Made by a program: the position numbers and the translations under genes. Of a DNA stretch of 59,311 nucleotides, positions 1 through 59,311 are shown piece after piece (position 1 is the first letter of the stretch; every line of letters starts with the position of its first letter). The notes below the pieces were generated by a model, which was given only the letters and a program-made list of their open reading frames with translations, did not search any database and was not told where the DNA came from. The DNA lies in NCBI GenBank assembly GCA_011389735.1, contig JAABTS010000013.1, positions 1-59,311 on the forward strand, in the 5' to 3' direction. Origin of the DNA: Desulfobacteraceae bacterium. Its GTDB lineage: Bacteria; Desulfobacterota; Desulfobacteria; Desulfobacterales; JAABTS01.

Positions 1-57
1 AACATTCAACATTCAGCATTCAACATTCAACATCCAGCATTCAACATTCAACATAAA
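1..57. repeat. Heptad array (AACATTC)n at the left edge
   Basis: About eight units of the 7-bp repeat AACATTC, with CAGCATT and CATCCAG variants, run from the first base. The array continues into a family A half element at 64-113, so this is the cargo of an A element cut by the window edge. The same heptad fills 20123-20541 and the right edge at 59234-59311. Confidence 0.9.
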
Positions 58-63
58 AAAATC

Positions 64-113
64 GCATATCCCCGGGCCGACAAAGCGGTGAGATTAATTA
101 TCTGAAAAACTAC
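64..113 (-). repeat. Family A palindromic element, one arm (next to heptad cargo)
   Basis: Read on the minus strand this is a family A left arm: TTTTCAGATAATTAATCTCA, then GTCGGCCCGGGGATATGCG, then the heptads that run off the window edge. It matches the left arm at 20071-20120 closely. The opposite arm lies outside the window. Confidence 0.8.
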
Positions 114-170
114 AAATGCGTATATTCAAAAGGAAGAGTTCATGTCAAGAATTATTTACATGATAAAGCC

Positions 171-215
171 ACGCCGGCCCGCCGTCTTGTGTGATTGATT
201 TTATGAAAACCTGTA
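171..215 (+). repeat. Family A right arm fragment
   Basis: GCCGGCCCGCCGTCTTGTG followed by a degenerate GATTGATTTTATGAAAACCTGTA matches the right half of family A (CCCGCCGCCTTGTG, then TGAAAACCTGTA). No convincing left arm is visible upstream. Confidence 0.6.
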
Positions 216-273
216 TGAAGGCGGAAGCATCCTTTCCGGGAGTTGATTTTTGGAAAATCAACAGAAATTTCTA

Positions 274-301
274 TTGACAAAAAAATTAGAATCGGTATAT
301 T
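274..301 (+). promoter_or_regulatory. Sigma-70 promoter for the tRNA pair
   Basis: A perfect -35 box TTGACA (274-279) is followed after 16 bp by TATATT (296-301). It sits 13 bp before tRNA-Gly and no other start fits, so it very probably drives both tRNA genes. Confidence 0.75.
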
Positions 302-314
302 AGGTTTTTATTGA

Positions 315-389
<75 letters not shown>

Positions 390-399
390 TTTTTTTAAA

Positions 400-474
400 G
401 GCGGCATAGCCAAGTGGTAAGGCAGCGGTCTGCAAAACCGCTATACACCGGTTCGAATCCGGTTGCCGCCTCCA
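400..474 (+). tRNA. tRNA-Cys (GCA anticodon)
   Basis: Acceptor GGCGGCA pairs with TGCCGCC. The anticodon stem GCGGT/ACCGC encloses loop CTGCAAA (anticodon GCA). The T arm is CCGGTTCGAATCCGG and CCA is encoded at 472-474. It follows tRNA-Gly in the same transcript and is followed by a strong hairpin terminator. Confidence 0.96.
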
Positions 475-487
475 GAGGCGAAAAGAC

Positions 488-520
488 AAAAGGGTTTATG
501 GAAATTCCATAAACCCTTTT
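488..520 (+). terminator. Rho-independent terminator after the tRNAs
   Basis: AAAAGGGTTTATGG and CCATAAACCCTTTT form a 14-bp perfect stem around AAATT, ending in TTTT. It lies 13 bp after tRNA-Cys. The symmetrical A and T tracts would let it work in both directions. Confidence 0.85.
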
Positions 521-569
521 CTTGTTTTAGGGCCTTATCGATAAAGATCTGTAATAACAAACAAGAAAT

Positions 570-724
570 CGGGTTCGCTATCGGGTTCGCTATCGCTATC
601 GCTATCGGTATCGGGATCGGCGAATTCAATTTCGATCTCGATCCCGATCTCGATTTCGATCCCGATCCCGATCCCGATCCCGATCCCGATCCCGATCTCG
701 ATCCCGATCCCGATCCCGATTTTG
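570..724. repeat. Hexamer array GATCCC / GGGATC with inverted halves
   Basis: The left part reads TCGGGT/TCGCTA/TCGGTA-type hexamers, and after a short centre (GGCGAATTCAATTTCGAT) the right part is a run of GATCCC units. The halves are roughly inverse complements, so the unit can fold back. The same centre occurs in the array at 13656-13722, and related arrays lie at 15848-15960 and 51838-51915. Here I cannot see clear family B or C ends. Reading frames through it give only Asp-Pro repeats and are not genes. The remainder to 828 shows nothing recognisable. Confidence 0.85.
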
Positions 725-827
725 GGTTGCGGACATAGCCCGCTTTCGGATCTATATTCTTGAATTTATACGGTTTATATTTTGGACTTGATTTTAATGG
801 GGGTTATGGGCTGTTCCGCGGGGATTG

Positions 828-849
828 AAACAGGCAAGGACGCCTGTTT
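828..849 (-). terminator. Hairpin downstream of the minus-strand operon
   Basis: AAACAGGC and GCCTGTTT form an 8-bp stem around a 6-base loop, about 55 bp after the stop of the phosphodiesterase gene. The T-run after the hairpin in the minus direction is weak (TTTC), so termination is only suggested. Confidence 0.35.
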
Positions 850-903
850 TACGCGGGGGGTGAACCGGCGGGTGTTGGTTTTAAGGTTCGGGGCCGGATT
901 TGT

Positions 904-1851
904 TTAGAGATAGAATCGTTCTCCCTGTTCCGGGATTATGAATTTGACTCCAAGGTCGTTGAGTTCGTCCAATTGTTCTTTTATTGTTTGGATGACCTTG
1001 ATATTTTTGTCAAAGGTCGATTTGATGTGGGTGACGATCACGGTTATTCCTTCGAGCGGTTTTTTTGTGTTTTGGGTGCTGATTCGGCTGCTGAGCCGTT
1101 TTAGTTCATGCACCATCCAGGAGGGGGTAAGATGGCCGAATAGCTGATCATCCGCTCTGGGATCGGGAAATGAGACTTCAATGAATATGGCGCGTAAACG
1201 TTTATTTTGGATAAAGGGGGCCGAATAGTCCCAAACTTTCCCGATCGAATTCGTTTTTTCGAGGGCGTCCGGCCCAGTATCGCCGAAATACAATAAATAC
1301 TGATCTTCGGCTCCCACCCAAAAGGCTGTTGACGGATATCCGCAATGACTGAGTTTAAATGCTTTGACCGTCATGGCGGTCTGGTTGATTTTGTATTCTT
1401 GTTCCGGCTTGAGTCTGATGTAGCGGTATTTTTTCAACTGGAATCCGTCTCCTTCATTGCTGAAATTGGGCCAGACTTTCCAGTTGAAAAGATGATCTCT
1501 GAGATGGTCGATGGTTTGTTTGATTCCCAGTATGTTTTTTTTACTGCCGTCGGGTGCGTTTAACACGAGGCCGGCTACGTGATCCAGGTGGGTGTGGGAT
1601 ATCAGATGGGCTTTTACATGCTTTTGCAAAATCCATCCATCGGGGGTCAAATTCGATGATTCAGGAGTCTTGATGTCATCGAAACCGCCTTTTTCGAGGC
1701 ATTTTCGGATACCGGCCAGGATTGTTCCGGCGTCCAGGGAAATGTAGCTTGTGCTTTCAACGGGAGCGACAAGATAGGCGGACAGGTTGTCTTCGTGCAA
1801 CCCTCCCCTTGCGCCCAGTACAACAACCTTGAATACGGGCGTCTTATTCAT
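904..1851 (-). CDS. Metallo-beta-lactamase-fold protein, class II cAMP phosphodiesterase type
   Basis: A 315-residue cytoplasmic protein. HTHLDHVAG (H86, H88, D90, H91) is the metal-binding signature, and FGDTGPDA (about 189-196) supplies the bridging aspartate in the form typical of class II 3',5'-cyclic nucleotide phosphodiesterases (yeast Pde1 / CpdP type). A late His in the VTHIKS stretch completes the pattern. The expected role is cyclic nucleotide hydrolysis. Substrate cannot be told from sequence, and related folds cleave other phosphodiesters. It is the last gene of a tight operon, 17 bp after epmA, which suggests co-transcription with epmA and the deacetylase-like gene. No signal peptide is seen. 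Confidence 0.8.
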   Translation of the reverse strand: MNKTPVFKVVVLGARGGLHEDNLSAYLVAPVESTSYISLDAGTILAGIRKCLEKGGFDDIKTPESSNLTPDGWILQKHVKAHLISHTHLDHVAGLVLNAPDGSKKNILGIKQTIDHLRDHLFNWKVWPNFSNEGDGFQLKKYRYIRLKPEQEYKINQTAMTVKAFKLSHCGYPSTAFWVGAEDQYLLYFGDTGPDALEKTNSIGKVWDYSAPFIQNKRLRAIFIEVSFPDPRADDQLFGHLTPSWMVHELKRLSSRISTQNTKKPLEGITVIVTHIKSTFDKNIKVIQTIKEQLDELNDLGVKFIIPEQGERFYL

Positions 1852-1868
1852 GGCCTCCGCCCGGCCGG

Positions 1869-2789
1869 CTATAGTGATTCCGGTGGAAACGCAACCACAT
1901 CGTCGATCCTTTCTGAATTTGTAAACAGCATCACCAGCCTGTCGACGCCCAGAGCGGCGCCTGACGCGTCCGGCATATCAGCCAAAGATTCAAGGAACGG
2001 CTCGGGCAAAGGATAAGTCCGTCTTCCCGACCGTTTTTGGAATTCCCGTTCCTGAACAAAGCGTTTTTTCTGTTCGTCAGGTTCGGTCAGTTCAGAAAAT
2101 GCGTTGCACAGCTCCATCCCTCCAATGTAAAGTTCGAATCGTTCGGCGACGGAGGGGTCTTCATCGCTGATTTTGGCCAGGGCCGCGCATTGCGCCGGAT
2201 AATCGTACAAAAAGACGGGCCTTTCGTCGCCCAAACACGGTTCGATATCAAACGCGATTATTTGGTCAAAGGTGTCGTTTTCCAGGGATTGTTCCATCGA
2301 GGCCGGCGCGTGAGCCGAAAAAGCGTCTTTGACGCTCAATCTCGGCCATCCGGGGTCGAGCGAAATTTCGCGCCCCTGATAGAAAATAGTTTCTCCCGCG
2401 CCGATTTCATCGGCTATATGGCGAATCAACGCTTCGCATTCGGCCATCAAATCGCGGTAGTTTGTTTTTGCCGCGTACCATTCCAGCATGGTGAACTCCG
2501 GAAGATGTCTTGCGCCCCGTTCGTTTCGCCGGAAGCACTTGCAAATCTGATATATTTTAGGATATCCGGCCGATAGAAGGCGTTTCATGCAAAGTTCAGG
2601 CGATGTTTGAAGACACCACTTTCCGGAGGGTTCGGGTTCTATATGAGATTCAGGCGCAGGGGCCGGAATTCGTATGGGAGTCTCTATTTCCATGTATTCT
2701 GATCCGTCAAAATACGATCTTATGGACCGCAGTATTCGCCCGCGTTTGCGTAAATTGTTTTGTTTTCCGGTCAATTCAAAAGGATACAA
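1869..2789 (-). CDS. epmA: EF-P--(R)-beta-lysine ligase, EpmA/PoxA
   Basis: A 306-residue protein resembling only the catalytic core of class II lysyl-tRNA synthetase, with no anticodon-binding domain; this is the length and form of EpmA. Motif 2 is visible at about 86-103 (FRRNE, then LPEFTMLEW), with LQTSPELCMKRLL just before it and motif 3 (GAALGVDRLVML) near residue 285. The known family reaction attaches beta-lysine to a conserved lysine of elongation factor P, relieving polyproline stalling. The partner genes epmB and efp are not in this window. It lies 17 bp from both neighbours in a three-gene operon. Confidence 0.9.
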   Translation of the reverse strand: MYPFELTGKQNNLRKRGRILRSIRSYFDGSEYMEIETPIRIPAPAPESHIEPEPSGKWCLQTSPELCMKRLLSAGYPKIYQICKCFRRNERGARHLPEFTMLEWYAAKTNYRDLMAECEALIRHIADEIGAGETIFYQGREISLDPGWPRLSVKDAFSAHAPASMEQSLENDTFDQIIAFDIEPCLGDERPVFLYDYPAQCAALAKISDEDPSVAERFELYIGGMELCNAFSELTEPDEQKKRFVQEREFQKRSGRRTYPLPEPFLESLADMPDASGAALGVDRLVMLFTNSERIDDVVAFPPESL

Positions 2790-2806
2790 GGCTTATATCC
2801 GATGCG

Positions 2807-4126
2807 CTACAATTTTTGTTTATAATATTTTTCCTCCAGGCGGTCCTGTAGCAATTTGGCTGTCAAGCCGGGTTCTTTGGAATCGTCATACCATCTCAAT
2901 CCTGTCGCCCGGCATTTGGGACAGGCGTTTTTGGGAATATGCACTCCAAGCACGCGGTTGCCCAGGTCGGAGGAGGAATCGATTTTGAGGGCGCCGTTGC
3001 AATCGTCGCAAATTCGGATGGTTTCATGCCGGCTTTCGACAATGTTATCCGTGTCGTAAAAGATGTTCCGGGTTTGGGTCTTCAGTTCTCCGGGTTTGTC
3101 ATCGGGGTCTTTCGCGTTTTCTTTGTTTCGCCATTTGTCGAGCACCATCCTGGCGATATTTTCAATATATCGTGTTATATCGGCGGATTGTTTGATTTTT
3201 TCATGATCGTATCCGGGTTCCCGGACTTTGGAATAATCGACGCCCGCCATGGCGAGTATAATTCCCACGTTGACGTAGGGTAGAGCGCCCTCGATGGAAT
3301 ATCCGCCTTCGAGTACGGAAATATCCGGTTTGAGGATTTTCGTCAATTCGGCGTATCCCCGTGCTGAAAAATTCATATTGGTGATAGGATCGGTGTAATG
3401 ATTATCCTGGCCGGCGGAATTGATTATGATATCGGGTTTGAAATCTTCCAGAATGGGCTTCACCACGTCGTTCAAGATGAAAAGGAATCCTTCATCGGAC
3501 GTATGCGGAGGCAGCGGGATGTTGACATTGTACCCAAGCGCGTTGGGCCCTCCCTGTTCGTTCATGAATCCCGACCCCGGATACAGGGTTCGGCCGTCCT
3601 GATGCATGGAAATGAACAGAGTGTCCCTGTCATGCCAGTAGATATCCTGGGTTCCGTCGCCGTGATGGCAATCGGTGTCCACGATAGCGACTTTGTTTAT
3701 TCCGTGAGCCGCACGGAGATATTCGATCATCACGGCCTCGATGTTGATATTGCAAAACCCCCGCGATCCGTGGACGAATCGCATGGCGTGATGTCCGGGA
3801 GGCCTTACCAGGGCGAAACCGCAATCGATTTGTTTGTCCATGAGCGCCATGGCGATTGTTTTGGCGCCTCCGGCGCTGATAAAATGCGATTCCGTCGTGA
3901 CTCCCCACACATCCGGCACACAAAAATGAGTCCGCTCGATATCCTGAACGGTGGCCAGGTCGGGTTTGTATTCGATAACGCCTTCGATATCGATAATACC
4001 TTCTTCGAACACCTGGTCCTGGGTATATAAAAGCCGTTCCTCCCGTTCGGGATGATTCGGGCTGATAGCCCAGTCAAAAGCCGGGAAAAAAACAAGGCCG
4101 GTCTTATTTTTTGCTTTTATTTTCAT
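2807..4126 (-). CDS. Histone deacetylase superfamily protein with C-terminal zinc-ribbon-like tail
   Basis: A 439-residue arginase/deacetylase-fold protein (AcuC / acetylpolyamine amidohydrolase group). The signatures are RPPGHHAM, VDTDCHHGDGTQ (zinc ligands Asp and His), SAGQDNHYTDP (third ligand Asp) and EGGYS with the catalytic Tyr. A tail of about 75 residues after the catalytic domain carries two CxxC pairs (CDDC and CPKC), which looks like a zinc ribbon and is unusual for the family. I start at ATG 4126 because GGAG lies 7 bp upstream; an in-frame ATG at 4243 lacks a ribosome site. It heads the operon with epmA and the phosphodiesterase. The substrate (acetyl-lysine protein or acetylated polyamine) is unknown. 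Confidence 0.85.
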   Translation of the reverse strand: MKIKAKNKTGLVFFPAFDWAISPNHPEREERLLYTQDQVFEEGIIDIEGVIEYKPDLATVQDIERTHFCVPDVWGVTTESHFISAGGAKTIAMALMDKQIDCGFALVRPPGHHAMRFVHGSRGFCNINIEAVMIEYLRAAHGINKVAIVDTDCHHGDGTQDIYWHDRDTLFISMHQDGRTLYPGSGFMNEQGGPNALGYNVNIPLPPHTSDEGFLFILNDVVKPILEDFKPDIIINSAGQDNHYTDPITNMNFSARGYAELTKILKPDISVLEGGYSIEGALPYVNVGIILAMAGVDYSKVREPGYDHEKIKQSADITRYIENIARMVLDKWRNKENAKDPDDKPGELKTQTRNIFYDTDNIVESRHETIRICDDCNGALKIDSSSDLGNRVLGVHIPKNACPKCRATGLRWYDDSKEPGLTAKLLQDRLEEKYYKQKL

Positions 4127-4265
4127 TGTTTTCTCCAGATTGGGGCTACGGGCGCTTGATTCAAAAATCGCCACGGTTTCATTTATGCAACGGCCTGACA
4201 GGTTTTCGGAAATGAAGCTCACAGGCGGCGGACCCGGGATCATGCTGTTGTATATCTCGGTCCGA

Positions 4266-4304
4266 AAACGCAGTGAAATTCGATTTCCGGGAGACTATAA
4301 CCTG
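4266..4304 (-). repeat. Family A arm fragment
   Basis: AACGCAGTGAAATTCGATTT then CCGGGAGACTATAACCTG is one arm of family A. It is nearly identical to the arm at 44214-44250. It lies in the 299-bp gap between the cysteine desulfidase and deacetylase genes, where nothing else is recognised. Confidence 0.65.
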
Positions 4305-4425
4305 TTTTAGTAGAAATATCAAGCAATAAGATGGTATTTGCGCGGATTGTTGAATAAAAACCTTGAATTCGCCCGGATCCGAATGCGATTTCCGATGAAC
4401 CGGATAGGCGTTTATCGGCTTGAAA

Positions 4426-5697
4426 TCACCACCCCTGCATGATTTTGATAATCGTCGCATCCATGGTGGACATGCCTGCTTTGCTGATGGTTTCAACAAT
4501 TTTGGCCATTTTCGGAAGAGATTTGGGAATAACTCCCAGGTCGTCAGCGACTCCGTGTCCCGCCAGTGCGACAATCGCTGATACGTAAGCCTCTCCGGAT
4601 GCGGCGCATACTTTCATGGAGCAAGACGCTTTGGCGCCGTCGCAGACCATGCCCAGTACGGAACTCATAAGGGAGGCCACGGCTGTTTCAGCCTGGCCGG
4701 GATTTCCGCCGATCAGCTTCACGATTGCGGCTGTCGCGCCCATGCCCGCTGCTACGGCGCATCCGCAGACCGGGGTCAGCAGGCCGGTATGCAGTTTGAT
4801 GTAAGCCGTCAACAGATGGCTCAAGGCGAGGGCTTCAGCAAGTTCTTTGTCTGATTTTCGCATATTTCCGGCAACCACGGCGGGCGGCAGAACGGCGGTA
4901 AGGCCGTGGTTTCCGCTTCCGGCGCTGCTCATGACCGGCAGCCCTCCGCCGTCCATTCGGAAATCCGCGGCGGCGGCGGCCGTGTATTTGATTTCCCACA
5001 ACATGTCGCCTTTCGGCGCGGCCTGTTTCAAAGAATAGCCGATACCCAGGCCCCTGGGCCGTTCAAGGCCGGCGCGGGCGGCCGCCATATTCATTTCGGC
5101 TCCTGAGGCCAGAAACCGTTCGGTTTCCCGATTGATAGAGCCGGAAAGAATCCACAAGGAATTCATGTCCTGTTTCAAAAGATCGCGCACATAGTCCGGC
5201 CGGCGATGGTAAGACCTTGGTTCGGCTTCCTTGTTATGCTTGATGATCACGCCGTCCCGGCGGATTTCGGCCAGAAAGTCGTGCCGTTCGGATATGACGG
5301 CGGTGGTTCGATGTTTCTGGTCATGTAATTCGACTTCGACGTAAATTTCCGGAACGTCATAGACGACCTCTTCCGTGATTCGGCCCTCCCGGATAAGGGT
5401 TTGGGCTTTTTCGATATCCGCTCTACCTGCGCCGGCGAGTCCTTCGAGCCCTTTGTCCGGATCGCCCGCTACAAGGCCCAGGGCCGCGGCCATCAAATTG
5501 CCCCGCAGCCCCGATGTTCCGGGTATGCCCACGTTTTTACCGTTTTTGTACATATTGGGCGAAAGCTGGATATGCGCCTGTTCGACAGGCCGTCCGGCGT
5601 ATCGGGCGGCGGCGGCGGCCGCAAAGGCGACGGCCCCTGTTTCCGTGCATCCCAGGGCCGGTTTGACTTCCCGTTCAAAAAATCGATCAAGATCCAT
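4426..5697 (-). CDS. cyuA: L-cysteine desulfidase / serine dehydratase-like, UPF0597 (CyuA/YhaM)
   Basis: A 423-residue cytoplasmic enzyme of the UPF0597 family, related to the alpha subunit of iron-sulfur L-serine dehydratases. The N-terminal LGCTETGAVAFAAA, the CGCAVAAGMGA segment and the CDGAKASCSMK segment supply the conserved cysteines expected to hold a [4Fe-4S] cluster. Family members degrade L-cysteine to pyruvate, ammonia and sulfide. The start is taken at ATG 5697, with GAGGGG 6 bp upstream. A second ATG at 5718 overlaps the recO stop (ATGA) and would add seven residues, so coupling to recO is possible either way. The 299 bp after the stop hold a family A arm. Confidence 0.85.
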   Translation of the reverse strand: MDLDRFFEREVKPALGCTETGAVAFAAAAAARYAGRPVEQAHIQLSPNMYKNGKNVGIPGTSGLRGNLMAAALGLVAGDPDKGLEGLAGAGRADIEKAQTLIREGRITEEVVYDVPEIYVEVELHDQKHRTTAVISERHDFLAEIRRDGVIIKHNKEAEPRSYHRRPDYVRDLLKQDMNSLWILSGSINRETERFLASGAEMNMAAARAGLERPRGLGIGYSLKQAAPKGDMLWEIKYTAAAAADFRMDGGGLPVMSSAGSGNHGLTAVLPPAVVAGNMRKSDKELAEALALSHLLTAYIKLHTGLLTPVCGCAVAAGMGATAAIVKLIGGNPGQAETAVASLMSSVLGMVCDGAKASCSMKVCAASGEAYVSAIVALAGHGVADDLGVIPKSLPKMAKIVETISKAGMSTMDATIIKIMQGW

Positions 5698-5714
5698 AGT
5701 CAGTCCCCTCTTCG

Positions 5715-6479
5715 TCATCGTTCCCGGATAGCCGTCAAAAAATCCAGGCTTTTCAATTTTTTACCGATCCGGTAAACAATAAAGGCCTCCGCGAAAGCGT
5801 CGGTTTCCGCCAAAGACGCTTCAGAACACCGGATTCTTCTGATTCTTTCGATATCTCCGTTCGCGATCCAGTTGAGCCGCATCACGGAACCTCTGGACAG
5901 CAGAAAAGGTTTGTTCGATCCGGTTCGGCATTTCGAGCAAATTAGTCCGCCCTTCTCCATATCGAATGCAACGGGATTGTCCGAAATGGTTTCAATGGAA
6001 GATTCACATTTCACGCACGATTTCAGAACCGGTTCGATACCGGTCAAACAGGCGAATCGCATCTGGAAAGCAATGCTCAACAATTCCGGGGGGGCGCCGG
6101 CCGAATTCAATTCCCGGAGCATATCGACAAAAAGCGAATACACCCCTGGTTCGGGATGGCGCTCTTCCGTCCATTCAGCGATCAATTCAGTCCAATAACC
6201 CGCGTAAGCTGTTTTTTTTATATCGGATCTGATTTTTTCATAAGGATGAGCCGGAGAAGCTTCTTTCAATATGGGGATTCTTCCGCGGTTTTTGGAAAAG
6301 ACGATGTTTAAAACAGAGAAAAAATCGAGGACGCCGCCGAAGCGTTTGACGCTTCTTCGAGCGTATTTGGCGAGAAGGGGAATTTTGCCGTGGGTCAATG
6401 TAAAAAAGGTGGCGATCACATCATCGTCTCCATAATCGATTCGGCGGAGCAAAACAGCAGGTGTCGAAAAAAATTCCAC
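5715..6479 (-). CDS. recO: DNA repair protein RecO
   Basis: A 254-residue RecO: an N-terminal OB-fold (about 1-80, with the typical RRIDYGDDDVIATFFT and GKIPLLAKYARR), a helical middle, and a C-terminal zinc finger made of CVKC and CSKC. RecO binds single-stranded DNA and SSB and, with RecR, loads RecA in gap repair. Length is standard. It lies just upstream of the cysteine desulfidase gene and its stop overlaps an alternative start of that gene. A family B element lies between it and mgtE. Confidence 0.9.
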   Translation of the reverse strand: MEFFSTPAVLLRRIDYGDDDVIATFFTLTHGKIPLLAKYARRSVKRFGGVLDFFSVLNIVFSKNRGRIPILKEASPAHPYEKIRSDIKKTAYAGYWTELIAEWTEERHPEPGVYSLFVDMLRELNSAGAPPELLSIAFQMRFACLTGIEPVLKSCVKCESSIETISDNPVAFDMEKGGLICSKCRTGSNKPFLLSRGSVMRLNWIANGDIERIRRIRCSEASLAETDAFAEAFIVYRIGKKLKSLDFLTAIRER

Positions 6480-6541
6480 TAAAATTGACCCGGCGGTTCA
6501 GGTATACGGTTTATATTATCGCCTTCCGGAAATCAAATCAA

Positions 6542-6738
6542 GGGTTTGGTTCTATCTTCAGCCAGTATATGACACTGATGGACACTGATGGACATTGATG
6601 GACACTGATGGACACGGATATACACGGATAAATATGGATTTTATAATGATTATATCTATTTATGTTCATCCGTGTTCATCCGTGTTCATCCGTGTTCATC
6701 CGTGTCTAAGATGTCCGGCCCATATCAGAAACAAGCCC
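6542..6738. mobile_element. Family B MITE-like element B1 with decamer-array cargo
   Basis: The left end GGGTTTGGTTCTATCTTCAG (6542-6561) and the inverted right end (minus strand GGGCTTGTTTCTGATATGGG, finishing at 6738) are matching termini. An exact 8-bp direct repeat CAAATCAA flanks them at 6534-6541 and 6739-6746. The interior is a fold-back array: GACACTGATG decamers on the left and TTCATCCGTG decamers on the right. No coding region is present. The insertion abuts mgtE and one copy of the 8-bp repeat contains the mgtE stop codon. The left flank (6519-6541) is a family A arm. Confidence 0.85.
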
Positions 6739-6742
6739 CAAA

Positions 6743-8101
6743 TCAAAGCCCCATCAAGGTGGTCGAAATCTTGAAGTAAAAAAACACGCTGATAATATCG
6801 ATGGCGGTGGTGACAAAGGGACCTGTTGCCACGGCGGGATCTATACGGGCTTTTGCAAAGAGCATCGGCGCAAGCGATCCCACCAGCGCAGCCACCGACA
6901 TGGAGCTGATGACCGCAAGTCCCACCGATACTCCCAGCATAATTTTACTGTAACTAAAATGAGCCACGACGCCGAGCAATGATCCGTAGACCGCCCCCAA
7001 TATAAATCCGACGGAAAATTCCTTGAAAACGACCGCCAGGATTTCCTTGGTGTTGATATTGCCCGTGGCGAGCCCCCGCACTACAATCGTCGACGACTGG
7101 GTGCCGATATTGCCGCCCATGCCCATAATGACGGGAATAAACGCGGCCAGGAAGGTGAATTCCTTTAAACTTTGCTCAAATCCATTGATGATAAAAAAGG
7201 CGAATATGCCGCCCAAACAACTGGCGAACAGCCAGGGCAGGCGGATTCGAGTGCTTTTCATGACGGACTTGGTTTCAATGAATTCCTCGCCCGCGCCGGC
7301 CATTTTCAATATATCTTCAGTGGCTTCCCTGCGTATAATATCTATAACGTCGTCAACGGTAACGATTCCCACGAGCCGGTTTGAGTCATCGACTACGGGC
7401 ACCGCCAGGATATCGTAACGGGCGACGATTTTGGCCACTTCTTCCTGGTCCATGTCCGTCCGGACGTATACCACGTCCGTGAACATAAAATCCTTGAGCT
7501 GTTTTTCCTGGGCCGCCACCACAAGCTGCCTGAGCGAACATACTCCCGTAAGCCTTCCCTGATCGTCGACCACGTACAGATAAAACGGCATTTCCACATC
7601 GACGTGTTCTTTCTGCAATGACGAAATGGCTTCTTTGGCCGTTACATCTTCTTTCAGGGCGATAAAATCGGGGACCATGATGCCGCCGGCCGTCTCATTG
7701 TCGTACTTGAGCAGGCCCTCGACTTCTTCCGAGCCTTTTTGCATTTTATCGAGGATTATGCTCGACTGGTCGGAGGGCAATTTCCCGATCACGTCGGCCG
7801 CATCGTCCCGGGCCATGGATTCCAGGATTGTAACTACATCATCAAGGTTCATCGCCTGGATCAAGTCGATGAGCATATAGTCGTCCAGTTCGCTGAAAAG
7901 GATTCCTTGCTGCTCTACATCATCGATCATGTCGAACAGGCGGATCTGGTTGGGGAGCGATAAATTCCGGAAAACCATCGAAAGATCGGCCATGTGCGTT
8001 TTATTGACGATCTTTTTCAAATTGGTGACGGCGTTTCGCCTCAGAAGCCGTTTGATGCTTTCCGAAAGGATCTTGATATGTTCCCCGTACTCCGTAATCA
8101 T
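6743..8101 (-). CDS. mgtE: Magnesium transporter MgtE
   Basis: A 452-residue MgtE: an N-terminal MgtE_N helical superhelix (about 1-120), a tandem CBS pair (about 121-260, including TGVCSLRQLVVAA and LVGIVTVDDVIDI), then five membrane segments with the selectivity region GGNIGTQSST. The family is a magnesium-gated Mg2+ channel of the inner membrane. I start at ATG 8101, 2 bp after the surA stop, with AGG as ribosome site inside the end of surA. An upstream in-frame ATG at 8152 would lie within surA. The stop codon falls inside the target duplication of element B1, so the 3' end of the gene was an insertion site. Confidence 0.92.
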   Translation of the reverse strand: MITEYGEHIKILSESIKRLLRRNAVTNLKKIVNKTHMADLSMVFRNLSLPNQIRLFDMIDDVEQQGILFSELDDYMLIDLIQAMNLDDVVTILESMARDDAADVIGKLPSDQSSIILDKMQKGSEEVEGLLKYDNETAGGIMVPDFIALKEDVTAKEAISSLQKEHVDVEMPFYLYVVDDQGRLTGVCSLRQLVVAAQEKQLKDFMFTDVVYVRTDMDQEEVAKIVARYDILAVPVVDDSNRLVGIVTVDDVIDIIRREATEDILKMAGAGEEFIETKSVMKSTRIRLPWLFASCLGGIFAFFIINGFEQSLKEFTFLAAFIPVIMGMGGNIGTQSSTIVVRGLATGNINTKEILAVVFKEFSVGFILGAVYGSLLGVVAHFSYSKIMLGVSVGLAVISSMSVAALVGSLAPMLFAKARIDPAVATGPFVTTAIDIISVFFYFKISTTLMGL

Positions 8102-8103
8102 AA

Positions 8104-9141
8104 TTACCTGATAATCCTGATGTGGGATTCTTCCCGAAGGTCGTCGAGCCACGCTCTGATTTTTTGATCGACGCTTTGTTCCATCAATTTCTTTTTAATC
8201 GCCTGTGACGCCTCTTCAAGCGATTTTCCCCCAGGATCGTCAACGTCTTCCAGAAAAAACACCTGATATCCGATATCCGTGAAAATAATGTCGGAATACT
8301 CGCCGGGTTCGAGATCTTTTATCGCATCCTGAATCGTGGGAGAAAGCCTTTCAAAAGGAAAATATCCCAGGTCTCCGCCTGAATCCGCCATGCCGTCGGA
8401 ATATTGGGCGGCCAGCCGGGGGAACGATCGTCCGGCCTCCAGTTTTCGGTATACATCCTCGATTTTCATCCGGGCGTTCATTTTTTCCGAAGTATCCGCG
8501 TGTTCAGAAACCTTGATCAATATCGTCCGCAAATGATACTGTTTTTGGCCCTGAAACTCTTCTGGATGTTCGTTGTAATAGTTTTCGATATCTTCGCGCG
8601 TGACCACGATTCGCGACATGACTTCCCGGTTGACAAGCCTGTTCCGGAGAATCTGGAGACGAAGGGTTTTCCGGTATTCTTCCACCGAAAAACCTTCCCT
8701 GGCCAGCGCTTTTTCAAATTCTTCCCCGGTCATGGAATTGGCCTGTTTCATCCGTTCTATCGCCTGATCGACTTCCTCGGGATTCACCGATATGCCCGCC
8801 TTGCGGCTTTCCTGCTCGGTCAGCTTCTGTTCGATCAATTGATCGATCATGTCTTCCCTGAGCTTATACAACATGTCCTTCTCTTTTTCCGGCGGGTATC
8901 CGATGGACTTGATTCGCTCAGCGTAAGGCTCGTACATCGTTCTTAAATCATACAAAGAGATAATGTCGTCGTTCACCACGGCGACAATACGGTCAACCAC
9001 TTCGGCTCTTGCGGCCGGCGGCGGTTGCGCCGAACACAGAAAGACAAGAGCGGCCGCACAGACCGGCGAAAGCAGCCCGGCGTTAAACATCCCCCGAAAA
9101 ATCGGGGAGAATTTATTATTTTTTATATCAGATTTTTTCAT
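8104..9141 (-). CDS. surA: SurA-like periplasmic chaperone / peptidyl-prolyl isomerase
   Basis: A 345-residue exported protein. A hydrophobic signal segment (about 18-45, ending PAARA) precedes a SurA N-terminal domain beginning VVDRIVAVVNDDIISLYDL, then one parvulin (PpiC) domain with YHLRTILIKV, GGDLGYFPFERLSP and YQVFFLEDV. E. coli SurA has two parvulin domains; a single one is common in related phyla. Its role is folding of outer-membrane proteins in the periplasm. It sits directly upstream of mgtE in one transcript. A family A element separates it from the second SurA-like gene. Confidence 0.85.
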   Translation of the reverse strand: MKKSDIKNNKFSPIFRGMFNAGLLSPVCAAALVFLCSAQPPPAARAEVVDRIVAVVNDDIISLYDLRTMYEPYAERIKSIGYPPEKEKDMLYKLREDMIDQLIEQKLTEQESRKAGISVNPEEVDQAIERMKQANSMTGEEFEKALAREGFSVEEYRKTLRLQILRNRLVNREVMSRIVVTREDIENYYNEHPEEFQGQKQYHLRTILIKVSEHADTSEKMNARMKIEDVYRKLEAGRSFPRLAAQYSDGMADSGGDLGYFPFERLSPTIQDAIKDLEPGEYSDIIFTDIGYQVFFLEDVDDPGGKSLEEASQAIKKKLMEQSVDQKIRAWLDDLREESHIRIIR

Positions 9142-9175
9142 ATGGGTAGTTCTGTATCATTCTTATTTATGCTTG

Positions 9176-9281
9176 TATGGCTTTCCGGAAATAAATTTCA
9201 TTGCGTCGCCGCCCTGGAAGATACGAAATTATGATCCCGGGCCCGGAGCTTCGTGAAATTTAGTTTCTGAAAACCTGTGCA
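9176..9281 (+). repeat. Family A palindromic element, complete
   Basis: Left arm TATGGCTTTCCGGAAATAAA, core with ATCCCGGGCCCGG, right arm GTGAAATTTAGTTTCTGAAA then ACCTGT. It lies between two SurA-like genes of the same strand, 35 bp upstream of the surA start and 54 bp downstream of the stop of the other gene. No flanking direct repeat is obvious. Confidence 0.85.
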
Positions 9282-9335
9282 GGTTAAAAAACATTGCATC
9301 CGCTTTCAGGAAAAGCGATGTCCGTGAAAGGCGTG

Positions 9336-10058
9336 TCAGGAATCGGTTAGCTGTTTCCACCTTTTTTCATTTACGGATATTGTGTACCGGTTTTTGAGTT
9401 CGTCTATCCACGCCTGATACGCTTCTTCGGTCTTTTTTTGCTTCAGGCGTTTTACGATCAGCCTGTCCATTTTCGATTTTTCTTTCTCCCCGATGGATTC
9501 GTCTTTCAGGTTTTCTTCATAATACTGAGCCATTTCTTCCATCGTAATAGTTATTTTATCGGCGACTTCGGTTTCAATCAGTTTTTCCATTAGAATCCGG
9601 GCCCTGAGTTCGTTTTCCCAGGCTGAATACGATATGGCGGCTTCCAGCAAGGATTGCTCGAACGTGTCGTCCGGATATAGAGACTTTATAGCGTCCACTT
9701 CTTTTTGAATTTCTTCTTCCGATACGGTGATATCCAGCTCCTTTGCCCGTTCCTGCAATATGAGCCTTTCCGTGAGTTGTTTCAAGACGTTTATTCTCAG
9801 CACCTTGATCTGAACCGATTTGTATATGTCGTCTTCAGGATCGTTGAATGTTTCATAAGGATAGGCGGTCTTGGCGATTTCGAGAGACCGGTTGTAAGCC
9901 TCGATTGTGAGCACGGATTCATTCACCTTGACAAGATATTCGGGAGGGGGATTCGGGGGCGGTTTTTCACAGGCCGGACTTCCGAACACCAAAAAGACGT
10001 ATCCCAATAAAACAGGTGTTTTCATTATGCGCCGGGCTATTTGATCAAATGGATTCAT
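9336..10058 (-). CDS. SurA N-terminal-domain protein without parvulin domain, probable lipoprotein
   Basis: A 240-residue exported protein. After MKTPVLLGYVFLVFGSPAC (Cys 30 as possible lipid site, weak lipobox) comes a proline-rich linker and a SurA_N-type helical domain (YLVKVNESVLTIEAYNRSLE). The rest is charged helix, with WENELRARILMEKLIETEVAD and a C-terminal YQAWIDELKNRYTISVNEKRW that parallels the end of SurA. There is no parvulin domain, so isomerase activity is not expected; a chaperone or tether role is inferred. It follows mfd by 51 bp. No strong ribosome site is seen for either candidate start (10058 or 10025). Confidence 0.7.
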   Translation of the reverse strand: MNPFDQIARRIMKTPVLLGYVFLVFGSPACEKPPPNPPPEYLVKVNESVLTIEAYNRSLEIAKTAYPYETFNDPEDDIYKSVQIKVLRINVLKQLTERLILQERAKELDITVSEEEIQKEVDAIKSLYPDDTFEQSLLEAAISYSAWENELRARILMEKLIETEVADKITITMEEMAQYYEENLKDESIGEKEKSKMDRLIVKRLKQKKTEEAYQAWIDELKNRYTISVNEKRWKQLTDS

Positions 10059-10109
10059 GATATCGAGTTCAATGTGTTTGCGTGTTTTCCGGAATTTGAA
10101 AATAAAAAT

Positions 10110-13100
10110 TTATAATCTAACACGTCGTACGATCTCTTTCAAGATATTTTTGCATTGCATCATGGGGCTGCCGTTGGATAATTCGGCTTTCACGGCGAAA
10201 TTGGACGTAGCCTTGAACCGGCCGGGATCTATAGCCGCGATGGAATTCAGCCATTCCCTGGATTGGACGTGTGATTCGGAAAAGAACATGGTCACGGTCG
10301 TGTCGGTCAAATCCAGCCGTTTTATAAGGGCTTTGGCGCATAGCACCTTGAGCATGATTTTCAGGAGCAGGTTGGCGGTTTCGGGCGGCGGATCTCCGAA
10401 CCGGTCCGCCAGTTCCTGCTTAAAGTCCGAAATTTCCTTGATTTCATTGAATTTCGCCAGCCGTCTATAGATACGGAGGCGTTGATCGATATCCGGCACG
10501 TAGCTTTCGGGGATTAGCGATGTTCTGGGAATATGGACTTCCGGTTCCAGGGTTTCTACAACCGGTTCGCCTTTGAGTTCGTTCACGGCGTTTTCCATGA
10601 GCTGCAAAAACATATCGTATCCTACGGCGGCGATATGGCCGGATTGAGAGGCTCCCAGGATAGCGCCCCCGCCCCTGATTTTCAAATCGCTCATGGCGAT
10701 CTGAAAGCCGGAACCCAGGTCGCTGTGTTCCATGAGCACTTTAAGTCGTTTCCGGGCGTCTTTGGTCAATGAGGCGTCATGCGGAATGAATAAATAGGCG
10801 TAGGCCTGGTCTTCGCCTCTGCCCACCCGGCCCCGGAGCTGATAAATTTGAGACAGTCCGAATCTGTCCGCCCGGTTGACGAGAATAGTGTTGGCGGAGG
10901 GGATATCGATTCCTGATTCAATGATGGTTGTGCATATCAGCACATCTATTTCCCGCTTGATGAACCGGAGCATGGTTCGTTCCAGTTCTTCTTCGCTCTG
11001 GCGGCCGTGGGCCACGCCCAATCGGGCCTCCGGAACGAGTTTGGCGATAAGCTCCTCCATTTTATAGATGCTTTTAACATGATTGTGAACGAAAAAAACC
11101 TGGCCGTTTCTGTCCAGCTCTTGTCGAATCGCCTGGGACGCCACGCCTTTATCGAATTCGGAAATATAAGTGACTATGGGCCGGCGATGTTCCGGAGGAG
11201 TCGAGATAACGCTTATATCCCGGATTCCCATCAGCGAGAGGTGCAAAGTTCTTGGTATGGGGGTTGCGGTCAGCGCCAGTACGTCAACCGTGCTTCGCAG
11301 TTTTTTGAGCCGTTCTTTGTGTTTGACGCCGAACCGTTGTTCTTCGTCGAGGATTAACAGCCCCAGGTCTTTGAACCGAACATCTTTTTGAATCAAACGA
11401 TGGGTTCCGATGACGATATCGACACCGCCGGTTTTAAGCCCCTCCAGGATTTCCCGCTGTTCTTTTCCGGATCTAAACCGGTTCAGACAGGCGATGGTTA
11501 CGGGATAAGACTTGTATCTGGACAAAAAGGTTTCATAGTGTTGTTCGGCCAGCACGGTTGTAGGGACCAGCACGGCCGTCTGCCGGCCTTCGGCGACCGC
11601 CACGAACGAGGCTCTCAAAGCGACTTCGGTTTTTCCGTAACCCACGTCTCCGCAGATAAGCCGATCCATCGGGGCTCCGGCCGCCATGTCCGCGAGGACA
11701 TCTTCAATGGCCTGTATCTGGTCGGGAGTTTCATCGTAAGGAAAGCCCTCCTCGAATTTCAACAAACCCTGTTCGTCCATCTGATACGAATGGCCGGCGT
11801 TGACTTTTCGTTCGGCGTACAGGTTGAGCAATTCTCCGGCCATTTCTTCCACCGACGCTTTCACCTTGCTTTTTATTTTTTCCCAGGATTTTCCGCCCAT
11901 TTTATCGATTACGGGAGCGATGCCCTCGACGCCCATATATTTTTGAATGACGCCCATCCGGTCGACCGGTAAATAGAGCCTGTCGGTTCCCTGGTACTTG
12001 ATAAGCAGGAAATCGCCGGTTTCGGAATCCAGTTGCAGCCTGGTAAGGCCTTCGTATACGCCTATTCCATGATCCGTGTGTACAATGAGATCTCCCTGTT
12101 TCAATTCTCCCAGCGACAGGAGGTCCGTTTGAACTTTCCGTCCGGATTTTTTCCTCCGGAATTTCCGGCCGAAAATTTCCGTATCCGTAATGGCGGCCAG
12201 GGACATTTCAGGCCATGAAAATCCTCCTGAAAGCGTTCCGGGGACCATAAATTCCGGACGGCCCTTTTGCATGGTGTTCTCGAAACGGTTTACATATTCC
12301 GGTGAAATTCCGTAGGGCGTCAGCAATACCCTCAATCGCTCGGCCCGTGAGGCCGTACCGGAAACAAAAAGGGTTTTTATCCCTTGTTCACGGTTTTTCG
12401 AGATCCATTCCACAAGCGGTGCAAACGGCGTTTCCGTATCAGCTCCGCTTTTTATGGATTCAACGATGGATTCATTGCTTTCGGAACCGAATTCAACGGC
12501 GGGCGACTGGTTCGGACGGGCTCCGCCTCTCAAGACGGGCAGATACGACATGGTCAACGGATTCAAGCCACGGGCTTTCGTTTCGGCTTCCCGCCATGAC
12601 AAAAACAAATCCTTTGGATTGACGCAGAGCTTTTCCTGGGATACGGCCTCGGCGTGGCTTTTTAATATCAGCTCTTCGAAGCCGGAGGCTTTTTCCGCAA
12701 GGTCACGCGGTTCCACCAGAACGACAACCGTTGTTTCAGGCAGGTAGTCGAAAATGGAGTCCGTTTGTTCATAGATAAGCGGAAGATAGCCGTCCATTCC
12801 GGGAATCGTGTTTTCTTCGGCCAGACGCTCCAAAAGCGCTCTGGACTCTTTGGCCGGCAGGTTTTGAGCGGCGGCCTGTTTTCGGATGGCGGCGCTTACC
12901 TTTATCACATCCGTTTTGCGCAGGATCGATTCTCGGGCCGGAAGAATGACCGCCTCTTCCGCATCCGCTGTTTTTCGCTGGTTATGCGGTGAAAAAAATC
13001 TCAGATTGTCCACCATGTCTCCGTACAGCTCGATCCTCAGGGGATTGTCGTATTGGGGCGAGAAGATATCCATAATTCCCCCTCGGACGCAGAAATCTCC

Positions 13101-13592
13101 GGGCTCCTCCACAATGGCGGTGCGTGAATAGCCGCCGGCGACGAGCTTTTCAACGAGAGCTTCGGGCTCGATTTCTTCGCCGGCCATGATCAATTCCGCG
13201 AAATCGGCCAGCACGGTTTTGGGAATAAGCCGTTGCAACAGGGATTCCACGGACGCCAGCATTACCGGCGGCGGGCCGTCGTGTCCCGCCAATCCGTATA
13301 ATGCGCCGATACGGCGGGCCGCGATTGCATTATGGTAGGAAAGATGTTTGAACGGCGGCAGATGGTAGGTCGGAAAATGGGTTACCGGAGTGTCCGGGCC
13401 GCCGCTGAAAAAACTGAGATCCTCCGAAAGGAGGCCGCATTCTTTTTCCGATGCGGCGACAATAAACATGGGACGCTTCAAGTCGTTGTAAATCCGGGAC
13501 AGAAGAAACGCCCGGTCGGCTCCTGAAAGACCCGAACATAGGACTTCGGAAGCTTCTTGTTCAATCAGACCTTTCAATTTTTCGTATTTCAA
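10110..13592 (-). CDS. mfd: Transcription-repair coupling factor Mfd
   Basis: A 1160-residue Mfd of standard length. In order: a UvrB-like N-terminal module, the RNA-polymerase-interacting domain (DLIVHTDHGIGVYEGLTRL, about 500-560), a RecG-like translocase with Walker A GDVGYGKTE, Walker B DEEQRFG, LTATPIPRTLHLSL and QLRGRVGRGEDQAYAY, and a C-terminal domain ending in the UvrA-masking region. Mfd removes RNA polymerase stalled at lesions and recruits UvrA. It is transcribed towards the SurA-like gene 51 bp away, so the two may be co-expressed. Family B and A elements occupy its upstream region. Confidence 0.96.
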   Translation of the reverse strand: MKYEKLKGLIEQEASEVLCSGLSGADRAFLLSRIYNDLKRPMFIVAASEKECGLLSEDLSFFSGGPDTPVTHFPTYHLPPFKHLSYHNAIAARRIGALYGLAGHDGPPPVMLASVESLLQRLIPKTVLADFAELIMAGEEIEPEALVEKLVAGGYSRTAIVEEPGDFCVRGGIMDIFSPQYDNPLRIELYGDMVDNLRFFSPHNQRKTADAEEAVILPARESILRKTDVIKVSAAIRKQAAAQNLPAKESRALLERLAEENTIPGMDGYLPLIYEQTDSIFDYLPETTVVVLVEPRDLAEKASGFEELILKSHAEAVSQEKLCVNPKDLFLSWREAETKARGLNPLTMSYLPVLRGGARPNQSPAVEFGSESNESIVESIKSGADTETPFAPLVEWISKNREQGIKTLFVSGTASRAERLRVLLTPYGISPEYVNRFENTMQKGRPEFMVPGTLSGGFSWPEMSLAAITDTEIFGRKFRRKKSGRKVQTDLLSLGELKQGDLIVHTDHGIGVYEGLTRLQLDSETGDFLLIKYQGTDRLYLPVDRMGVIQKYMGVEGIAPVIDKMGGKSWEKIKSKVKASVEEMAGELLNLYAERKVNAGHSYQMDEQGLLKFEEGFPYDETPDQIQAIEDVLADMAAGAPMDRLICGDVGYGKTEVALRASFVAVAEGRQTAVLVPTTVLAEQHYETFLSRYKSYPVTIACLNRFRSGKEQREILEGLKTGGVDIVIGTHRLIQKDVRFKDLGLLILDEEQRFGVKHKERLKKLRSTVDVLALTATPIPRTLHLSLMGIRDISVISTPPEHRRPIVTYISEFDKGVASQAIRQELDRNGQVFFVHNHVKSIYKMEELIAKLVPEARLGVAHGRQSEEELERTMLRFIKREIDVLICTTIIESGIDIPSANTILVNRADRFGLSQIYQLRGRVGRGEDQAYAYLFIPHDASLTKDARKRLKVLMEHSDLGSGFQIAMSDLKIRGGGAILGASQSGHIAAVGYDMFLQLMENAVNELKGEPVVETLEPEVHIPRTSLIPESYVPDIDQRLRIYRRLAKFNEIKEISDFKQELADRFGDPPPETANLLLKIMLKVLCAKALIKRLDLTDTTVTMFFSESHVQSREWLNSIAAIDPGRFKATSNFAVKAELSNGSPMMQCKNILKEIVRRVRL

Positions 13593-13615
13593 TGCAAAAC
13601 CTTATTATAATATGC

Positions 13616-13753
13616 GGGCTTGGTTCTATTTTCGGCCAATCGATATGTTCAAATCGGGATCGGGATCGTAATCGGTATCGAAGGATTCAATTTCGATCCC
13701 GATCCCGATCCCGATCCCGATAAATGAAAATGGCCGAAGTTAGAACCAAGCCC
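13616..13753. mobile_element. Family B MITE-like element B2 with hexamer-array cargo
   Basis: The left end GGGCTTGGTTCTATTTTCGG (from 13616) and the right end, which reads GGGCTTGGTTCTAACTTCGG on the minus strand (from 13753), are near-identical inverted termini. They are flanked by an exact 8-bp direct repeat TAATATGC at 13608-13615 and 13754-13761. The interior (13656-13722) is a GGGATC / GATCCC fold-back array with centre GGATTCAATTTCGAT. This is the cleanest copy for defining the family boundaries. It lies 24 bp upstream of mfd. Confidence 0.9.
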
Positions 13754-13792
13754 TAATATGCGGATTGACGAAAGTTCGGTTCGATACATGCT

Positions 13793-13900
13793 TTTACGGT
13801 CTTCGGGAAATTGAATTTCGCTGCTCTGCCGGCCCGGGATATACGAACGGCGTTATCCCGAGCCGGCCGTCTCGTGAAATTCAATTTTTGAAAACCTGAT
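13793..13900 (+). repeat. Family A palindromic element, complete
   Basis: Left arm with CTTCGGGAAATTGAATTTCG, core GCCGGCCCGGGATATACGAA then CGGCGTTATCCCGAGCCGG, right arm CGTGAAATTCAATTTTTGAA. The base changes in the two arms compensate each other (TTGAATTTCG against CGTGAAATTCAA), which fits selection or recent copying of a fold-back structure. Confidence 0.85.
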
Positions 13901-14047
13901 AGAATTTTTTTCAGATCGGAGCTTGTAAATATTCCGAATTTTGTTACACTATAATTATCATACGCCTGAATTACAACCTGCCTCCTTCGCATAATCGGAC
14001 GGGGGCTGATTTTAAACGAATTTGAGGTTAAACACAAGGGAGGGGTT

Positions 14048-14851
14048 ATGAAGACAAGGAAGAGCATTTTTTTTGTAGTTGTGTTGTTTCTTATGGGAGG
14101 CGCGGCGTCAGGTTCGGCGCTCGCCGACCAAATCGTTCTCGCCAGCGATAACTGGTGTCCGTTCAATTGCGAACCGGAATCGCAAAATCCGGGTTACATG
14201 ATCGAAATCGCCAGGGCGGCTTTCGAACCTCTGGGACATACGGTGACATATACGCTCGTTCCCTGGAGCCGGGCTATAAAGGACACCAGAAGAGGCAAAT
14301 ATCAAGGAATCATCGGCGGATATAAAAGCGACGCGCCCGATTTTATCTATCCTGAAAACGAACTGGGCATGATCGGCATGAGTATCTTCGTCACGAAAGA
14401 CGCCGAATGGAAATACACGGGCCTGGATTCATTGTCGGTCATTTCTTTAGGCGTTATCCGGGATTATGAATACAGCACGGAAATCAACCGGTATATCGAT
14501 GAACATCTGGGAGAAGCCAATCGAATCCAGATGCTGTCCGGGGACGAGCCGCTGGCGATAAATATCAGGAAACTGATAAGAGGCCGTATCGACGCATTGA
14601 TCGAAACGCCGCCGGTGCTATGGTACACCGCCAAGGAATTGGGCGTAACCGACGAACTGAAATCGGCGGGCGTCGCAGTGGAAGCGAAAAAAGCGTACAT
14701 TGCGTTTTCACCCGCCGAACCTGAAAAATCCAAAAAATACGCTCAAATTTTATCCGAAACTGTGGAACGGTTGCGAAAATCAAAAAAACTCGAAACCATT
14801 CTTGAAAAATACGGCCTTACGGACTGGAAATCGTCCGCCCCGGCCGAATAA
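14048..14851 (+). CDS. Solute-binding protein, family 3 (amino-acid-type periplasmic binding protein)
   Basis: A 267-residue secreted protein: signal peptide (residues 1-26, ending SALA-DQ), then a two-lobed type II periplasmic-binding fold (IVLASDNWCPFNC, GYMIEIARAAFEPLGHTVTY, PWSRAIKDTRRGKYQGIIGG). These proteins bring small solutes to ABC permeases or to sensor kinases. No permease or ATPase gene is near, so it is an orphan with unknown ligand. The ribosome site GGGAGGGG lies just upstream; a -10-like TATAAT at 13950-13955 has no good -35 partner. Its 3' end overlaps the convergent gene by 35 bp. Confidence 0.82.
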   Translation: MKTRKSIFFVVVLFLMGGAASGSALADQIVLASDNWCPFNCEPESQNPGYMIEIARAAFEPLGHTVTYTLVPWSRAIKDTRRGKYQGIIGGYKSDAPDFIYPENELGMIGMSIFVTKDAEWKYTGLDSLSVISLGVIRDYEYSTEINRYIDEHLGEANRIQMLSGDEPLAINIRKLIRGRIDALIETPPVLWYTAKELGVTDELKSAGVAVEAKKAYIAFSPAEPEKSKKYAQILSETVERLRKSKKLETILEKYGLTDWKSSAPAE

Positions 14852-15266
14852 GCTCCACGAGCAAATTCAACAATGGCGCGGGAGGCGTTCGCCAATCGGG
14901 GCGCAACGCCTTTTCGCCGCGCCATTGAAATTCAACCAGATGAAATAACTTTTCCGGGTTGTCCTTAGCTTTCGGCGACGAAGGAGGGTAATACTCCACC
15001 CATTGGATTTTTTTCGCGTCCAAATTGAAATCCTTGACCACGCAAGTTGCGATATGACCGGCGCATCCCCGCACCGTCATTTTATTTACGGAAGGATTTT
15101 CCTCCTGAGTGTCCGTCAGAATCGCCAGAAGCGGTTTTAAAAAAGACACGCTTTCGCCTCGGTCCGATTTTGAAAGATCGTATATCCGAAGCCGGCATTC
15201 GCCGCTGCCTAACTTGAAACGGGCGCCCCATCCATCCCATCGATATGGTCCGTCGTATATAAGCAT
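14817..15266 (-). CDS. Hypothetical protein, 149 aa, family not recognised
   Basis: I do not recognise the family. The protein starts MLIYDGPYRWDGWGARFKLG and has a mixed hydrophilic composition, two cysteines close together (GCAGHIATC) and a Trp/Tyr-rich stretch (WVEYYPPSSPKAKDNPEKLF). There is no signal peptide or membrane segment. Regular amphipathic composition through the whole length argues for a real gene. Its 3' end overlaps the convergent solute-binding protein gene by 35 bp. It may be single-gene transcription; a family A element lies 59 bp upstream of its start. Confidence 0.6.
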   Translation of the reverse strand: MLIYDGPYRWDGWGARFKLGSGECRLRIYDLSKSDRGESVSFLKPLLAILTDTQEENPSVNKMTVRGCAGHIATCVVKDFNLDAKKIQWVEYYPPSSPKAKDNPEKLFHLVEFQWRGEKALRPDWRTPPAPLLNLLVELIRPGRTISSP

Positions 15267-15324
15267 AGTAAACCGCCAAACACCGCTTTTATCTTTCTTC
15301 CCTTTGCATCCGACCTCGCCTTTT

Positions 15325-15471
15325 TATAGCCTTTCAGAAATTTGATTTCACAAAAAGCCAGGCCCGGGATGTACCCTGAATCTTTAATTCGGGGGAGAAA
15401 AACAGCGATTGAAAAATCGCTGTACATCATATCCCGGACCGGCGACATAATTTAATTTTTGAAAAACCTGC
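15325..15471 (+). repeat. Family A element with an extra hairpin in the loop
   Basis: Left arm TATAGCCTTTCAGAAATTTG, core AGGCCCGGGATGTACC, right side ATATCCCGGACCGGCGAC, then AATTTAATTTTTGAAAAACC. About 45 bp separate the core halves where most copies have 12-15 bp, and this extra DNA contains ACAGCGATTGAAAAATCGCTGT-type fold-back (15401-15422). It is thus another case of cargo placed in the loop of an A element. Confidence 0.8.
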
Positions 15472-15643
15472 GTTATCGACAATCTCCGGCAGGGCAATCC
15501 CCTTTAATCGTTAATAATCATAAAACTGTAGATCGGAAATTCGATTTTCGAAAGGGGATAATATTCAGAATTTTATACCTTGAGGCCTCATTTGTCAACC
15601 GGAGTTCTGGGCCGGGACGGTGCAAACGAAGGGCTGATTTTTC

Positions 15644-15750
15644 GGGCTTGGTTCTAACTTCGGCCACGACCGCTGGTTGAATAATCTCACCGCGGAGACG
15701 CAGAGTTCGCAAAGGTTAAATAGGGCTTGGTTATAAGATCGGCCGGAACG
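15644..15750 (+). repeat. Two family B left ends in tandem, no right ends
   Basis: GGGCTTGGTTCTAACTTCGG begins at 15644 and GGGCTTGGTTATAAGATCGG at 15723. Between them lies CACCGCGGAGACGCAGAG followed by CGCAAAGG, half of a fold-back array related in style to the CACAAAG hairpin at 47759. No inverted partner end and no 8-bp flanking repeat was found, so both are probably truncated by later rearrangement. Confidence 0.65.
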
Positions 15751-15751
15751 C

Positions 15752-15847
15752 CAGGGTAAGCCGGGGGTTGCAAACCCCCTCCGAGCGGGTCTCTTGCTCT
15801 GAGCGGGTTCAGGGTAAGCCGGGGGTTGCAACCCCCCTCCGAGCGGG
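15752..15847. repeat. Direct repeat of a 38-bp GC-rich hairpin unit
   Basis: Two near-identical units, 15752-15789 and 15810-15847, each read CAGGGTAAGCCGGGGGTTGC, then AA[A/C]CCCCCTCCGAGCGGG. GGGGGTTGCAA(A)CCCCC within each can fold. A diverged relative is visible at 55590-55668. Function unknown. Confidence 0.7.
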
Positions 15848-15991
15848 AAATCGGTATCGGTATCGAATTATTACGATCCCTATTACGATCCCGATTACGA
15901 TCCCGATCCCGATCCCGATTACGATCCCGATCCCGATCCCGATCCCGATTTTGATTTTGATGAAACTGTAAACAAGAAATGAAGGATGCTA
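15848..15991 (+). mobile_element. Family C element C1, left end missing, hexamer-array cargo
   Basis: AATCGGTATCGGTATCGAAT then TATTACGATCCC opens the array, and it closes with GATTTTGATGAAACTGTAAA then CAAGAAATGAAGGATGC. Both borders match the complete element at 51799-51945 almost base for base. The left terminus (GGCATC...) is absent; the array begins directly against the GC-rich direct repeat. The element ends about 20 bp before the tetR promoter. Confidence 0.75.
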
Positions 15992-16011
15992 TAAGGGGCG
16001 ATCTTTTTTTC

Positions 16012-16040
16012 TTGACAATCAAAAAATCTCCGTGTAATTT
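16012..16040 (+). promoter_or_regulatory. Sigma-70 promoter of the tetR-sulP operon
   Basis: -35 TTGACA (16012-16017), 17-bp spacer, -10 TAATTT (16035-16040). The predicted start point near 16047 lies just before the palindromic operator and 38 bp before the tetR ATG. Confidence 0.7.
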
Positions 16041-16054
16041 TCAATAAATTAGGG

Positions 16055-16064
16055 TGAGTACTCA
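16055..16064. promoter_or_regulatory. Putative TetR operator TGAGTACTCA
   Basis: A perfect 10-bp palindrome TGAGTACTCA lies between the promoter and the tetR start. Its position just after the predicted transcription start suits negative autoregulation by the TetR-family product. That the palindrome is the operator is an inference from location and symmetry. Confidence 0.6.
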
Positions 16065-16084
16065 GTATATGTTTGGAAAATAAT

Positions 16085-16675
16085 ATGGCGAAAAAACGAA
16101 TAGCAATTTTAAACGCAGCGACTATCCTTTTCGCGGAAAAAGGATACAATGAAACGTCGACCGCGGAACTGGCGCAAATCACCAATTGTGCTGAAGGCAC
16201 GGTCTTTTATCATTTCAAAACCAAAACGGACTTGTTTCTGGAAGTCTTGAAAGAGGTCAAAAAGGGGATCGCCGGCGAATTCCAGCATTACATCGGAAAT
16301 CGTGATTTCGATAACGGGCTTGCCATGATGGAGGAAGTGATTGCCTTTTTTCTTTATCTATCCGCGCATCGAAGCGAATGGTTTATGCTGTTGCAAAGGC
16401 ACCATCCTTATGAACTGGCGCTGGAAAACGAAGAGTGCCGGAGCTATCTCGAAGATATTTACAATGCGCTTCTCGACATGCTCGAAAGCGGTATTTTGCT
16501 GGGCCGGAAAGACGGGTCTATCAGGGAAACGCCGTCAAGGGAGACTGCATTAATAGTTTTTTCAATGGTTTACGGTTTGATATGGCTGAAAAATCACGAC
16601 CTTTATGAAACAGGAACATTGTACCAGGGTCTGCTTGCGGCCTGTAAAAGATTGCTGATCAGTGAGGATCATTAA
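16085..16675 (+). CDS. TetR/AcrR-family transcriptional regulator
   Basis: A 196-residue regulator. The N-terminal helix-turn-helix (about 1-50) reads ILNAATILFAEKGYNETSTA then ELAQITNCAEGTVFYHFKTK, a standard TetR_N domain. The C-terminal ligand domain (60-196) is helical and not assignable to a ligand. I prefer ATG 16085 (GGAAAATAAT upstream) to an in-frame TTG at 16073. It is the first gene before sulP, 22 bp apart, with a consensus promoter and palindromic operator upstream, so it probably controls the operon including the transporter. Confidence 0.9.
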   Translation: MAKKRIAILNAATILFAEKGYNETSTAELAQITNCAEGTVFYHFKTKTDLFLEVLKEVKKGIAGEFQHYIGNRDFDNGLAMMEEVIAFFLYLSAHRSEWFMLLQRHHPYELALENEECRSYLEDIYNALLDMLESGILLGRKDGSIRETPSRETALIVFSMVYGLIWLKNHDLYETGTLYQGLLAACKRLLISEDH

Positions 16676-16697
16676 TTCAAACAAAAGGAGTTTATCG

Positions 16698-18827
16698 ATG
16701 ATTTTGCGAATTTTTCCATTCCTTGCCTGGTTCAAGGATTACACTGGCGAAAAGTTCAGGATCGACGCCATATCGGGGTTGACGGTGGCGCTGGTTTTGA
16801 TTCCGCAATCCATGGCGTATGCGCAATTAGCGGGGTTGCCTCCTTATTACGGACTTTATGCGTCGTTTTTGCCGCCGATGGTTGCGTCTTTGTTCGGATC
16901 TAGCCGGCAACTTGCGACGGGGCCGGTGGCGGTGGTGTCGTTGATGACATCGGCGTCGCTGGAGCCTCTCGCCACCGCCGGGAGCGAGGCCTACATCGCC
17001 TACGCGATAGTTCTCGCGCTCTGTGTGGGCCTGTTTCAATTGGGGCTGGGGATTTTTCGGCTGGGTCTGGTGGTAAATTTTTTATCGCATCCGGTGGTCA
17101 ACGGATTCACGAATGCAGCGGCGATCATCATTGCATCCTCTCAGTTATCGAAATTGTTCGGTGTTTATGTGGATAAAGCGGAGCATCATTATGAAACGAT
17201 TTATCGGGTTTGCGAGGCGGCGCTGCATTATACCCACTGGCCGACGTTGTTGATGGGGATTCTGGCGTTTGGGGTCATGTACGGTTTGAAACGGCTGGCT
17301 CCCAAGATTCCGAACGTTCTGGTGGCGGTGGTGATTACGACGCTTTTGTCCTGGGGGTTTGGATTTCAGCATAATATGCAAGTCGATGTTTCGGCCGTCA
17401 AGGATATGGAAGCTGTGGAATTGGTCGGGGATTTTAACCGGGCGGTCGGTGAGATCAAATCGCTCGGAGAGGAGCGTGCCATGATCAGTTCCGCGCTGGA
17501 TCAAGCCAAAGAGGAGGACGCGGTTTTCAAGATGATCGATATCAAGCATGATCTTGCGGTGATAAATACAAAGATCGATCGTTTGAAGCACGAGGCTCAT
17601 ATTTACCGATCACATTTGCGGGACAAGCTGTTCGCCGGTTTTAAGATAGAAGACGGCGGCATGTATTTTGAACCGATGCGGGAGGGCGTAAAAGAAGGCG
17701 ACGGGCGCACCTGGCGGATCAAAGTCGGCAACACCCCGATTGACACCTCTCAAATGCTTATGACCGGCGGCGGCGCCGTGGTGGGCGTAGTGCCGAAAGG
17801 GCTTCCTGCGTTGAAAGCTCCGGAATTGAATCTCAAAGTGTTTTTGCAATTGTTTCCGTACGCCGCGATTATTTCGCTTTTGGGTTTTATGGAGGCGATT
17901 TCCATCGCCAAAGCCATGGCGGCTAAAACGGGCCAGCGGCTAGATCCCAACCAGGAGCTGGTCGGGCAGGGGCTGGCCAATATATTGGGGTCTTTTACCA
18001 GGAGCTATCCGACATCCGGTTCGTTTTCGCGATCCGCCGTAAATTTACAGGCGGGGGCCGTTTCCGGTCTTTCCAGCGTGTTTACGAGTCTGGCGGTCGT
18101 GATCATGCTGCTTTTCTTCACGCCTCTGCTCTATCATCTGCCCCAGGCGGTGCTGGCCGCGGTGATCATGATGGCCGTCATCGGTCTGATCAATGTGACC
18201 GGATTCGTACACGCATGGCGCGCCCAGTGGTATGACGGGGCTATTTCGATCATTACGTTTATCGCCACGCTGGCTTTTGCGCCGCATTTGGACAAAGGCA
18301 TAATGATAGGTGTCGTTCTTTCCCTGATCGTGTTTTTGTATAAATCGATGCGTCCGGCGGTTGTTTCACTTTCCCGCCATGACGATTCGGCCTTTCGGAG
18401 TGCGTTGGTGCATGATCTGGCCGAATGCCGGTATGTCGATCTGGTTCGTTTCGACGGGCCTTTGTTTTTTGCTAACGCCAGTTATCTGGAAGATAAAATC
18501 AACGAACGGCTGATCAATAAAAAAGATCTGCGCCATATCGTGATCGCCGCGAACGGCATTATCGATATGGACGCCTCCGGTGAGGAGGTTCTGTCGCTTT
18601 TGATCGACAGAATCCGGAGCGCCGGCGTAGATATATCTTTAAGCGGCGTAAATGAAAATCTCATGGCGATTTTAAAACGGACTCATTTATACGAAAAAAT
18701 CGGCGAGGAAAACCTTTTTCCGACGATGGAACGGGCTGTATGCACGGTTCAGTCTCAGGCCCATATTGGGGGAGATGAAGTCGATTGTCCGTTGACGACC
18801 GTCTGCCGTATTGAATATGATAAATAA
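16698..18827 (+). CDS. SulP-family anion permease with STAS domain
   Basis: A 709-residue inner-membrane transporter. The SulP signature appears early (DAISGLTVALVLIPQSMAYA, LAGLPPYYGLYASFLPP), with about ten or more membrane segments and a C-terminal STAS domain (about 575-690). The family moves sulfate, bicarbonate or other anions; the substrate here is not known. An insertion of about 125 residues (about 232-360) between membrane segments contains a charged helical, coiled-coil-like part (EIKSLGEERAMISSALDQAK) and a beta-like part, which ordinary SulP proteins lack. The start is ATG 16698 with AAGGAG upstream. It lies 17 bp before the cytidylate-kinase-like regulator. Confidence 0.9.
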   Translation: MILRIFPFLAWFKDYTGEKFRIDAISGLTVALVLIPQSMAYAQLAGLPPYYGLYASFLPPMVASLFGSSRQLATGPVAVVSLMTSASLEPLATAGSEAYIAYAIVLALCVGLFQLGLGIFRLGLVVNFLSHPVVNGFTNAAAIIIASSQLSKLFGVYVDKAEHHYETIYRVCEAALHYTHWPTLLMGILAFGVMYGLKRLAPKIPNVLVAVVITTLLSWGFGFQHNMQVDVSAVKDMEAVELVGDFNRAVGEIKSLGEERAMISSALDQAKEEDAVFKMIDIKHDLAVINTKIDRLKHEAHIYRSHLRDKLFAGFKIEDGGMYFEPMREGVKEGDGRTWRIKVGNTPIDTSQMLMTGGGAVVGVVPKGLPALKAPELNLKVFLQLFPYAAIISLLGFMEAISIAKAMAAKTGQRLDPNQELVGQGLANILGSFTRSYPTSGSFSRSAVNLQAGAVSGLSSVFTSLAVVIMLLFFTPLLYHLPQAVLAAVIMMAVIGLINVTGFVHAWRAQWYDGAISIITFIATLAFAPHLDKGIMIGVVLSLIVFLYKSMRPAVVSLSRHDDSAFRSALVHDLAECRYVDLVRFDGPLFFANASYLEDKINERLINKKDLRHIVIAANGIIDMDASGEEVLSLLIDRIRSAGVDISLSGVNENLMAILKRTHLYEKIGEENLFPTMERAVCTVQSQAHIGGDEVDCPLTTVCRIEYDK

Positions 18828-18844
18828 AAGATAGGAGGCTGTAA

Positions 18845-20059
18845 ATGTCGATAGTAACCATTTTCAGTAGCGAATTTTGCCGGAAAGAAGCGATTGTCGA
18901 TCAATTCGTGTCGAGGACGGGATATCGTCGGGTCGCCGACGGCGATGTGACGGCGATGGCGGCGAAACTTTCAGGAATGGATGAAGGAAAATTGCGGGAG
19001 GCTTTTGGACCAAAAGTATCAGTGTTCAATAAATTCACTCATGAGCGCGAGCGTTCGATCGCCTGGCTCAGGCTCGCCGCAGCCGAAATTATCGCGGAAG
19101 ACAGTCTGTTGATCGACGGTTTTTCAAGCCAGTTGCTGCCCAAGATGATTTCTCATATTCTGAGGGTCTGTATCATCGCCGATCTTCAATTTCGCACGGA
19201 AACAGCTCAAAGCGAGGCCGGGGTCTCGAAAAAAGACGCCGCCAATATGATTCGAAAAGCCGATGAAGAGCGGGCCGCCTGGATGCATGATCTTTATAAA
19301 ATCAGAGATCCGTGGGACGCATCCCTTTATGATATCGTTATTCCAACCGACAAGCTATCGCCTGATGAAAGTGTTGAACTGATCGAGGAAAACCTGCGCA
19401 GCGAAGTGATTCGCCCCACCGACAGTTCCAAACGCGCCGCGGAGGACTTCAAGCTGGCGGCCCGGGTGGGAGTAAAGCTTGCGGCCGAAGGGCATAACGC
19501 GGAAGTCGAAGCTCGGGACGGACTGGTGACGATCACAATCAACAAGAACGTCTTGATGCTGCAACGCCTGGAAGATGAATTGAAAAGCATAGCTGAAACC
19601 GTCGAGGGGGTCAAATCCGTGGAAACCAGGATCGGCAAAGGGTTTCACCGGGCCGATATTTACCGCAAGTACGATTTTGACGCGCCCAAGCTGCTGCTGG
19701 TGGATGATGAACGGGAATTCGTTCAAACCCTTTCCGAAAGATTGCTGATGCGGGATGTCAATTCCGCGGTCGCCTACGACGGGGAATCCGCTCTGGATAT
19801 CCTGAGCGAAGACCAACCGGAGGTCATGCTTCTGGATTTGAAGATGCCGGGTATCGACGGTATCGAGGTGCTGCGCAAGGTCAAAGAGACCCGTCCGGAG
19901 GTCGAGGTCATTATTTTGACGGGGCATGGTTCGGAAGAGGATCGTGAAACTTGCATGAGCCTGGGGGCCTTTGCCTATCTCCAAAAACCGGTCGCAATAG
20001 AGGTGTTGACCGAAACTTTGGAAAAAGCGAATGAAAAAATACAAAAAAACAAAGCGTAA
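18845..20059 (+). CDS. Cytidylate-kinase-like / BON / receiver fusion protein
   Basis: A 404-residue cytoplasmic protein with three parts. Residues 1-190 resemble the cytidylate-kinase-like family, but the start VTIFSSEFCRKEAIVDQFVS lacks the usual glycine-rich P-loop, so kinase activity is doubtful. Residues about 200-270 look like a BON domain (VEARDGLVTITINKN, VEGVKSVETRIG). Residues 282-404 are a receiver with phospho-acceptor D331 (VMLLDLKMPG) and LTGHGSEED. The gene follows sulP by 17 bp and probably gives a phosphorylation-controlled input to, or output from, the transporter. The stop lies 11 bp before a family A element. Confidence 0.8.
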   Translation: MSIVTIFSSEFCRKEAIVDQFVSRTGYRRVADGDVTAMAAKLSGMDEGKLREAFGPKVSVFNKFTHERERSIAWLRLAAAEIIAEDSLLIDGFSSQLLPKMISHILRVCIIADLQFRTETAQSEAGVSKKDAANMIRKADEERAAWMHDLYKIRDPWDASLYDIVIPTDKLSPDESVELIEENLRSEVIRPTDSSKRAAEDFKLAARVGVKLAAEGHNAEVEARDGLVTITINKNVLMLQRLEDELKSIAETVEGVKSVETRIGKGFHRADIYRKYDFDAPKLLLVDDEREFVQTLSERLLMRDVNSAVAYDGESALDILSEDQPEVMLLDLKMPGIDGIEVLRKVKETRPEVEVIILTGHGSEEDRETCMSLGAFAYLQKPVAIEVLTETLEKANEKIQKNKA

Positions 20060-20070
20060 ACATCGTGATT

Positions 20071-20766
20071 TAGCTTTTTAGATAATTAGTTTCACTGTGT
20101 TGTCGGCCCGGGGATATACGTATGTTGAATATGTTGAATGTTGAATATGTTGAATGTTGAATGTTGGATGTTGAATGTTGGATGTTGAATGTTGGATGTT
20201 GAATGTTGGATGTTGAATGTTGGATGTTGAATTTTGGATGTTGGATGTTGGATGTTGAATGTTGGATGTTGGATGTTGGATGTTGGATGTTGGATGTTGA
20301 ATGTTGGATGTTGAATTTTGAATTTTGAATGTTGGATGTTGGATGTTGGATGTTGAATTTTGGATGTTGGATGTTGAATTTTGAATTTTGAATGTTGAAT
20401 GTTGAATGTTGAATGTTGAATGTTGAATGTTGGATGTTGGATGTTGGATGTTGGATGTTGGATGTTGGATGTTGGATGTTGGATGTTGGATGTTGGATGT
20501 TGAATGTTGAATGTTGAATGTTGAATGTTGGATGTTGGATGTGAGCGCCCCTCATTTAGCATTTAACATTTAACATTCAACACAAATAATTCAGCATTCA
20601 ACACAAATAATTTAACATTCAACACAAATAATTTAACATTCAACACAAATAATTTAACATTCAACACAAATAATTTAACATTCAACACAAATAATTCAGC
20701 ATTCAACACAAATTGCAACAATCCCGGGCCCGCCGCCATGTGAAATTTAATTTCTGAAAACCTGTA
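20071..20766 (+). repeat. Family A element split by a 0.6-kb heptad array
   Basis: The left arm (20071-20120: TAGCTTTTTAGATAATTAGT, then GTCGGCCCGGGGATATACG) and the right arm (20722-20766: TCCCGGGCCCGCCGCCATGT, then TTTCTGAAAACCTG) together make one A element. Cargo at 20123-20721 begins TGTTG and ends CAACA. It comprises about 58 heptads (TGTTGAA/TGTTGGA, 20123-20541), a centre GAGCGCCCCTCATTTAGCAT, and about seven 20-bp units TTAACATTCAACACAAATAA (20571-20708) in inverse orientation. Long open frames on the minus strand are artefacts, since the heptad has no stop in those frames. Confidence 0.9.
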
Positions 20767-20784
20767 GAAGCAAGCGGGGATAAA

Positions 20785-22545
20785 ATGACATTTCTATCGA
20801 ACCTGAAGCCGAAGTTCTGGGATCATATCGATATAAGCCGTGGGCCTCACAAGTACCTGTTCAATTTTCGAAAAATATGGAAACTGACGGTGCTTTTGAC
20901 CCTGGTTGTGTCGATAATCCCTCTGATCATACTCGCGATGATCGATTATTGGGTGAGTTACCACTCGGTAATGTCCGAAAATATTTTGCGAACCTCGAGA
21001 CTGGTTTCAAATACACGGAGAAGCGTTTCATATTTTCTAGACGAACGGAAAGCCGCCATCGATTTTATCATCCTGAACGAAACTTATGAATTGTTAAACT
21101 CGACGTCTCATTTGGAGCGGACGTTGAAAAATCTGCAAAAAGGATTTGGAGGTTTTATCGATCTCGGGGTCATCAATGATAAAGGCGTTCAGATTTCGTA
21201 CACAGGCCCTTATGAATTGACCGGGAAGGACTACAGCGACGCAACCTGGTTCAAGGACGCCCTCGACAAAGGAGTGTACATCAGCGATGTTTTTCTGGGA
21301 TTCAGGAATATCCCGCATATTATCATTGCGGTCAAACATGCTTTGCCGGACGGGGGGTTTTATTTGCTCAGGGCGACAATAGACACGGAACGATTCACTG
21401 ATCTTTTAGCGGGTCTTCATGTAGGTGGAGACGGGGACGCGTTTCTTATAAATCGAGAAGGCGATCTTCAAACTCCGTCGAGATACCATGGGGAAATTTT
21501 GTCGAATATCGACATACAGACGCCGGAATATTCCGAAAGAAGTCAGGTCGAATTGATTGACCGCGGCCCGAACAATCGGCTGCTCATAGGCTACGCCTAT
21601 ATTCATGAAACTCCGTTTATCCTGATGATCATAAAGAATCAAAACCGGCTGATGGCGCCCTGGTATGAGACTCAGATGCAAATCACGGGCTTTTTATTGA
21701 TTTCGATCACCACGACCGTATTCGTCATTTTAGGTGGGATTACCTATCTGGTGAACCAGATTTATCTTGCGGATCAACGCCGGTTGCAGACCATGCATGA
21801 AATCGAATACGCCAATAAAATGGCGTCGTTAGGACGGCTTTCCGCCGGAGTGGCCCATGAAATCAACAATCCTCTGGCCATTATCAACGAAAAAGCCGGA
21901 TTAATCAAAGATCTCTTTACATTTACGGAAAAATACAATAATGATCCCAGGTTGATGGGATTAATCGATTCGGTAATCCGGTCTGTCGAGAGGTGTGGGG
22001 CGATCACCCGGAGGCTGTTGAATTTCGCCAGGCATAAGGAAATAAAAATCCATGAAGTCGATGTGAGGGAAGTGGTTCATGAAGTTCTTGGATTTGTTGG
22101 AAAAGAGTCCGAATATCGTTCCATTGACATTCAGGTGGAAATGGATCCTGATATACCCGAAATAAAAAGTGATCAAGGCCGCCTTCAGGAGGTGTTCCTG
22201 AATCTGGTCACCAACGCCTTCGCCGCGATTAAAGAAGGCGGGAGTTTAAAAATAACCGGGGCAAAAACAGACAAAGATTATATCGTCGTTGATTTTACCG
22301 ATGATGGTCATGGAATTCCCGAAAGCGATATCGAACGGGTTTTTGAACCGTTTTTTTCCACCAGAACCGGTAAAGGCGGCACCGGACTGGGCCTGTCAAT
22401 CACCTACGGGCTGGTTCAGGAGCTGGGGGGAACGATCAAATGCCGGAGTAAAGTTGGGGAAGGCGCAACATTCACGGTTACCTTGCCCATTGCAACCGAC
22501 GTTCAGGAAAAAAACGGCGATAAAAAACCATCGGAAAAACAATAA
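20785..22545 (+). CDS. Membrane sensor histidine kinase with extracytoplasmic Cache-like domain
   Basis: A 586-residue inner-membrane kinase: membrane segment at about 34-56, periplasmic double-Cache-like sensor at about 60-295, second membrane segment at about 305-330, then a dimerisation domain with H-box GRLSAGVAHEINNPLAII and a full ATPase domain (N-box LQEVFLNLVTNAFAAI, G-boxes DDGHGIPES and GTGLGLSITYGL). All catalytic motifs are intact. The ligand of the sensor is unknown. There is no receiver on the chain, and the next gene (24 bp on) is a free receiver, the likely partner. Confidence 0.92.
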   Translation: MTFLSNLKPKFWDHIDISRGPHKYLFNFRKIWKLTVLLTLVVSIIPLIILAMIDYWVSYHSVMSENILRTSRLVSNTRRSVSYFLDERKAAIDFIILNETYELLNSTSHLERTLKNLQKGFGGFIDLGVINDKGVQISYTGPYELTGKDYSDATWFKDALDKGVYISDVFLGFRNIPHIIIAVKHALPDGGFYLLRATIDTERFTDLLAGLHVGGDGDAFLINREGDLQTPSRYHGEILSNIDIQTPEYSERSQVELIDRGPNNRLLIGYAYIHETPFILMIIKNQNRLMAPWYETQMQITGFLLISITTTVFVILGGITYLVNQIYLADQRRLQTMHEIEYANKMASLGRLSAGVAHEINNPLAIINEKAGLIKDLFTFTEKYNNDPRLMGLIDSVIRSVERCGAITRRLLNFARHKEIKIHEVDVREVVHEVLGFVGKESEYRSIDIQVEMDPDIPEIKSDQGRLQEVFLNLVTNAFAAIKEGGSLKITGAKTDKDYIVVDFTDDGHGIPESDIERVFEPFFSTRTGKGGTGLGLSITYGLVQELGGTIKCRSKVGEGATFTVTLPIATDVQEKNGDKKPSEKQ

Positions 22546-22569
22546 AGCACATATGAGAAAAAGGATATT

Positions 22570-22950
22570 ATGAAGATTTTGTTAGTTGACGATGAGGCGG
22601 AATTTGTAAGCGCGCTTGCCGAACGGCTTTCCTTTCGCAATATCGATGCGGACTGGGTGACCCGGCCCGAAGATGCTGTGCCGAAAGTGGAAGAAACATG
22701 TTATGATGTGGCTGTTTTGGATATAAAAATGCCCCGGGTCGATGGAATCGAATTGAAAAAGCGCCTTCAGGCGAAATGCCCTGATCTGAAATTCATATTT
22801 TTTACGGGCCATGGGTCCGAAGAAGTTTTCAAAAAAGGCGCTTCCGAAATCGGAGAAGATTATTATTTGCTGAAGCCGATCAAGATCGATCATTTAATCG
22901 CCAAGCTCGTGGAGATTGAAAAGCAAAAAGGAGGGGTCTTTGATGATTGA
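22570..22950 (+). CDS. Single-domain response regulator (CheY-like)
   Basis: A 126-residue stand-alone receiver: acidic pocket LLVDDEAEF, phospho-acceptor D51 (VAVLDIKMPRVDG), switch Thr in FFTGHGSEE and the conserved Lys in LLKPIKID. It has no output domain. It follows the sensor kinase by 24 bp and overlaps the next gene by 8 bp (ATGATTGA), so translation is coupled to the degenerate kinase-like protein. A role as intermediate in a phosphorelay fits. Confidence 0.9.
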   Translation: MKILLVDDEAEFVSALAERLSFRNIDADWVTRPEDAVPKVEETCYDVAVLDIKMPRVDGIELKKRLQAKCPDLKFIFFTGHGSEEVFKKGASEIGEDYYLLKPIKIDHLIAKLVEIEKQKGGVFDD

Positions 22951-23593
22951 TTCCACCGGTAGAATCGGGCTGGCGTTTTTCGGCGCATTGAGCGCTTCCA
23001 TTTCGCACGAAATCAAGAATCGAATGGCGATTATACACGAACAGGCGAGTTTGCTCGAAGATTATATTCATATGGCCGCAAAGGGCTCTGAAACCGATCC
23101 TGAACGAATGCTGAAAATCGCCGGTTCAATAAAAAAGCAGGTCGGCAACGCCGATGTCATTATAAAAAACATGAATCGTCTGGCCCACAGCACCGACGAT
23201 TTAAAACGAACCGCGTCCGTCGAAGAAATCATCGATTTAATAGCGGCTCTATCCAAACGAATGGCTGATTTGCATGAGGTAAAAATCGCCGCGCCGCAGG
23301 CCAAAGAACCTTGCAGTGCGCATACCAGCCCTTTTTTGTTGATGAATCTGATCTGGTGGTGTATAAAAACCATTATGCCGTTTGTTCAAAAGAATGATAC
23401 GATCCGCCTGTCTCATGAAAAATCGGGCGATGGCGTTTTGATACGGATGACGGTCGAGGGAAAACCCATATCGGAGGAAGAAATTGAATTTCCTGAGGAA
23501 ACATCGATCCTGGCGGGGCTTTTAAACGGCGAGGTCGGTTATTCCAGGGAAAAACAACAGTGTGTGATAAGCATTCCGGCGGCGTTGCCGTGA
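22943..23593 (+). CDS. Degenerate histidine-kinase-like protein, possible ChpT-type phosphotransferase
   Basis: A 216-residue cytoplasmic protein. Residues 10-90 form a dimerisation/phosphotransfer-like helical hairpin with an intact H-box (SASISHEIKNRMAIIHEQAS, H22). The C-terminal 120 residues have the position of an ATPase domain, but the N-box is eroded (LLMNLIWWCIKTIMPF) and I see no DxGxG or GxGLGL boxes, so ATP binding is unlikely. Size and plan match ChpT-like phosphotransferases, which pass phosphoryl groups between receivers. ATG 22943 has GGAGGGG upstream and overlaps the preceding receiver gene. It is flanked on both sides by receiver genes. Confidence 0.65.
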   Translation: MIDSTGRIGLAFFGALSASISHEIKNRMAIIHEQASLLEDYIHMAAKGSETDPERMLKIAGSIKKQVGNADVIIKNMNRLAHSTDDLKRTASVEEIIDLIAALSKRMADLHEVKIAAPQAKEPCSAHTSPFLLMNLIWWCIKTIMPFVQKNDTIRLSHEKSGDGVLIRMTVEGKPISEEEIEFPEETSILAGLLNGEVGYSREKQQCVISIPAALP

Positions 23594-23626
23594 ATGTCGG
23601 GGAAATCGAGGGGTTCAGCGATTATG

Positions 23627-23735
23627 CGGGTTTTCGGTAATTAAATTCTACAGGGCCGCGGCGGGCCGGGGATAATAATGTTCGTATACCCCGGGCCGAC
23701 AACGCAATAAAAACTAATTTCCGGAAGGCCATATC
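23627..23735 (-). repeat. Family A palindromic element
   Basis: GGTTTTCGGTAATTAAATTC, then CGGCGGGCCGGGGATAATAA, TATACCCCGGGCCGACAACG and AACTAATTTCCGGAAGGCC: a complete copy in minus orientation. It lies inside the putative signalling operon, between the ChpT-like gene and the last receiver gene, so it either is transcribed through or separates two transcripts. Confidence 0.85.
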
Positions 23736-23762
23736 CAATATAAAAGCAGGAAGGAGAAAAAC

Positions 23763-24191
23763 ATGGGAGATAAAGTCTTGTTGGTTGACGACGAAACTGA
23801 TTTTCTGTCGGTGATGAGTGAGAGACTCCAGACCAGAGGGTTTGACGTTGAAACATCCGACTCCGCTAAAAACGCCGTGGATCAAATTGAAGAAACGGAC
23901 TATGACGCGGTGGTTCTTGACCTGCAAATGCCTGGAATGGACGGTATCGAAGTTCTCAAACAAATCCGCGAAAAACGGCCTGAACTTCAGGTCATCCTGC
24001 TCACAGGCCATGGCTCGGTTGAAAAAGGCGTGGAAGCAATCAAGCTGGGGGCGATGGATTTTCTTGAAAAACCGGCCGACCTGGAGATGATCAGCGAAAA
24101 AATCAAAAAAGCCAAACAAAAACGGATGCTCATCATGGACAAGATGACTGAAAAGAGAATTGTGGATATCGTCAATCGTTACGGCATGTGA
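23763..24191 (+). CDS. Single-domain response regulator
   Basis: A 142-residue receiver with LLVDDETDF, phospho-acceptor D53 (AVVLDLQMPGMDG), LTGHGSVEKG and KPADLE. A short basic helical tail (KAKQKRMLIMDKMTEKRIVD) extends past the receiver but is too small for a known output domain. The ribosome site AAGGAG precedes the ATG. It completes the cluster of SulP, kinase-like receiver, sensor kinase, receiver and degenerate kinase, and could be the terminal receiver of that relay. Confidence 0.9.
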   Translation: MGDKVLLVDDETDFLSVMSERLQTRGFDVETSDSAKNAVDQIEETDYDAVVLDLQMPGMDGIEVLKQIREKRPELQVILLTGHGSVEKGVEAIKLGAMDFLEKPADLEMISEKIKKAKQKRMLIMDKMTEKRIVDIVNRYGM

Positions 24192-24247
24192 TCGAGTTCA
24201 TTAAAAACGTCCTGGGGCTGAGCCGCTGTTGTATCCCGGAACGTCGT

Positions 24248-25363
24248 TCAATCACCGATCAAGGTTTTTTTGCAAAAAAAGTGTAAATTGAACGAATCTT
24301 CCGGGATCTCCAGGACGTTGACATCGTCAAATCCCGCTCGGTTCAGCATTTCCACGGCTTTTTGCCGTCCCCACATCATGCCCAGGCCGGTTCCGTCGTC
24401 CACCAGACCTACCGGCATGCAATGCATCAGGCTCACCGTATATAAAAACGGCCCCATGGGATGATCCGTATTGCCGGCCGGATTCGATTCGGCGGCGATA
24501 TCGATCATGGAAAAGGCCCCTCCGGGCCTGAGAATATGGAAGACGCCTTTAAGGGCGTCCAGGGGGTGGGACTGGTCGTGGACGGCGTCAAAAGCGGTAA
24601 CGTAATCGAATGATGATTTTAAATCCCGGCGGTTTTGAAGGGATGCCGCGTCCAGACGCAAAAATTCCACGTTGGCGATCTTCAGGGCGTTTGCTTCGTT
24701 TTTAGCTTTTTGGAGGGCTTCCGGGGAAATATCGAGACCCGTGAACCGGCTGGCCGGGAAAGCATCCGCCATCAGGTTCACAGCCACGCCTTCTCCGCAA
24801 CCCAGATCGCATACCCTGATTCCTTTTTTCAATTCCTCGACCATTTTTCCGCCGTCCACGGATTCCAGAAATATATCCACCAGAGTCCGACGATGTTTTG
24901 CATCCGCCAGTTCGGCCATAAACGCCTGAAATTCTGGATAGTTTTCATAGGAAACGCCTTTGCCGGTACAAAATCCGTCCAGGACGGAGGCCATTGCGCA
25001 CTTTGTCAACAGGGGTATTTCCTGGGTATAGACTCCCAGGTTGGAATTTCCGGATCTGCGGGTGATGAAATCGGCGTGTTCTTCGGGCAGAAAAAAAAGA
25101 TTCGTTCCGTCTTGTGCAGTGGTAATCTCCACAATTCCGCCGCAAACCGTTATAGAAAGCCATTCTTTGACATAACGGGCGTCGAGTCCGGCTTTTTCAG
25201 CGATAATGGAAACCGGCTGCGGCGTTTCCAATATGTCCATCGCATCAAACAGGCCTGTCCGGTAGCCGATCCCCATGGCCAGGTTCAAGGCTCCGTAGTT
25301 CAAAATATCCGTAATTTTTTTGGAAAAAGCTTGCTTCCGGGTTTGTGTATCGTTTTCCTTCAT
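24248..25363 (-). CDS. SAM-dependent methyltransferase with N-terminal winged helix
   Basis: A 371-residue class I methyltransferase. Residues 1-95 form a winged-helix dimerisation domain of the Rv2258c/O-methyltransferase type (GALNLAMGIGYRTGLFDAMD). The Rossmann domain has motif I CDLGCGEGVAVNLMA, LDISPEALQKAK, FDAVHDQSHPLDAL and RPGGAFSMIDIA. Substrate unknown; such proteins methylate small molecules. ATG 25363 has AAAGG upstream; a TTG at 25369 is less likely. It is convergent with the last receiver gene (56-bp gap) and no partner gene lies nearby. Confidence 0.82.
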   Translation of the reverse strand: MKENDTQTRKQAFSKKITDILNYGALNLAMGIGYRTGLFDAMDILETPQPVSIIAEKAGLDARYVKEWLSITVCGGIVEITTAQDGTNLFFLPEEHADFITRRSGNSNLGVYTQEIPLLTKCAMASVLDGFCTGKGVSYENYPEFQAFMAELADAKHRRTLVDIFLESVDGGKMVEELKKGIRVCDLGCGEGVAVNLMADAFPASRFTGLDISPEALQKAKNEANALKIANVEFLRLDAASLQNRRDLKSSFDYVTAFDAVHDQSHPLDALKGVFHILRPGGAFSMIDIAAESNPAGNTDHPMGPFLYTVSLMHCMPVGLVDDGTGLGMMWGRQKAVEMLNRAGFDDVNVLEIPEDSFNLHFFCKKTLIGD

Positions 25364-25419
25364 GTTCAAAGCCTTTCATCTCTTAATTCAGGATTGACGG
25401 CCCACGGCACGGAAAAATA

Positions 25420-25752
25420 GGGCTTAATTCTTATTTCGGCCAACTTAAATTAACCACGAAAAACACGAAAAACACGAAAACACACGAAAAGAATTTCATA
25501 AACATTTTTTGTAGATTTCGTGGCGGCGTTTCACGTAGGTCGGGTTAGCGGACACCTGCATTTCAAACATCCCCGTAAATTGCTGGATTATCATGATTGC
25601 CTTAAAGTCCCATGCCGAACTCGCGTAACCCGACGTTGACTTAAAGGAACCACGAAAAACACGAAAACACACGAAAAGAATTTCATAAACATTTTTCGTA
25701 GATTTCGTGGCGGCGTTTTGAAATATAAGCGGCCGGTTTTTGAACTAAACCC
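25420..25752. mobile_element. Family B MITE-like element B3 with nested fold-back cargo
   Basis: The left end GGGCTTAATTCTTATTTCGG (from 25420) and the right end (minus strand GGGTTTAGTTCAAAAACCGG, from 25752) are inverted termini. Flanking them is an exact 8-bp direct repeat GAAAAATA at 25412-25419 and 25753-25760. The interior has two direct copies of a CACGAAAA-type unit of about 70 bp (25453-25531 and 25650-25717, each ending TAGATTTCGTGGCGGCGTTT). A third sequence (25532-25640) separates them. No protein-coding region is seen. Confidence 0.88.
25532..25640. repeat. Fold-back repeat with GTCGGGTTA ends, nested in element B3
   Basis: CACGTAGGTCGGGTTAGCG at the left and CGCGTAACCCGACGTTGAC at the right are inverse complements over GTCGGGTTA[G/C]GCG. 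It sits exactly between the two direct copies of the CACGAAAA unit, as if it had inserted into, or been duplicated with, that unit. Confidence 0.7.
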
Positions 25753-25762
25753 GAAAAATAGA

Positions 25763-25880
25763 TGCTTACAGAAATCCAATTCCACTATTTTGCCGGCCCG
25801 GGATGTTCGACCCGGAATATACGAATAGTATGATCCCGGGCCTGCCGCCTTGTGGAATTTAATGTGTGAAAATCTTTAGG
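25763..25880 (+). repeat. Family A palindromic element downstream of gltA
   Basis: Left arm CAGAAATCCAATTCCAC, core TTTTGCCGGCCCGGGATG, TATGATCCCGGGCCTGCC, right arm TTGTGGAATTTAATGTGTGA. Six bp separate it from the gltA stop, and ten bp separate it from element B3. It could act as a transcription end for gltA, though no T-run follows. Confidence 0.85.
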
Positions 25881-25885
25881 ATTCA

Positions 25886-27280
25886 TTAATCCGGAGGCGT
25901 GTATTTTTTATTGAATTCTCCGACATAGAGAGACCTTGGCCTGAAAATCCTGTTGTTATCCATATATTCGAGTACGCGGGACGTCCATCCCGCTACGCGG
26001 CTCGCCGCAAACATCGGGGTAAAGAGTTCGTCGTCGAATCCTAACGCACTGTAAACCAGGCCGGAATAAAAATCAACATTTGGAAAAAGCTTCTTTTCTT
26101 CCCCGAATTTTTCCATAACGGCCCGCTCCAGCTCAACGGCGGTTTGGAACAATTTTTTCTTTTCCGGATCTCCTTCGGACAGAAGTGCGGCCAGGGGGCC
26201 AAGAATTCGAGCCCTCGGATCATACGCTTTATATACGCGATGGCCGAAGCCGGCGATTTTGCTTTTTTGGGCGGTTTTTTTGTTTACCCATTCGGCGACG
26301 TTTTCTTTTGACCCTATTTCTCTCAAGTTTTTCATCACCTGCTCATTGGCGCCTCCGTGCAAAGGGCCGCTCAACGCTGCGACGCCTGAGCCTACGGAAT
26401 AATAGATATCCGCAAGCGTCGAACCGACCACCAGAGTCGCAAAGGTGCTGGCGTTCATGCCGTGATCCGCATGAAGAATCAGCGCTATATCCATTACCCG
26501 TTCTTCAAGAGGCGTGGGTTTACGGCCTGTGACCATGTAAATCAGGTTGGCGGCGTGGCTTAAACCGGGAAGAGGTTCCAAAGGCAGTTTCCCGTTGTGA
26601 ACCCTCGAAACTGCGGCTATTATAGCTGAAATACCGGCGATAAGACTGATAGCCGCCTCCTCGCCGACAAATTTATCGAATTCATGTTTTTTCAGTTTCA
26701 CCTTTTTTCGTCGCTTTTTGGGTTTAAATTCATACGTCGCATGATTTGAACCCAGGGGAACGGTTTCCATTGCAAAGGAGTCCTCGTCCGCGCCAACAGC
26801 GTCAAACCCGGCGGGACTCGCCTGCTTCATATCAAAATCACTGTATCTTGACCTCATCAGATTCGTTCCCAGCCGTAAGGCTCCCATGACGCTCATTTCT
26901 TCGATCGGAAATCCCAGTAACCTCCTGACCACGTTATTTACCTTCGTGTAGTCGAAAAGCCTTTCCTTGAATTGCGCCAGTTCGTCTTTTTTGGGCGTTT
27001 TCCCATGAAGCAGGAGGTAACACGTTTCTTCATAGCTCGAATAAGCGCAAAGATCGAAAATATTATACCCTCGATACACCAGCCACCCTTTGGCGCCGTT
27101 TACATATCCTACACTGCTTTCACATGCGATGGCCCCTTCCAGCCCCGGACCGACAGTGCATGAAATAGGCCATTTTTGTTTTTTCGGAGTTTCAGGCGCC
27201 GGTTCGTTGATGGTTTCTTTTTTTGCTTTCTCAGCGGCCTTTAAAACGATTGATTGTAGTTCATGCACCCCGGATTTCAT
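25886..27280 (-). CDS. gltA: Citrate synthase
   Basis: A 464-residue citrate synthase that condenses oxaloacetate and acetyl-CoA. Catalytic motifs are ILHADHGMNASTFA (His), GPLHGGANEQVM (His) and GFGHRVYKAYDPRA. It has a lysine-rich N-terminal extension of about 38 residues and, after about residue 142, an insertion of some 60 residues that includes KPKKRRKKVKLKK (186-198), unlike common bacterial enzymes. AGGAGG lies before ATG 27280, and a consensus sigma-70 promoter stands about 90 bp upstream. It is a single-gene unit and implies a TCA-cycle or anabolic citrate route. Confidence 0.93.
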   Translation of the reverse strand: MKSGVHELQSIVLKAAEKAKKETINEPAPETPKKQKWPISCTVGPGLEGAIACESSVGYVNGAKGWLVYRGYNIFDLCAYSSYEETCYLLLHGKTPKKDELAQFKERLFDYTKVNNVVRRLLGFPIEEMSVMGALRLGTNLMRSRYSDFDMKQASPAGFDAVGADEDSFAMETVPLGSNHATYEFKPKKRRKKVKLKKHEFDKFVGEEAAISLIAGISAIIAAVSRVHNGKLPLEPLPGLSHAANLIYMVTGRKPTPLEERVMDIALILHADHGMNASTFATLVVGSTLADIYYSVGSGVAALSGPLHGGANEQVMKNLREIGSKENVAEWVNKKTAQKSKIAGFGHRVYKAYDPRARILGPLAALLSEGDPEKKKLFQTAVELERAVMEKFGEEKKLFPNVDFYSGLVYSALGFDDELFTPMFAASRVAGWTSRVLEYMDNNRIFRPRSLYVGEFNKKYTPPD

Positions 27281-27368
27281 ATTACAATCCTCCTTTTTAT
27301 AAGATTAGTAATGTTATAAATTCTTGCAATACCCTTCCCTCCAAGTTAGAAATATAATATTGACTTGT

Positions 27369-27397
27369 ATTTTACCGGCGAATTGAAATAATGTCAA
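27369..27397 (-). promoter_or_regulatory. Sigma-70 promoter of gltA
   Basis: On the minus strand TTGACA (27397-27392), a 17-bp spacer and TAAAAT (27374-27369) form a near-perfect promoter. The leader to the ATG is about 80 bases. The rest of the divergent gap (27281-27648) shows no other clear element, and I could not identify a promoter for the plus-strand DUF1538 genes. Confidence 0.8.
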
Positions 27398-27648
27398 GTC
27401 ATGATAATGACTCCGATCTTTTCGGGTTGGTTATTGTTCGACGGGGGTCGTATTCACCTTTTGCTTGCCCGGTAAACCGTATCTTTCCGTCCGGCAATGG
27501 TTTGAAAGGTTGACTTACAAGATGGCCGCCGTCGCAAAAAAAAAATCGTTTTGACGTCGATAACGATTGAAATGCGTAAATTGCTATGATACATGTTTAC
27601 AAATTTTGGATGATATTTAAAGCTTTTATTAGGTTTCAGGAAGGATTC

Positions 27649-28383
27649 ATGATCGTTAAGCTGATTATATCGAAGCTCAAGACTGCTATTACCGACCTGG
27701 CCCCCATTATTCTGGTCATTGCGTTTTTTCAAGCCATTGTATTACGGCAACCGCTGCCGCACATGGGAGAAGTTCTTTTTGGCGGGTTGCTTGTGGTGAT
27801 CGGTTTGACCTTGTTTGTTCAGGGGCTTGAAATGGGGTTGTTTCCGATCGGCGAAGAGATGGCTCACGCATTGGCCAGAAAAGGAAGTTTATCATGGCTT
27901 CTTATTTTTGCGTTCGCTTTGGGCTTTTCCACCACCGTGGCTGAGCCCGCTCTCATTGCAATAGCCAAAGAGGCCGCCGAGATCGCCGCTCAAGGGGGGC
28001 TTATCGAACAGAGCCGGAAGTCTTTAAATCAATACGGGTTCGGCCTTCGTATGACCGTCGCCTTTTCCGTGGGGCTTGCTATCCTGATCGGCGTCATACG
28101 GATTATTCGGGGATGGCCGATCCACTATCTGATTATCGGCGGATATGTTATCGTTATGTTAATGACTATCATCGCCCCGGAAGAGATCATTGGAATCGCC
28201 TATGACGCAGGCGGCGTGACTACATCGACCATAACGGTGCCCCTGGTGGCGGCTATCGGAGTGGGGCTGTCATCTTCCATCAGAGGAAGAAGCCCTCTGC
28301 TGGATGGTTTCGGCCTTATCGCATTCGCCAGCCTTATGCCGATAATTTTTGTCCTGGGGTATGGATTGATCATTTTTAGATAA
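27649..28383 (+). CDS. DUF1538 membrane protein (first copy)
   Basis: A 244-residue inner-membrane protein with about six to seven membrane segments. Family marks are [18 protein letters not shown] in the middle and [20 protein letters not shown] near the end, with [17 protein letters not shown] at the C terminus. The molecular role of DUF1538 is not established; the two internal polar motifs look like a transport path. I start at ATG 27649, with CAGGAAGG upstream. The paralogue follows 16 bp later, then a P-II-like gene, which suggests a two-subunit membrane complex with a soluble regulator. Confidence 0.85.
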
Positions 28384-28399
28384 ACCGGGAACGGAATTT

Positions 28400-29158
28400 A
28401 TGGAATTTTTAAATGATTTTTTAAAGATATTTCTGGCCACGTGTAGAGACGTGCTGCCCATCGCCTTGTTGATCGCAGGGTTTCAAGCGTTTGTATTGAG
28501 AGAGCCGGTTCCTCACCTGAAGCGTGTTTTGGTGGGCGGCGTTTATGTGGTCGTCGGTCTTGCTTTGTTTCTGGCGGGTCTTGAAAAAGCGCTTTTTCCG
28601 TTGGGAAACATTATGGCCGCCCAGTTATCCGACCCGGCTTTTATTTATGGGGCAGGGGAAATCATCATCCAGGCCGACTGGAAAGCATATGGATGGATTT
28701 ACCTGTTTGCCGCCATGATCGGTTTCGCCACCACTATCGCCGAACCGTCGCTTATCGCCGTGGCTTACAAAGCCAGTGAAGTTTCCGCCGGAACCATCAA
28801 TCAATGGGGTCTTAGAATCACCGTCGCCGTCGGGGTCGCTTTCGGAATAAGCCTTGGAACTTTCCGAATCGTCACCGGCACGCCTTTATACTGGTATATT
28901 TCCATAGGCTATCTCATTGTCGTGATTCAAACCATATTCGCTCCCAAAAGCATTATTCCTCTGGCCTACGATTCGGGCGGGGTCACCACTTCTACGGTCA
29001 CCGTTCCTCTGGTTGCGGCTCTTGGACTGGGATTGTCCGCCACCGTGCCGGGACGGAATCCCGCTCTTGACGGGTTCGGTCTTATCGCTTTCGCAAGCCT
29101 CTGCCCGATTATCTCAGTTATGGGATATGCTCAGTTAATGCAGTTGAAAAAGAAGTAA
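28400..29158 (+). CDS. DUF1538 membrane protein (second copy)
   Basis: A 252-residue paralogue of the preceding protein with the same plan: multiple membrane segments, GFATTIAEPSLIAVAYKASE in the middle, YDSGGVTTSTVTVPLVAALG and [16 protein letters not shown] at the end. Conservation of both polar motifs in both copies implies they line a shared functional site, probably in a heterodimer. It lies 12 bp before the P-II-like gene. Confidence 0.85.
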   Translation: MEFLNDFLKIFLATCRDVLPIALLIAGFQAFVLREPVPHLKRVLVGGVYVVVGLALFLAGLEKALFPLGNIMAAQLSDPAFIYGAGEIIIQADWKAYGWIYLFAAMIGFATTIAEPSLIAVAYKASEVSAGTINQWGLRITVAVGVAFGISLGTFRIVTGTPLYWYISIGYLIVVIQTIFAPKSIIPLAYDSGGVTTSTVTVPLVAALGLGLSATVPGRNPALDGFGLIAFASLCPIISVMGYAQLMQLKKK

Positions 29159-29170
29159 TGGAGGATTTTT

Positions 29171-29518
29171 ATGCGATTTAAAGTTATTTTATCCACCGTA
29201 AAACCAAATATTACAGATCGCGTCGTTGACGCCGCCAAAGAAGCGGGCGCAACGGGCGCGACGATCATACCGGCCAGAGGAACCGGAATCAAGGAGGCGA
29301 AAACCTTTTTTGGACTCTCCCTGGAAGCGCAGACGGATATTATATTGTTTCTCGTTGAAGAACACACTATCAACCAGATTTTGGAAGCCGTCAAAGAGGC
29401 GGGAGAATTCCACAAACCGGGAACGGGAATCGCTTTTGTTATACCGGTCGAAAAAATTGTGGGCCTGGAAAGCCAGATGGAGAAATTCAAACAAGACGTG
29501 CAAAAGCGTTATCTATAG
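29171..29518 (+). CDS. P-II-like signalling protein
   Basis: A 115-residue protein with a ferredoxin-like beta-alpha-beta fold as in P-II proteins (MRFKVILSTVKPNITDRVVD, GATGATIIPARGTG, FLVEEHTINQILEAVKEAG, KPGTGIAFVIPVEKIVGL). The stretch between strands 2 and 3 (IKEAKTFFGLSLEAQTDI) replaces the classic T-loop; the uridylylated Tyr is not seen, so it is P-II-like rather than GlnB. It is directly behind two DUF1538 genes and probably binds a nucleotide and gates that membrane pair. Its stop codon lies inside a family A element. Confidence 0.82.
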   Translation: MRFKVILSTVKPNITDRVVDAAKEAGATGATIIPARGTGIKEAKTFFGLSLEAQTDIILFLVEEHTINQILEAVKEAGEFHKPGTGIAFVIPVEKIVGLESQMEKFKQDVQKRYL

Positions 29519-29626
29519 CCTTCCAGAAATCGAATTCCACTGTGCCGCCGGCCCGGGGTATGGGGTATATGAATGTATGATTCCAGGGGTGGCCGCCTTG
29601 TGAAATTGATTTCCTGAAACCTGTAT
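29514..29626 (+). repeat. Family A element overlapping a stop codon
   Basis: TATAGCCTTCCAGAAATCGA, then GCCGGCCCGGGGTATGGG, GGCCGCCTTGTGAAATTG and TCCTGAAACCTGTA. The TAG stop of the P-II-like gene (29516-29518) is part of the element's first bases, so the insertion has supplied or preserved the stop. Confidence 0.85.
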
Positions 29627-29664
29627 AATTTTTTGACAATTCATTTTAATCAAAGGAGAGACGT

Positions 29665-30069
29665 ATGGCGACCGGCGACCGCCCCATAGTTCGGGCAAAA
29701 GATGTAATGGCTAAAAAAACGGTGATGATCGACGGCATGGCTACAGCGAGAGACGCTGTTTTGAAAATGCGCTCGGAAGGGGTGTACTCCCTGCTTGTAA
29801 ACAAAAGGAGCCCGGATGACGCATGGGCTATCGTCGTTTATCAGGATATCGTCAAAGGCGTAATATTGCCTGACCGTTCACCGGATGACGTTCATGTTTA
29901 CGAAATCATGACCAAACCCGTTATAACCGTTCCGGCCGATATGGATATCCGCTATGTCGCCCGGTTGATTTATAACGCCGGGGTTCGAAGAGCGCCGGTC
30001 GAGGATAAGGGGGAGATTATCGGCGTCATTACCCTTGCTTCCCTGGTGCTTGAGAATAAATTGTTTTAA
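29665..30069 (+). CDS. Two-CBS-domain protein
   Basis: A 134-residue soluble protein made of a tandem CBS pair: VRAKDVMAKKTVMIDGMATA with SEGVYSLLVNKR, then VYEIMTKPVITVPADMDIRY with GVRRAPVEDKGEIIGVITLA. Such pairs bind adenine nucleotides or SAM and act as energy-state sensors. The ribosome site AAAGGAGAG precedes the ATG. It lies in the same direction behind the DUF1538 and P-II-like genes but is separated by a family A element, so co-regulation with that unit is plausible, not proven. Confidence 0.88.
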   Translation: MATGDRPIVRAKDVMAKKTVMIDGMATARDAVLKMRSEGVYSLLVNKRSPDDAWAIVVYQDIVKGVILPDRSPDDVHVYEIMTKPVITVPADMDIRYVARLIYNAGVRRAPVEDKGEIIGVITLASLVLENKLF

Positions 30070-30073
30070 TGTG

Positions 30074-30199
30074 TTATAGCCTTCAAGAAATCAAATTTCA
30101 CTGCGTTGTCGGCCCGTGATATACGAATTGTATTATCCCGGGCCCGCCGCCTTGCGGGATTTAATGTCTGAAAACCTGTAATTTCCGGCAGGCTATAGC
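30074..30199 (+). repeat. Family A element plus an extra inverted arm end
   Basis: A textbook copy (TATAGCCTTCAAGAAATCAA; GTTGTCGGCCCGTGATATAC; TATTATCCCGGGCCCGCCGC; TGTCTGAAAACCTGTA) ending at 30180. It is followed at once by ATTTCCGGCAGGCTATAGC, which is the inverse of a left arm tip. This suggests two copies once abutted and the middle was lost. Confidence 0.85.
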
Positions 30200-30311
30200 T
30201 CTGATCCACGGATGGTCAATGTTTTTGACCCATTCTCTCAATTTTGAATTGCAACGATTTCGAGGTTGCAAAAAAACGGAAGGTTTTTTAATAAGGGGGT
30301 AAGGGGCGTTT

Positions 30312-30944
30312 TCACCATAATCTCGGCTTGAATTGATCGTCATTCAAAATGTGAACGGTTTCTCCGGTTTGCCCGATGACGAACAGGCCCTGTCTGTAAG
30401 CGTATTTATCGCCGGCGCCGTCGAACACGATTCCCGCAACGGCTCCAAGCAGGTTTTTATCTCTGTATTGAGGAAAAAAGCGTTTGAAATTGTTCAACCG
30501 CTCGATATGTTCGTTGACATCATCGACGCTTAGCGTGCTTTTGACTTCAATCGCCAGGATGTCGCTGTCGTTGACGCATAAAACGTCGATTTCCATCTTT
30601 TCGCCATCTTTCCATGCTTCCGCCCGTTGATAGGTCTGCTCGATTTTAACGCCGCGTTCCCGGAACATCCGGATAGCTCCCGGCGCCACCAGACCTTCCA
30701 CAAATTTTCCCCATTTCCCGGTGAGACTGTTTACCAAAGCCCGTGTTTCCTTGAATTGTTCGGCTGATTCCGTGAACTTTTCCGATAAAATTCTTTCAGT
30801 TTCTTTGAACTTTTCTGATAAAATTCTTTCAGTTTCTTTGAACCTTTCCTCAGTTTTCTTGAATTTTTTATCGGTTTCCTTGAAAAGTTTCCATATTTCC
30901 TTGATTTCTGCCGAATGGGCTTGTCGTTCGGTTGCTTCAGCCAT
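30312..30944 (-). CDS. PD-(D/E)XK nuclease-like protein with N-terminal coiled coil
   Basis: A 210-residue protein. Residues 10-72 are a charged coiled coil containing a perfect 11-residue duplication FKETERILSEK (35-45 and 46-56). The C-terminal part (80-210) has the restriction-endonuclease-like core: D120 in MEIDVLCVND and E133-x-K135 in LAIEVKST, matching D-(E)xK. This is the arrangement of DUF3782-type proteins found in repeat-rich genomes; cleavage activity is unproven. AGGAGG precedes the ATG. It is convergent with the CBS gene and no partner gene is adjacent. Confidence 0.75.
   Translation of the reverse strand: MAEATERQAHSAEIKEIWKLFKETDKKFKKTEERFKETERILSEKFKETERILSEKFTESAEQFKETRALVNSLTGKWGKFVEGLVAPGAIRMFRERGVKIEQTYQRAEAWKDGEKMEIDVLCVNDSDILAIEVKSTLSVDDVNEHIERLNNFKRFFPQYRDKNLLGAVAGIVFDGAGDKYAYRQGLFVIGQTGETVHILNDDQFKPRLW
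30777..30842 (-). repeat. 33-bp tandem duplication inside the coiled coil
   Basis: Two 33-bp units encode identical 11-residue segments of the nuclease-like protein. The units differ by a single base (CCGATAAA against CTGATAAA on the plus strand). The length is a multiple of three and 11 residues equals a hendecad, so copy-number change would keep the coiled coil in frame. Confidence 0.8.
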
Positions 30945-31060
30945 ATTTCAACCTCCTATGCTAGTGATTCTTCATTAAATATAAATCGAACAGTATTGAA
31001 AGGCAAACGAAAAGGAATCATCAAAAATTCAAGAGTTAGAGCTGGATTCGGATTTATTGG

Positions 31061-31123
31061 GGGCGGGATTCTAATTTCGGCCATTTTAATAAAACATAAT
31101 CGGCCGGTTTTCGAACCAACCCC
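31061..31123. mobile_element. Short family B element B4, cargo nearly absent
   Basis: The left end GGGCGGGATTCTAATTTCGG and the right end (minus strand GGGGTTGGTTCGAAAACCGG) are only about 20 bp apart. The interior is ATTTTAATAAAACATAAT. No matching 8-bp flanking repeat is visible; the right flank runs straight into a family A right arm, so the left target side may have been lost. Confidence 0.65.
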
Positions 31124-31170
31124 TTATCCCTGGCCGCCGTCTTGTGAAATTGATTTCTGAAAAACCTGCA
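31124..31170 (+). repeat. Family A right half
   Basis: TTATCCCTGGCCGCCGTCTT, then GTGAAATTGATTTCTGAAAA and ACCTGCA is the right half of an A element beginning exactly at the end of family B element B4. The left half is missing. Confidence 0.7.
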
Positions 31171-31242
31171 GAACCAACTTCCTATGATTTATAAAACTGA
31201 AACTTTTTTAGGGATTTTGTTGCAAAGGAGTATAAAATTGGG

Positions 31243-31346
31243 CTATAGTCTTCCGGAGATTAAAATTCACTATGTTGTCAGCCCGGGATATCCGAATCGT
31301 ATGATCCGGGCCCGCCGCTTGTGAAATTTAATTTCTGAAACCCTAT
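31243..31346 (+). repeat. Family A palindromic element, complete
   Basis: CTATAGTCTTCCGGAGATTA, then GTTGTCAGCCCGGGATATCC, TATGATCCGGGCCCGCCGCT and TGTGAAATTTAATTTCTGAA. It lies upstream of lpxC. A further arm fragment in minus orientation (31469-31508: GAAACGCGGTCAAAATTAAT, TTCTGGAAGGTGATATC) stands just before the lpxC ribosome site. Confidence 0.85.
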
Positions 31347-31529
31347 ATATAATGATTTCAAAGGATCAGGTCATGGATGTTGAAATATTCAGATTCAAGA
31401 ACTACAAGTTTCCGGAAGTTACCTTTCACAAAGGGGGGCGCCGGATAGCTCGCTCGGAAAATCCGGGTCCTGAAACGCGGTCAAAATTAATTTCTGGAAG
31501 GTGATATCAGTTATTGAGGAAGAAAATAG

Positions 31530-32444
31530 ATGATGATACCATATTTGCGGCAGCGAACGGTTAAAGCCCCTGTTTCATGCACCGGGCTCGGGATTCATTC
31601 CGGGAAAAAGGTGCTCCTGACCATAAAACCGGCCCCCGTCAATCACGGAATCAAATTCAGGAGAACAGATATCCCTGATCATCCGGTCATATCATCGCAT
31701 TTTAACAATGTCATCGATACGAGTCTTGCGACTGTGATCGGGGCCGACGGATTGATCGTATCCACGATAGAGCATTTGATGGCGTCGTTTTCAGGTCTTT
31801 CCATCGATAACGCTCTGGTGGACATAAATTCTCATGAAGTACCCATTATGGACGGCAGCGCTGGGCCTTTCACATCGATGATCAGTGAAAGCGGCATTGT
31901 CGAGCAGAACGGATCAAGGTGTTATTTTATCGTTAAATCGCCTATCGGGATTTCGGAAAACGATAAATCGGTTTACATTTATCCGTCGGACACATTCAGG
32001 ATTACCTACAGCATCGAGTTTAATCATCCGAAAGTTCGTGAGCAGTCCTATACGCTGGATGTCACCGATATAACCTTTGCCAGAGATATCTCAAGAGCCA
32101 GAACGTTTGGTTTCCTTCATGAAATCGAATATTTGAAGAGATACGGATTCGCTCGAGGCGGGTCGTTGGACAATGTGGTCGTGCTGGGATCCAAAGACAT
32201 CGTGAACAGGGACGGCTTGCGTTATCAGGATGAATTTGTCAGGCACAAGATTTTGGATAGTATCGGTGACTTTTCTCTCCTGGGAATGCCTGTTTTAGGC
32301 CATATCGTCATTCAAAAGTCCGGGCACGAATTCAATCATCGATTTTTGAAAGAATTTTTTGCAAGAAAAGAGTGTTGGGATACGTTTCTCACGGATGATA
32401 TTTCTGAAAAGCCCGGATATTATAAAGAGGCTTCGGCCATGTGA
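31530..32444 (+). CDS. lpxC: UDP-3-O-acyl-N-acetylglucosamine deacetylase LpxC
   Basis: A 304-residue LpxC, the zinc enzyme that makes the committed step of lipid A synthesis. Zinc ligands H82 (STIEHLMASF), H239 and D243 (HKILDSIGDF) and the catalytic H266 (SGHEFNH) are all present, as is the N-terminal GLGIHSGKKVLLTIKPA. Length is standard. GAGGAAG precedes the ATG pair at 31530. It shows the organism has lipopolysaccharide. DUF4390 and an NtrY-like kinase follow on the same strand. Confidence 0.95.
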   Translation: MMIPYLRQRTVKAPVSCTGLGIHSGKKVLLTIKPAPVNHGIKFRRTDIPDHPVISSHFNNVIDTSLATVIGADGLIVSTIEHLMASFSGLSIDNALVDINSHEVPIMDGSAGPFTSMISESGIVEQNGSRCYFIVKSPIGISENDKSVYIYPSDTFRITYSIEFNHPKVREQSYTLDVTDITFARDISRARTFGFLHEIEYLKRYGFARGGSLDNVVVLGSKDIVNRDGLRYQDEFVRHKILDSIGDFSLLGMPVLGHIVIQKSGHEFNHRFLKEFFARKECWDTFLTDDISEKPGYYKEASAM

Positions 32445-32488
32445 GGCGTTGGAGTTTCATCGAACGTATTTCCGGAATCACCTGCAAG

Positions 32489-32620
32489 TATTAGAAATTC
32501 AATTTCCGGCAGACTATATCCCTTCTCAGGTTTTATATTTCAGATTTGTGCATGGTTCTATCTTCGGCCGTTTTTTTCCGGAATGAAAGCTCTCACAAAG
32601 GCGCAGATGCAAAAATGTCA
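32489..32620 (+). repeat. Fragments of family A and family B ends
   Basis: TTAGAAATTCAATTTCCGGC, then AGACTATATC (32490-32520) is fused A arm tips. CATGGTTCTATCTTCGGCCG (32552-32571) is a family B left end lacking its first bases. CACAAAGGCGCAGATGC (32594-32610) resembles part of the CACAAAG cargo seen at 47759. No intact element remains in the lpxC-DUF4390 gap. Confidence 0.5.
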
Positions 32621-32689
32621 AAATACCTCCCGCCGGAAAGGTTTATGCATTGAATATCGGAAAAAACGGCATGAGTTTTTATTTCCATC

Positions 32690-33253
32690 ATGATTGTAAC
32701 CTTTAGAATCCAAGTTTTGGTCGTTTTCTTTTTTCTGATGGGGAGCGGCTCCGGTTTGTCTCAGGAGGCCCGGCTTTCCAACATCGTGGTGACCAACACT
32801 CGTGAAAATTTGGAAGTGTATTTGAATGTGGAGGGGGCTTTTACGGAAAAAATGAAAACCGCGGTTTTGAGCGGAGTTCAGACCACTTTTTCGTTTATCA
32901 TCACTTTATACAAGGTCCGGGATCTGTGGTTCGACAAGAAAATGGCCGATATTACAATCACGCATACTCTGAAATATCATAATCTAAAGAAAGAATTTAT
33001 TATTCAACGATCCTGGGAGGACAACAAACCGCGGGTCGCCGAATCTTTTGAAGACGCCAGGCGGTTGATGTCGGAAATCAATGGGATAAAGGTAATTTCG
33101 TTAAACGAGCTTAGCAAGGGACGTGAATACCAGATTCAATCGAAAGCGGAACTAAGCCGAATGACGCTTCCTTTATATTTGCATTACGTTCTCTTTTTTG
33201 TATCGCTGTGGGATTTTGAAACAGACTGGTACACCATCAATTTTACGTATTAA
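32690..33253 (+). CDS. DUF4390 protein, exported
   Basis: A 187-residue protein with an N-terminal hydrophobic signal or anchor (VTFRIQVLVVFFFLMGSGSG) and a beta-rich domain with the DUF4390 pattern (LEVYLNVEGAFTEKMKTAVL, SGVQTTFSFIITLYKVRDLW, LHYVLFFVSLWDFETDWYTI). The family has no proven biochemical role but typically precedes an NtrY-like kinase, as here (75 bp downstream). It is probably a periplasmic accessory to that sensor. No strong ribosome site is visible. Confidence 0.85.
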   Translation: MIVTFRIQVLVVFFFLMGSGSGLSQEARLSNIVVTNTRENLEVYLNVEGAFTEKMKTAVLSGVQTTFSFIITLYKVRDLWFDKKMADITITHTLKYHNLKKEFIIQRSWEDNKPRVAESFEDARRLMSEINGIKVISLNELSKGREYQIQSKAELSRMTLPLYLHYVLFFVSLWDFETDWYTINFTY

Positions 33254-33327
33254 GCTTTTTCCCGGTTCCGGTCGAGCCAGGCGTCCGGAAGATCGAATCC
33301 GCCGCTGAAAACCGCCCGGCAAAACCA

Positions 33328-35679
33328 ATGTTCAAAAATAAACTCAAAAAAAAGAATCCAACCATTTCGGAAACCGAAAAAAACCGGCGCAAGCGGGAGA
33401 TCATCATTATTTGCGCTGTGGTGATGATTATTTTCCTGCTTACGTTTGCGGAAAACCAGATGATTCATCTGGGCGGCGATTTTCCGGTTTCCAATGCGAT
33501 ATTGGTGTTCATCCTGATCAACGTCAATCTTCTTCTTCTGCTGCTGCTCATTTTTCTCGTGATCCGGAACCTGGTCAAGTTGATATACGACCGGCGGCGG
33601 AAGGTGATGGGGGCCAGATTGCGAACCCGGCTCGTCATGGCGTTCATCGGCCTGACCCTGCTTCCGACATCGGTTTTGTTTTTCTTTTCGATCAATTTTA
33701 TCACCAACAGTATCGAGTTCTGGTTCAGCGTGCCTGTGGAACAGGCGCTGGAAAATTCGTTGAGGGTCGGCAGGCGGGTTTATTCGTTGATCAACACTCA
33801 AAATCAGTTTTATATCGAGCGTATCGCCTATCAAATCAAGACGAAAAAGATGCTCGACATCCGTAATCGGAAAACCCTGCACAATTATATTCAAGTGGTT
33901 CAGCGGGAGTTTAACATTCAGGCGGTGGAGGTGTATGAGGTATCGAGAGGGCGGACGATGTTCAACCGTATCGCCTTCGCCGCCGGCGAATTGAAAGCCG
34001 AGCAGGCGCCCCCTCTGGATCTGGACGCTTTGAACCGGGCCCCGGGCGCCGGCAGAGTCTGGAGCATCTCCGAAAACCTTCCCTCCGGCGAACTGGTTCG
34101 AACCGTCGGGACGGTTCCGGCCGGCGAAAGCTTGAAAACGGCGGAAGCGTTTGTTGTGCTGGCGGTATTGATATCGCCTGGTCTTACGGAAAACCTGGCG
34201 TCGATTTCCAGGGGCGCCGAAGAGTATAAGCAGATAAAAATGCTGAAGGGCCCGATTCAGCTTACCTATTATCTGACCATGCTCATCGTGGCGTTGCTCC
34301 TTATGTTCTGCGCCATATGGTTTGGTTTCCGCCTGTCGAAGACCCTTACCATTCCGATCAATCAACTGGCTGAGGGGACGCGCCGTGTAGCCGACGGCGA
34401 TCTTGAATTCAGTATCGGACTGGTGGGGGATGATGAAATGGGAAGCCTGGTGGATTCGTTCAATAAGATGACCCGTGATTTACGAATCAGCCGGGAACAG
34501 CTTGAAGCATCCGCTCTGAAGCTCAAAGAACAGAACACGGAAATCGAAGCCCGGCGCAGATATATGGAAATTGTGTTGAACAATGTATCCACGGGCGTAA
34601 TATCCCTGGATGCGGACGGCCTTGTATCGACCATCAACAAATCGGCGGAGCGGATGCTCGGCATGGATTCGGCGTCCATTCTGAGGAAACACTATACGCG
34701 ACTTCTTGAAGACCAGCCGTTCGATATCGCCGGCAAGGTGATGGAACATCTTGGAGATTCTGACGACGGCACGGTCGAATTTCCGTTGAAGGCCACTATT
34801 GGCGGGAGTCCCAGGAGTTTTGTGATTCGGGCGAACCGTTTGAAGGACGACGCCGGCCGGGGAGTGGGGCTTGTCATGGTGTTCGACGATTTGACGGAAC
34901 TGGAAAAGGCCCAGAGGATGGCTGCATGGCGGGAGGTGGCCCGCCGTATAGCTCATGAGGTGAAAAATCCGTTGACGCCTATCAAGCTTTCGGCTCAGAG
35001 ATTGAAACGGAAGTATTCAAGCCGTTTGGATGAACCGGTGTTCGAAGAATGCACCCAGATGATTATCGATCATGTGGATTTAATCCGCAATCTGGTCAAT
35101 GAATTTTCGACTTACGCCCGTTTTCCGGCCTCCGATCCCAGGCCCTGCCCGATTACGCCCATTATAGAAGAAACTATGGCGTTGTTTCGGGAAGGCCATC
35201 GGCATATCCATTTTGAACAGGATTTGCCCCAAACGCCCGTGGTTTTGAAGATTGACCGCCATCAAATCAAACAGGCCCTGATCAATCTGGTGACAAACGC
35301 GGTTTCGGCCATAAAGACGCAACAGGGGGTAATTCGAATCACGCTTTCCGCCGACGCAAAAACACGCGTCGCCCGTTTGGAGATAAGTGATAACGGAACC
35401 GGAATTTCCGACGAAGAAAAACTACACTTGTTCGAACCTTATTTTTCGACTAAAACAAAAGGGATGGGATTGGGATTGTCCATTGTCAATTCCATTATTT
35501 CCGATCATAACGGAAAAATCACGGTACAGGACAACATTCCCAACGGCGCGATGTTCATTATAGAGCTGCCTATGGCCGATTCCCCGAATCCCGTGGAACA
35601 GGACGATTTGAAATCCGCAACGGATACTTCGAACGTAATAGAGACAGAGGTCAACATTAAACATGCGGCCGGGGTCTGA
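33328..35679 (+). CDS. NtrY-type membrane histidine kinase
   Basis: A 783-residue inner-membrane sensor. Three N-terminal membrane segments (about 25-45, 52-78, 103-125), an extracytoplasmic region (130-310), another membrane segment (about 312-335), a HAMP domain (336-390), a PAS domain (about 410-520), then the H-box RRIAHEVKNPLTPIKLSAQR and an ATPase domain (LINLVTNAVSAI, DNGTGISDE, GMGLGLSIVNSI). This is the NtrY plan. It forms an operon with the NtrX-like regulator 38 bp downstream, and with DUF4390 upstream. The signal is unknown. Confidence 0.92.
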   Translation: MFKNKLKKKNPTISETEKNRRKREIIIICAVVMIIFLLTFAENQMIHLGGDFPVSNAILVFILINVNLLLLLLLIFLVIRNLVKLIYDRRRKVMGARLRTRLVMAFIGLTLLPTSVLFFFSINFITNSIEFWFSVPVEQALENSLRVGRRVYSLINTQNQFYIERIAYQIKTKKMLDIRNRKTLHNYIQVVQREFNIQAVEVYEVSRGRTMFNRIAFAAGELKAEQAPPLDLDALNRAPGAGRVWSISENLPSGELVRTVGTVPAGESLKTAEAFVVLAVLISPGLTENLASISRGAEEYKQIKMLKGPIQLTYYLTMLIVALLLMFCAIWFGFRLSKTLTIPINQLAEGTRRVADGDLEFSIGLVGDDEMGSLVDSFNKMTRDLRISREQLEASALKLKEQNTEIEARRRYMEIVLNNVSTGVISLDADGLVSTINKSAERMLGMDSASILRKHYTRLLEDQPFDIAGKVMEHLGDSDDGTVEFPLKATIGGSPRSFVIRANRLKDDAGRGVGLVMVFDDLTELEKAQRMAAWREVARRIAHEVKNPLTPIKLSAQRLKRKYSSRLDEPVFEECTQMIIDHVDLIRNLVNEFSTYARFPASDPRPCPITPIIEETMALFREGHRHIHFEQDLPQTPVVLKIDRHQIKQALINLVTNAVSAIKTQQGVIRITLSADAKTRVARLEISDNGTGISDEEKLHLFEPYFSTKTKGMGLGLSIVNSIISDHNGKITVQDNIPNGAMFIIELPMADSPNPVEQDDLKSATDTSNVIETEVNIKHAAGV

Positions 35680-35717
35680 ATTCAATATATCAGCGAATAC
35701 GGAAAAAGGAGAATTTT

Positions 35718-37085
35718 ATGTTTCCGACTATTTTGATCGTGGACGATGAAGCGTCAATCAGGCAGTCCCTGAGCGGGCTTTTGGCCGATGAAGGCTTTGA
35801 CGTCATCACCGCTTCCAATGGTTACGAAGCTTTAAAACGGATTGAAACCGAATCTCCCGATCTGGTGCTTCTAGATATCTGGATGCCCGGTATCGACGGT
35901 ATTGAAACATTGAAAGAAATCAAGAAAGACAACCCGTTCATCCAGGTTCTTATCATCACGGGACACGGAACCATCGAAACGGCGATCAAGGCCGTCAAGT
36001 TCGGAGCGTTCGATCTGATCGAAAAACCTTTATCAATCGACAAGGTCATTGTAGCTATCAACAACGCTCTGAATTTCCGGAGACTGGAAGAAGAGAATCG
36101 ATATTTGCGAAAAAAAACGATCGAAAAAAATTCCATTAACGGGAACAGCCCGGTGATTAACGACATCAAGAGGCAGATCGCCCAGGTGGCTCAGACCGAT
36201 TCATGGATTTTAATTTGCGGAGAAAACGGTTCCGGCAAGGAACTGGTCGCAAGAACGATTCATCAGCTTAGTCCGAGGGCCGACAAACCGTTGATCGATG
36301 TGAGTTGCGCCGCAATTCCCGAAGAATTGATCGAAAGCGAATTGTTCGGTCAGGAAAAAGGCGTTCTGGCGGCCGCCGGTTCCAAAAAACGGGGCAAATT
36401 CGAACTCGCCGGCGACGGAACCCTTTTTTTTGATGAAATCGGCGATATGAGCCTCAAAACTCAGGGCAAAATCCTTCGCGTGCTTCAAGAACAGCAATTC
36501 CAGAGGGTCGGCGGGAGCCGCACCATACAAATCAACGTAAGGGTGATCGCATCGACCAACAAAAATCTGGAAATGGAAATCGAGGAAGGGCGATTTCGGC
36601 AAGAATTGTACTACCGCTTGAACGTGGTTCCTATTCATGTCCCGCCGCTTCGGGAAAGGGCCGATGATATTCCGGCGCTGGCGGAAACGTTCCTGGCCGA
36701 TTACGCTAAACGGCGCCGAAGCGCGAAGAAACAGATTTCTCAGGAGGCTATCGCTGTTCTGAAAAGTTATACTTGGCCGGGAAACGTCCGGGAATTGAAA
36801 AACCTGATTGAACGGCTCTCTATCATGGTGGACTCGGACATGATCGATATTTCTCATATTCCTGAACCGTACAATCCGGTTACGGCCGTTCCTCAGCCCA
36901 CGATCGAAAGCGATCTGTTCGCTGAAAACAACCTGAATACGGCCATGGAAAGCTTTCGCAAAGAATTTATCAAACGTAAAATGACGGTTCACGGGTATGA
37001 TTTGAACAAAACCGCCGAGGTCATCGGTATGACGCCTGACGAACTGACCGGCGCAGTGAAAACGATGGAAGCACAGGCGAAATGA
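35718..37085 (+). CDS. NtrX-type response regulator with altered GAFTGA loop
   Basis: A 455-residue regulator: receiver (1-120, phospho-acceptor D53 in LLDIWMPG), AAA+ domain (about 143-375) with Walker A GENGSGKE, Walker B TLFFDEIGD and the arginine finger region FRQELYYRLNVVPI, and a Fis-type helix-turn-helix (about 415-452). The loop that contacts sigma-54, normally GAFTGA, reads GVLAAA here (residues 215-220, 36360-36377), so classical sigma-54 activation is not expected. DNA binding with another form of RNA polymerase, or repression, is more likely. AAAGGAG precedes the ATG. Confidence 0.9.
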   Translation: MFPTILIVDDEASIRQSLSGLLADEGFDVITASNGYEALKRIETESPDLVLLDIWMPGIDGIETLKEIKKDNPFIQVLIITGHGTIETAIKAVKFGAFDLIEKPLSIDKVIVAINNALNFRRLEEENRYLRKKTIEKNSINGNSPVINDIKRQIAQVAQTDSWILICGENGSGKELVARTIHQLSPRADKPLIDVSCAAIPEELIESELFGQEKGVLAAAGSKKRGKFELAGDGTLFFDEIGDMSLKTQGKILRVLQEQQFQRVGGSRTIQINVRVIASTNKNLEMEIEEGRFRQELYYRLNVVPIHVPPLRERADDIPALAETFLADYAKRRRSAKKQISQEAIAVLKSYTWPGNVRELKNLIERLSIMVDSDMIDISHIPEPYNPVTAVPQPTIESDLFAENNLNTAMESFRKEFIKRKMTVHGYDLNKTAEVIGMTPDELTGAVKTMEAQAK

Positions 37086-37125
37086 TCCCGCCGCCTTGTG
37101 ATCTTTAATTTATAAAACCCTTCAG
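37085..37125 (+). repeat. Family A right arm fragment
   Basis: ATCCCGCCGCCTTGTGATCT, then TTAATTTATAAAACCCTTCAG is a diverged right arm starting within the stop codon of the NtrX-like gene. Confidence 0.6.
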
Positions 37126-37144
37126 AATTTATTATAATGATGAT

Positions 37145-37173
37145 TTGCACTATTGAATTAAAAGTGTTACACT
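37145..37173 (+). promoter_or_regulatory. Putative sigma-70 promoter upstream of a 15-codon ORF
   Basis: TTGCAC (37145-37150), a 17-bp spacer and TACACT (37168-37173) form a plausible promoter. The predicted start near 37180 lies 22 bases before an ATG with a good ribosome site. Confidence 0.5.
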
Positions 37174-37201
37174 TGCAACGAAATATGTAATGGAGGGTGT
37201 T

Positions 37202-37249
37202 ATGAATAAAAGGAAAGACAGTATAAAAACAGGGGCGCATGATATTTAG
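37202..37249 (+). CDS. Possible 15-residue micro-protein or leader peptide
   Basis: An ATG at 37202 preceded by GGAGGG at 4 bp spacing opens a short frame, MNKRKDSIKTGAHDI, ending in TAG at 37247-37249. It is highly basic at its start. Promoter and ribosome site are better than chance would give, but the frame is very short and no homologue is known to me. It could be a small peptide, a leader for the rpoH region, or the translated start of a small RNA. Confidence 0.3.
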   Translation: MNKRKDSIKTGAHDI

Positions 37250-37261
37250 ACATTCATTTTC

Positions 37262-37293
37262 GATAAAAACGAAAGGCCGGCTGGCGCCGGCCT
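37262..37293 (-). terminator. Rho-independent terminator of tRNA-Arg
   Basis: On the minus strand AGGCCGGCGCCAGCCGGCCT folds into a GC-rich stem (37293-37274) followed by TTCGTTTTTATCG. It lies 12 bp after the tRNA 3' end. Confidence 0.8.
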
Positions 37294-37305
37294 GTCATGC
37301 TTTGA

Positions 37306-37382
<77 letters not shown>

Positions 37383-37490
37383 GTTTCATGATGATTCAAG
37401 CCTATACCACATGTTATTATACAAGTCAAAATAATCTTGAAAAATATTATTATCGATCCAGGATAAAACCAATCGGAAAAGAAAACGAAT

Positions 37491-38474
37491 ATGAGCACCG
37501 AAAAGAAAAAAACCAAAGTGAAATCGAAAACGGCTAAGAAAAGCGAGCCCAAGACCGGCGGGAAAGCGTCGAAATCGAAAAAAAATATTCCGGACGACCG
37601 GGCGCTTGTCAAATTTGATCCACTTCAGAGATATTTATCGGAAGTCAGCATGTACAAGCTTCTTACAAGAGAAGAGGAAAAAGAGCTGGCGATCCGTATG
37701 TTCGAATATGAAGATCCTGACGCCGCCTATGGGCTTGTCACCTCGAATTTGAGACTGGTGGTCAAAATTGCATTGGAATTTCAAAGGGTATGGATGCAAA
37801 ACCTTCTTGATTTGATTCAGGAAGGCAACATTGGATTGATTCAGGCGGTTAAAAAATTTGATCCTTACAAAAACGTCAAGTTTTCGTATTATGCTTCCTT
37901 CTGGATTAAGGCCTATATCCTGAAATTTATTATGGATAACTGGCGTCTTGTGAAAATCGGTACGACTCAGGGGCAGCGGAAACTCTTTTTCAAGTTGAAA
38001 AAGGAGAAACAAAAACTTGTCGATCAGGGATTCGATCCTAAACCGAGGCTCCTGTCGGAACGGCTTGGCGTATCGGAAAAAGAAATCATTGATATGGATC
38101 AACGCCTGGATGGATGGGATCTTTCATTGGATGCGCCTTTGAAGGAAGATTCGGATTCTGAAAGAATCGAATTTTTAAGCACCAATTCCGAATCCGCCGA
38201 GGACAGTATGGCCAAGAAAGAAATGGACGCGCTGCTACACGAAAAAATAGCTGAATTTAAGAAGAAGCTCACCAAACGGGAGCTTGAAATATTCCAATCG
38301 CGCATTTTTTCGGACAACCCGGCGACTCTTCAGGAAATTGGCGACCAGTACGATATTTCAAGAGAACGGGTTCGTCAGGTGGAAAAAAACATTATTAAAA
38401 AGATGCGCACGTTTTTTAAAAGGGAGATAAAGGATTTTGATCTGTATTCAGAAGGAGAAGGGGCGAACGAGTGA
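37491..38474 (+). CDS. rpoH: RNA polymerase sigma factor RpoH (sigma-32 type)
   Basis: A 327-residue sigma-70-family factor. After a Lys-rich N-terminal tail (1-35) comes LQRYLSEVSMYKLLTREEEK (region 1.2), region 2 (LLDLIQEGNIGLIQAVKKFD, then FSYYASFWIKAYI), the RpoH-box-like segment VKIGTTQGQRKLFFKLKKEK, WDLSLDAPLKEDSD, and region 4 with LQEIGDQYDISRERVRQVEK. The segment GTTQ..RKLF is diagnostic for RpoH. It directs heat-shock and envelope stress genes. The basic tail is longer than in E. coli. No promoter is clear in the 108 bp between it and the tRNA. Confidence 0.88.
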   Translation: MSTEKKKTKVKSKTAKKSEPKTGGKASKSKKNIPDDRALVKFDPLQRYLSEVSMYKLLTREEEKELAIRMFEYEDPDAAYGLVTSNLRLVVKIALEFQRVWMQNLLDLIQEGNIGLIQAVKKFDPYKNVKFSYYASFWIKAYILKFIMDNWRLVKIGTTQGQRKLFFKLKKEKQKLVDQGFDPKPRLLSERLGVSEKEIIDMDQRLDGWDLSLDAPLKEDSDSERIEFLSTNSESAEDSMAKKEMDALLHEKIAEFKKKLTKRELEIFQSRIFSDNPATLQEIGDQYDISRERVRQVEKNIIKKMRTFFKREIKDFDLYSEGEGANE

Positions 38475-38495
38475 TTCATGCGGTCTTTTGCGAAA

Positions 38496-38672
38496 GTTTT
38501 CAGAAATAAATTTCAGGAAGGTTATACCGCCGGATCGACGGACGAATAGCCTACGGTAAGGAAATATTCAGGTTTTCCGAAATTTCATTTCGCGGCGCCG
38601 CAGGGGATGGGATACGCGAACCGTATCACCCGGGCCGGCCGTCATGTAAAATATTATTTTTGAAAATCCATA
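38496..38672 (+). repeat. Family A: fused arm tips, then a full copy
   Basis: GTTTTCAGAAATAAATTTCA, then GGAAGGTTATACC (38496-38528) is two arm tips joined without a core. A full diverged copy follows at 38570-38672 (GGTTTTCCGAAATTTCATTT, GCGGCGCCGCAGGGGATGGG, TATCACCCGGGCCGGCCG, TGAAAATCCAT). Confidence 0.75.
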
Positions 38673-38705
38673 TTAAAAGAATACTGAACCGGAAGTTTGG
38701 AGATA

Positions 38706-40457
38706 ATGCAAACAAACAAACTAAAACTGATCGTGTTATTCATTTTTATTGTATCCGGATGCGTAACCGGGCAAAACCATCCGTCTTCGAAAACCGAAGC
38801 CCCCGAGGAGACCGGGCGGGAACAGAACATTGTTCCTGAAGCGGAAGAGCGTTTTGAAGACACCGGTAATTCGTATTATTATTATATGATGGCCGTTCTC
38901 AAGCAGAGGTCCGGGGATCGGGAAAGAACTCTCGATTATTTGCGAAAGGCCATATCGAATGACGCCCGATCTTCTTATTTAAAGATGGAGCTTCTGAAAA
39001 TGTATCTGTTCGACAGGGATATCGACCAGGCGTTGAACGTGCTTAACGATATTCTGGATCATGATCCGGAAAACAAGGACGCGCTTCTTATTTTAGGAAA
39101 GCTCAAGTATGAGCAGGAAGATTTGAACGCGGTTGTCAGCGCCTATGAACGGCTTATTGCGTTGGACCCTGAGCAAAAGCGGGTTTACCTGATGCTGGGT
39201 GAAGTTTATATGAATCAGGGAAACCTGGAGCGGGCGGAAGAACTTTACAAAGAGCTTGTTCATCGGTATCCCGAATTTTACGGCGGCTATTTTTATATGG
39301 GAAAAATTCACCTTGCCGAAGAGAATTATGAAAAGGCGGAAGCGGCGTTTTTGAAGACCATTGAATTGCAGCCGGATTTAGAGGAACCTCGTTATGAGCT
39401 TCTAAATATTTACGAAAAAAGAAACCAAAAAGAAAAGGCGTTTTCCATTTATGAAGACATGCTGGAGCAAAATCCTGATAACCCCAGGCTTCTGCTGGGA
39501 ATGGGACTTTACTATAAAGACGTCCATCCTGAAAGAAGCGCCGCCGTTTTCAAAGAGCTGGGAGAAAGAACACAGCATGAACCGGAAATATTAAAGCTGC
39601 TGATTCAGGAATATTTCAAGGACGAAAACTATGCCGACGCCATTGTGGCGTTGTCCGGAATGCTGGCCGCCGCGCCCGACAATTCTGAGATGCATTATTT
39701 CCTTGGGGTCGCCTATGGTGAAATAAAGGACGGCGAATCGGCGATGGCTCATTTTGAAAAAGTGGAGCCAACGTCCAAATATTATGGAAATGCGGTGGTG
39801 CATCAGGTGTACTGGCTTCAGGAATGGAATAAAATGGAGGAGGCCGCCCGGTTTCTAGAAGGCGCCCTTGAAAACCGGCCGGAGAATACGGCTTTTATTG
39901 GATATCTGGCCGCGGTTTACGAAGATATGGAGGCTTATGACAAGGCGAAGCAAATTTTGGCAAAAGGTTTGGAATTGGAGCCGGACAATGTGAGCCTGAA
40001 TTTCCGACTGGGAGTTGTGTACGACAAGATGGGGGAAAAAGATGCGTGCATGGAAACGATGAGGCGGGTAATCGATCTGGATCCGAAACATTCCAGCGCA
40101 TTGAATTATCTGGGTTACACTTACGCGGAGATGGGTGAAAACCTGGATGAGGCTGAACGGTTGATAAAGTCTGCGCTGGAATATCGGCCGGACGACGGAT
40201 ACATTATGGACAGTTTGGGCTGGGTTCATTATCAGCGCGGAGAATATGATCAGGCGGTTAAAATATTGAAACAGGCGGCAGATCTGGTTCCTGATGATCC
40301 CATTATTTTGGAGCATGTGGGGGACGCCTTTGTCAAAACGAACAATGATGAAAAAGCGTTGGAATATTACCGTCGATCTCTGTCCAACAAGAAGGACGGC
40401 AAAGAGGTTCTTATCCAAAAGATAAAAGAACTCGAGGAAAGATTCCCGGGAAAATGA
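38706..40457 (+). CDS. TPR-repeat outer-membrane-type lipoprotein
   Basis: A 583-residue lipoprotein: signal sequence with lipobox IVSGC (Cys at about residue 19), an acidic linker, then about 14 tetratricopeptide-like repeats (for example AISNDARSSYLKMELLKMYL, ALDPEQKRVYLMLGEVYMNQ, DLDPKHSSALNYLGYTYAEM). It is probably a scaffold for protein complexes in the cell envelope. I favour ATG 38706 over a TTG at 38697. Its stop overlaps the start of the LolB-like gene (ATGA), so the pair is translationally coupled. Confidence 0.85.
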   Translation: MQTNKLKLIVLFIFIVSGCVTGQNHPSSKTEAPEETGREQNIVPEAEERFEDTGNSYYYYMMAVLKQRSGDRERTLDYLRKAISNDARSSYLKMELLKMYLFDRDIDQALNVLNDILDHDPENKDALLILGKLKYEQEDLNAVVSAYERLIALDPEQKRVYLMLGEVYMNQGNLERAEELYKELVHRYPEFYGGYFYMGKIHLAEENYEKAEAAFLKTIELQPDLEEPRYELLNIYEKRNQKEKAFSIYEDMLEQNPDNPRLLLGMGLYYKDVHPERSAAVFKELGERTQHEPEILKLLIQEYFKDENYADAIVALSGMLAAAPDNSEMHYFLGVAYGEIKDGESAMAHFEKVEPTSKYYGNAVVHQVYWLQEWNKMEEAARFLEGALENRPENTAFIGYLAAVYEDMEAYDKAKQILAKGLELEPDNVSLNFRLGVVYDKMGEKDACMETMRRVIDLDPKHSSALNYLGYTYAEMGENLDEAERLIKSALEYRPDDGYIMDSLGWVHYQRGEYDQAVKILKQAADLVPDDPIILEHVGDAFVKTNNDEKALEYYRRSLSNKKDGKEVLIQKIKELEERFPGK

Positions 40458-41224
40458 TATTTCGCCTGCAAATTTTGATGATGGCGGCGCTGATGTTGAT
40501 TGCAGGCTGTTCCGGGGTTCCCAGGCGCGCCCGAATGACCCCGCTCGAGGTTGAGAAGGCGGATTATCTGGCGTCAAAAGCGGCGTTGGTCAACATCGGT
40601 CTTGAGAGTTTCAAGGGCAAGGGCCGGATCACTTTATCCGACGGGAGGATCGTCCGGTCTGCGAGGGTTTTCTGGATTGGTTCCAAAGACGGCGGCCTGC
40701 GTTTACAAACCCTGGGGGTTTCAGGAAGGCCGGACGTGAGTATCGCCGGCGACGGGGATTGTTTTTATTTTTTTTCTCATCTGGATCGCCGGTTTCAAAA
40801 AAAATGTTCCTCTGACCCGAATCTCGAAAATTTTCTTGGGGTGTCCGTTCGTTTTAGCGAGATCGAATCGCTTCTGTATGGACGGGCGCCGGTTCGTGAC
40901 CATGACACGGTTTTCTACGAACAGGACGACGACGGTCATGTTCTGGGGTTTGAAAACCGATGGGGGCGGTGTGTTCAAAGGATCGGTTTTTCCGAAGACA
41001 TGGAAACGATCCGCTGGTCGGAGGTTTATGGATCGAACCGAAAAAGGGTTTACCGGGTGGAATTCAGAAACAGGCGAACCGTTGACGGTTTCTCCATTCC
41101 ATTTTATATCGGGCTTTTCAATGACGACGGCGCCGGATTCAAGCTGGAAATAGAACGTTACTGGCCGAATGCTGACACCTCGTCCACCTCCTTTTTTCTG
41201 GAACCGGTTTCAGCGGATGACTGA
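40454..41224 (+). CDS. LolB/DUF4292-like outer-membrane lipoprotein
   Basis: A 256-residue lipoprotein with lipobox LMLIAGC (Cys 19) and a LolA/LolB-superfamily-like beta domain (LESFKGKGRITLSDGRIVRS, then IEIERYWPN at the end). LolB receives lipoproteins at the outer membrane; sequence identity to true LolB is low here, so DUF4292-like is an equally fair name. It overlaps the TPR lipoprotein gene by 4 bp and probably acts with it. Confidence 0.7.
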   Translation: MIFRLQILMMAALMLIAGCSGVPRRARMTPLEVEKADYLASKAALVNIGLESFKGKGRITLSDGRIVRSARVFWIGSKDGGLRLQTLGVSGRPDVSIAGDGDCFYFFSHLDRRFQKKCSSDPNLENFLGVSVRFSEIESLLYGRAPVRDHDTVFYEQDDDGHVLGFENRWGRCVQRIGFSEDMETIRWSEVYGSNRKRVYRVEFRNRRTVDGFSIPFYIGLFNDDGAGFKLEIERYWPNADTSSTSFFLEPVSADD

Positions 41225-41285
41225 CGCCTCCGCCCTCTCAGCGACCATAGTTAAAATAACGGCGGGAATCGTTCAGAGGTAATGG

Positions 41286-42074
41286 TTGAAGGAAATGGGA
41301 AAAAAACGGATCGCTCTGGAGGCTCGCCTTAAATCGTGTAACAATGTGATCACCCTGGGAGTTAAAACCAACTTTTCGGACTACGGTTTGGACGCGGTGG
41401 AAATGATTCGGGAGGCCGATAAAATTTATTATCCCACGCCCTTTTACGCGGATTTGTTCGACGCTGTGGGTAAGCCGACGTTTCCCAGTTATCACACATA
41501 CAAATGCGTACAGGATAAAATCAAACAGACCGCCTTGTTTGAGCTGCTTGACGTTCCTCATCCCAGGACGCGCACATTTTACGGAAACCGGAAGAAAGAC
41601 GCCGTTTTGGATTATTTTGAATTTCCGTTTATCGCCAAAGTACCGAGGGGGTCGGCGATGGGCAGGGGAGTTTTTTTAATTCGGAACCGGGCCGAACTAG
41701 ACGCCTATTGCGCTGAAAACAAAGTCGGGTATATTCAGGAGTATCTGGAATCGGACAGGGATATTCGTGTCGTGGTGATTGGGAAAGAAGTGGTTCATGC
41801 TTACTGGCGGATCTCTCGTGAGGGCGAATTCAGGAGCAATGTGGCCTCCGGAGCTATGGTGAGCCTGGATTCGGTTCCCGACGCCGCGATTCAACTGGCG
41901 CGAAATACGGCGGAAAGCTGCCGGTGGGACGATGTGGGAATCGATATCCTGCCATATAACGGCGGCTATTACGTTCTCGAAGCCAATATGAAATATGGTA
42001 AGGAAGGATTTCGAAAAGCAGGGATTGATTATATACGGATGATGGAAGGGCTGATCGAAGATGGCCGGATATGA
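41286..42074 (+). CDS. ATP-grasp ligase, RimK-like
   Basis: A 262-residue ATP-grasp protein: ATP-binding lysines in FPFIAKVPRGSAMGRGVFLI, EYLESDRDIRVVVIGKEVVH, GDIL-like metal site GIDILPYNGGYYVLEANMKY. RimK-type enzymes join an amino acid to a peptide or small molecule carboxylate. The substrate is unknown. Starts possible at TTG 41286 (AGAGGT at 41275-41280) or ATG 41295. The 3' end overlaps the dGTPase gene by 14 bp. Confidence 0.78.
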   Translation: MKEMGKKRIALEARLKSCNNVITLGVKTNFSDYGLDAVEMIREADKIYYPTPFYADLFDAVGKPTFPSYHTYKCVQDKIKQTALFELLDVPHPRTRTFYGNRKKDAVLDYFEFPFIAKVPRGSAMGRGVFLIRNRAELDAYCAENKVGYIQEYLESDRDIRVVVIGKEVVHAYWRISREGEFRSNVASGAMVSLDSVPDAAIQLARNTAESCRWDDVGIDILPYNGGYYVLEANMKYGKEGFRKAGIDYIRMMEGLIEDGRI

Positions 42075-43263
42075 TAACGATCTCGAACAATTGAATGCGA
42101 TCCGGGTCGAATTGGATAACCGGGAGGAAACGGTTTTTTCTCCGTTTGCGACCTTGAGCAGGTCAGGAATACGACGCCGGGTCAATGAATCAGGAGCCGA
42201 TCTTGGATACCGCCAGCATTTTTCTCAAGACGTGGACCGGATTTTACATTCGCTGGCTTATACGCGGTATATCGATAAAACCCAGGTGTTTTATCTAACC
42301 CGGAACGACCATATAACCCATCGGGTTCTCCATGTTCAACTGGTTTCGAAAATCGCCCGGACTATCGGCCGTTTTCTGAGGCTTAACGAAGATCTGATCG
42401 AAGCCGTTTCTCTGGGGCACGATATCGGCCACACGCCTTTTGGACATGACGGGGAAACCATTTTATCGGAATTATGCGAACAGAGCGGCGTCGGTTATTT
42501 TTACCATAGCGTGCAAAGCGTTCAATTTCTTGAAAAGGTAGAACGGAAAGGCCGCGGCTGGAACCTTTGTCTTCAAACCCTGGACGGAATCCTATGCCAT
42601 GACGGAGAAATTCATCAGGAACGGCTCGAACCCGACTCCGAAAAAGATTTCATCCGATTGGATGAAGAGATCAGGCGGAAAAGAGCGAATCCCGGTACTC
42701 AACTTCGCCCAATGACTCTCGAAGGATGTGTCATGAGGTTTGCGGACACGATCAGCTATATCGGCAGGGATATTGAAGACGCAATCCGGCTCCGGATAAT
42801 CAAACGCAGCGATATTCCCGAATCGTGCGTCAAACACCTCGGCGATTCGAACGGCGCGATAGTTTTCAATCTCGTCACGGATGTTATCCGAAACAGTATC
42901 GGGAAACCGTATATCGCTTTCAGCCCTCAAATATCGGAATCTCTCAAAACGCTCAAAAAATTCAATATGGAGGCTATTTATCAAAACCCCTCCATAAAAC
43001 CCCATACATCGCTTATCAGGGATAATTTCAGGAGAATGTTTGAAACCTTTTCAGCGGATATTGAACAAAATCATTTTGACTCCGTCATATACGCCGGATT
43101 CCTCGAAAATATGGCCCCATCCTATGTCGAGGGGCATGATGTCAGGGAAATCGTAAGAGATTTTATCGCCGGAATGACGGACCGCTACTTTTTGGAGCAG
43201 TGCCCGGACCATATGCGGCCTGCTTATCGGATGGTTCCCGGAAACGAAGGGCCGGAAAAATGA
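42061..43263 (+). CDS. dgt: dGTP triphosphohydrolase family (HD domain)
   Basis: A 400-residue HD-domain phosphohydrolase. The metal site is THRVLH, then GHDIGHTPFGHDGE with the HD pair, and a later MRFADTISYIGRDIEDA Asp; RVNESGADLGYRQHFSQDVD at the start is typical. The family hydrolyses dGTP or other dNTPs to nucleoside and triphosphate, limiting dNTP pools. Length fits the shorter group that lacks the E. coli extension. It overlaps the genes on both sides (14 bp and 4 bp), so all three are co-transcribed. Confidence 0.88.
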   Translation: MAGYDNDLEQLNAIRVELDNREETVFSPFATLSRSGIRRRVNESGADLGYRQHFSQDVDRILHSLAYTRYIDKTQVFYLTRNDHITHRVLHVQLVSKIARTIGRFLRLNEDLIEAVSLGHDIGHTPFGHDGETILSELCEQSGVGYFYHSVQSVQFLEKVERKGRGWNLCLQTLDGILCHDGEIHQERLEPDSEKDFIRLDEEIRRKRANPGTQLRPMTLEGCVMRFADTISYIGRDIEDAIRLRIIKRSDIPESCVKHLGDSNGAIVFNLVTDVIRNSIGKPYIAFSPQISESLKTLKKFNMEAIYQNPSIKPHTSLIRDNFRRMFETFSADIEQNHFDSVIYAGFLENMAPSYVEGHDVREIVRDFIAGMTDRYFLEQCPDHMRPAYRMVPGNEGPEK

Positions 43264-44009
43264 ACATGACCTATGAGGAACGAAAATACCGCAATCTTGT
43301 TCGGAATTCAGACGGGTCGGGTTTTCGGTTGGTGGTCAAGGAAACGGACCTGCTTATCCACGCTCCTCGGGATCTGGAGGCGGTTGCGAAAGAATCGGTT
43401 CTGCAATGCAGGGGGTATATTGAATCATACATCAGGCGGTTTCCTGAGTTTGCAAGAGCGCTTACGCCCTGGCGCGTTGACGGACTGGAGCCGCCTGTTA
43501 TTCATGAGATGGCGGAGGCGGGCTGGAAAGCGAAAGTGGGGCCCATGGCCGCAGTGGCGGGCGTTGTAGCGCAGTACGTGGGAAACGGCTTGACGGCTAA
43601 TGGTGGAACCGATGTCATTGTCGAAAACGGCGGCGATATATTTATTCATTCGTCCAGCCCGGTTCTGATCGGCGTATTCGCTGGAAAATCGCCTCTCAAT
43701 ATGAAGCTGGGAATTAAAATCCATTCCATGTCAAATGCAATGGGTGTTTGCACCTCTTCGGGGACGCTGGGGCATTCACTTAGTTTTGGCGGAGCTGATG
43801 CGGCGTGCGTTATGTCGGAATCCTGCGCGCTGGCGGACGCATCGGCCACCGCGGTCGGCAACCGGGTAAAAACGGAACGGGATATTCCCTCCGCAATCGA
43901 TTTTGGCAAAAGTATTCAAGGCGTTACCGGGATTTTAATCATTAAGGGTGAAAAAATGGGAGCGTGGGGGGATTTCGAGATAGCTCCTCTAAGTGGAAAA
44001 AAAGGTTGA
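43260..44009 (+). CDS. UPF0280 family protein (ApbE-like fold)
   Basis: A 249-residue protein with the UPF0280 pattern: YRNLVRNSDGSGFRLVVKET, GPMAAVAGVVAQYVGNGLTA, GTDVIVENGGDIFIHSSSPV, GVCTSSGTLGHSLSFGGADA. The family is related to the FAD-binding ApbE superfamily but has no established reaction. ATG 43260 overlaps the preceding stop (ATGA). It ends the operon with ATP-grasp and dGTPase genes. Confidence 0.85.
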   Translation: MNMTYEERKYRNLVRNSDGSGFRLVVKETDLLIHAPRDLEAVAKESVLQCRGYIESYIRRFPEFARALTPWRVDGLEPPVIHEMAEAGWKAKVGPMAAVAGVVAQYVGNGLTANGGTDVIVENGGDIFIHSSSPVLIGVFAGKSPLNMKLGIKIHSMSNAMGVCTSSGTLGHSLSFGGADAACVMSESCALADASATAVGNRVKTERDIPSAIDFGKSIQGVTGILIIKGEKMGAWGDFEIAPLSGKKG

Positions 44010-44147
44010 GTTTTTTAGCTGAAAATAGTAAATAAATATTCCTGTTCAATTCAATTGATATCATTGGGATACAGGTTTTTCAGATATTATGGTTCGGAAG
44101 GATAGGGGGAGGAGATAATGCAGGTCGTATCTCTCCGACCGATATAT

Positions 44148-44250
44148 ATTTTCAGAAATTAAATTTCATAAGGCGGCGGCCTGGGAGCATTCTGTTCGTA
44201 TATTCCAGGCCGACAACGCGGTGAAATTCGATTTCTGGAAGACTATAACA
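44148..44250 (-). repeat. Family A palindromic element, complete
   Basis: TTTTCAGAAATTAAATTTCA, AAGGCGGCGGCCTGGGAGCA, TATTCCAGGCCGACAACGCG, GTGAAATTCGATTTCTGGAA, GACTATAA: a full copy in minus orientation. In the core GGCCTGGGA/TTCCAGGCC keeps pairing although it differs from the usual GGCCCGGGA, a compensated change. Confidence 0.85.
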
Positions 44251-44348
44251 CACTGAGATTTCATATATGAAAGGTTATGGAACGTTTATCGACGATCGTT
44301 TTTGGTCGGGAAGACTTTGGTTGTTTTACAAGAGATGCGGATTTTGAT

Positions 44349-44455
44349 ACAGGTTTTCGGAAATCAAATATTACAAGGCGTCGGGCATGGGAAAACGGTG
44401 TTCGTACAATCCCTGGCCGGCGACACGTGGAAATTGGATTTCCGGAGTCTTATAG
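44349..44455 (-). repeat. Family A palindromic element, complete
   Basis: TACAGGTTTTCGGAAATCAA at one end and GATTTCCGGAGTCTTATAG at the other, with core GGGCATGGGAAA/CAATCCCTGGCC. It is the second copy in the same orientation in the 551-bp gap before lapA. The rest of the gap shows no gene. Confidence 0.85.
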
Positions 44456-44560
44456 AAGATCCGGACAACGTTTCTTTGAACCTGGCGCCTCAATAGGACG
44501 GGGAGAGATCAGGCGTTACGTATCTTAATTTTCTCTTAATTTTCAGGGGGGGAGAACGAC

Positions 44561-44980
44561 ATGAGAAATTTTAAACTCGGTTTTGCTGGATTGCTGATTA
44601 TTGTTTTTGGGTGGATCTACTGGAAGAATAAAGAATTTTTTGATCAAACGGAGGATATTGTTCTTCTCCAGATGAATTATACAACCCCGCAGCTTCCATA
44701 TTGGACGTTTTTCCTGGTGTTATTCGTACTTGGATTTCTGGTGGCCTGGTTTTTCAGCCTGATCTATCGAATGAAGCTGAAAAAGAACATAAAAACGATG
44801 AATCGAACCATTGAGAGCCAGAAAGAAAAGATATCCGAACTTGAAAGCGAACTTGAACTGATGCAGGGCGGTCTTTCCGGAGGCGGCATGTCGTCTTCGA
44901 GCGAGGAGAGTTACGATGAGCCGTTATCGAACAAGGAAATCGTCTACACCCGGGAAGGCAAGGCCGACGAAGAATCGTAG
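44561..44980 (+). CDS. LapA-domain (DUF1049) membrane protein
   Basis: A 139-residue inner-membrane protein with two membrane segments (about 7-23 and 48-68), a coiled coil (70-105: NRTIESQKEKISELESELEL) and an acidic, Ser/Gly-rich tail. This is the LapA/YciS plan; E. coli LapA helps control LPS synthesis through LapB and LpxC. Such a link is only inferred here, with lpxC in the same window but 12 kb away. GGGGGAG lies before the ATG. It is 12 bp upstream of mutS. Confidence 0.8.
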   Translation: MRNFKLGFAGLLIIVFGWIYWKNKEFFDQTEDIVLLQMNYTTPQLPYWTFFLVLFVLGFLVAWFFSLIYRMKLKKNIKTMNRTIESQKEKISELESELELMQGGLSGGGMSSSSEESYDEPLSNKEIVYTREGKADEES

Positions 44981-44992
44981 ACATGTGCAGAC

Positions 44993-47620
44993 ATGAGCGG
45001 CGCCTTGAAAGAGACCCCGATGATCCGGCAGTACTTGTCCATCAAGGAGAAGTACGCGGACGCCATATTATTTTTCAGAATGGGGGATTTTTACGAGATG
45101 TTTTTCGAGGATGCCGAGATTGCGTCGCGTATCCTCGAAATCACTCTCACGTCTAGAAACAAGAACGACCAATCGCCGATCCCCATGTGCGGCGTTCCGG
45201 TTCGGGCGGCGCAGGCATATATCGCCCGCCTTATTTCAAACGGCCGGAAAGTGGCTGTTTGCGAACAGATCGAAGATCCCGCCGCTGCAAAAGGGATCGT
45301 GAAACGGGAAGTAGTGCGGCTCATTACGCCCGGCATGATCGTTGAAAATGAGCTGCTGGATTCAAAATCCAACAACTATATCCTTTCCATAGGAAAATTC
45401 AAAGAGAGCTACGGGCTTGCGTGGATAGACATTTCCACGGGAACTTTCCAGCTCGCTGAACTCGACGCCGATGCTTCGCCTTCCGATGAAATATTGCGTA
45501 TCGCTCCCAGCGAAATTCTGGCCTCCGAATCGATGCGGGACGATCAGGCGTTAAAGGTGGTTCTCCAGGAACCGCCGCATCTTCCATACACTTTTATTGA
45601 ATCCAAATATTACGATTACCAGGATGCTCGGGAGCGTTTGACCGGGCAGTTCAAGACGGTCTCGTTAGAAGGGTTCGGCTGTGAGTCCATGAGGGCCGGC
45701 GTCGGCGCGGCCGGCGCTCTTCTTTACCACATCCGGGACACCCAAAAACAGGATGTCGATCATATAACCTCCATTGAGACATGCCGTTTCAGCCGTTTCA
45801 TGCTGGTGGACGACCTAAGCGTCCGCAATCTCGAATTGATTCGGAACCTTCACACCGGTTCCCGTAAAGGCTCCCTGCTGGGAACTCTCGATCAAACTAT
45901 CACCGCCATGGGAAGCAGGCTGATGAAACGATGGATTCGCTATCCGCTCAAAGACGCCGAATCCATTCGCACGCGGCTGAACGCAGTCAAGGAGGCCGGG
46001 GAGAATATTCAAAAGACACGAGAAATACGGACCTTGTTAAAATCCGTGTCTGATCTGGAGCGTCTTACAAGCCGGATCGCCATGAGCTACGCAAACGCCA
46101 GGGAGCTTCTGGCCTTGAAACGGTCATTGGAAAGTGCGCCGGAAATCGTTCAACGGATTTCATCGTTTCATTCTCCGCTATATGTTTTTGATCTGGATTC
46201 GGGGCCTTTCACGGAAATTGCTGAAATCATCGAGTCGGCGATCAGCGAGGATGCGCCTCAAACGATCAATGAAGGCGGGATTATCCGGGAAGGATACAAT
46301 CCTGAACTGGACGCGCTGATCCGGATCAGCCGGGACGGAAAGGGAGAGCTGCTAAAGCTGGAACAAAAGGAACGCCGCGCAACCGGAATCAATACGTTGA
46401 AGGTGCGATACAACAAAGTTTTCGGCTATTATATCGAAGCCCCCAAATCCCAGTCCCATAAAATTCCCGAACATTATATACGAAAACAGACGCTTGTGAA
46501 TTCAGAACGTTACATGACGGAAGAGCTGAAACGATTCGAGGAAACCGTCATGAACGCTCAGGAAAAGCGCGTGTCACTGGAATTTGATATTTTTACGGAA
46601 GTAAGACATACGATTGTTCAGCGAAGCGGTATATTGAGAAAACTCGCCGATTTTATAGCGAGCGTGGATTGTCTCCTTAACCTGGCGGAAATAGCCCAAT
46701 TAAACGGCTATACATGCCCGGAAATCGTCACCGACGGATCGTTGTTCATTGAGGACGGCAGGCATCCGGTGGTGGAAAAAATGATCACCGGCGAACGGTT
46801 TGTACCGAACACAATTCGATTGGACGGAGAAGAAAACCGGATATTGATTATCACGGGGCCCAATATGGCCGGGAAATCCACTATTTTAAGACAGACGGCG
46901 ATTTTGGCGATCATGGCGCATATGGGTTCTTTTGTGCCGGCGGCGAATGCGAAAATCAGTATTATCGATCGCATTTTTACTCGTGTCGGAGCGTTGGACA
47001 ATCTGTCCCAGGGCCAGAGTACGTTCATGGTCGAAATGCAGGAGACCGCCAATATTCTGCATAATGCGACACCGCAAAGTCTGGTGGTTATGGATGAAAT
47101 CGGAAGGGGGACAAGCACCTATGACGGGATCAGCATCGCATGGGCCGTGGTGGAACACCTTCACGACTTGAAAGGCAAAGGCGTTAAAACCCTGTTCGCG
47201 ACGCATTACCATGAGTTGACGGAACTTTCAGAAAGACTAACGGGAGTTCAAAACTTCAATATCGCGATTAAAGAATACAAAGACGAAATCATATTTTTAC
47301 GAAAACTGGTTGAGGGAGGAACCAATAAAAGTTACGGAGTTCAGGTGGCCCGGCTTGCAGGTATTCCCGAAAATGTCGTCAATCGCGCCAAAAAAGTGCT
47401 GACCGATGTAGAAGCCGAAAAATCGATTCCGCCGGGTCAAAGCCAAAACACAATCAATGAACCGGATAAAGGGTATATTCAACTGGATTTGTTTGAGAAT
47501 CCGGCTCAGGTCATTGTCGATGAAATACAAAATCTGGATCTTACAATCATGACTCCCCTTGAAGCCATGAACCGTCTTAACGAAATGAAGAAAAAAATAA
47601 GCGAGTTCAATTTAAATTAA
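44993..47620 (+). CDS. mutS: DNA mismatch repair protein MutS
   Basis: An 875-residue MutS: mismatch-recognition domain with the Phe-x-Glu motif in FFRMGDFYEMFFEDA, connector, lever/clamp region (NTLKVRYNKVFGYYIEAPKS), and ATPase with Walker A GPNMAGKST (about residue 622), Walker B VVMDEIGRGTSTYDG and FATHYHELTEL. It recognises mismatches and starts repair with MutL (not in the window). Length is standard. Simple-repeat tracts such as those around it are a known substrate class for slippage and mismatch repair. Confidence 0.97.
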   Translation: MSGALKETPMIRQYLSIKEKYADAILFFRMGDFYEMFFEDAEIASRILEITLTSRNKNDQSPIPMCGVPVRAAQAYIARLISNGRKVAVCEQIEDPAAAKGIVKREVVRLITPGMIVENELLDSKSNNYILSIGKFKESYGLAWIDISTGTFQLAELDADASPSDEILRIAPSEILASESMRDDQALKVVLQEPPHLPYTFIESKYYDYQDARERLTGQFKTVSLEGFGCESMRAGVGAAGALLYHIRDTQKQDVDHITSIETCRFSRFMLVDDLSVRNLELIRNLHTGSRKGSLLGTLDQTITAMGSRLMKRWIRYPLKDAESIRTRLNAVKEAGENIQKTREIRTLLKSVSDLERLTSRIAMSYANARELLALKRSLESAPEIVQRISSFHSPLYVFDLDSGPFTEIAEIIESAISEDAPQTINEGGIIREGYNPELDALIRISRDGKGELLKLEQKERRATGINTLKVRYNKVFGYYIEAPKSQSHKIPEHYIRKQTLVNSERYMTEELKRFEETVMNAQEKRVSLEFDIFTEVRHTIVQRSGILRKLADFIASVDCLLNLAEIAQLNGYTCPEIVTDGSLFIEDGRHPVVEKMITGERFVPNTIRLDGEENRILIITGPNMAGKSTILRQTAILAIMAHMGSFVPAANAKISIIDRIFTRVGALDNLSQGQSTFMVEMQETANILHNATPQSLVVMDEIGRGTSTYDGISIAWAVVEHLHDLKGKGVKTLFATHYHELTELSERLTGVQNFNIAIKEYKDEIIFLRKLVEGGTNKSYGVQVARLAGIPENVVNRAKKVLTDVEAEKSIPPGQSQNTINEPDKGYIQLDLFENPAQVIVDEIQNLDLTIMTPLEAMNRLNEMKKKISEFNLN

Positions 47621-47695
47621 ATCGGATCGTTCAAAATACTGCTCCTCCCCTATTGACTTATCTGATTATTTCCTTGAAAAAAGATAATCGCTTTC

Positions 47696-47857
47696 GGCAT
47701 CTTTCAAAAAGGCGCCAAAGTAGTTTACACTTTTCCAATACAGAAATCAGGATTAATCTCACACAAAGACACGAAGGCGCAAAGAAATGAAGACTTTGTG
47801 TTCTTTGTGCCTTTGTGTGAAAACCATAAAAGTGTAAACTGATCAATGAAGGATGCC
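47696..47857. mobile_element. Family C MITE-like element C2 with CACAAAG hairpin cargo
   Basis: The left end GGCATCTTTCAAAAAGG...AGTTTACACTT and the inverted right end (AAGTGTAAACTGATCAATGA, AGGATGCC) are matching termini. They are flanked by an exact 8-bp direct repeat TCGCTTTC at 47688-47695 and 47858-47865. The interior is a hairpin (47759-47819): CACACAAAGACACGAAGGCG against CTTTGTGCCTTTGTGTG. No coding region. It lies directly before a family A element. Confidence 0.88.
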
Positions 47858-47865
47858 TCGCTTTC

Positions 47866-47970
47866 GATAGTTTTCAGATAATTAATTTCACTGTTTTGTC
47901 GGCCTTGGATATACGAATAATATTATCCCATGCCTGCCGTCTTGCGAAATAAAATTCTTTAAAAACTGGA
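47866..47970 (+). repeat. Family A palindromic element, complete
   Basis: GATAGTTTTCAGATAATTAA, GTTTTGTCGGCCTTGGATAT, TATTATCCCATGCCTGCCGT, GCGAAATAAAATTCTTTAAA. It starts at the right target repeat of element C2, so C2 may have inserted at the edge of this A element. Confidence 0.85.
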
Positions 47971-48339
47971 ATATTGCATTTAATCCATTGAAACTGTTCG
48001 TTGAAAATACTATAATGAGGTTTGGTTGCAACGCTGGTTGAAAATCTTAACCATAGCCGGGGCTTGAGAGGGCAAGTTTTTTTAACAGGCGTTTAGCTAT
48101 GCGAGATGCGAGATCCGGATCTCTGAAAACCGATTGATCCCTTTGAAAACGAGTCGTCCGGAAAAAACGGATATCGAAACACGGCGATATTTCGGGAATG
48201 TTTTGGTTGCATATTTATCTGAGCACGAAACCGCGATCAGAGATCGAACACCGTTTCGGCGGTTCCGAGGACATTTTGACAGAACGGCGGTCTCATTTCG
48301 GGACAGGCTCTGAACAACGCCCGGCGGCGTAAAAATAAA
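47971..48339. other. Intergenic region without recognised gene
   Basis: I see no tRNA, riboswitch or open frame of note in this 369-bp stretch upstream of the amidase. A perfect palindrome GAGATCCGGATCTC lies at 48109-48122, preceded by GCGAGATGCGAGATCC. No convincing promoter was identified. Confidence 0.5.
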
Positions 48340-50109
48340 ATGATGAAACGAATATTTATCTTAATGGTTATCGGTTGTATCTTTTCCGTTGCGGCTCCCG
48401 AAAGCGTTTTAGCCGAATCGGCGGACGCTGTTTATTTCAAGGCTGAAGCCTGTTACCTGTCTCTTTTGAAAACCCCGGAAAAGCTACAATATCGCGACAA
48501 CTGGTTTCCTTGTATCGACCAGTTTGAAAACGCCTACAAAGCGGACCCCAGGGGGCCTTACGCCGCCGCAGCTCTTTATATGACCGGAAAATTGTTCCAG
48601 GAATTATATCATATTTCCTATAAAAAGTCGGACAAGGATAAGGCTGTAGAACATTATAAAAAAATCATACAACGTTATTCAAAAAGCGATTACGTCAAAA
48701 AAGCTCGCGAAGGACTCATTGAGATGAGCGGCGCTGACGATATTTCGAAAATTTTAAATGACAATCCGGAAAAAAAAGTCAGAAAAGAAATGTTCAAGGC
48801 GTCGAAGGCAAATTATAAAAAGCGGGCTCAAGATTATTCCGGTAATAAAAAAGACAGTTATAGCAAACCGTCTTATGCAAAGCCCGAATACGTTCCTGAT
48901 TCCGGGAAAAAAATACATATCACCGGTCTTCGGGTCTGGTCTAATCCAAGCTATACGCGGGTGGTCATTGACGCCGACGGCAATACCGCTTACACCCATC
49001 GCCTCCTGGATGAAGATCCTTCTATCAACAAACCCAAACGGCTATATATCGATTTTGATAACAGCATTTTGAATAAAGACGTTGAAAATATCGTTTCCAT
49101 CAATGACGATATGCTCAAAACCGCCCGTGCGGCTCAAAACGACCCAAGCTCGGTAAGAGTCGTTATAGATATTAAATCTTTTGAAACCTACAAGATATTT
49201 TCCCTCAGGAATCCATCGAGAACCATTATTGACGTGTGGGGAACCGGTTCCGGAACCAACTTTGCTTCCGCCGGGAACGTGAAAAAGAAGGTGGTTCCGG
49301 TGAAACCCAAAAAAGAGATAAAAACGCTTTCGAATCCTGAATTCAATAAATCCGTTAAGGAAGCCAGGGTGGACGATCTTGCGGACCAGCTTAATTTAGG
49401 GGTGCGAAGAATCGTTATTGATCCGGGACACGGGGGACGTGATGTCGGTGCGGTCGGATATGGAATTTATGAAAAGGATATTGTGCTTTCCATCGCCAGG
49501 CGTTTAAAGCGTGAAATCGAAGGCCGTCTTAAAGGCTGCGAGGTCATTATGACACGCAGCTCGGATGTTTTTCTGGGGTTGGAAGAACGAACCGCCATCG
49601 CCAACACCCAAAATGCGGATTTGTTCCTTTCCCTGCATACAAACGCTCATCAAAACAAGAACGCATATGGTGTGGAAACCTATTTTCTAAACCTTGCCGA
49701 CGACGATGAATCCAAGATGGTTGCGAAGCGTGAGAACGCAGCTACAAGCAGAAACCTGAGCGACCTTGAAGCTATCCTGCTCGATTTAATTCAAACCACC
49801 AAAATCAATGAATCCAGTCATGTTGCGGCTCATGTTCAGCGGAGCATGTGTAAGCGGCTGGAGGGTAAATATTCCAAAATAAAGAACAAAGGGGTAAAAC
49901 GCGCACCGTTTTATGTGCTGATCGGTGCAAACATGCCTTCCATATTGATTGAGACCTCGTTTATCAGTAACCAACGGGAATGTAAACGGCTGATGGATTC
50001 GAAATATCAGGAGCAGCTTGCGAGGGGAATCGTCGAGGGGATAATCAATTATCTTCGTGCGCGAGGCCCGACCGCGTTCAATCGCTCTACGAAAGGCCGG
50101 AGCAGTTAA
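48340..50109 (+). CDS. N-acetylmuramoyl-L-alanine amidase (AmiC type)
   Basis: A 589-residue periplasmic peptidoglycan amidase. Signal peptide (1-26, ending VLAES), a TPR-like helical region (about 28-140), a Lys-rich linker, an AMIN domain (about 190-305: IHITGLRVWSNPSYTRVVID) and a C-terminal amidase_3 domain. The latter has zinc ligands in VIDPGHGGRDVGA (His), E of YEKDIVLSIA, SLHTNAHQN (His) and the catalytic Glu in ILIETSFISN. It cleaves the bond between MurNAc and stem peptide during cell division. The N-terminal TPR-like region is an addition to the E. coli plan. Two ATGs start it; no strong ribosome site. Confidence 0.92.
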   Translation: MMKRIFILMVIGCIFSVAAPESVLAESADAVYFKAEACYLSLLKTPEKLQYRDNWFPCIDQFENAYKADPRGPYAAAALYMTGKLFQELYHISYKKSDKDKAVEHYKKIIQRYSKSDYVKKAREGLIEMSGADDISKILNDNPEKKVRKEMFKASKANYKKRAQDYSGNKKDSYSKPSYAKPEYVPDSGKKIHITGLRVWSNPSYTRVVIDADGNTAYTHRLLDEDPSINKPKRLYIDFDNSILNKDVENIVSINDDMLKTARAAQNDPSSVRVVIDIKSFETYKIFSLRNPSRTIIDVWGTGSGTNFASAGNVKKKVVPVKPKKEIKTLSNPEFNKSVKEARVDDLADQLNLGVRRIVIDPGHGGRDVGAVGYGIYEKDIVLSIARRLKREIEGRLKGCEVIMTRSSDVFLGLEERTAIANTQNADLFLSLHTNAHQNKNAYGVETYFLNLADDDESKMVAKRENAATSRNLSDLEAILLDLIQTTKINESSHVAAHVQRSMCKRLEGKYSKIKNKGVKRAPFYVLIGANMPSILIETSFISNQRECKRLMDSKYQEQLARGIVEGIINYLRARGPTAFNRSTKGRSS

Positions 50110-50124
50110 AGCTTCCTGCGATTG

Positions 50125-51576
50125 TCAACCTTTCGCCGACGCCGGCTTCCGCCCGAACCGGTTTTTAACACGTTCCCGGGCGTCCCTGTCTAAAAGAACA
50201 GTCCACGACAGGATTCCGAAAATGAACAATGTCGTAATAAAATGTATGATTTTAAAAGATAATTGATCCAGGCCGAATGTCACTGCAAATGAAAGGCATA
50301 TAAAAGCGATAACGAATCTGAACCGTTTGTTGGTTTGACGTTCGGCTGGAATATTTTTTGATATTGCGAACAGAATGAGCGTGTCGGCGCTGTTTCGGAT
50401 CAACCACGCCGCCGCCGCTCCATTGATGCCGAACATCTTGATGGAAGCCGTCAGCAGTAGCAAATACACAGGCAGTTCAATGATATGCAATTTGGCCGTC
50501 AAATCCGGTCTTCCCGACCCTTGAATTAGAGAACCGGGCAATTGGCCCATAGCGAGTACAAACACGCCTGCGGCGAGCGTTTGCAGGACAATCGCGCTGT
50601 TCCGGGCGAATTCGGCGTCGATCCACAGAGTCAAGCCTTCCATTGAAAACGCTGCAATGAAAAAAGTGGGCGGAAACATGATCAATACAAGATAATGCAG
50701 TCCGTGTGTAAAAAGCCTGAGCATATGAGCCTTGTTTTGAACGCAGCTCGTTGAAAACGCCGGGAAAAAAACGGCGATCATCGCTCCTGAAATCATCAAA
50801 AGCTTGGTCACGATTTCGCTCGGGGTGGCGTAATAGGCCACTGCGGTCACGGAAATCAGCGAGCTGATCAGGAACCGGTCAATATATACGATTACAGGGT
50901 TGACGACATTCGAGATGGTCATCCAGCCGCCGAACCGGATTAAGGAAACGATTTCCGGTGGATTCAGGGACGCTTTCGAAAAAAGGCCGGGGACGATCCG
51001 GATACAGAAAACAAGCTGAACTGCGCAGACAATAAACCTTCCGGCCAGAAATGCAAGCAGGATCGGATAAAGGCTCTGAGAAAACGGCAATATAAAAAGG
51101 GGGCTTACAAACGTATATATCCCGAATGGTATTCTGACTGAATTGGACAGATCGAAACGTTGGTGGGCGTCCAGTACGCCTTTCATCCCGATGCTGACCA
51201 GCAGCAACGGCGTGAAAAGTGTAAGCGCGCGAAATGATTGCAGGGTTTCAGTGTAAATCGGCGAATGAATGTTCAGTCCGTGTTCAATCAGATATGGGAG
51301 TATGGGAAAAACGCAGAACAAAATGATGACGCCGGTGATGAGCATGAGAAAAAGAGCTGAACGGATGATCGACGGGATCTCCTGTTCCGAACCCGACCCG
51401 AGCCGTTCAGCGACGATTTTGGTCAGCGCCCGGCTCAGGCCGAAATCCAACAACCCCATATAACTGAAAAAAATCCATGCAAGGGTCAGAACGCCGAATC
51501 TATCGGTTCCCATGCCCTCGATAATGAAGGGGATGGTGAACACTGCAACAAAAAGCGGCGCGGCGTAACCGGTCAT
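50125..51576 (-). CDS. Wzx-like polysaccharide flippase, 5' end probably frameshifted
   Basis: A 483-residue inner-membrane protein with about 12-14 membrane segments of the oligosaccharide flippase/MATE type (MTGYAAPLFVAVFTIPFIIE, YMGLLDFGLSRALTKIVAER, IYIDR-like VIVYIDRFLISSLISVTAVA). It would move lipid-linked sugars across the membrane. The ATG at 51576 has no ribosome site, yet in-frame sequence upstream reads KIRSLTQGKRIAVNTLFN, a natural start for the family, without any start codon before a stop. An ATG at 51659 in another frame would join it if the A4 run at 51627-51630 (T on the plus strand) gained one base. So the gene is either truncated, frameshifted or misread there. No glycosyltransferases are adjacent. 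Confidence 0.8.
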   Translation of the reverse strand: MTGYAAPLFVAVFTIPFIIEGMGTDRFGVLTLAWIFFSYMGLLDFGLSRALTKIVAERLGSGSEQEIPSIIRSALFLMLITGVIILFCVFPILPYLIEHGLNIHSPIYTETLQSFRALTLFTPLLLVSIGMKGVLDAHQRFDLSNSVRIPFGIYTFVSPLFILPFSQSLYPILLAFLAGRFIVCAVQLVFCIRIVPGLFSKASLNPPEIVSLIRFGGWMTISNVVNPVIVYIDRFLISSLISVTAVAYYATPSEIVTKLLMISGAMIAVFFPAFSTSCVQNKAHMLRLFTHGLHYLVLIMFPPTFFIAAFSMEGLTLWIDAEFARNSAIVLQTLAAGVFVLAMGQLPGSLIQGSGRPDLTAKLHIIELPVYLLLLTASIKMFGINGAAAAWLIRNSADTLILFAISKNIPAERQTNKRFRFVIAFICLSFAVTFGLDQLSFKIIHFITTLFIFGILSWTVLLDRDARERVKNRFGRKPASAKG

Positions 51577-51675
51577 GTTGAAGAGCGTATTGACCGCGAT
51601 TCGTTTCCCCTGCGTTAAGCTCCGGATTTTGTCATTCGTTTCGATAATGCGCCTCTCATTGCATCAGGTCGAATA

Positions 51676-51798
51676 TATAGCCTTTCAGATATTAAATTTC
51701 AGTGGATTATCCGATCACTGCCGTGAATCTGAAAGAGTGTAGCTTTTCAGAAAGGGAATTTCCGGAAGGCTGTTATAGCTTTTCAGATAATTAATTTC
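51676..51798 (+). repeat. Rearranged family A arms
   Basis: TATAGCCTTTCAGATATTAA (51676-51695), GTAGCTTTTCAGAAAGGGAA (51739-51758), TTTCCGGAAGGCTGTTATAG and CTTTTCAGATAATTAATTTC (51779-51798) are four A arm tips in both orientations, without intact cores except the one completed at 51946-52101. This is a hot spot of A insertions and deletions upstream of the flippase gene. Confidence 0.7.
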
Positions 51799-51945
51799 GG
51801 CATCTTTCATAAATGCCGATAAATAGTTTACACTTCCCGAATCGGTATCGGTATCGAATTATTACGATTTCGATCCCGATCCCGATCCCGATCCCGATTT
51901 CGATCCCGATTTTGATGAAGCTGTAAACAAGAAATGAAGGATGCC
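51799..51945. mobile_element. Family C MITE-like element C3 with hexamer-array cargo
   Basis: The left end GGCATCTTTCATAAATGCCG, TAGTTTACACTT and the right end CTGTAAACAAGAAATGAAGG, ATGCC are inverted termini. They are flanked by an exact 8-bp direct repeat TTAATTTC at 51791-51798 and 51946-51953. The cargo starts AATCGGTATCGGTATCGAAT and is a run of GATCCC units. The target is the left arm of a family A element, so C3 is younger than that A copy. Confidence 0.9.
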
Positions 51946-52101
51946 TTAATTTCTAATTAATTTCAAAACGTTGTCGGCCCGTGGATATACGAATTTTATT
52001 ATGTTGAATGTTGAATTTGAGTCCCCTCATTTAGCATTCAACATAAAATGCAACAATCCCGGGCCTGCCGCCTTGTGAAATTTAATTCCTGAAAAGCTAT
52101 A
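51946..52101 (+). repeat. Family A element with minimal heptad cargo in its loop
   Basis: Left arm remainder TAATTAATTTCAAAACGTTG, TCGGCCCGTGGATATACG; right half TCCCGGGCCTGCCGCCTTGT, GAAATTTAATTCCTGAAAAG. Between them, 52002-52056, sits a 55-bp cargo that starts TGTTGAATGTTGAATTTGAG and ends CATAAAATGCAACAA. It has the same centre (CCCCTCATTTAGCATT) as the 0.6-kb array at 20123-20721. It is therefore the unexpanded form of the same cargo in the same position. Confidence 0.88.
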
Positions 52102-52116
52102 TATATGTTTTTTCAT

Positions 52117-52199
52117 TAACGGCCGCAAGGCGGCGGCCTGGAAAACAGGCTGAATATGTCCCGGGCCGGCGGCGCAGTGAAGTTGAATTTCTGGAAGGG
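52117..52199 (-). repeat. Family A palindromic element
   Basis: GGCCGCAAGGCGGCGGCCTG, AATATGTCCCGGGCCGGCGG, CGCAGTGAAGTTGAATTTCT, GGAAGG: a full core with one shortened arm, directly after the previous A element and in inverse orientation. It lies 37 bp past the stop of the CheY-STAS gene. Confidence 0.75.
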
Positions 52200-52235
52200 G
52201 CCCTATGGGAGTAACCCGGAATGCGCCGTCGGCGT

Positions 52236-52955
52236 TTAGAACGCCGCTTTTGCGGTTTCCAGGCTGTCGTGGAGGTCGATTCCCTTGATTTCTTTGACTT
52301 TTTTAAGCCCTTTAAGGAGTTCCGGAGATGACGCCACTTTGACATCCGCCTTGTTTGTACGGCTGATTTGCACTACGTTGAGTATCAATTTGATCAAAAG
52401 GACGGTTGCTTCGGAAACGGCGTTTAAATTAACCACCAATTTTTTGGAACCTGATTTTTTGAGTTGTTCTCCGAGGGAGGTTTCCGTTTCGGTGATAAGG
52501 GCTCGATTTAGTTTTTCCGGCGGCGTAAAAATCAGGATGTCGCCGTCAGCCGTCAAATATTGTTTGAAGGCGTCCTCTTGTTTGGGTTCCAGGGTGATAA
52601 TTGATTTAGCTCTTTCGATCAATTGTTCGCCTTTGAACGGTTTTACGATGTAATTGCTGACTCCCATCTGAATGATCTGCATCACGTTGTCTTTTCCGGA
52701 TTCCGCGGTCAGCATGATGACGGGTATGTTTTTTGTCGCCGGGTCGTTTTTCAGTCTGGCCAGCATTTCAATACCGGTCATAACGGGCATTGTAATATCG
52801 AGAACGATTAGATCCGGTTTATCTTTTTCCACCTTGGCCAGACCTTCAACCCCGTTTTCAGCTTCGATGATCACGGCGTCAAACGGTTTGAACGCTTTTT
52901 TTACAATGATTCGTATGGTTCGACTATCGTCGACCGTAAGCACTTTTAATGGCAT
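52236..52955 (-). CDS. CheY-like receiver fused to a STAS-like domain
   Basis: A 239-residue protein: receiver at 1-125 (LTVDDSRTIR, phospho-acceptor D53 in VLDITMPVMTG, switch Thr in MLTAESGKD, KPFKGEQL) and a C-terminal domain (about 130-239) with the alpha/beta pattern of STAS domains (ADGDILIFTPPEKLNRALIT, SGSKKLVVNLNAVSEATVLL). STAS domains bind anti-sigma or switch proteins. It follows the tandem CheX gene by 17 bp, so CheX may dephosphorylate it. The partner kinase is not in the window. Confidence 0.82.
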   Translation of the reverse strand: MPLKVLTVDDSRTIRIIVKKAFKPFDAVIIEAENGVEGLAKVEKDKPDLIVLDITMPVMTGIEMLARLKNDPATKNIPVIMLTAESGKDNVMQIIQMGVSNYIVKPFKGEQLIERAKSIITLEPKQEDAFKQYLTADGDILIFTPPEKLNRALITETETSLGEQLKKSGSKKLVVNLNAVSEATVLLIKLILNVVQISRTNKADVKVASSPELLKGLKKVKEIKGIDLHDSLETAKAAF

Positions 52956-52972
52956 GTCTAATCTCCAACGCG

Positions 52973-53971
52973 TTATAATATTTTTTCCAGTTTCATGCAG
53001 ACTTCTACAAGAGTGGTGTAATTCAAGTGTTTAAAAGCGTATTGTTCATGCCGGGTCCAACCCAGATTTTCGATTTTAAAATCGCTTCCGGTCGTAACCG
53101 ACGGAATCGATAATTCACAGGGGAAACCTGAATCGCAAAATCTCGATTTCAAATTGCCGCCGATCATGTTGCTTAACTCGCCCACCGCATCATTGATTTC
53201 TTCCTCATCGTCAACTTCTTCGATATCCATGCCCAGCATGTTCGCGGTAATCAATCGTCCGAACGACTGGGTCACCTGAACGCTGACGTTTCCGGTTACA
53301 TCGCCGGCGAAGCTGACCGCCCCGACGATTTTATCGCCGTCAACGATAGATGCGTTCGATACGTCGCAGGGTTCGATCTCCATTGACAGCATCATGTCAA
53401 AAACTTCAACGGCGGCGTTGTTTATGAATTTTTTGATATCAACGGCGCTTGTTTCCTCATCATGCATATCGTTTTCCTCTTCCGGCCGTTTGCTGACCAT
53501 TCTTATTCTGACATCGACAAATGTTTGATGTTGTTCGTAGCGAAATATAAATTGTTCATGACGCTCCCAGCGCATGTGTTCGATTGTAAAGTCGTCGCCT
53601 GTTGTCACGGACGGAAAAGAAAGTTCGCACATCAGGCCCGCGTCGCAGATCCTGGATTTCAGGTTCCCGCCGATCATGCTGCTCAATTCGCCGATCACAT
53701 CATTGACCTCCTCGCTGCTGACGGATGATCCGTCCGGCCGGCCTAAAATCACCGCAGTGATCATACGGCTGAATTCCCTGTCGGTCTGAATGCTCACATT
53801 GCCAAGAACTTCGCCGGCGAAACCAACAGCGCCTACAATGCGATTTTTGTCCGATACGGTTCCGATCGACCGAACGGATGGCTCGATTTCCATGGACAGC
53901 ATTGTCCGGAAAACTTCGACGGCCGCACTGGTTATATGCTCTTTTAGATTGATTGAATCAATATCGGGCAT
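52973..53971 (-). CDS. Tandem CheX-type phosphatase domains
   Basis: A 332-residue protein made of two CheX-like domains (about 8-160 and 178-330), about half identical to each other, such as FAGEVLGNVSIQT against FAGDVTGNVSVQV. CheX proteins dephosphorylate CheY through a Glu-x-x-Asn motif. Domain 2 has it intact (GELSNMIGG, E265 and N268); domain 1 reads GELSSMIGG (E95, S98), so the Asn is lost and this half is probably structural or binding. A short acidic linker (EEENDMHDEETS) joins the two. It heads the operon with the CheY-STAS gene. Confidence 0.82.
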   Translation of the reverse strand: MPDIDSINLKEHITSAAVEVFRTMLSMEIEPSVRSIGTVSDKNRIVGAVGFAGEVLGNVSIQTDREFSRMITAVILGRPDGSSVSSEEVNDVIGELSSMIGGNLKSRICDAGLMCELSFPSVTTGDDFTIEHMRWERHEQFIFRYEQHQTFVDVRIRMVSKRPEEENDMHDEETSAVDIKKFINNAAVEVFDMMLSMEIEPCDVSNASIVDGDKIVGAVSFAGDVTGNVSVQVTQSFGRLITANMLGMDIEEVDDEEEINDAVGELSNMIGGNLKSRFCDSGFPCELSIPSVTTGSDFKIENLGWTRHEQYAFKHLNYTTLVEVCMKLEKIL

Positions 53972-54474
53972 GTTAAAAATCCATTAAAAATGAGTTGAAA
54001 TCGGCCTCAATTTATCAGATCCGATCTTTCCTTGCGGCTCAAAGCCCGTCAACACGGTTGTAATCTTTTTGAAAAGGCGGTATTGAACCGGATTTAAAAT
54101 TGCGCATGTCCCCTCGAAAGTTTTTCGGCGTCGGCTGTATTTTTTGTCAAACGACAAAGAAACAACCTTAGTGGAGTAACTTAAAATAGGTTGATCGGAT
54201 TTTCAAGAAAAATTTTATATCCTGGCGTATCAAAAATGGGATAATTACGGTTTGTATTAAAATAACGTATGGATTCAAACCCCGGCGGCTCAAAATCAAT
54301 TGAAGGCCGTGTTCGGGAATTTATTTTTGAAAGGCTGTCCGGGCCCGGCGTATTCAATACCTGATCGCCGAACAAAAAAATCATATTGTAAAAACGGATT
54401 TGATATGGAAGTGTTTGCACAGGCGGTCGGTGTGTGGTAATGAAGTTGAATATGGAATCGAAAGGTGAAAGAAA
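53972..54474. other. Intergenic region between divergent cheX and lipoprotein genes
   Basis: No conserved gene is recognised in these 503 bp. A 79-codon frame on the minus strand (54181-54420) lacks a ribosome site and recognisable sequence. TTGCAC (54415-54420), a 17-bp spacer and TAATGA (54438-54443) make a possible promoter for the lipoprotein gene. TGTCAAACGACA at 54149-54160 is a small fold-back. Confidence 0.4.
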
Positions 54475-55041
54475 ATGATAAAAACATCATATTTGGCGAA
54501 AGATCCGGCAAAAAAAACATGGGCGCTGTCGTTTGTTTTGATCCTTACAATTTTCTTGACCGCCTGCCATGTCCATGACGACGACGTTGACGATTGTCGA
54601 TATTGCCATAGCGGCGGCGGGGATGTCGAGGGGATCGCCTATTTCCCGTATGAATCCGGTTATGGAGAGTATCCGGTATATTATGAGACCGGCAACGCCG
54701 ATATTCATGTAACCCTGTACGACATGCACGGAGATATTGTTGGCCACGACGTGACCGGGGACGACGGATTCTATCTTTTCACGGACGCGCCGCCGGGAAC
54801 TTACTATGTGAACGCCTATATCGAGCTTTATAATCCGGATAAACGCGCATATGACATCTTTGAAGCCGATAGTTACGATTTTTATGTAGATCATGACGAA
54901 ATCGTCATTGTGGATTTGTATCTGGAGTATACCGGTCATAGCCGCGCCTCCGCGCCTTTGGAAATCGTTTCAAACGGTTTGGCCGGTTTTCATCCCGACG
55001 GGGCGTTGATATGGAGAAACCAACTTCAACCATCAGCATAA
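54475..55041 (+). CDS. Small lipoprotein with a single CxxCH motif and Ig-like/carboxypeptidase-regulatory domain
   Basis: A 188-residue lipoprotein: signal sequence with lipobox IFLTAC (Cys at about residue 31), a His/Asp-rich segment HVHDDDVDD, then DCRYCHSGGGD, which is a c-type haem-like CxxCH. Residues 50-150 form a beta-rich domain (ITVTLYD-type NADIHVTLYDMHGDIVGHDV, PPGTYYVNAYIELY) like carboxypeptidase regulatory-like or SdrD B repeats. The His/Asp/Cys-rich stretch could equally bind metal. Function is unknown. Its stop lies next to the cheW ribosome site, so the two are probably co-translated. Confidence 0.7.
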   Translation: MIKTSYLAKDPAKKTWALSFVLILTIFLTACHVHDDDVDDCRYCHSGGGDVEGIAYFPYESGYGEYPVYYETGNADIHVTLYDMHGDIVGHDVTGDDGFYLFTDAPPGTYYVNAYIELYNPDKRAYDIFEADSYDFYVDHDEIVIVDLYLEYTGHSRASAPLEIVSNGLAGFHPDGALIWRNQLQPSA

Positions 55042-55054
55042 GGAGGTGCTTTTG

Positions 55055-55561
55055 TTGAAAGATAAAAAAAATTTGGAACAATTAAAACCCACGGGAAAAC
55101 ATTTGGGCGGGAAATTTTTGACCTTTTCCCTGTCTAACGAGGAATACGGGCTTGGTATTCTGAAGATAAAAGAAATTATCGGCATGATGGAAATAACGCC
55201 GGTTCCGAGCATGCCGAATTTTATCAAGGGCGTAATCAATCTGCGCGGCAAGGTTATCCCCGTGATGAGTTTGAGATTGAAATTCGGAATGGAGGAAATC
55301 GATTACACGGATCGGACTTGTATTATCGTGGTGGAAATTACAGGAGATTATGAAAAAGTGCTCACCGGTATTATTGTCGATTCCGTATCCGAAGTGTTGA
55401 CCATTAAAGACGCGGAGATCGAAGAAACTCCTGATTTGGGATCCGATGTGGAAACGGAATATATCATGGGGCTTGCCAAAACGGAATCCGGGGTTAAAAT
55501 TCTTCTCAACATCGACCTGATTCTCAGAAAAAGGGAGATCGTTTCAATTTCAAATATATAG
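55055..55561 (+). CDS. cheW: Chemotaxis coupling protein CheW
   Basis: A 168-residue CheW: FLTFSLSNEEYGLGILKIKE, PSMPNFIKGVINLRGKVIPV, LRLKFGM, RTCIIVVE, VLTGIIVDSVSEVLTI. CheW links receptors to the CheA kinase. Neither a receptor nor CheA is in the window. AGGAGG at 55041-55046 fits TTG starts at 55055 (8 bp) or 55052; a GTG at 55046 would overlap the ribosome site. Start choice is uncertain by a few codons. Confidence 0.9.
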   Translation: MKDKKNLEQLKPTGKHLGGKFLTFSLSNEEYGLGILKIKEIIGMMEITPVPSMPNFIKGVINLRGKVIPVMSLRLKFGMEEIDYTDRTCIIVVEITGDYEKVLTGIIVDSVSEVLTIKDAEIEETPDLGSDVETEYIMGLAKTESGVKILLNIDLILRKREIVSISNI

Positions 55562-55589
55562 TGCTGGAACGAAAAGCCGCAAAATTCGG

Positions 55590-55668
55590 CTCTGAGCGGG
55601 ATTGTAAGCCGCGTGTCCCTCTCGCGGCCAACAGAGGAGATTGCAAATCCCCTGGGAGCGTGAGGAGG
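55590..55668. repeat. Diverged GC-rich repeat
   Basis: CTCTGAGCGGGATTGTAAGC, then GGAGATTGCAAATCCCCTGG, GAGCGTGAGGAGG resembles the GC-rich direct repeat at 15752-15847 (CTGAGCGGG, GTAAGCCG, TTGCAA, CCCCT, GAGCG). Similarity is partial and alignment was made by eye. Confidence 0.4.
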
Positions 55669-55711
55669 TTTTCGTTCAGCCGCTATTAGAAAGATTCCCG
55701 GCTGACACCAT

Positions 55712-55897
55712 ACGGTTTTCAGAAATTAAGTTTCACCAGGCGACAGGCCCGGGATAATACTATTCTTATATTTCGGGCCGATACGCATGGAATTTTCTTT
55801 CTGGAAGTTTATACTTTTACAAGGCGGGCGGCCTGGGATAATACTCTTCGCATATTCCAGGTCGGCGTCACTGTGAAATTTGATTTCCGGAAGCAAT
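55712..55897 (-). repeat. Two family A elements in tandem
   Basis: First copy 55712-55810 (GGTTTTCAGAAATTAAGTTT, ACAGGCCCGGGATAATACTA, TTTCGGGCCGATACGCATGG). The second copy 55811-55897 has lost its first arm tip (ACTTTTACAAGGCGGGCGGC, CTGGGATAATACTCTTCGCA, TTCCAGGTCGGCGTCACTGT, GATTTCCGGAAG). Both are in the same orientation, and the end of the second is 20 bp before the start of the sigma-54 activator gene, so it may lie in its promoter or leader. Confidence 0.82.
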
Positions 55898-55917
55898 AGA
55901 GAGGAAAGCGACCCTTT

Positions 55918-57441
55918 ATGAGGCGGATTGAAGATGTCAAGATGCTTTACGAAATCAGTCAGGCGCTCCATGAACACCTGGATCTGAAAAAATCGTTATA
56001 TAAAGTTCTGGATATATTGTCCGGCAGCATGGACATGGTGAGAGGAACCATTACGATCCTCAACGCCGTATCCAATGAAATCCATATCGAAGTAGCTCAT
56101 GGAATTCCCTCCAGCACGGCGACGCGCGTTAAATACAAGATGGGAGAGGGGATTACCGGGAAGGTGATTGAAACCGGTGAAAGCATCGCGATTCCCAAAA
56201 TTCATGAGGACGAAAATTTTCTGAACCGGACCGCCTCCCGCAAAATCAACGCCGCCGGAGATCTCTCATTTATCTGCGTTCCTATCATGAAAGGCAAAAA
56301 GGTGATCGGCGCTCTGAGCGCGGATCGGGTGTATGACGATGCTTACGATTTGGATGAAAGTACGAAATTTTTATCGATCATCGCCACCATGGTCGCCCAG
56401 CATGTCATCAATCTGGAACAAATACGGCGGGAAAACGAACGGCTCAAGGCCGAAAATCTTCGTTTACGGGGCGAGCTGGAAAACAAATACAATATCACCA
56501 ATATTATCGGCCGAAGCAACAAGATGCGCGAAGTGTTTCAGATGATCTGGAAAGTGTCCAAAAGCAACGCCACCGTGCTGATCCGAGGCGAAAGCGGAAC
56601 CGGAAAGGAGCTGGCCGCAAACTCAATTCATTACAACAGCCATCGCGCTCAAAACGCCTTCATTAAAGTCAATTGCGCCGCCCTGCCCCAAAATTTGATT
56701 GAAAGCGAATTGTTCGGTCATGAAAAAGGGGCGTTCACCGGAGCAGTCAAACAGAAATTGGGCAAGTTTGAACTGGCGCGCCAGGGAACCATTTTTCTTG
56801 ATGAAATCGGAACTGTCAGTATGGACGTTCAGGCGACCCTGTTAAGGATACTTCAGGAAAAGGAATTCGACCGGGTCGGCGGTCAAAAAACGATCAAAGC
56901 GGATGTTCGCGTCATCGCGGCCACCAATAAAAATCTGGAGGAAGCCGTGGAAGAGGGGGTTTTTCGGGAGGATTTGTATTATCGGTTGAATGTGTTCCCG
57001 ATCCATATGCCCCCGCTGAGGGAACGGAAAACGGATATCCTCATGCTGGCCGATTATTTTCTGGAAAAATATTGCAAGGAATATGGAAGGGAGATACGGC
57101 GGTTTTCCACGCCGGCCATCGATATGCTCATGGATTATCATTGGCCGGGTAATGTCCGCGAACTAGAAAATTGTATCGAACGTTCGGTGTTGTTGTGCGA
57201 ACGGCAAACAATTCATAGCTATCATCTGCCGGCTACGCTTCAGACCGGCAAGGAATCCGGAACCCTGCCCACAATGGTGCTGGAGGACGCCGTAGCCAAC
57301 CTGGAAAGGGAAATGATTATCGACGCCATGAAAAACACGCGGGGAAATGTGAGCAGGGCCGCTGAAATGCTTCATATCACCGTCCGGAAATTTGCTTATA
57401 AAGCCAAAAAATATGATATTGATTACCGGCAATACCGGTGA
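55918..57441 (+). CDS. GAF-domain sigma-54-dependent activator (NifA type)
   Basis: A 507-residue activator: GAF domain (about 20-160), a helical linker ([20 protein letters not shown]), AAA+ domain (about 190-420) with Walker A GESGTGKE, intact GAFTGA ([13 protein letters not shown]), Walker [30 protein letters not shown], and a C-terminal Fis-type helix-turn-helix ([20 protein letters not shown]). This plan is that of NifA/AnfA/VnfA activators, but no nif or other target genes are near, so the regulon is unknown. AGAGAGGAAAG lies before the ATG. Two family A elements are directly upstream. Confidence 0.9.
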
Positions 57442-57450
57442 AAAAAAACG

Positions 57451-57586
57451 AATATGGTCTTCCGGAAATTCGATTTTTGAAAAACCTGTATCTTTTCCCC
57501 TGTCATTCTGAAATATTATAACTGAAAATCTGTTGTATTATCCCGGGCCCGCCGCTTTATGAAATTAATATCCGAAACGTTATAAC
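57451..57586 (+). repeat. Family A: fused arm tips and a right half
   Basis: ATGGTCTTCCGGAAATTCGA, TTTTTGAAAAACCTGTATC (57451-57491) is a coreless copy. ATTATCCCGGGCCCGCCGCT, TTATGAAATTAATATCCGAA (57536-57577) is a right half. They occupy the gap upstream of hisHF. Confidence 0.75.
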
Positions 57587-57602
57587 ATGGAGAAAAACAA
57601 AA

Positions 57603-59174
57603 ATGATCACCTTACTCGATTATGGTGCGGGAAATGTTCGAAGCGTTATCAACGCTGTGGAAAAACTCGGAGAACAGGTCGCTGTCGTCAAGACCGGCGA
57701 TGATATTCTTTCAGCGGAAAAGCTGGTGTTTCCCGGAGTCGGAGCTTTTGGAAGCATGATGAAGGAACTTCGCAAAAAGCAATTCGTGGAGCCGTTAACC
57801 GCTTATTTAAAGGCAAATCGCCCGTTTCTAGGAATTTGCCTGGGGCTTCAGGCGCTTTTTGATTTCAGCGAGGAAACGCCTGATATCAAAGGGCTCGGGA
57901 TCATTCCCGGCGTAGTGAAACGATTCGATGTCGCCCTGTCAATCCCCCATATCGGCTGGAACGGGCTGGTCGTCAAACAGGCGTCTCCCGTTTTCAAAGG
58001 GCTTCGAGGAGATGAAAAATTTTATTTCGTCCATTCATACCATGTGGCTCCCGAAGACACAGCGAATGTCATGACCACCACGAATTACGGATATGAATTC
58101 GTCAGCGGCGTTCAAAAAGGCAATGTTGTCGCTGTTCAGTTCCATCCTGAAAAGAGCGGAGAATACGGGCTTCGAATACTGAAAAATTTTCTGAACGGCG
58201 AAACCGGTTCCTTTATCCCGGAAATCCAACCGGAAACCACGCTGCTTGCCAAACGAATCGTCGCCTGTCTGGATGTTCGAGCCAATGACAACGGCGACCT
58301 GGTGGTAACCAAGGGCGATCAATACGATGTTCGGGAACGGGGGAACGTCAGGAATCTCGGAAAGCCGGTGGATGTCGCCCGCCGGTATTATGAAGAAGGC
58401 GCCGATGAAATCACTTTTCTGAACATTACGGGGTTTAGGGATTTTCCGTTGCAGGACGCGCCCATGCTCGAAGTGTTGAAACGGACATCGGAGAATGTGT
58501 TCGTACCTTTGACGATCGGAGGCGGGATAAGAAATTTCACAGACAGGGACGGACAGGTTTATTCCGCTCTTGAAGTCGCATCCGAATATTTCAGATCCGG
58601 GGCCGACAAGGTGTCCATCGGCGGCGACGCCGTGATAATCGCGGAGGAATACCTGAAAACCGGGAAAAAAACCGGAAAATCCGCTATTGAAGCAATCGCC
58701 GGGGTGTATGGAAGCCAGGCGGTGGTGATTTCAATCGATCCCCGGCGGGTCTATGTCCAATCTCCTGAAATGGTTCCCGGCCATGTGATCGAAACCGCCC
58801 TTCCCGGTCCCGCCGGCGAACGTTACTGCTGGTTTCAATGTACTATCAAGGGCGGCCGGGAAGGCCGCAATATCGATGCTGTGACGCTGGCGCGGGCTTG
58901 CGAAGAACTCGGCGCGGGCGAAATTCTGCTCAATTGCATTGATCGGGACGGAACCAATTCAGGATACGATATTGAATTGATTGATGCCGTGGCCTCCAAT
59001 ATCGGCGTCCCGGTGATTGCATCTAGCGGAGCTGGATGCGCGGATCATTTTTACGAGGTGTTCGAGAGAACCGGTGTGGAAGCGGCTCTGGCGGCGGGGA
59101 TTTTTCACCGGCGGGAAGTCCCTGTCGCCGACGTGAAAGCGTATCTGAAAGGAAAAGTGGAAATAAGAAAATAG
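57603..59174 (+). CDS. hisHF: Bifunctional imidazole glycerol phosphate synthase HisHF (fused)
   Basis: A 523-residue fusion of glutamine amidotransferase HisH (1-200; catalytic Cys in LGICLGLQAL, His/Glu in VQFHPEKSGE) and cyclase HisF (about 215-520; catalytic Asp in VACLDVRAND and LLNCIDRDGTNSG). Together they make imidazole glycerol phosphate and AICAR in histidine synthesis. Most bacteria have separate genes. The HisF part carries the longer segments of the fungal/plant enzyme (HIS7/HISN4 type), such as FLNITGFRDFPLQDAPMLEV and KTGKSAIEAIAGVYGSQAVV. It stands alone, without other his genes. GGAGAAA precedes the ATG. Confidence 0.95.
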   Translation: MITLLDYGAGNVRSVINAVEKLGEQVAVVKTGDDILSAEKLVFPGVGAFGSMMKELRKKQFVEPLTAYLKANRPFLGICLGLQALFDFSEETPDIKGLGIIPGVVKRFDVALSIPHIGWNGLVVKQASPVFKGLRGDEKFYFVHSYHVAPEDTANVMTTTNYGYEFVSGVQKGNVVAVQFHPEKSGEYGLRILKNFLNGETGSFIPEIQPETTLLAKRIVACLDVRANDNGDLVVTKGDQYDVRERGNVRNLGKPVDVARRYYEEGADEITFLNITGFRDFPLQDAPMLEVLKRTSENVFVPLTIGGGIRNFTDRDGQVYSALEVASEYFRSGADKVSIGGDAVIIAEEYLKTGKKTGKSAIEAIAGVYGSQAVVISIDPRRVYVQSPEMVPGHVIETALPGPAGERYCWFQCTIKGGREGRNIDAVTLARACEELGAGEILLNCIDRDGTNSGYDIELIDAVASNIGVPVIASSGAGCADHFYEVFERTGVEAALAAGIFHRREVPVADVKAYLKGKVEIRK

Positions 59175-59182
59175 CCTCGGGA

Positions 59183-59311
59183 TTGTTGCATTTTGTGTTG
59201 AATGCTAAATGGTAAATGCTGAATGGGGGACTCGCATTCAACATTCAACATTCAACATTCAACATTCAACATTCAACATTCAACATTCAACATTCAACAT
59301 TCAACATTCAA
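59183..59311. repeat. Heptad cargo and array at the right edge
   Basis: TTGTTGCATTTTGTGTTGAA, then TGCTAAATGGTAAATGCTGA is the inverse of the cargo border of the family A element at 51946-52101 (ATGCAACAA end), preceded by CTCGGGA as remnant of the A core. From 59234 a run of CATTCAA heptads (11 units) goes to the last base. The element's outer arm is not seen next to the hisHF stop, so that side is truncated. Confidence 0.85.

Follow-up and report, generated by a model that had tools for sequence, protein, structure and literature searches.

PF05635 has been described as the S23 open reading frame (ORF) family of 23S rRNA intervening sequences (IVSs) and as resembling the Avd protein of diversity-generating retroelements (excerpt of PMC10053308). 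The S23p proteins are four-helix bundles, which the cited part of PMC4990558 calls proteins without known function; the same text reports that Ralph and McClelland proposed in 1993 that IVSs are mobile with the help of the ORF. Repeat words of Geobacter metallireducens are paired on opposite strands (cited parts of PMC2700814 and PMC2996986), and regulation is proposed for the repeats described in the excerpts of PMC2700814 and PMC4679880. GxxExxY proteins are named in PMC8934634 and PMC12085832. In the literature searched by titles and abstract openings, no report was found of either gene, IVP/S23 or GxxExxY, lying between simple-sequence arms. The hairpins described below, which occur as the cargo of MITEs, look like stripped-down forms of a little-noticed fold-back element found in several bacterial groups.

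The window, by which we mean the whole 59,311-nt stretch that was analyzed, is contig C24 of a 6.52-Mb genome in 477 contigs. Reading and a script identified five elements in it (B1, B2, B3, C2 and C3), each bounded by inverted ends and, beyond these, by an exact 8-bp direct repeat. B2 (13616–13753, plus strand) has the TIRs GGGCTTGGTTCTA at 13616–13638 and 13731–13753 and is bounded by the 8-bp TSD TAATATGC at 13608–13615 and 13754–13761. Its hexamer fold-back cargo lies at 13656–13722 on the plus strand, where a left arm of ATCGNN words (GGGATC..GTATCG) is followed by the short loop AAGGATTCAATTT and by a right arm of four CGATCC words. A hexamer array also fills the C-end MITE C3 (51799–51945, plus strand; TSD TTAATTTC). 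The first-pass annotation had named a third hexamer-filled element, C1; the GATCCC array that we took to be the one meant (15850–15949) has a C right end at 15966–15989 and no left C end, and the feature as a whole (15850–15989, plus strand) adjoins a B-element fragment on its left. That claim stands for B2 and C3 only. The other cargoes were read as it described them: B1 (6542–6738, plus strand; TSD CAAATCAA) is a B-end MITE with a decamer array, and hairpins of the CACGAAAA/CACAAAG type occur in B3 and C2. In C2 (47696–47857, plus strand; TSD TCGCTTTC) the C ends enclose a CACAAAG/GCGCAAAG hairpin, and in B3 (25420–25752, plus strand; TSD GAAAAATA) the B ends enclose two CACGAAAA hairpins flanking one GTAGGTCGGGTTAGCG..CGCGTAACCCGAC hairpin. 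At 31061–31123 (63 bp), two B ends stand with hardly anything between them, apparently a B-CACGAA element minus its cargo.

Elements were collected from the window and from 60 stretches chosen around matches to the B and C ends, together 936,691 nt or 14% of the genome; this sample, having been picked by end matches, is a biased one. We scanned the 936,691 nt without reference to the end sequences, requiring a TIR and a perfect 8-bp repeat; of the 59 hits, 27 started with GGGCTT and 20 with GGCATC. The same scan with 7-bp repeats gave one hit of each kind, and with 9-bp repeats four GGGCTT hits and no GGCATC hit. Genome-wide, the B-end pattern (up to three mismatches) was matched 418 times and the C right-end pattern 119 times, against 0 for each reversed pattern. 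The excess of the two starts at 8 bp and the pattern counts relative to their controls therefore identify B and C as MITE families. The 0.94 Mb held 40 B and 39 C elements (one C doubtful) of 73–345 bp, a length that leaves too little room for a transposase gene. B-type ends were present in three of 39 other genomes of the same order (G022, G034 and G037). Neither an empty site nor a new insertion was seen, the 39 genomes compared being drawn from the same order only; the sampled 14% of the genome contained no autonomous B or C transposon, and a plasmid search with the B2 sequence returned no match. In G022, a B-type end adjoins a 426-aa ORF that ends in DUF6399 (PF19936, 4.2e-40; L365, G022:C58, 149–1459). 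This ORF may be an autonomous partner or transposase of the B elements. No relative of it was found in the own-genome sample, and in G034 a short relic (56% over 36 aa) lies beside the B element of L069.

At least six classes of cargo were found between B ends in the 0.94-Mb sample. Of 40 B elements, 17 held a ggagcgcc hairpin (GGAGCGCC/GGGGGTTGCAA), ten the hexamer, four CACGAA (one of them, B3, also holding gggtta, GTAGGTCGGGTTAGCG), three gggtta, three CAAAG and one the decamer; two were composites. Between C ends there were two classes, hexamer (29 of 39) and CAAAG (seven), and the remaining three comprised two short hexamer forms and one locus (L048) that is probably not a C element. Hexamer and CAAAG cargo were thus common to both families, and a one-to-one link between end family and cargo, the outcome that the first-pass annotation had set against its own reading, fails at the family level. 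It nearly holds at the subfamily level. When composites and unclassified elements were left out (two B, three C), the nearest neighbor by 22-nt ends carried the same cargo for 35.7 of 38 B elements (permuted mean 10.4, maximum 18.6) and for 36.0 of 36 C elements (permuted mean 24.2, maximum 30.3). This coupling of end variant and cargo class within each family indicates that most sampled copies derive from a few captures. The pattern is one of a few separate captures, followed by joint amplification of each cargo with its own end variant, plus rare chimaeras; it is not one of free shuffling.

Chimaeras are what would be expected if recombination between like arrays kept swapping MITE ends, so that ends are replaced around shared cargo. 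Two C elements (L036 and L042) join the C-hex1 and C-hex2 variants at a junction inside the array, and in the composite L020 the outer ends are bordered by 8-bp repeats that match. However, the end variant predicts the cargo in the proportions given above, and no B/C chimaera was seen among the hexamer contexts read; such ongoing exchange is very unlikely as an account of the cargo. The suggestion that ends are replaced around the arrays is borne out rarely, by L036 and L042.

The hexamer is not confined to B and C ends. It forms the array 'D' at 568–735 of the window (plus strand), the flanks of which recur around L039:58–93, and in L006 (about 9600–9696) a hexamer hairpin is nested in the heptamer hairpin of an A-type palindrome. 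A is a third abundant palindrome family (TTTCAGAAATTAAATTTCAC..GGCCCGGGATATACGAA..), in places with central heptamer arrays, and has examples in the window at 13807–13898, 30087–30178, 44142–44241 and 55709–55893. A heptamer fold-back (TGTTGAA / AACATTC) at 20120–20720 (plus strand) lies inside an A-type palindrome, and a small A-type palindrome with a short heptamer hairpin was read by eye at 51973–52070 (plus strand). Further heptamer arrays, with no strand assigned, stand at the left end of the window (1–60) and run off its right end (59180–59311). By a strict pattern, 19 heptamer arrays were recognized, none of them inside a B or C element; a loose test placed an A-type palindrome motif within 250 nt of 14 of the 19. 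The genome G034 is from a different family within the order, and its B-type ends surround hairpins of AATCAGGAT and GTAGGGGC. The modular combination of ends and cargo is thus borne out by the presence of the hexamer in B, C, E, D and an A-type palindrome and of other cargo in the B-type ends of G034; ongoing shuffling is not supported, as end variant and cargo class go together within each family. At the G034 loci L066 and L070, B-type ends surround GTAGGGGC..GCCCCTAC hairpins, another widespread bacterial repeat.

A survey of 297 genomes from the phylum found the pure hexamer pattern in three and the CACGAA triplet pattern in ten, the own genome being counted in both; the reversed controls gave 0 each. 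One of the three hexamer matches (G189) was rejected because it reads as a coding repeat, and G279 has bare hexamer hairpins between genes. In public genome contigs, a hexamer 28-mer was present in at least 97 stretches from many phyla, and many among those listed read as coding repeats. Profiles built here, from sequences without stops, detected an IVP or GxxExxY gene in 0 of the 97 stretches listed, and the exact B-hex loop was found in 0 stretches of public genome contigs. In Thiorhodococcus mannitoliphagus (L132, L137, L138, L172 and L204), hexamer hairpins lie between recurring flanks (GAGGCTTCGCCTCAGACCGACG .. GCGCCCTCAAGGATTCTAG in some records), seemingly another set of ends.

The arrays themselves vary. 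Among many copies, their length differs by whole units, and the hexamer loops differ among B, C-hex1 and C-hex2; the difference between the B and C loops implies capture or remaking of the hexamer cargo on more than one occasion. When folding was compared with shuffled sequence, the B2 hairpin (13639–13730) had a z score of −4.9, with 0 of 200 shuffles as good, and the hairpins of B1 and C2 had z scores of −5.3 and −4.1. The other three of the six cargo stretches gave no better fold than their shuffles: C3 (z −0.3), the array 592–735 (z −0.4) and the CACGAAAA hairpin of B3 (z −0.9), for which the first hairpin alone was folded. This is expected for old or strongly repetitive arrays, and it weakens the claim of selection for a perfect hairpin. 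Variation by whole units, unlike loops and the poor folding of C3 and of the array 592–735 would all be consistent with convergent slippage, in which short palindromic words in MITE interiors grew into arrays by replication slippage and template switching and the likeness of B and C cargo is a coincidence of favored words. The several distinct cargo classes within B alone argue against it, as do the genes to which we now turn.

Of nine CACGAA loci read in other genomes, two (L103 and L109) lead directly into GxxExxY genes, with E-values against the profile of 6.7e-41 and 1.6e-39. To score flanks we used no word list; the spanning score is the best local match between the 200 nt upstream of the profile match and the reverse complement of the 200 nt downstream of it, and the pass threshold (at least 14) was chosen after the scores had been seen. 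Fixed word patterns (9/32 loci versus 0/30 controls) had proved too narrow and gave way to this word-free score. Each genome contributed its best match as the gene locus, and a search took in at most 30 genomes (42 of 118, 69 of 118 and 36 of 79 genomes had matches). Two broken or partial own GxxExxY genes (L212 and L213) were left out of both the word-pattern and the spanning test, and of the 30 IVP loci 26 were read, with L324, L328, L329 and L331 set aside as weak matches.

GxxExxY genes (29 loci from other genomes and three own) had a median spanning score of 16.5, and 24 of 32 passed. PIN genes from the same phylum sample, used as controls, had a median of 8 and a maximum of 10, and 0/30 passed. 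Genes for the four-helix-bundle IVP had a median of 17 (20/30 passing), and GxxExxY genes of a second phylum, that of G335 (record L178, titled Planctomycetota bacterium), a median of 17.5 (24/30 passing). Genes thus lie between inverted simple-sequence arms in two phyla. Eight of 32 GxxExxY loci, six of 30 in the second phylum and ten of 30 IVP loci stayed below the threshold. Neither flank contained a hairpin of its own in 15 of the 24 passing GxxExxY loci, 16 of the 20 IVP loci and 18 of the 24 second-phylum loci, which places the gene itself in the loop; in the rest, extra hairpins lie beside the gene. Shuffled downstream flanks passed in 1 of 640 cases for GxxExxY and 1 of 600 for PIN. 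Among other ORFs of the same loci, 22 were scored and two passed, these being the GxxExxY gene itself (L241 and L341, where the gene starts before position 1501), which leaves 0/20. Mismatched flank pairs within a family sometimes scored well because words recur between loci, their 99th percentile being 18 for GxxExxY, 16 for IVP and 20 for the second phylum; 12 of 32 GxxExxY loci exceeded the stricter bar of 18. In G335, the four-helix-bundle family had 20 matches, several at contig ends, suggesting multi-copy elements.

The arm words of these genes recur in the MITE cargo. Outside the own genome, GxxExxY arms were of the CACGAA (L241), CACGGAT (L231), GCAAAG (L223, L229 and L230) and CACAAAG (L225) types, and these are the words of B3, B1, B-CAAAG and C2, respectively. 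GxxExxY genes of the TCTGAA type (L209, L211 and L364) lie between complete hairpins and not in a single loop. The proposal that the arrays are fold-back units in themselves gains support from the use of their words as arms in stem-loops that bear a gene. The recurrence of these words around two particular gene families, and in two phyla, counts against convergent slippage. The arms also bear on whether the host retains the hairpins as terminators or as binding sites for regulators, their nearness to small genes being incidental. The bare hexamer hairpins between genes in G279 would fit such a role, and the paired tandem-repeat sites of Geobacter metallireducens have been read as global regulator binding sites (excerpt of PMC2700814). 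Yet 0/30 PIN genes of the same phylum sample have arms, the arms stand on both sides of the gene, and the multi-copy MITE setting resembles mobile DNA, so that we regard a host site as highly improbable.

The own genome has three intact GxxExxY genes, all beside simple-sequence words or hairpins. One of them (L210) has such words or hairpins on its upstream side, no spanning arm and a score of 7. In L211 (G000:C114, 501–2024), seven tandem TTGTCTGAAC.. ..AATCACAGTTCAGACA hairpins lie on one side of the GxxExxY gene and one more on the other. Two IVP genes have arms as well. Heptamer arms surround that of L308 (spanning score 47). Hexamer arms surround that of L316, where translation continues into the arm (EFDPDPDPDPD); the unit has the ends CTTAAGTTTTCGAA and TTCGAAAACTCC, with a copy of the direct repeat GGGAAAAC on either side. 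This gene-bearing hexamer element has internally deleted copies: the gene region is shorter by about 310 bp in L029, which retains both hexamer arms, and by about 200 bp in L015, which reaches the contig end within the second arm. Partial copies also occur at L323 and L059. No rRNA was seen by eye around L308 and L316, and an Rfam scan of the window, outside which these gene loci lie, found tRNAs only. Similar IVPs, judged by eye from the DVYR start, were found in G332, the genome of the Thiorhodococcus record L132 (L317; hexamer runs on both flanks, score only 10), and in G338, that of the gammaproteobacterial record L128 (L310; hexamer run on one flank, score only 9).

If a gene had been lost from such elements, the loops of gene-less arrays might retain traces of it. 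The two L316 gene junctions explain 12 of the 13 nt of the D loop, with 0/5000 shuffles as good; the corresponding figures were 18/5000 for B, 11/5000 for C-hex1, 4568/5000 for C-hex2 and 242/5000 for A-nested, all lenient by a factor of about two because the orientation was chosen for each loop. The D loop closely resembles the sequence expected after deletion of the L316 gene, and the B and C-hex1 loops are suggestive of gene remnants; C-hex2 and A-nested showed little or no sign of them in the 5000-shuffle test. Neither ggagcgcc nor gggtta, the most frequent of the other B cargoes, was linked to a gene. G034 provided a forward test, in which the surroundings of its two GxxExxY genes were predicted to match B cargo. 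Three B cargoes, of 15 stretches, matched the flanks of L364 at 25–67 (shuffled maximum 16), and this gene is flanked by the same CAGGAT hairpins that fill G034 B elements. The second gene (L363) sits in CACGGAA arms and had no match to B cargo (7–12). A match so far beyond shuffles strains convergent slippage, which we consider distinctly unlikely.

The gene could instead be the mobile part, with GxxExxY and IVP genes inserting into the loops of existing hairpins and gene-less hairpins being the ancestral empty sites. Other elements do land in hairpin loops: four of 39 C and one of 40 B elements lie between CACGAA arms, compared with 23 of 20,000 random placements, and in L029 a B element with the duplication ATTGAATC sits in the loop of a B-hexamer element. 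Against this, L029 and L015 are copies, with deletions, of an element that bears the gene, and each protein family is associated with several arm word types, unlike a gene with one target word; we consider gene insertion rather unlikely. In L050 (1455–1724), a GTAGGTCGGGTTAGCG-type hairpin has an inserted B-ggagcgcc element, with the duplication CATGATAA, in its loop.

Two own GxxExxY proteins match PF13366 (PDDEXK_3) at 2.8e-39 and 1.3e-36, and the proteins tested match PF13366 / TIGR04256 or TIGR02436, with no transposase family among the matches. The IVP proteins match the four-helix-bundle family TIGR02436, which we take to be the S23 ORF family of 23S rRNA IVSs. Many GxxExxY proteins begin with translated repeats, some of which are cosmopolitan. 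A sequence search with one own GxxExxY protein found no related solved structure, and the IVP of the heptamer-arm element has a solved relative, 2rld. A role in defense was considered and rejected, the only hits being weak ones to Cas4b (0.002) for one protein. The likeness to Avd hints at a possible RNA step.

Taken together, these data lead us to propose that the cargo probably consists of gene-less fold-back elements, with word-repeat arms and, when complete, one small gene, that were captured by MITE ends and multiplied there. The complete form would be a stem-loop with arms of imperfect runs of a 6–10-nt word and a loop of one small gene, encoding either a four-helix-bundle 23S rRNA IVP/S23 protein (hexamer and heptamer arms, in the own genome) or a GxxExxY protein of the PD-(D/E)XK superfamily (GCAAAG, CACAAAG, CACGAA, CACGGAT and CAGGAT arms). 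Loss of the gene would yield a bare hairpin. On a few separate occasions, hairpins would have come to lie between MITE ends (B and C, and E with the gene still inside), and each composite would then have multiplied as a unit, probably through transposases that act in trans and leave 8-bp duplications. Slippage would alter array length by whole units, recombination inside arrays would occasionally swap ends, and elements would sometimes land in the loops of older hairpins. In this scheme we infer the descent of gene-less cargo from gene-bearing forms, its capture by the ends and the acting transposase, and the stem-loops may themselves be mobile. Tentatively, and with rather less confidence, we suggest that GxxExxY or IVP/S23 stem-loops may form one broad class of autonomous fold-back mobile elements across phyla, in which the small protein would act on its own stem-loop as a predicted nuclease or as an RNA-binding partner of reverse transcription, and that many enigmatic hairpins may be gene-less offspring, some hitch-hiking in MITEs. 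The RNA-binding role is put forward because PF05635 resembles Avd (excerpt of PMC10053308). Hairpins of repeated words (CACGAAA.., CACGGATG.., GCAAAGGCG.., TGTTGAATG..) occur in diverse bacterial genomes, and no explanation of them was found in the literature searched. Once they are linked to two small protein families, hairpins and proteins alike acquire a role that can be tested; the link also makes the 1993 suggestion of the S23 stem-loop as a mobile element directly testable and illustrates a way in which MITEs gain new interiors.

Like the 23S rRNA IVS, those elements described here that carry an IVP gene enclose an S23-family ORF in a stem-loop that ends in inverted arms; the IVP ORF was enclosed by a stem in 20 of 30 loci (16 with the gene in the loop) and in L316 and L308. 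They differ in that L316 and L308 of the own genome lie among protein genes and have arms of a repeated word, that one own stem-loop is multi-copy and that gene-less relatives occur inside MITEs. With REPIN-RAYT systems the elements of both protein families share a gene next to palindromes that are also dispersed without it (excerpt of PMC3116915), as seen here in the G034 cargo and L364 flanks and in the hexamer and heptamer words around own IVP genes; however, the proteins belong to the PD-(D/E)XK superfamily or are four-helix bundles, not Y1 (Y1-HUH) tyrosine transposases, and the arms are tandem words, not REPs. IStrons, which consist of a group I intron and an IS200/605 transposase, likewise have a mobility gene in the loop of a large hairpin (excerpt of PMC4853749). 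The multicopy tandem-repeat sites of Geobacter and the TAACTGA repeats of Beggiatoaceae are also short repeated intergenic words, but the excerpts of PMC2700814, PMC2996986 and PMC4679880 mention no gene between paired arms. Finally, B and C resemble other bacterial MITEs in their short length, TIRs, fixed 8-bp target duplication, high copy number and absence of an internal transposase, and differ from them in that simple-sequence hairpins of several unrelated kinds occur between the ends of one family, some of these kinds being common to the other family.
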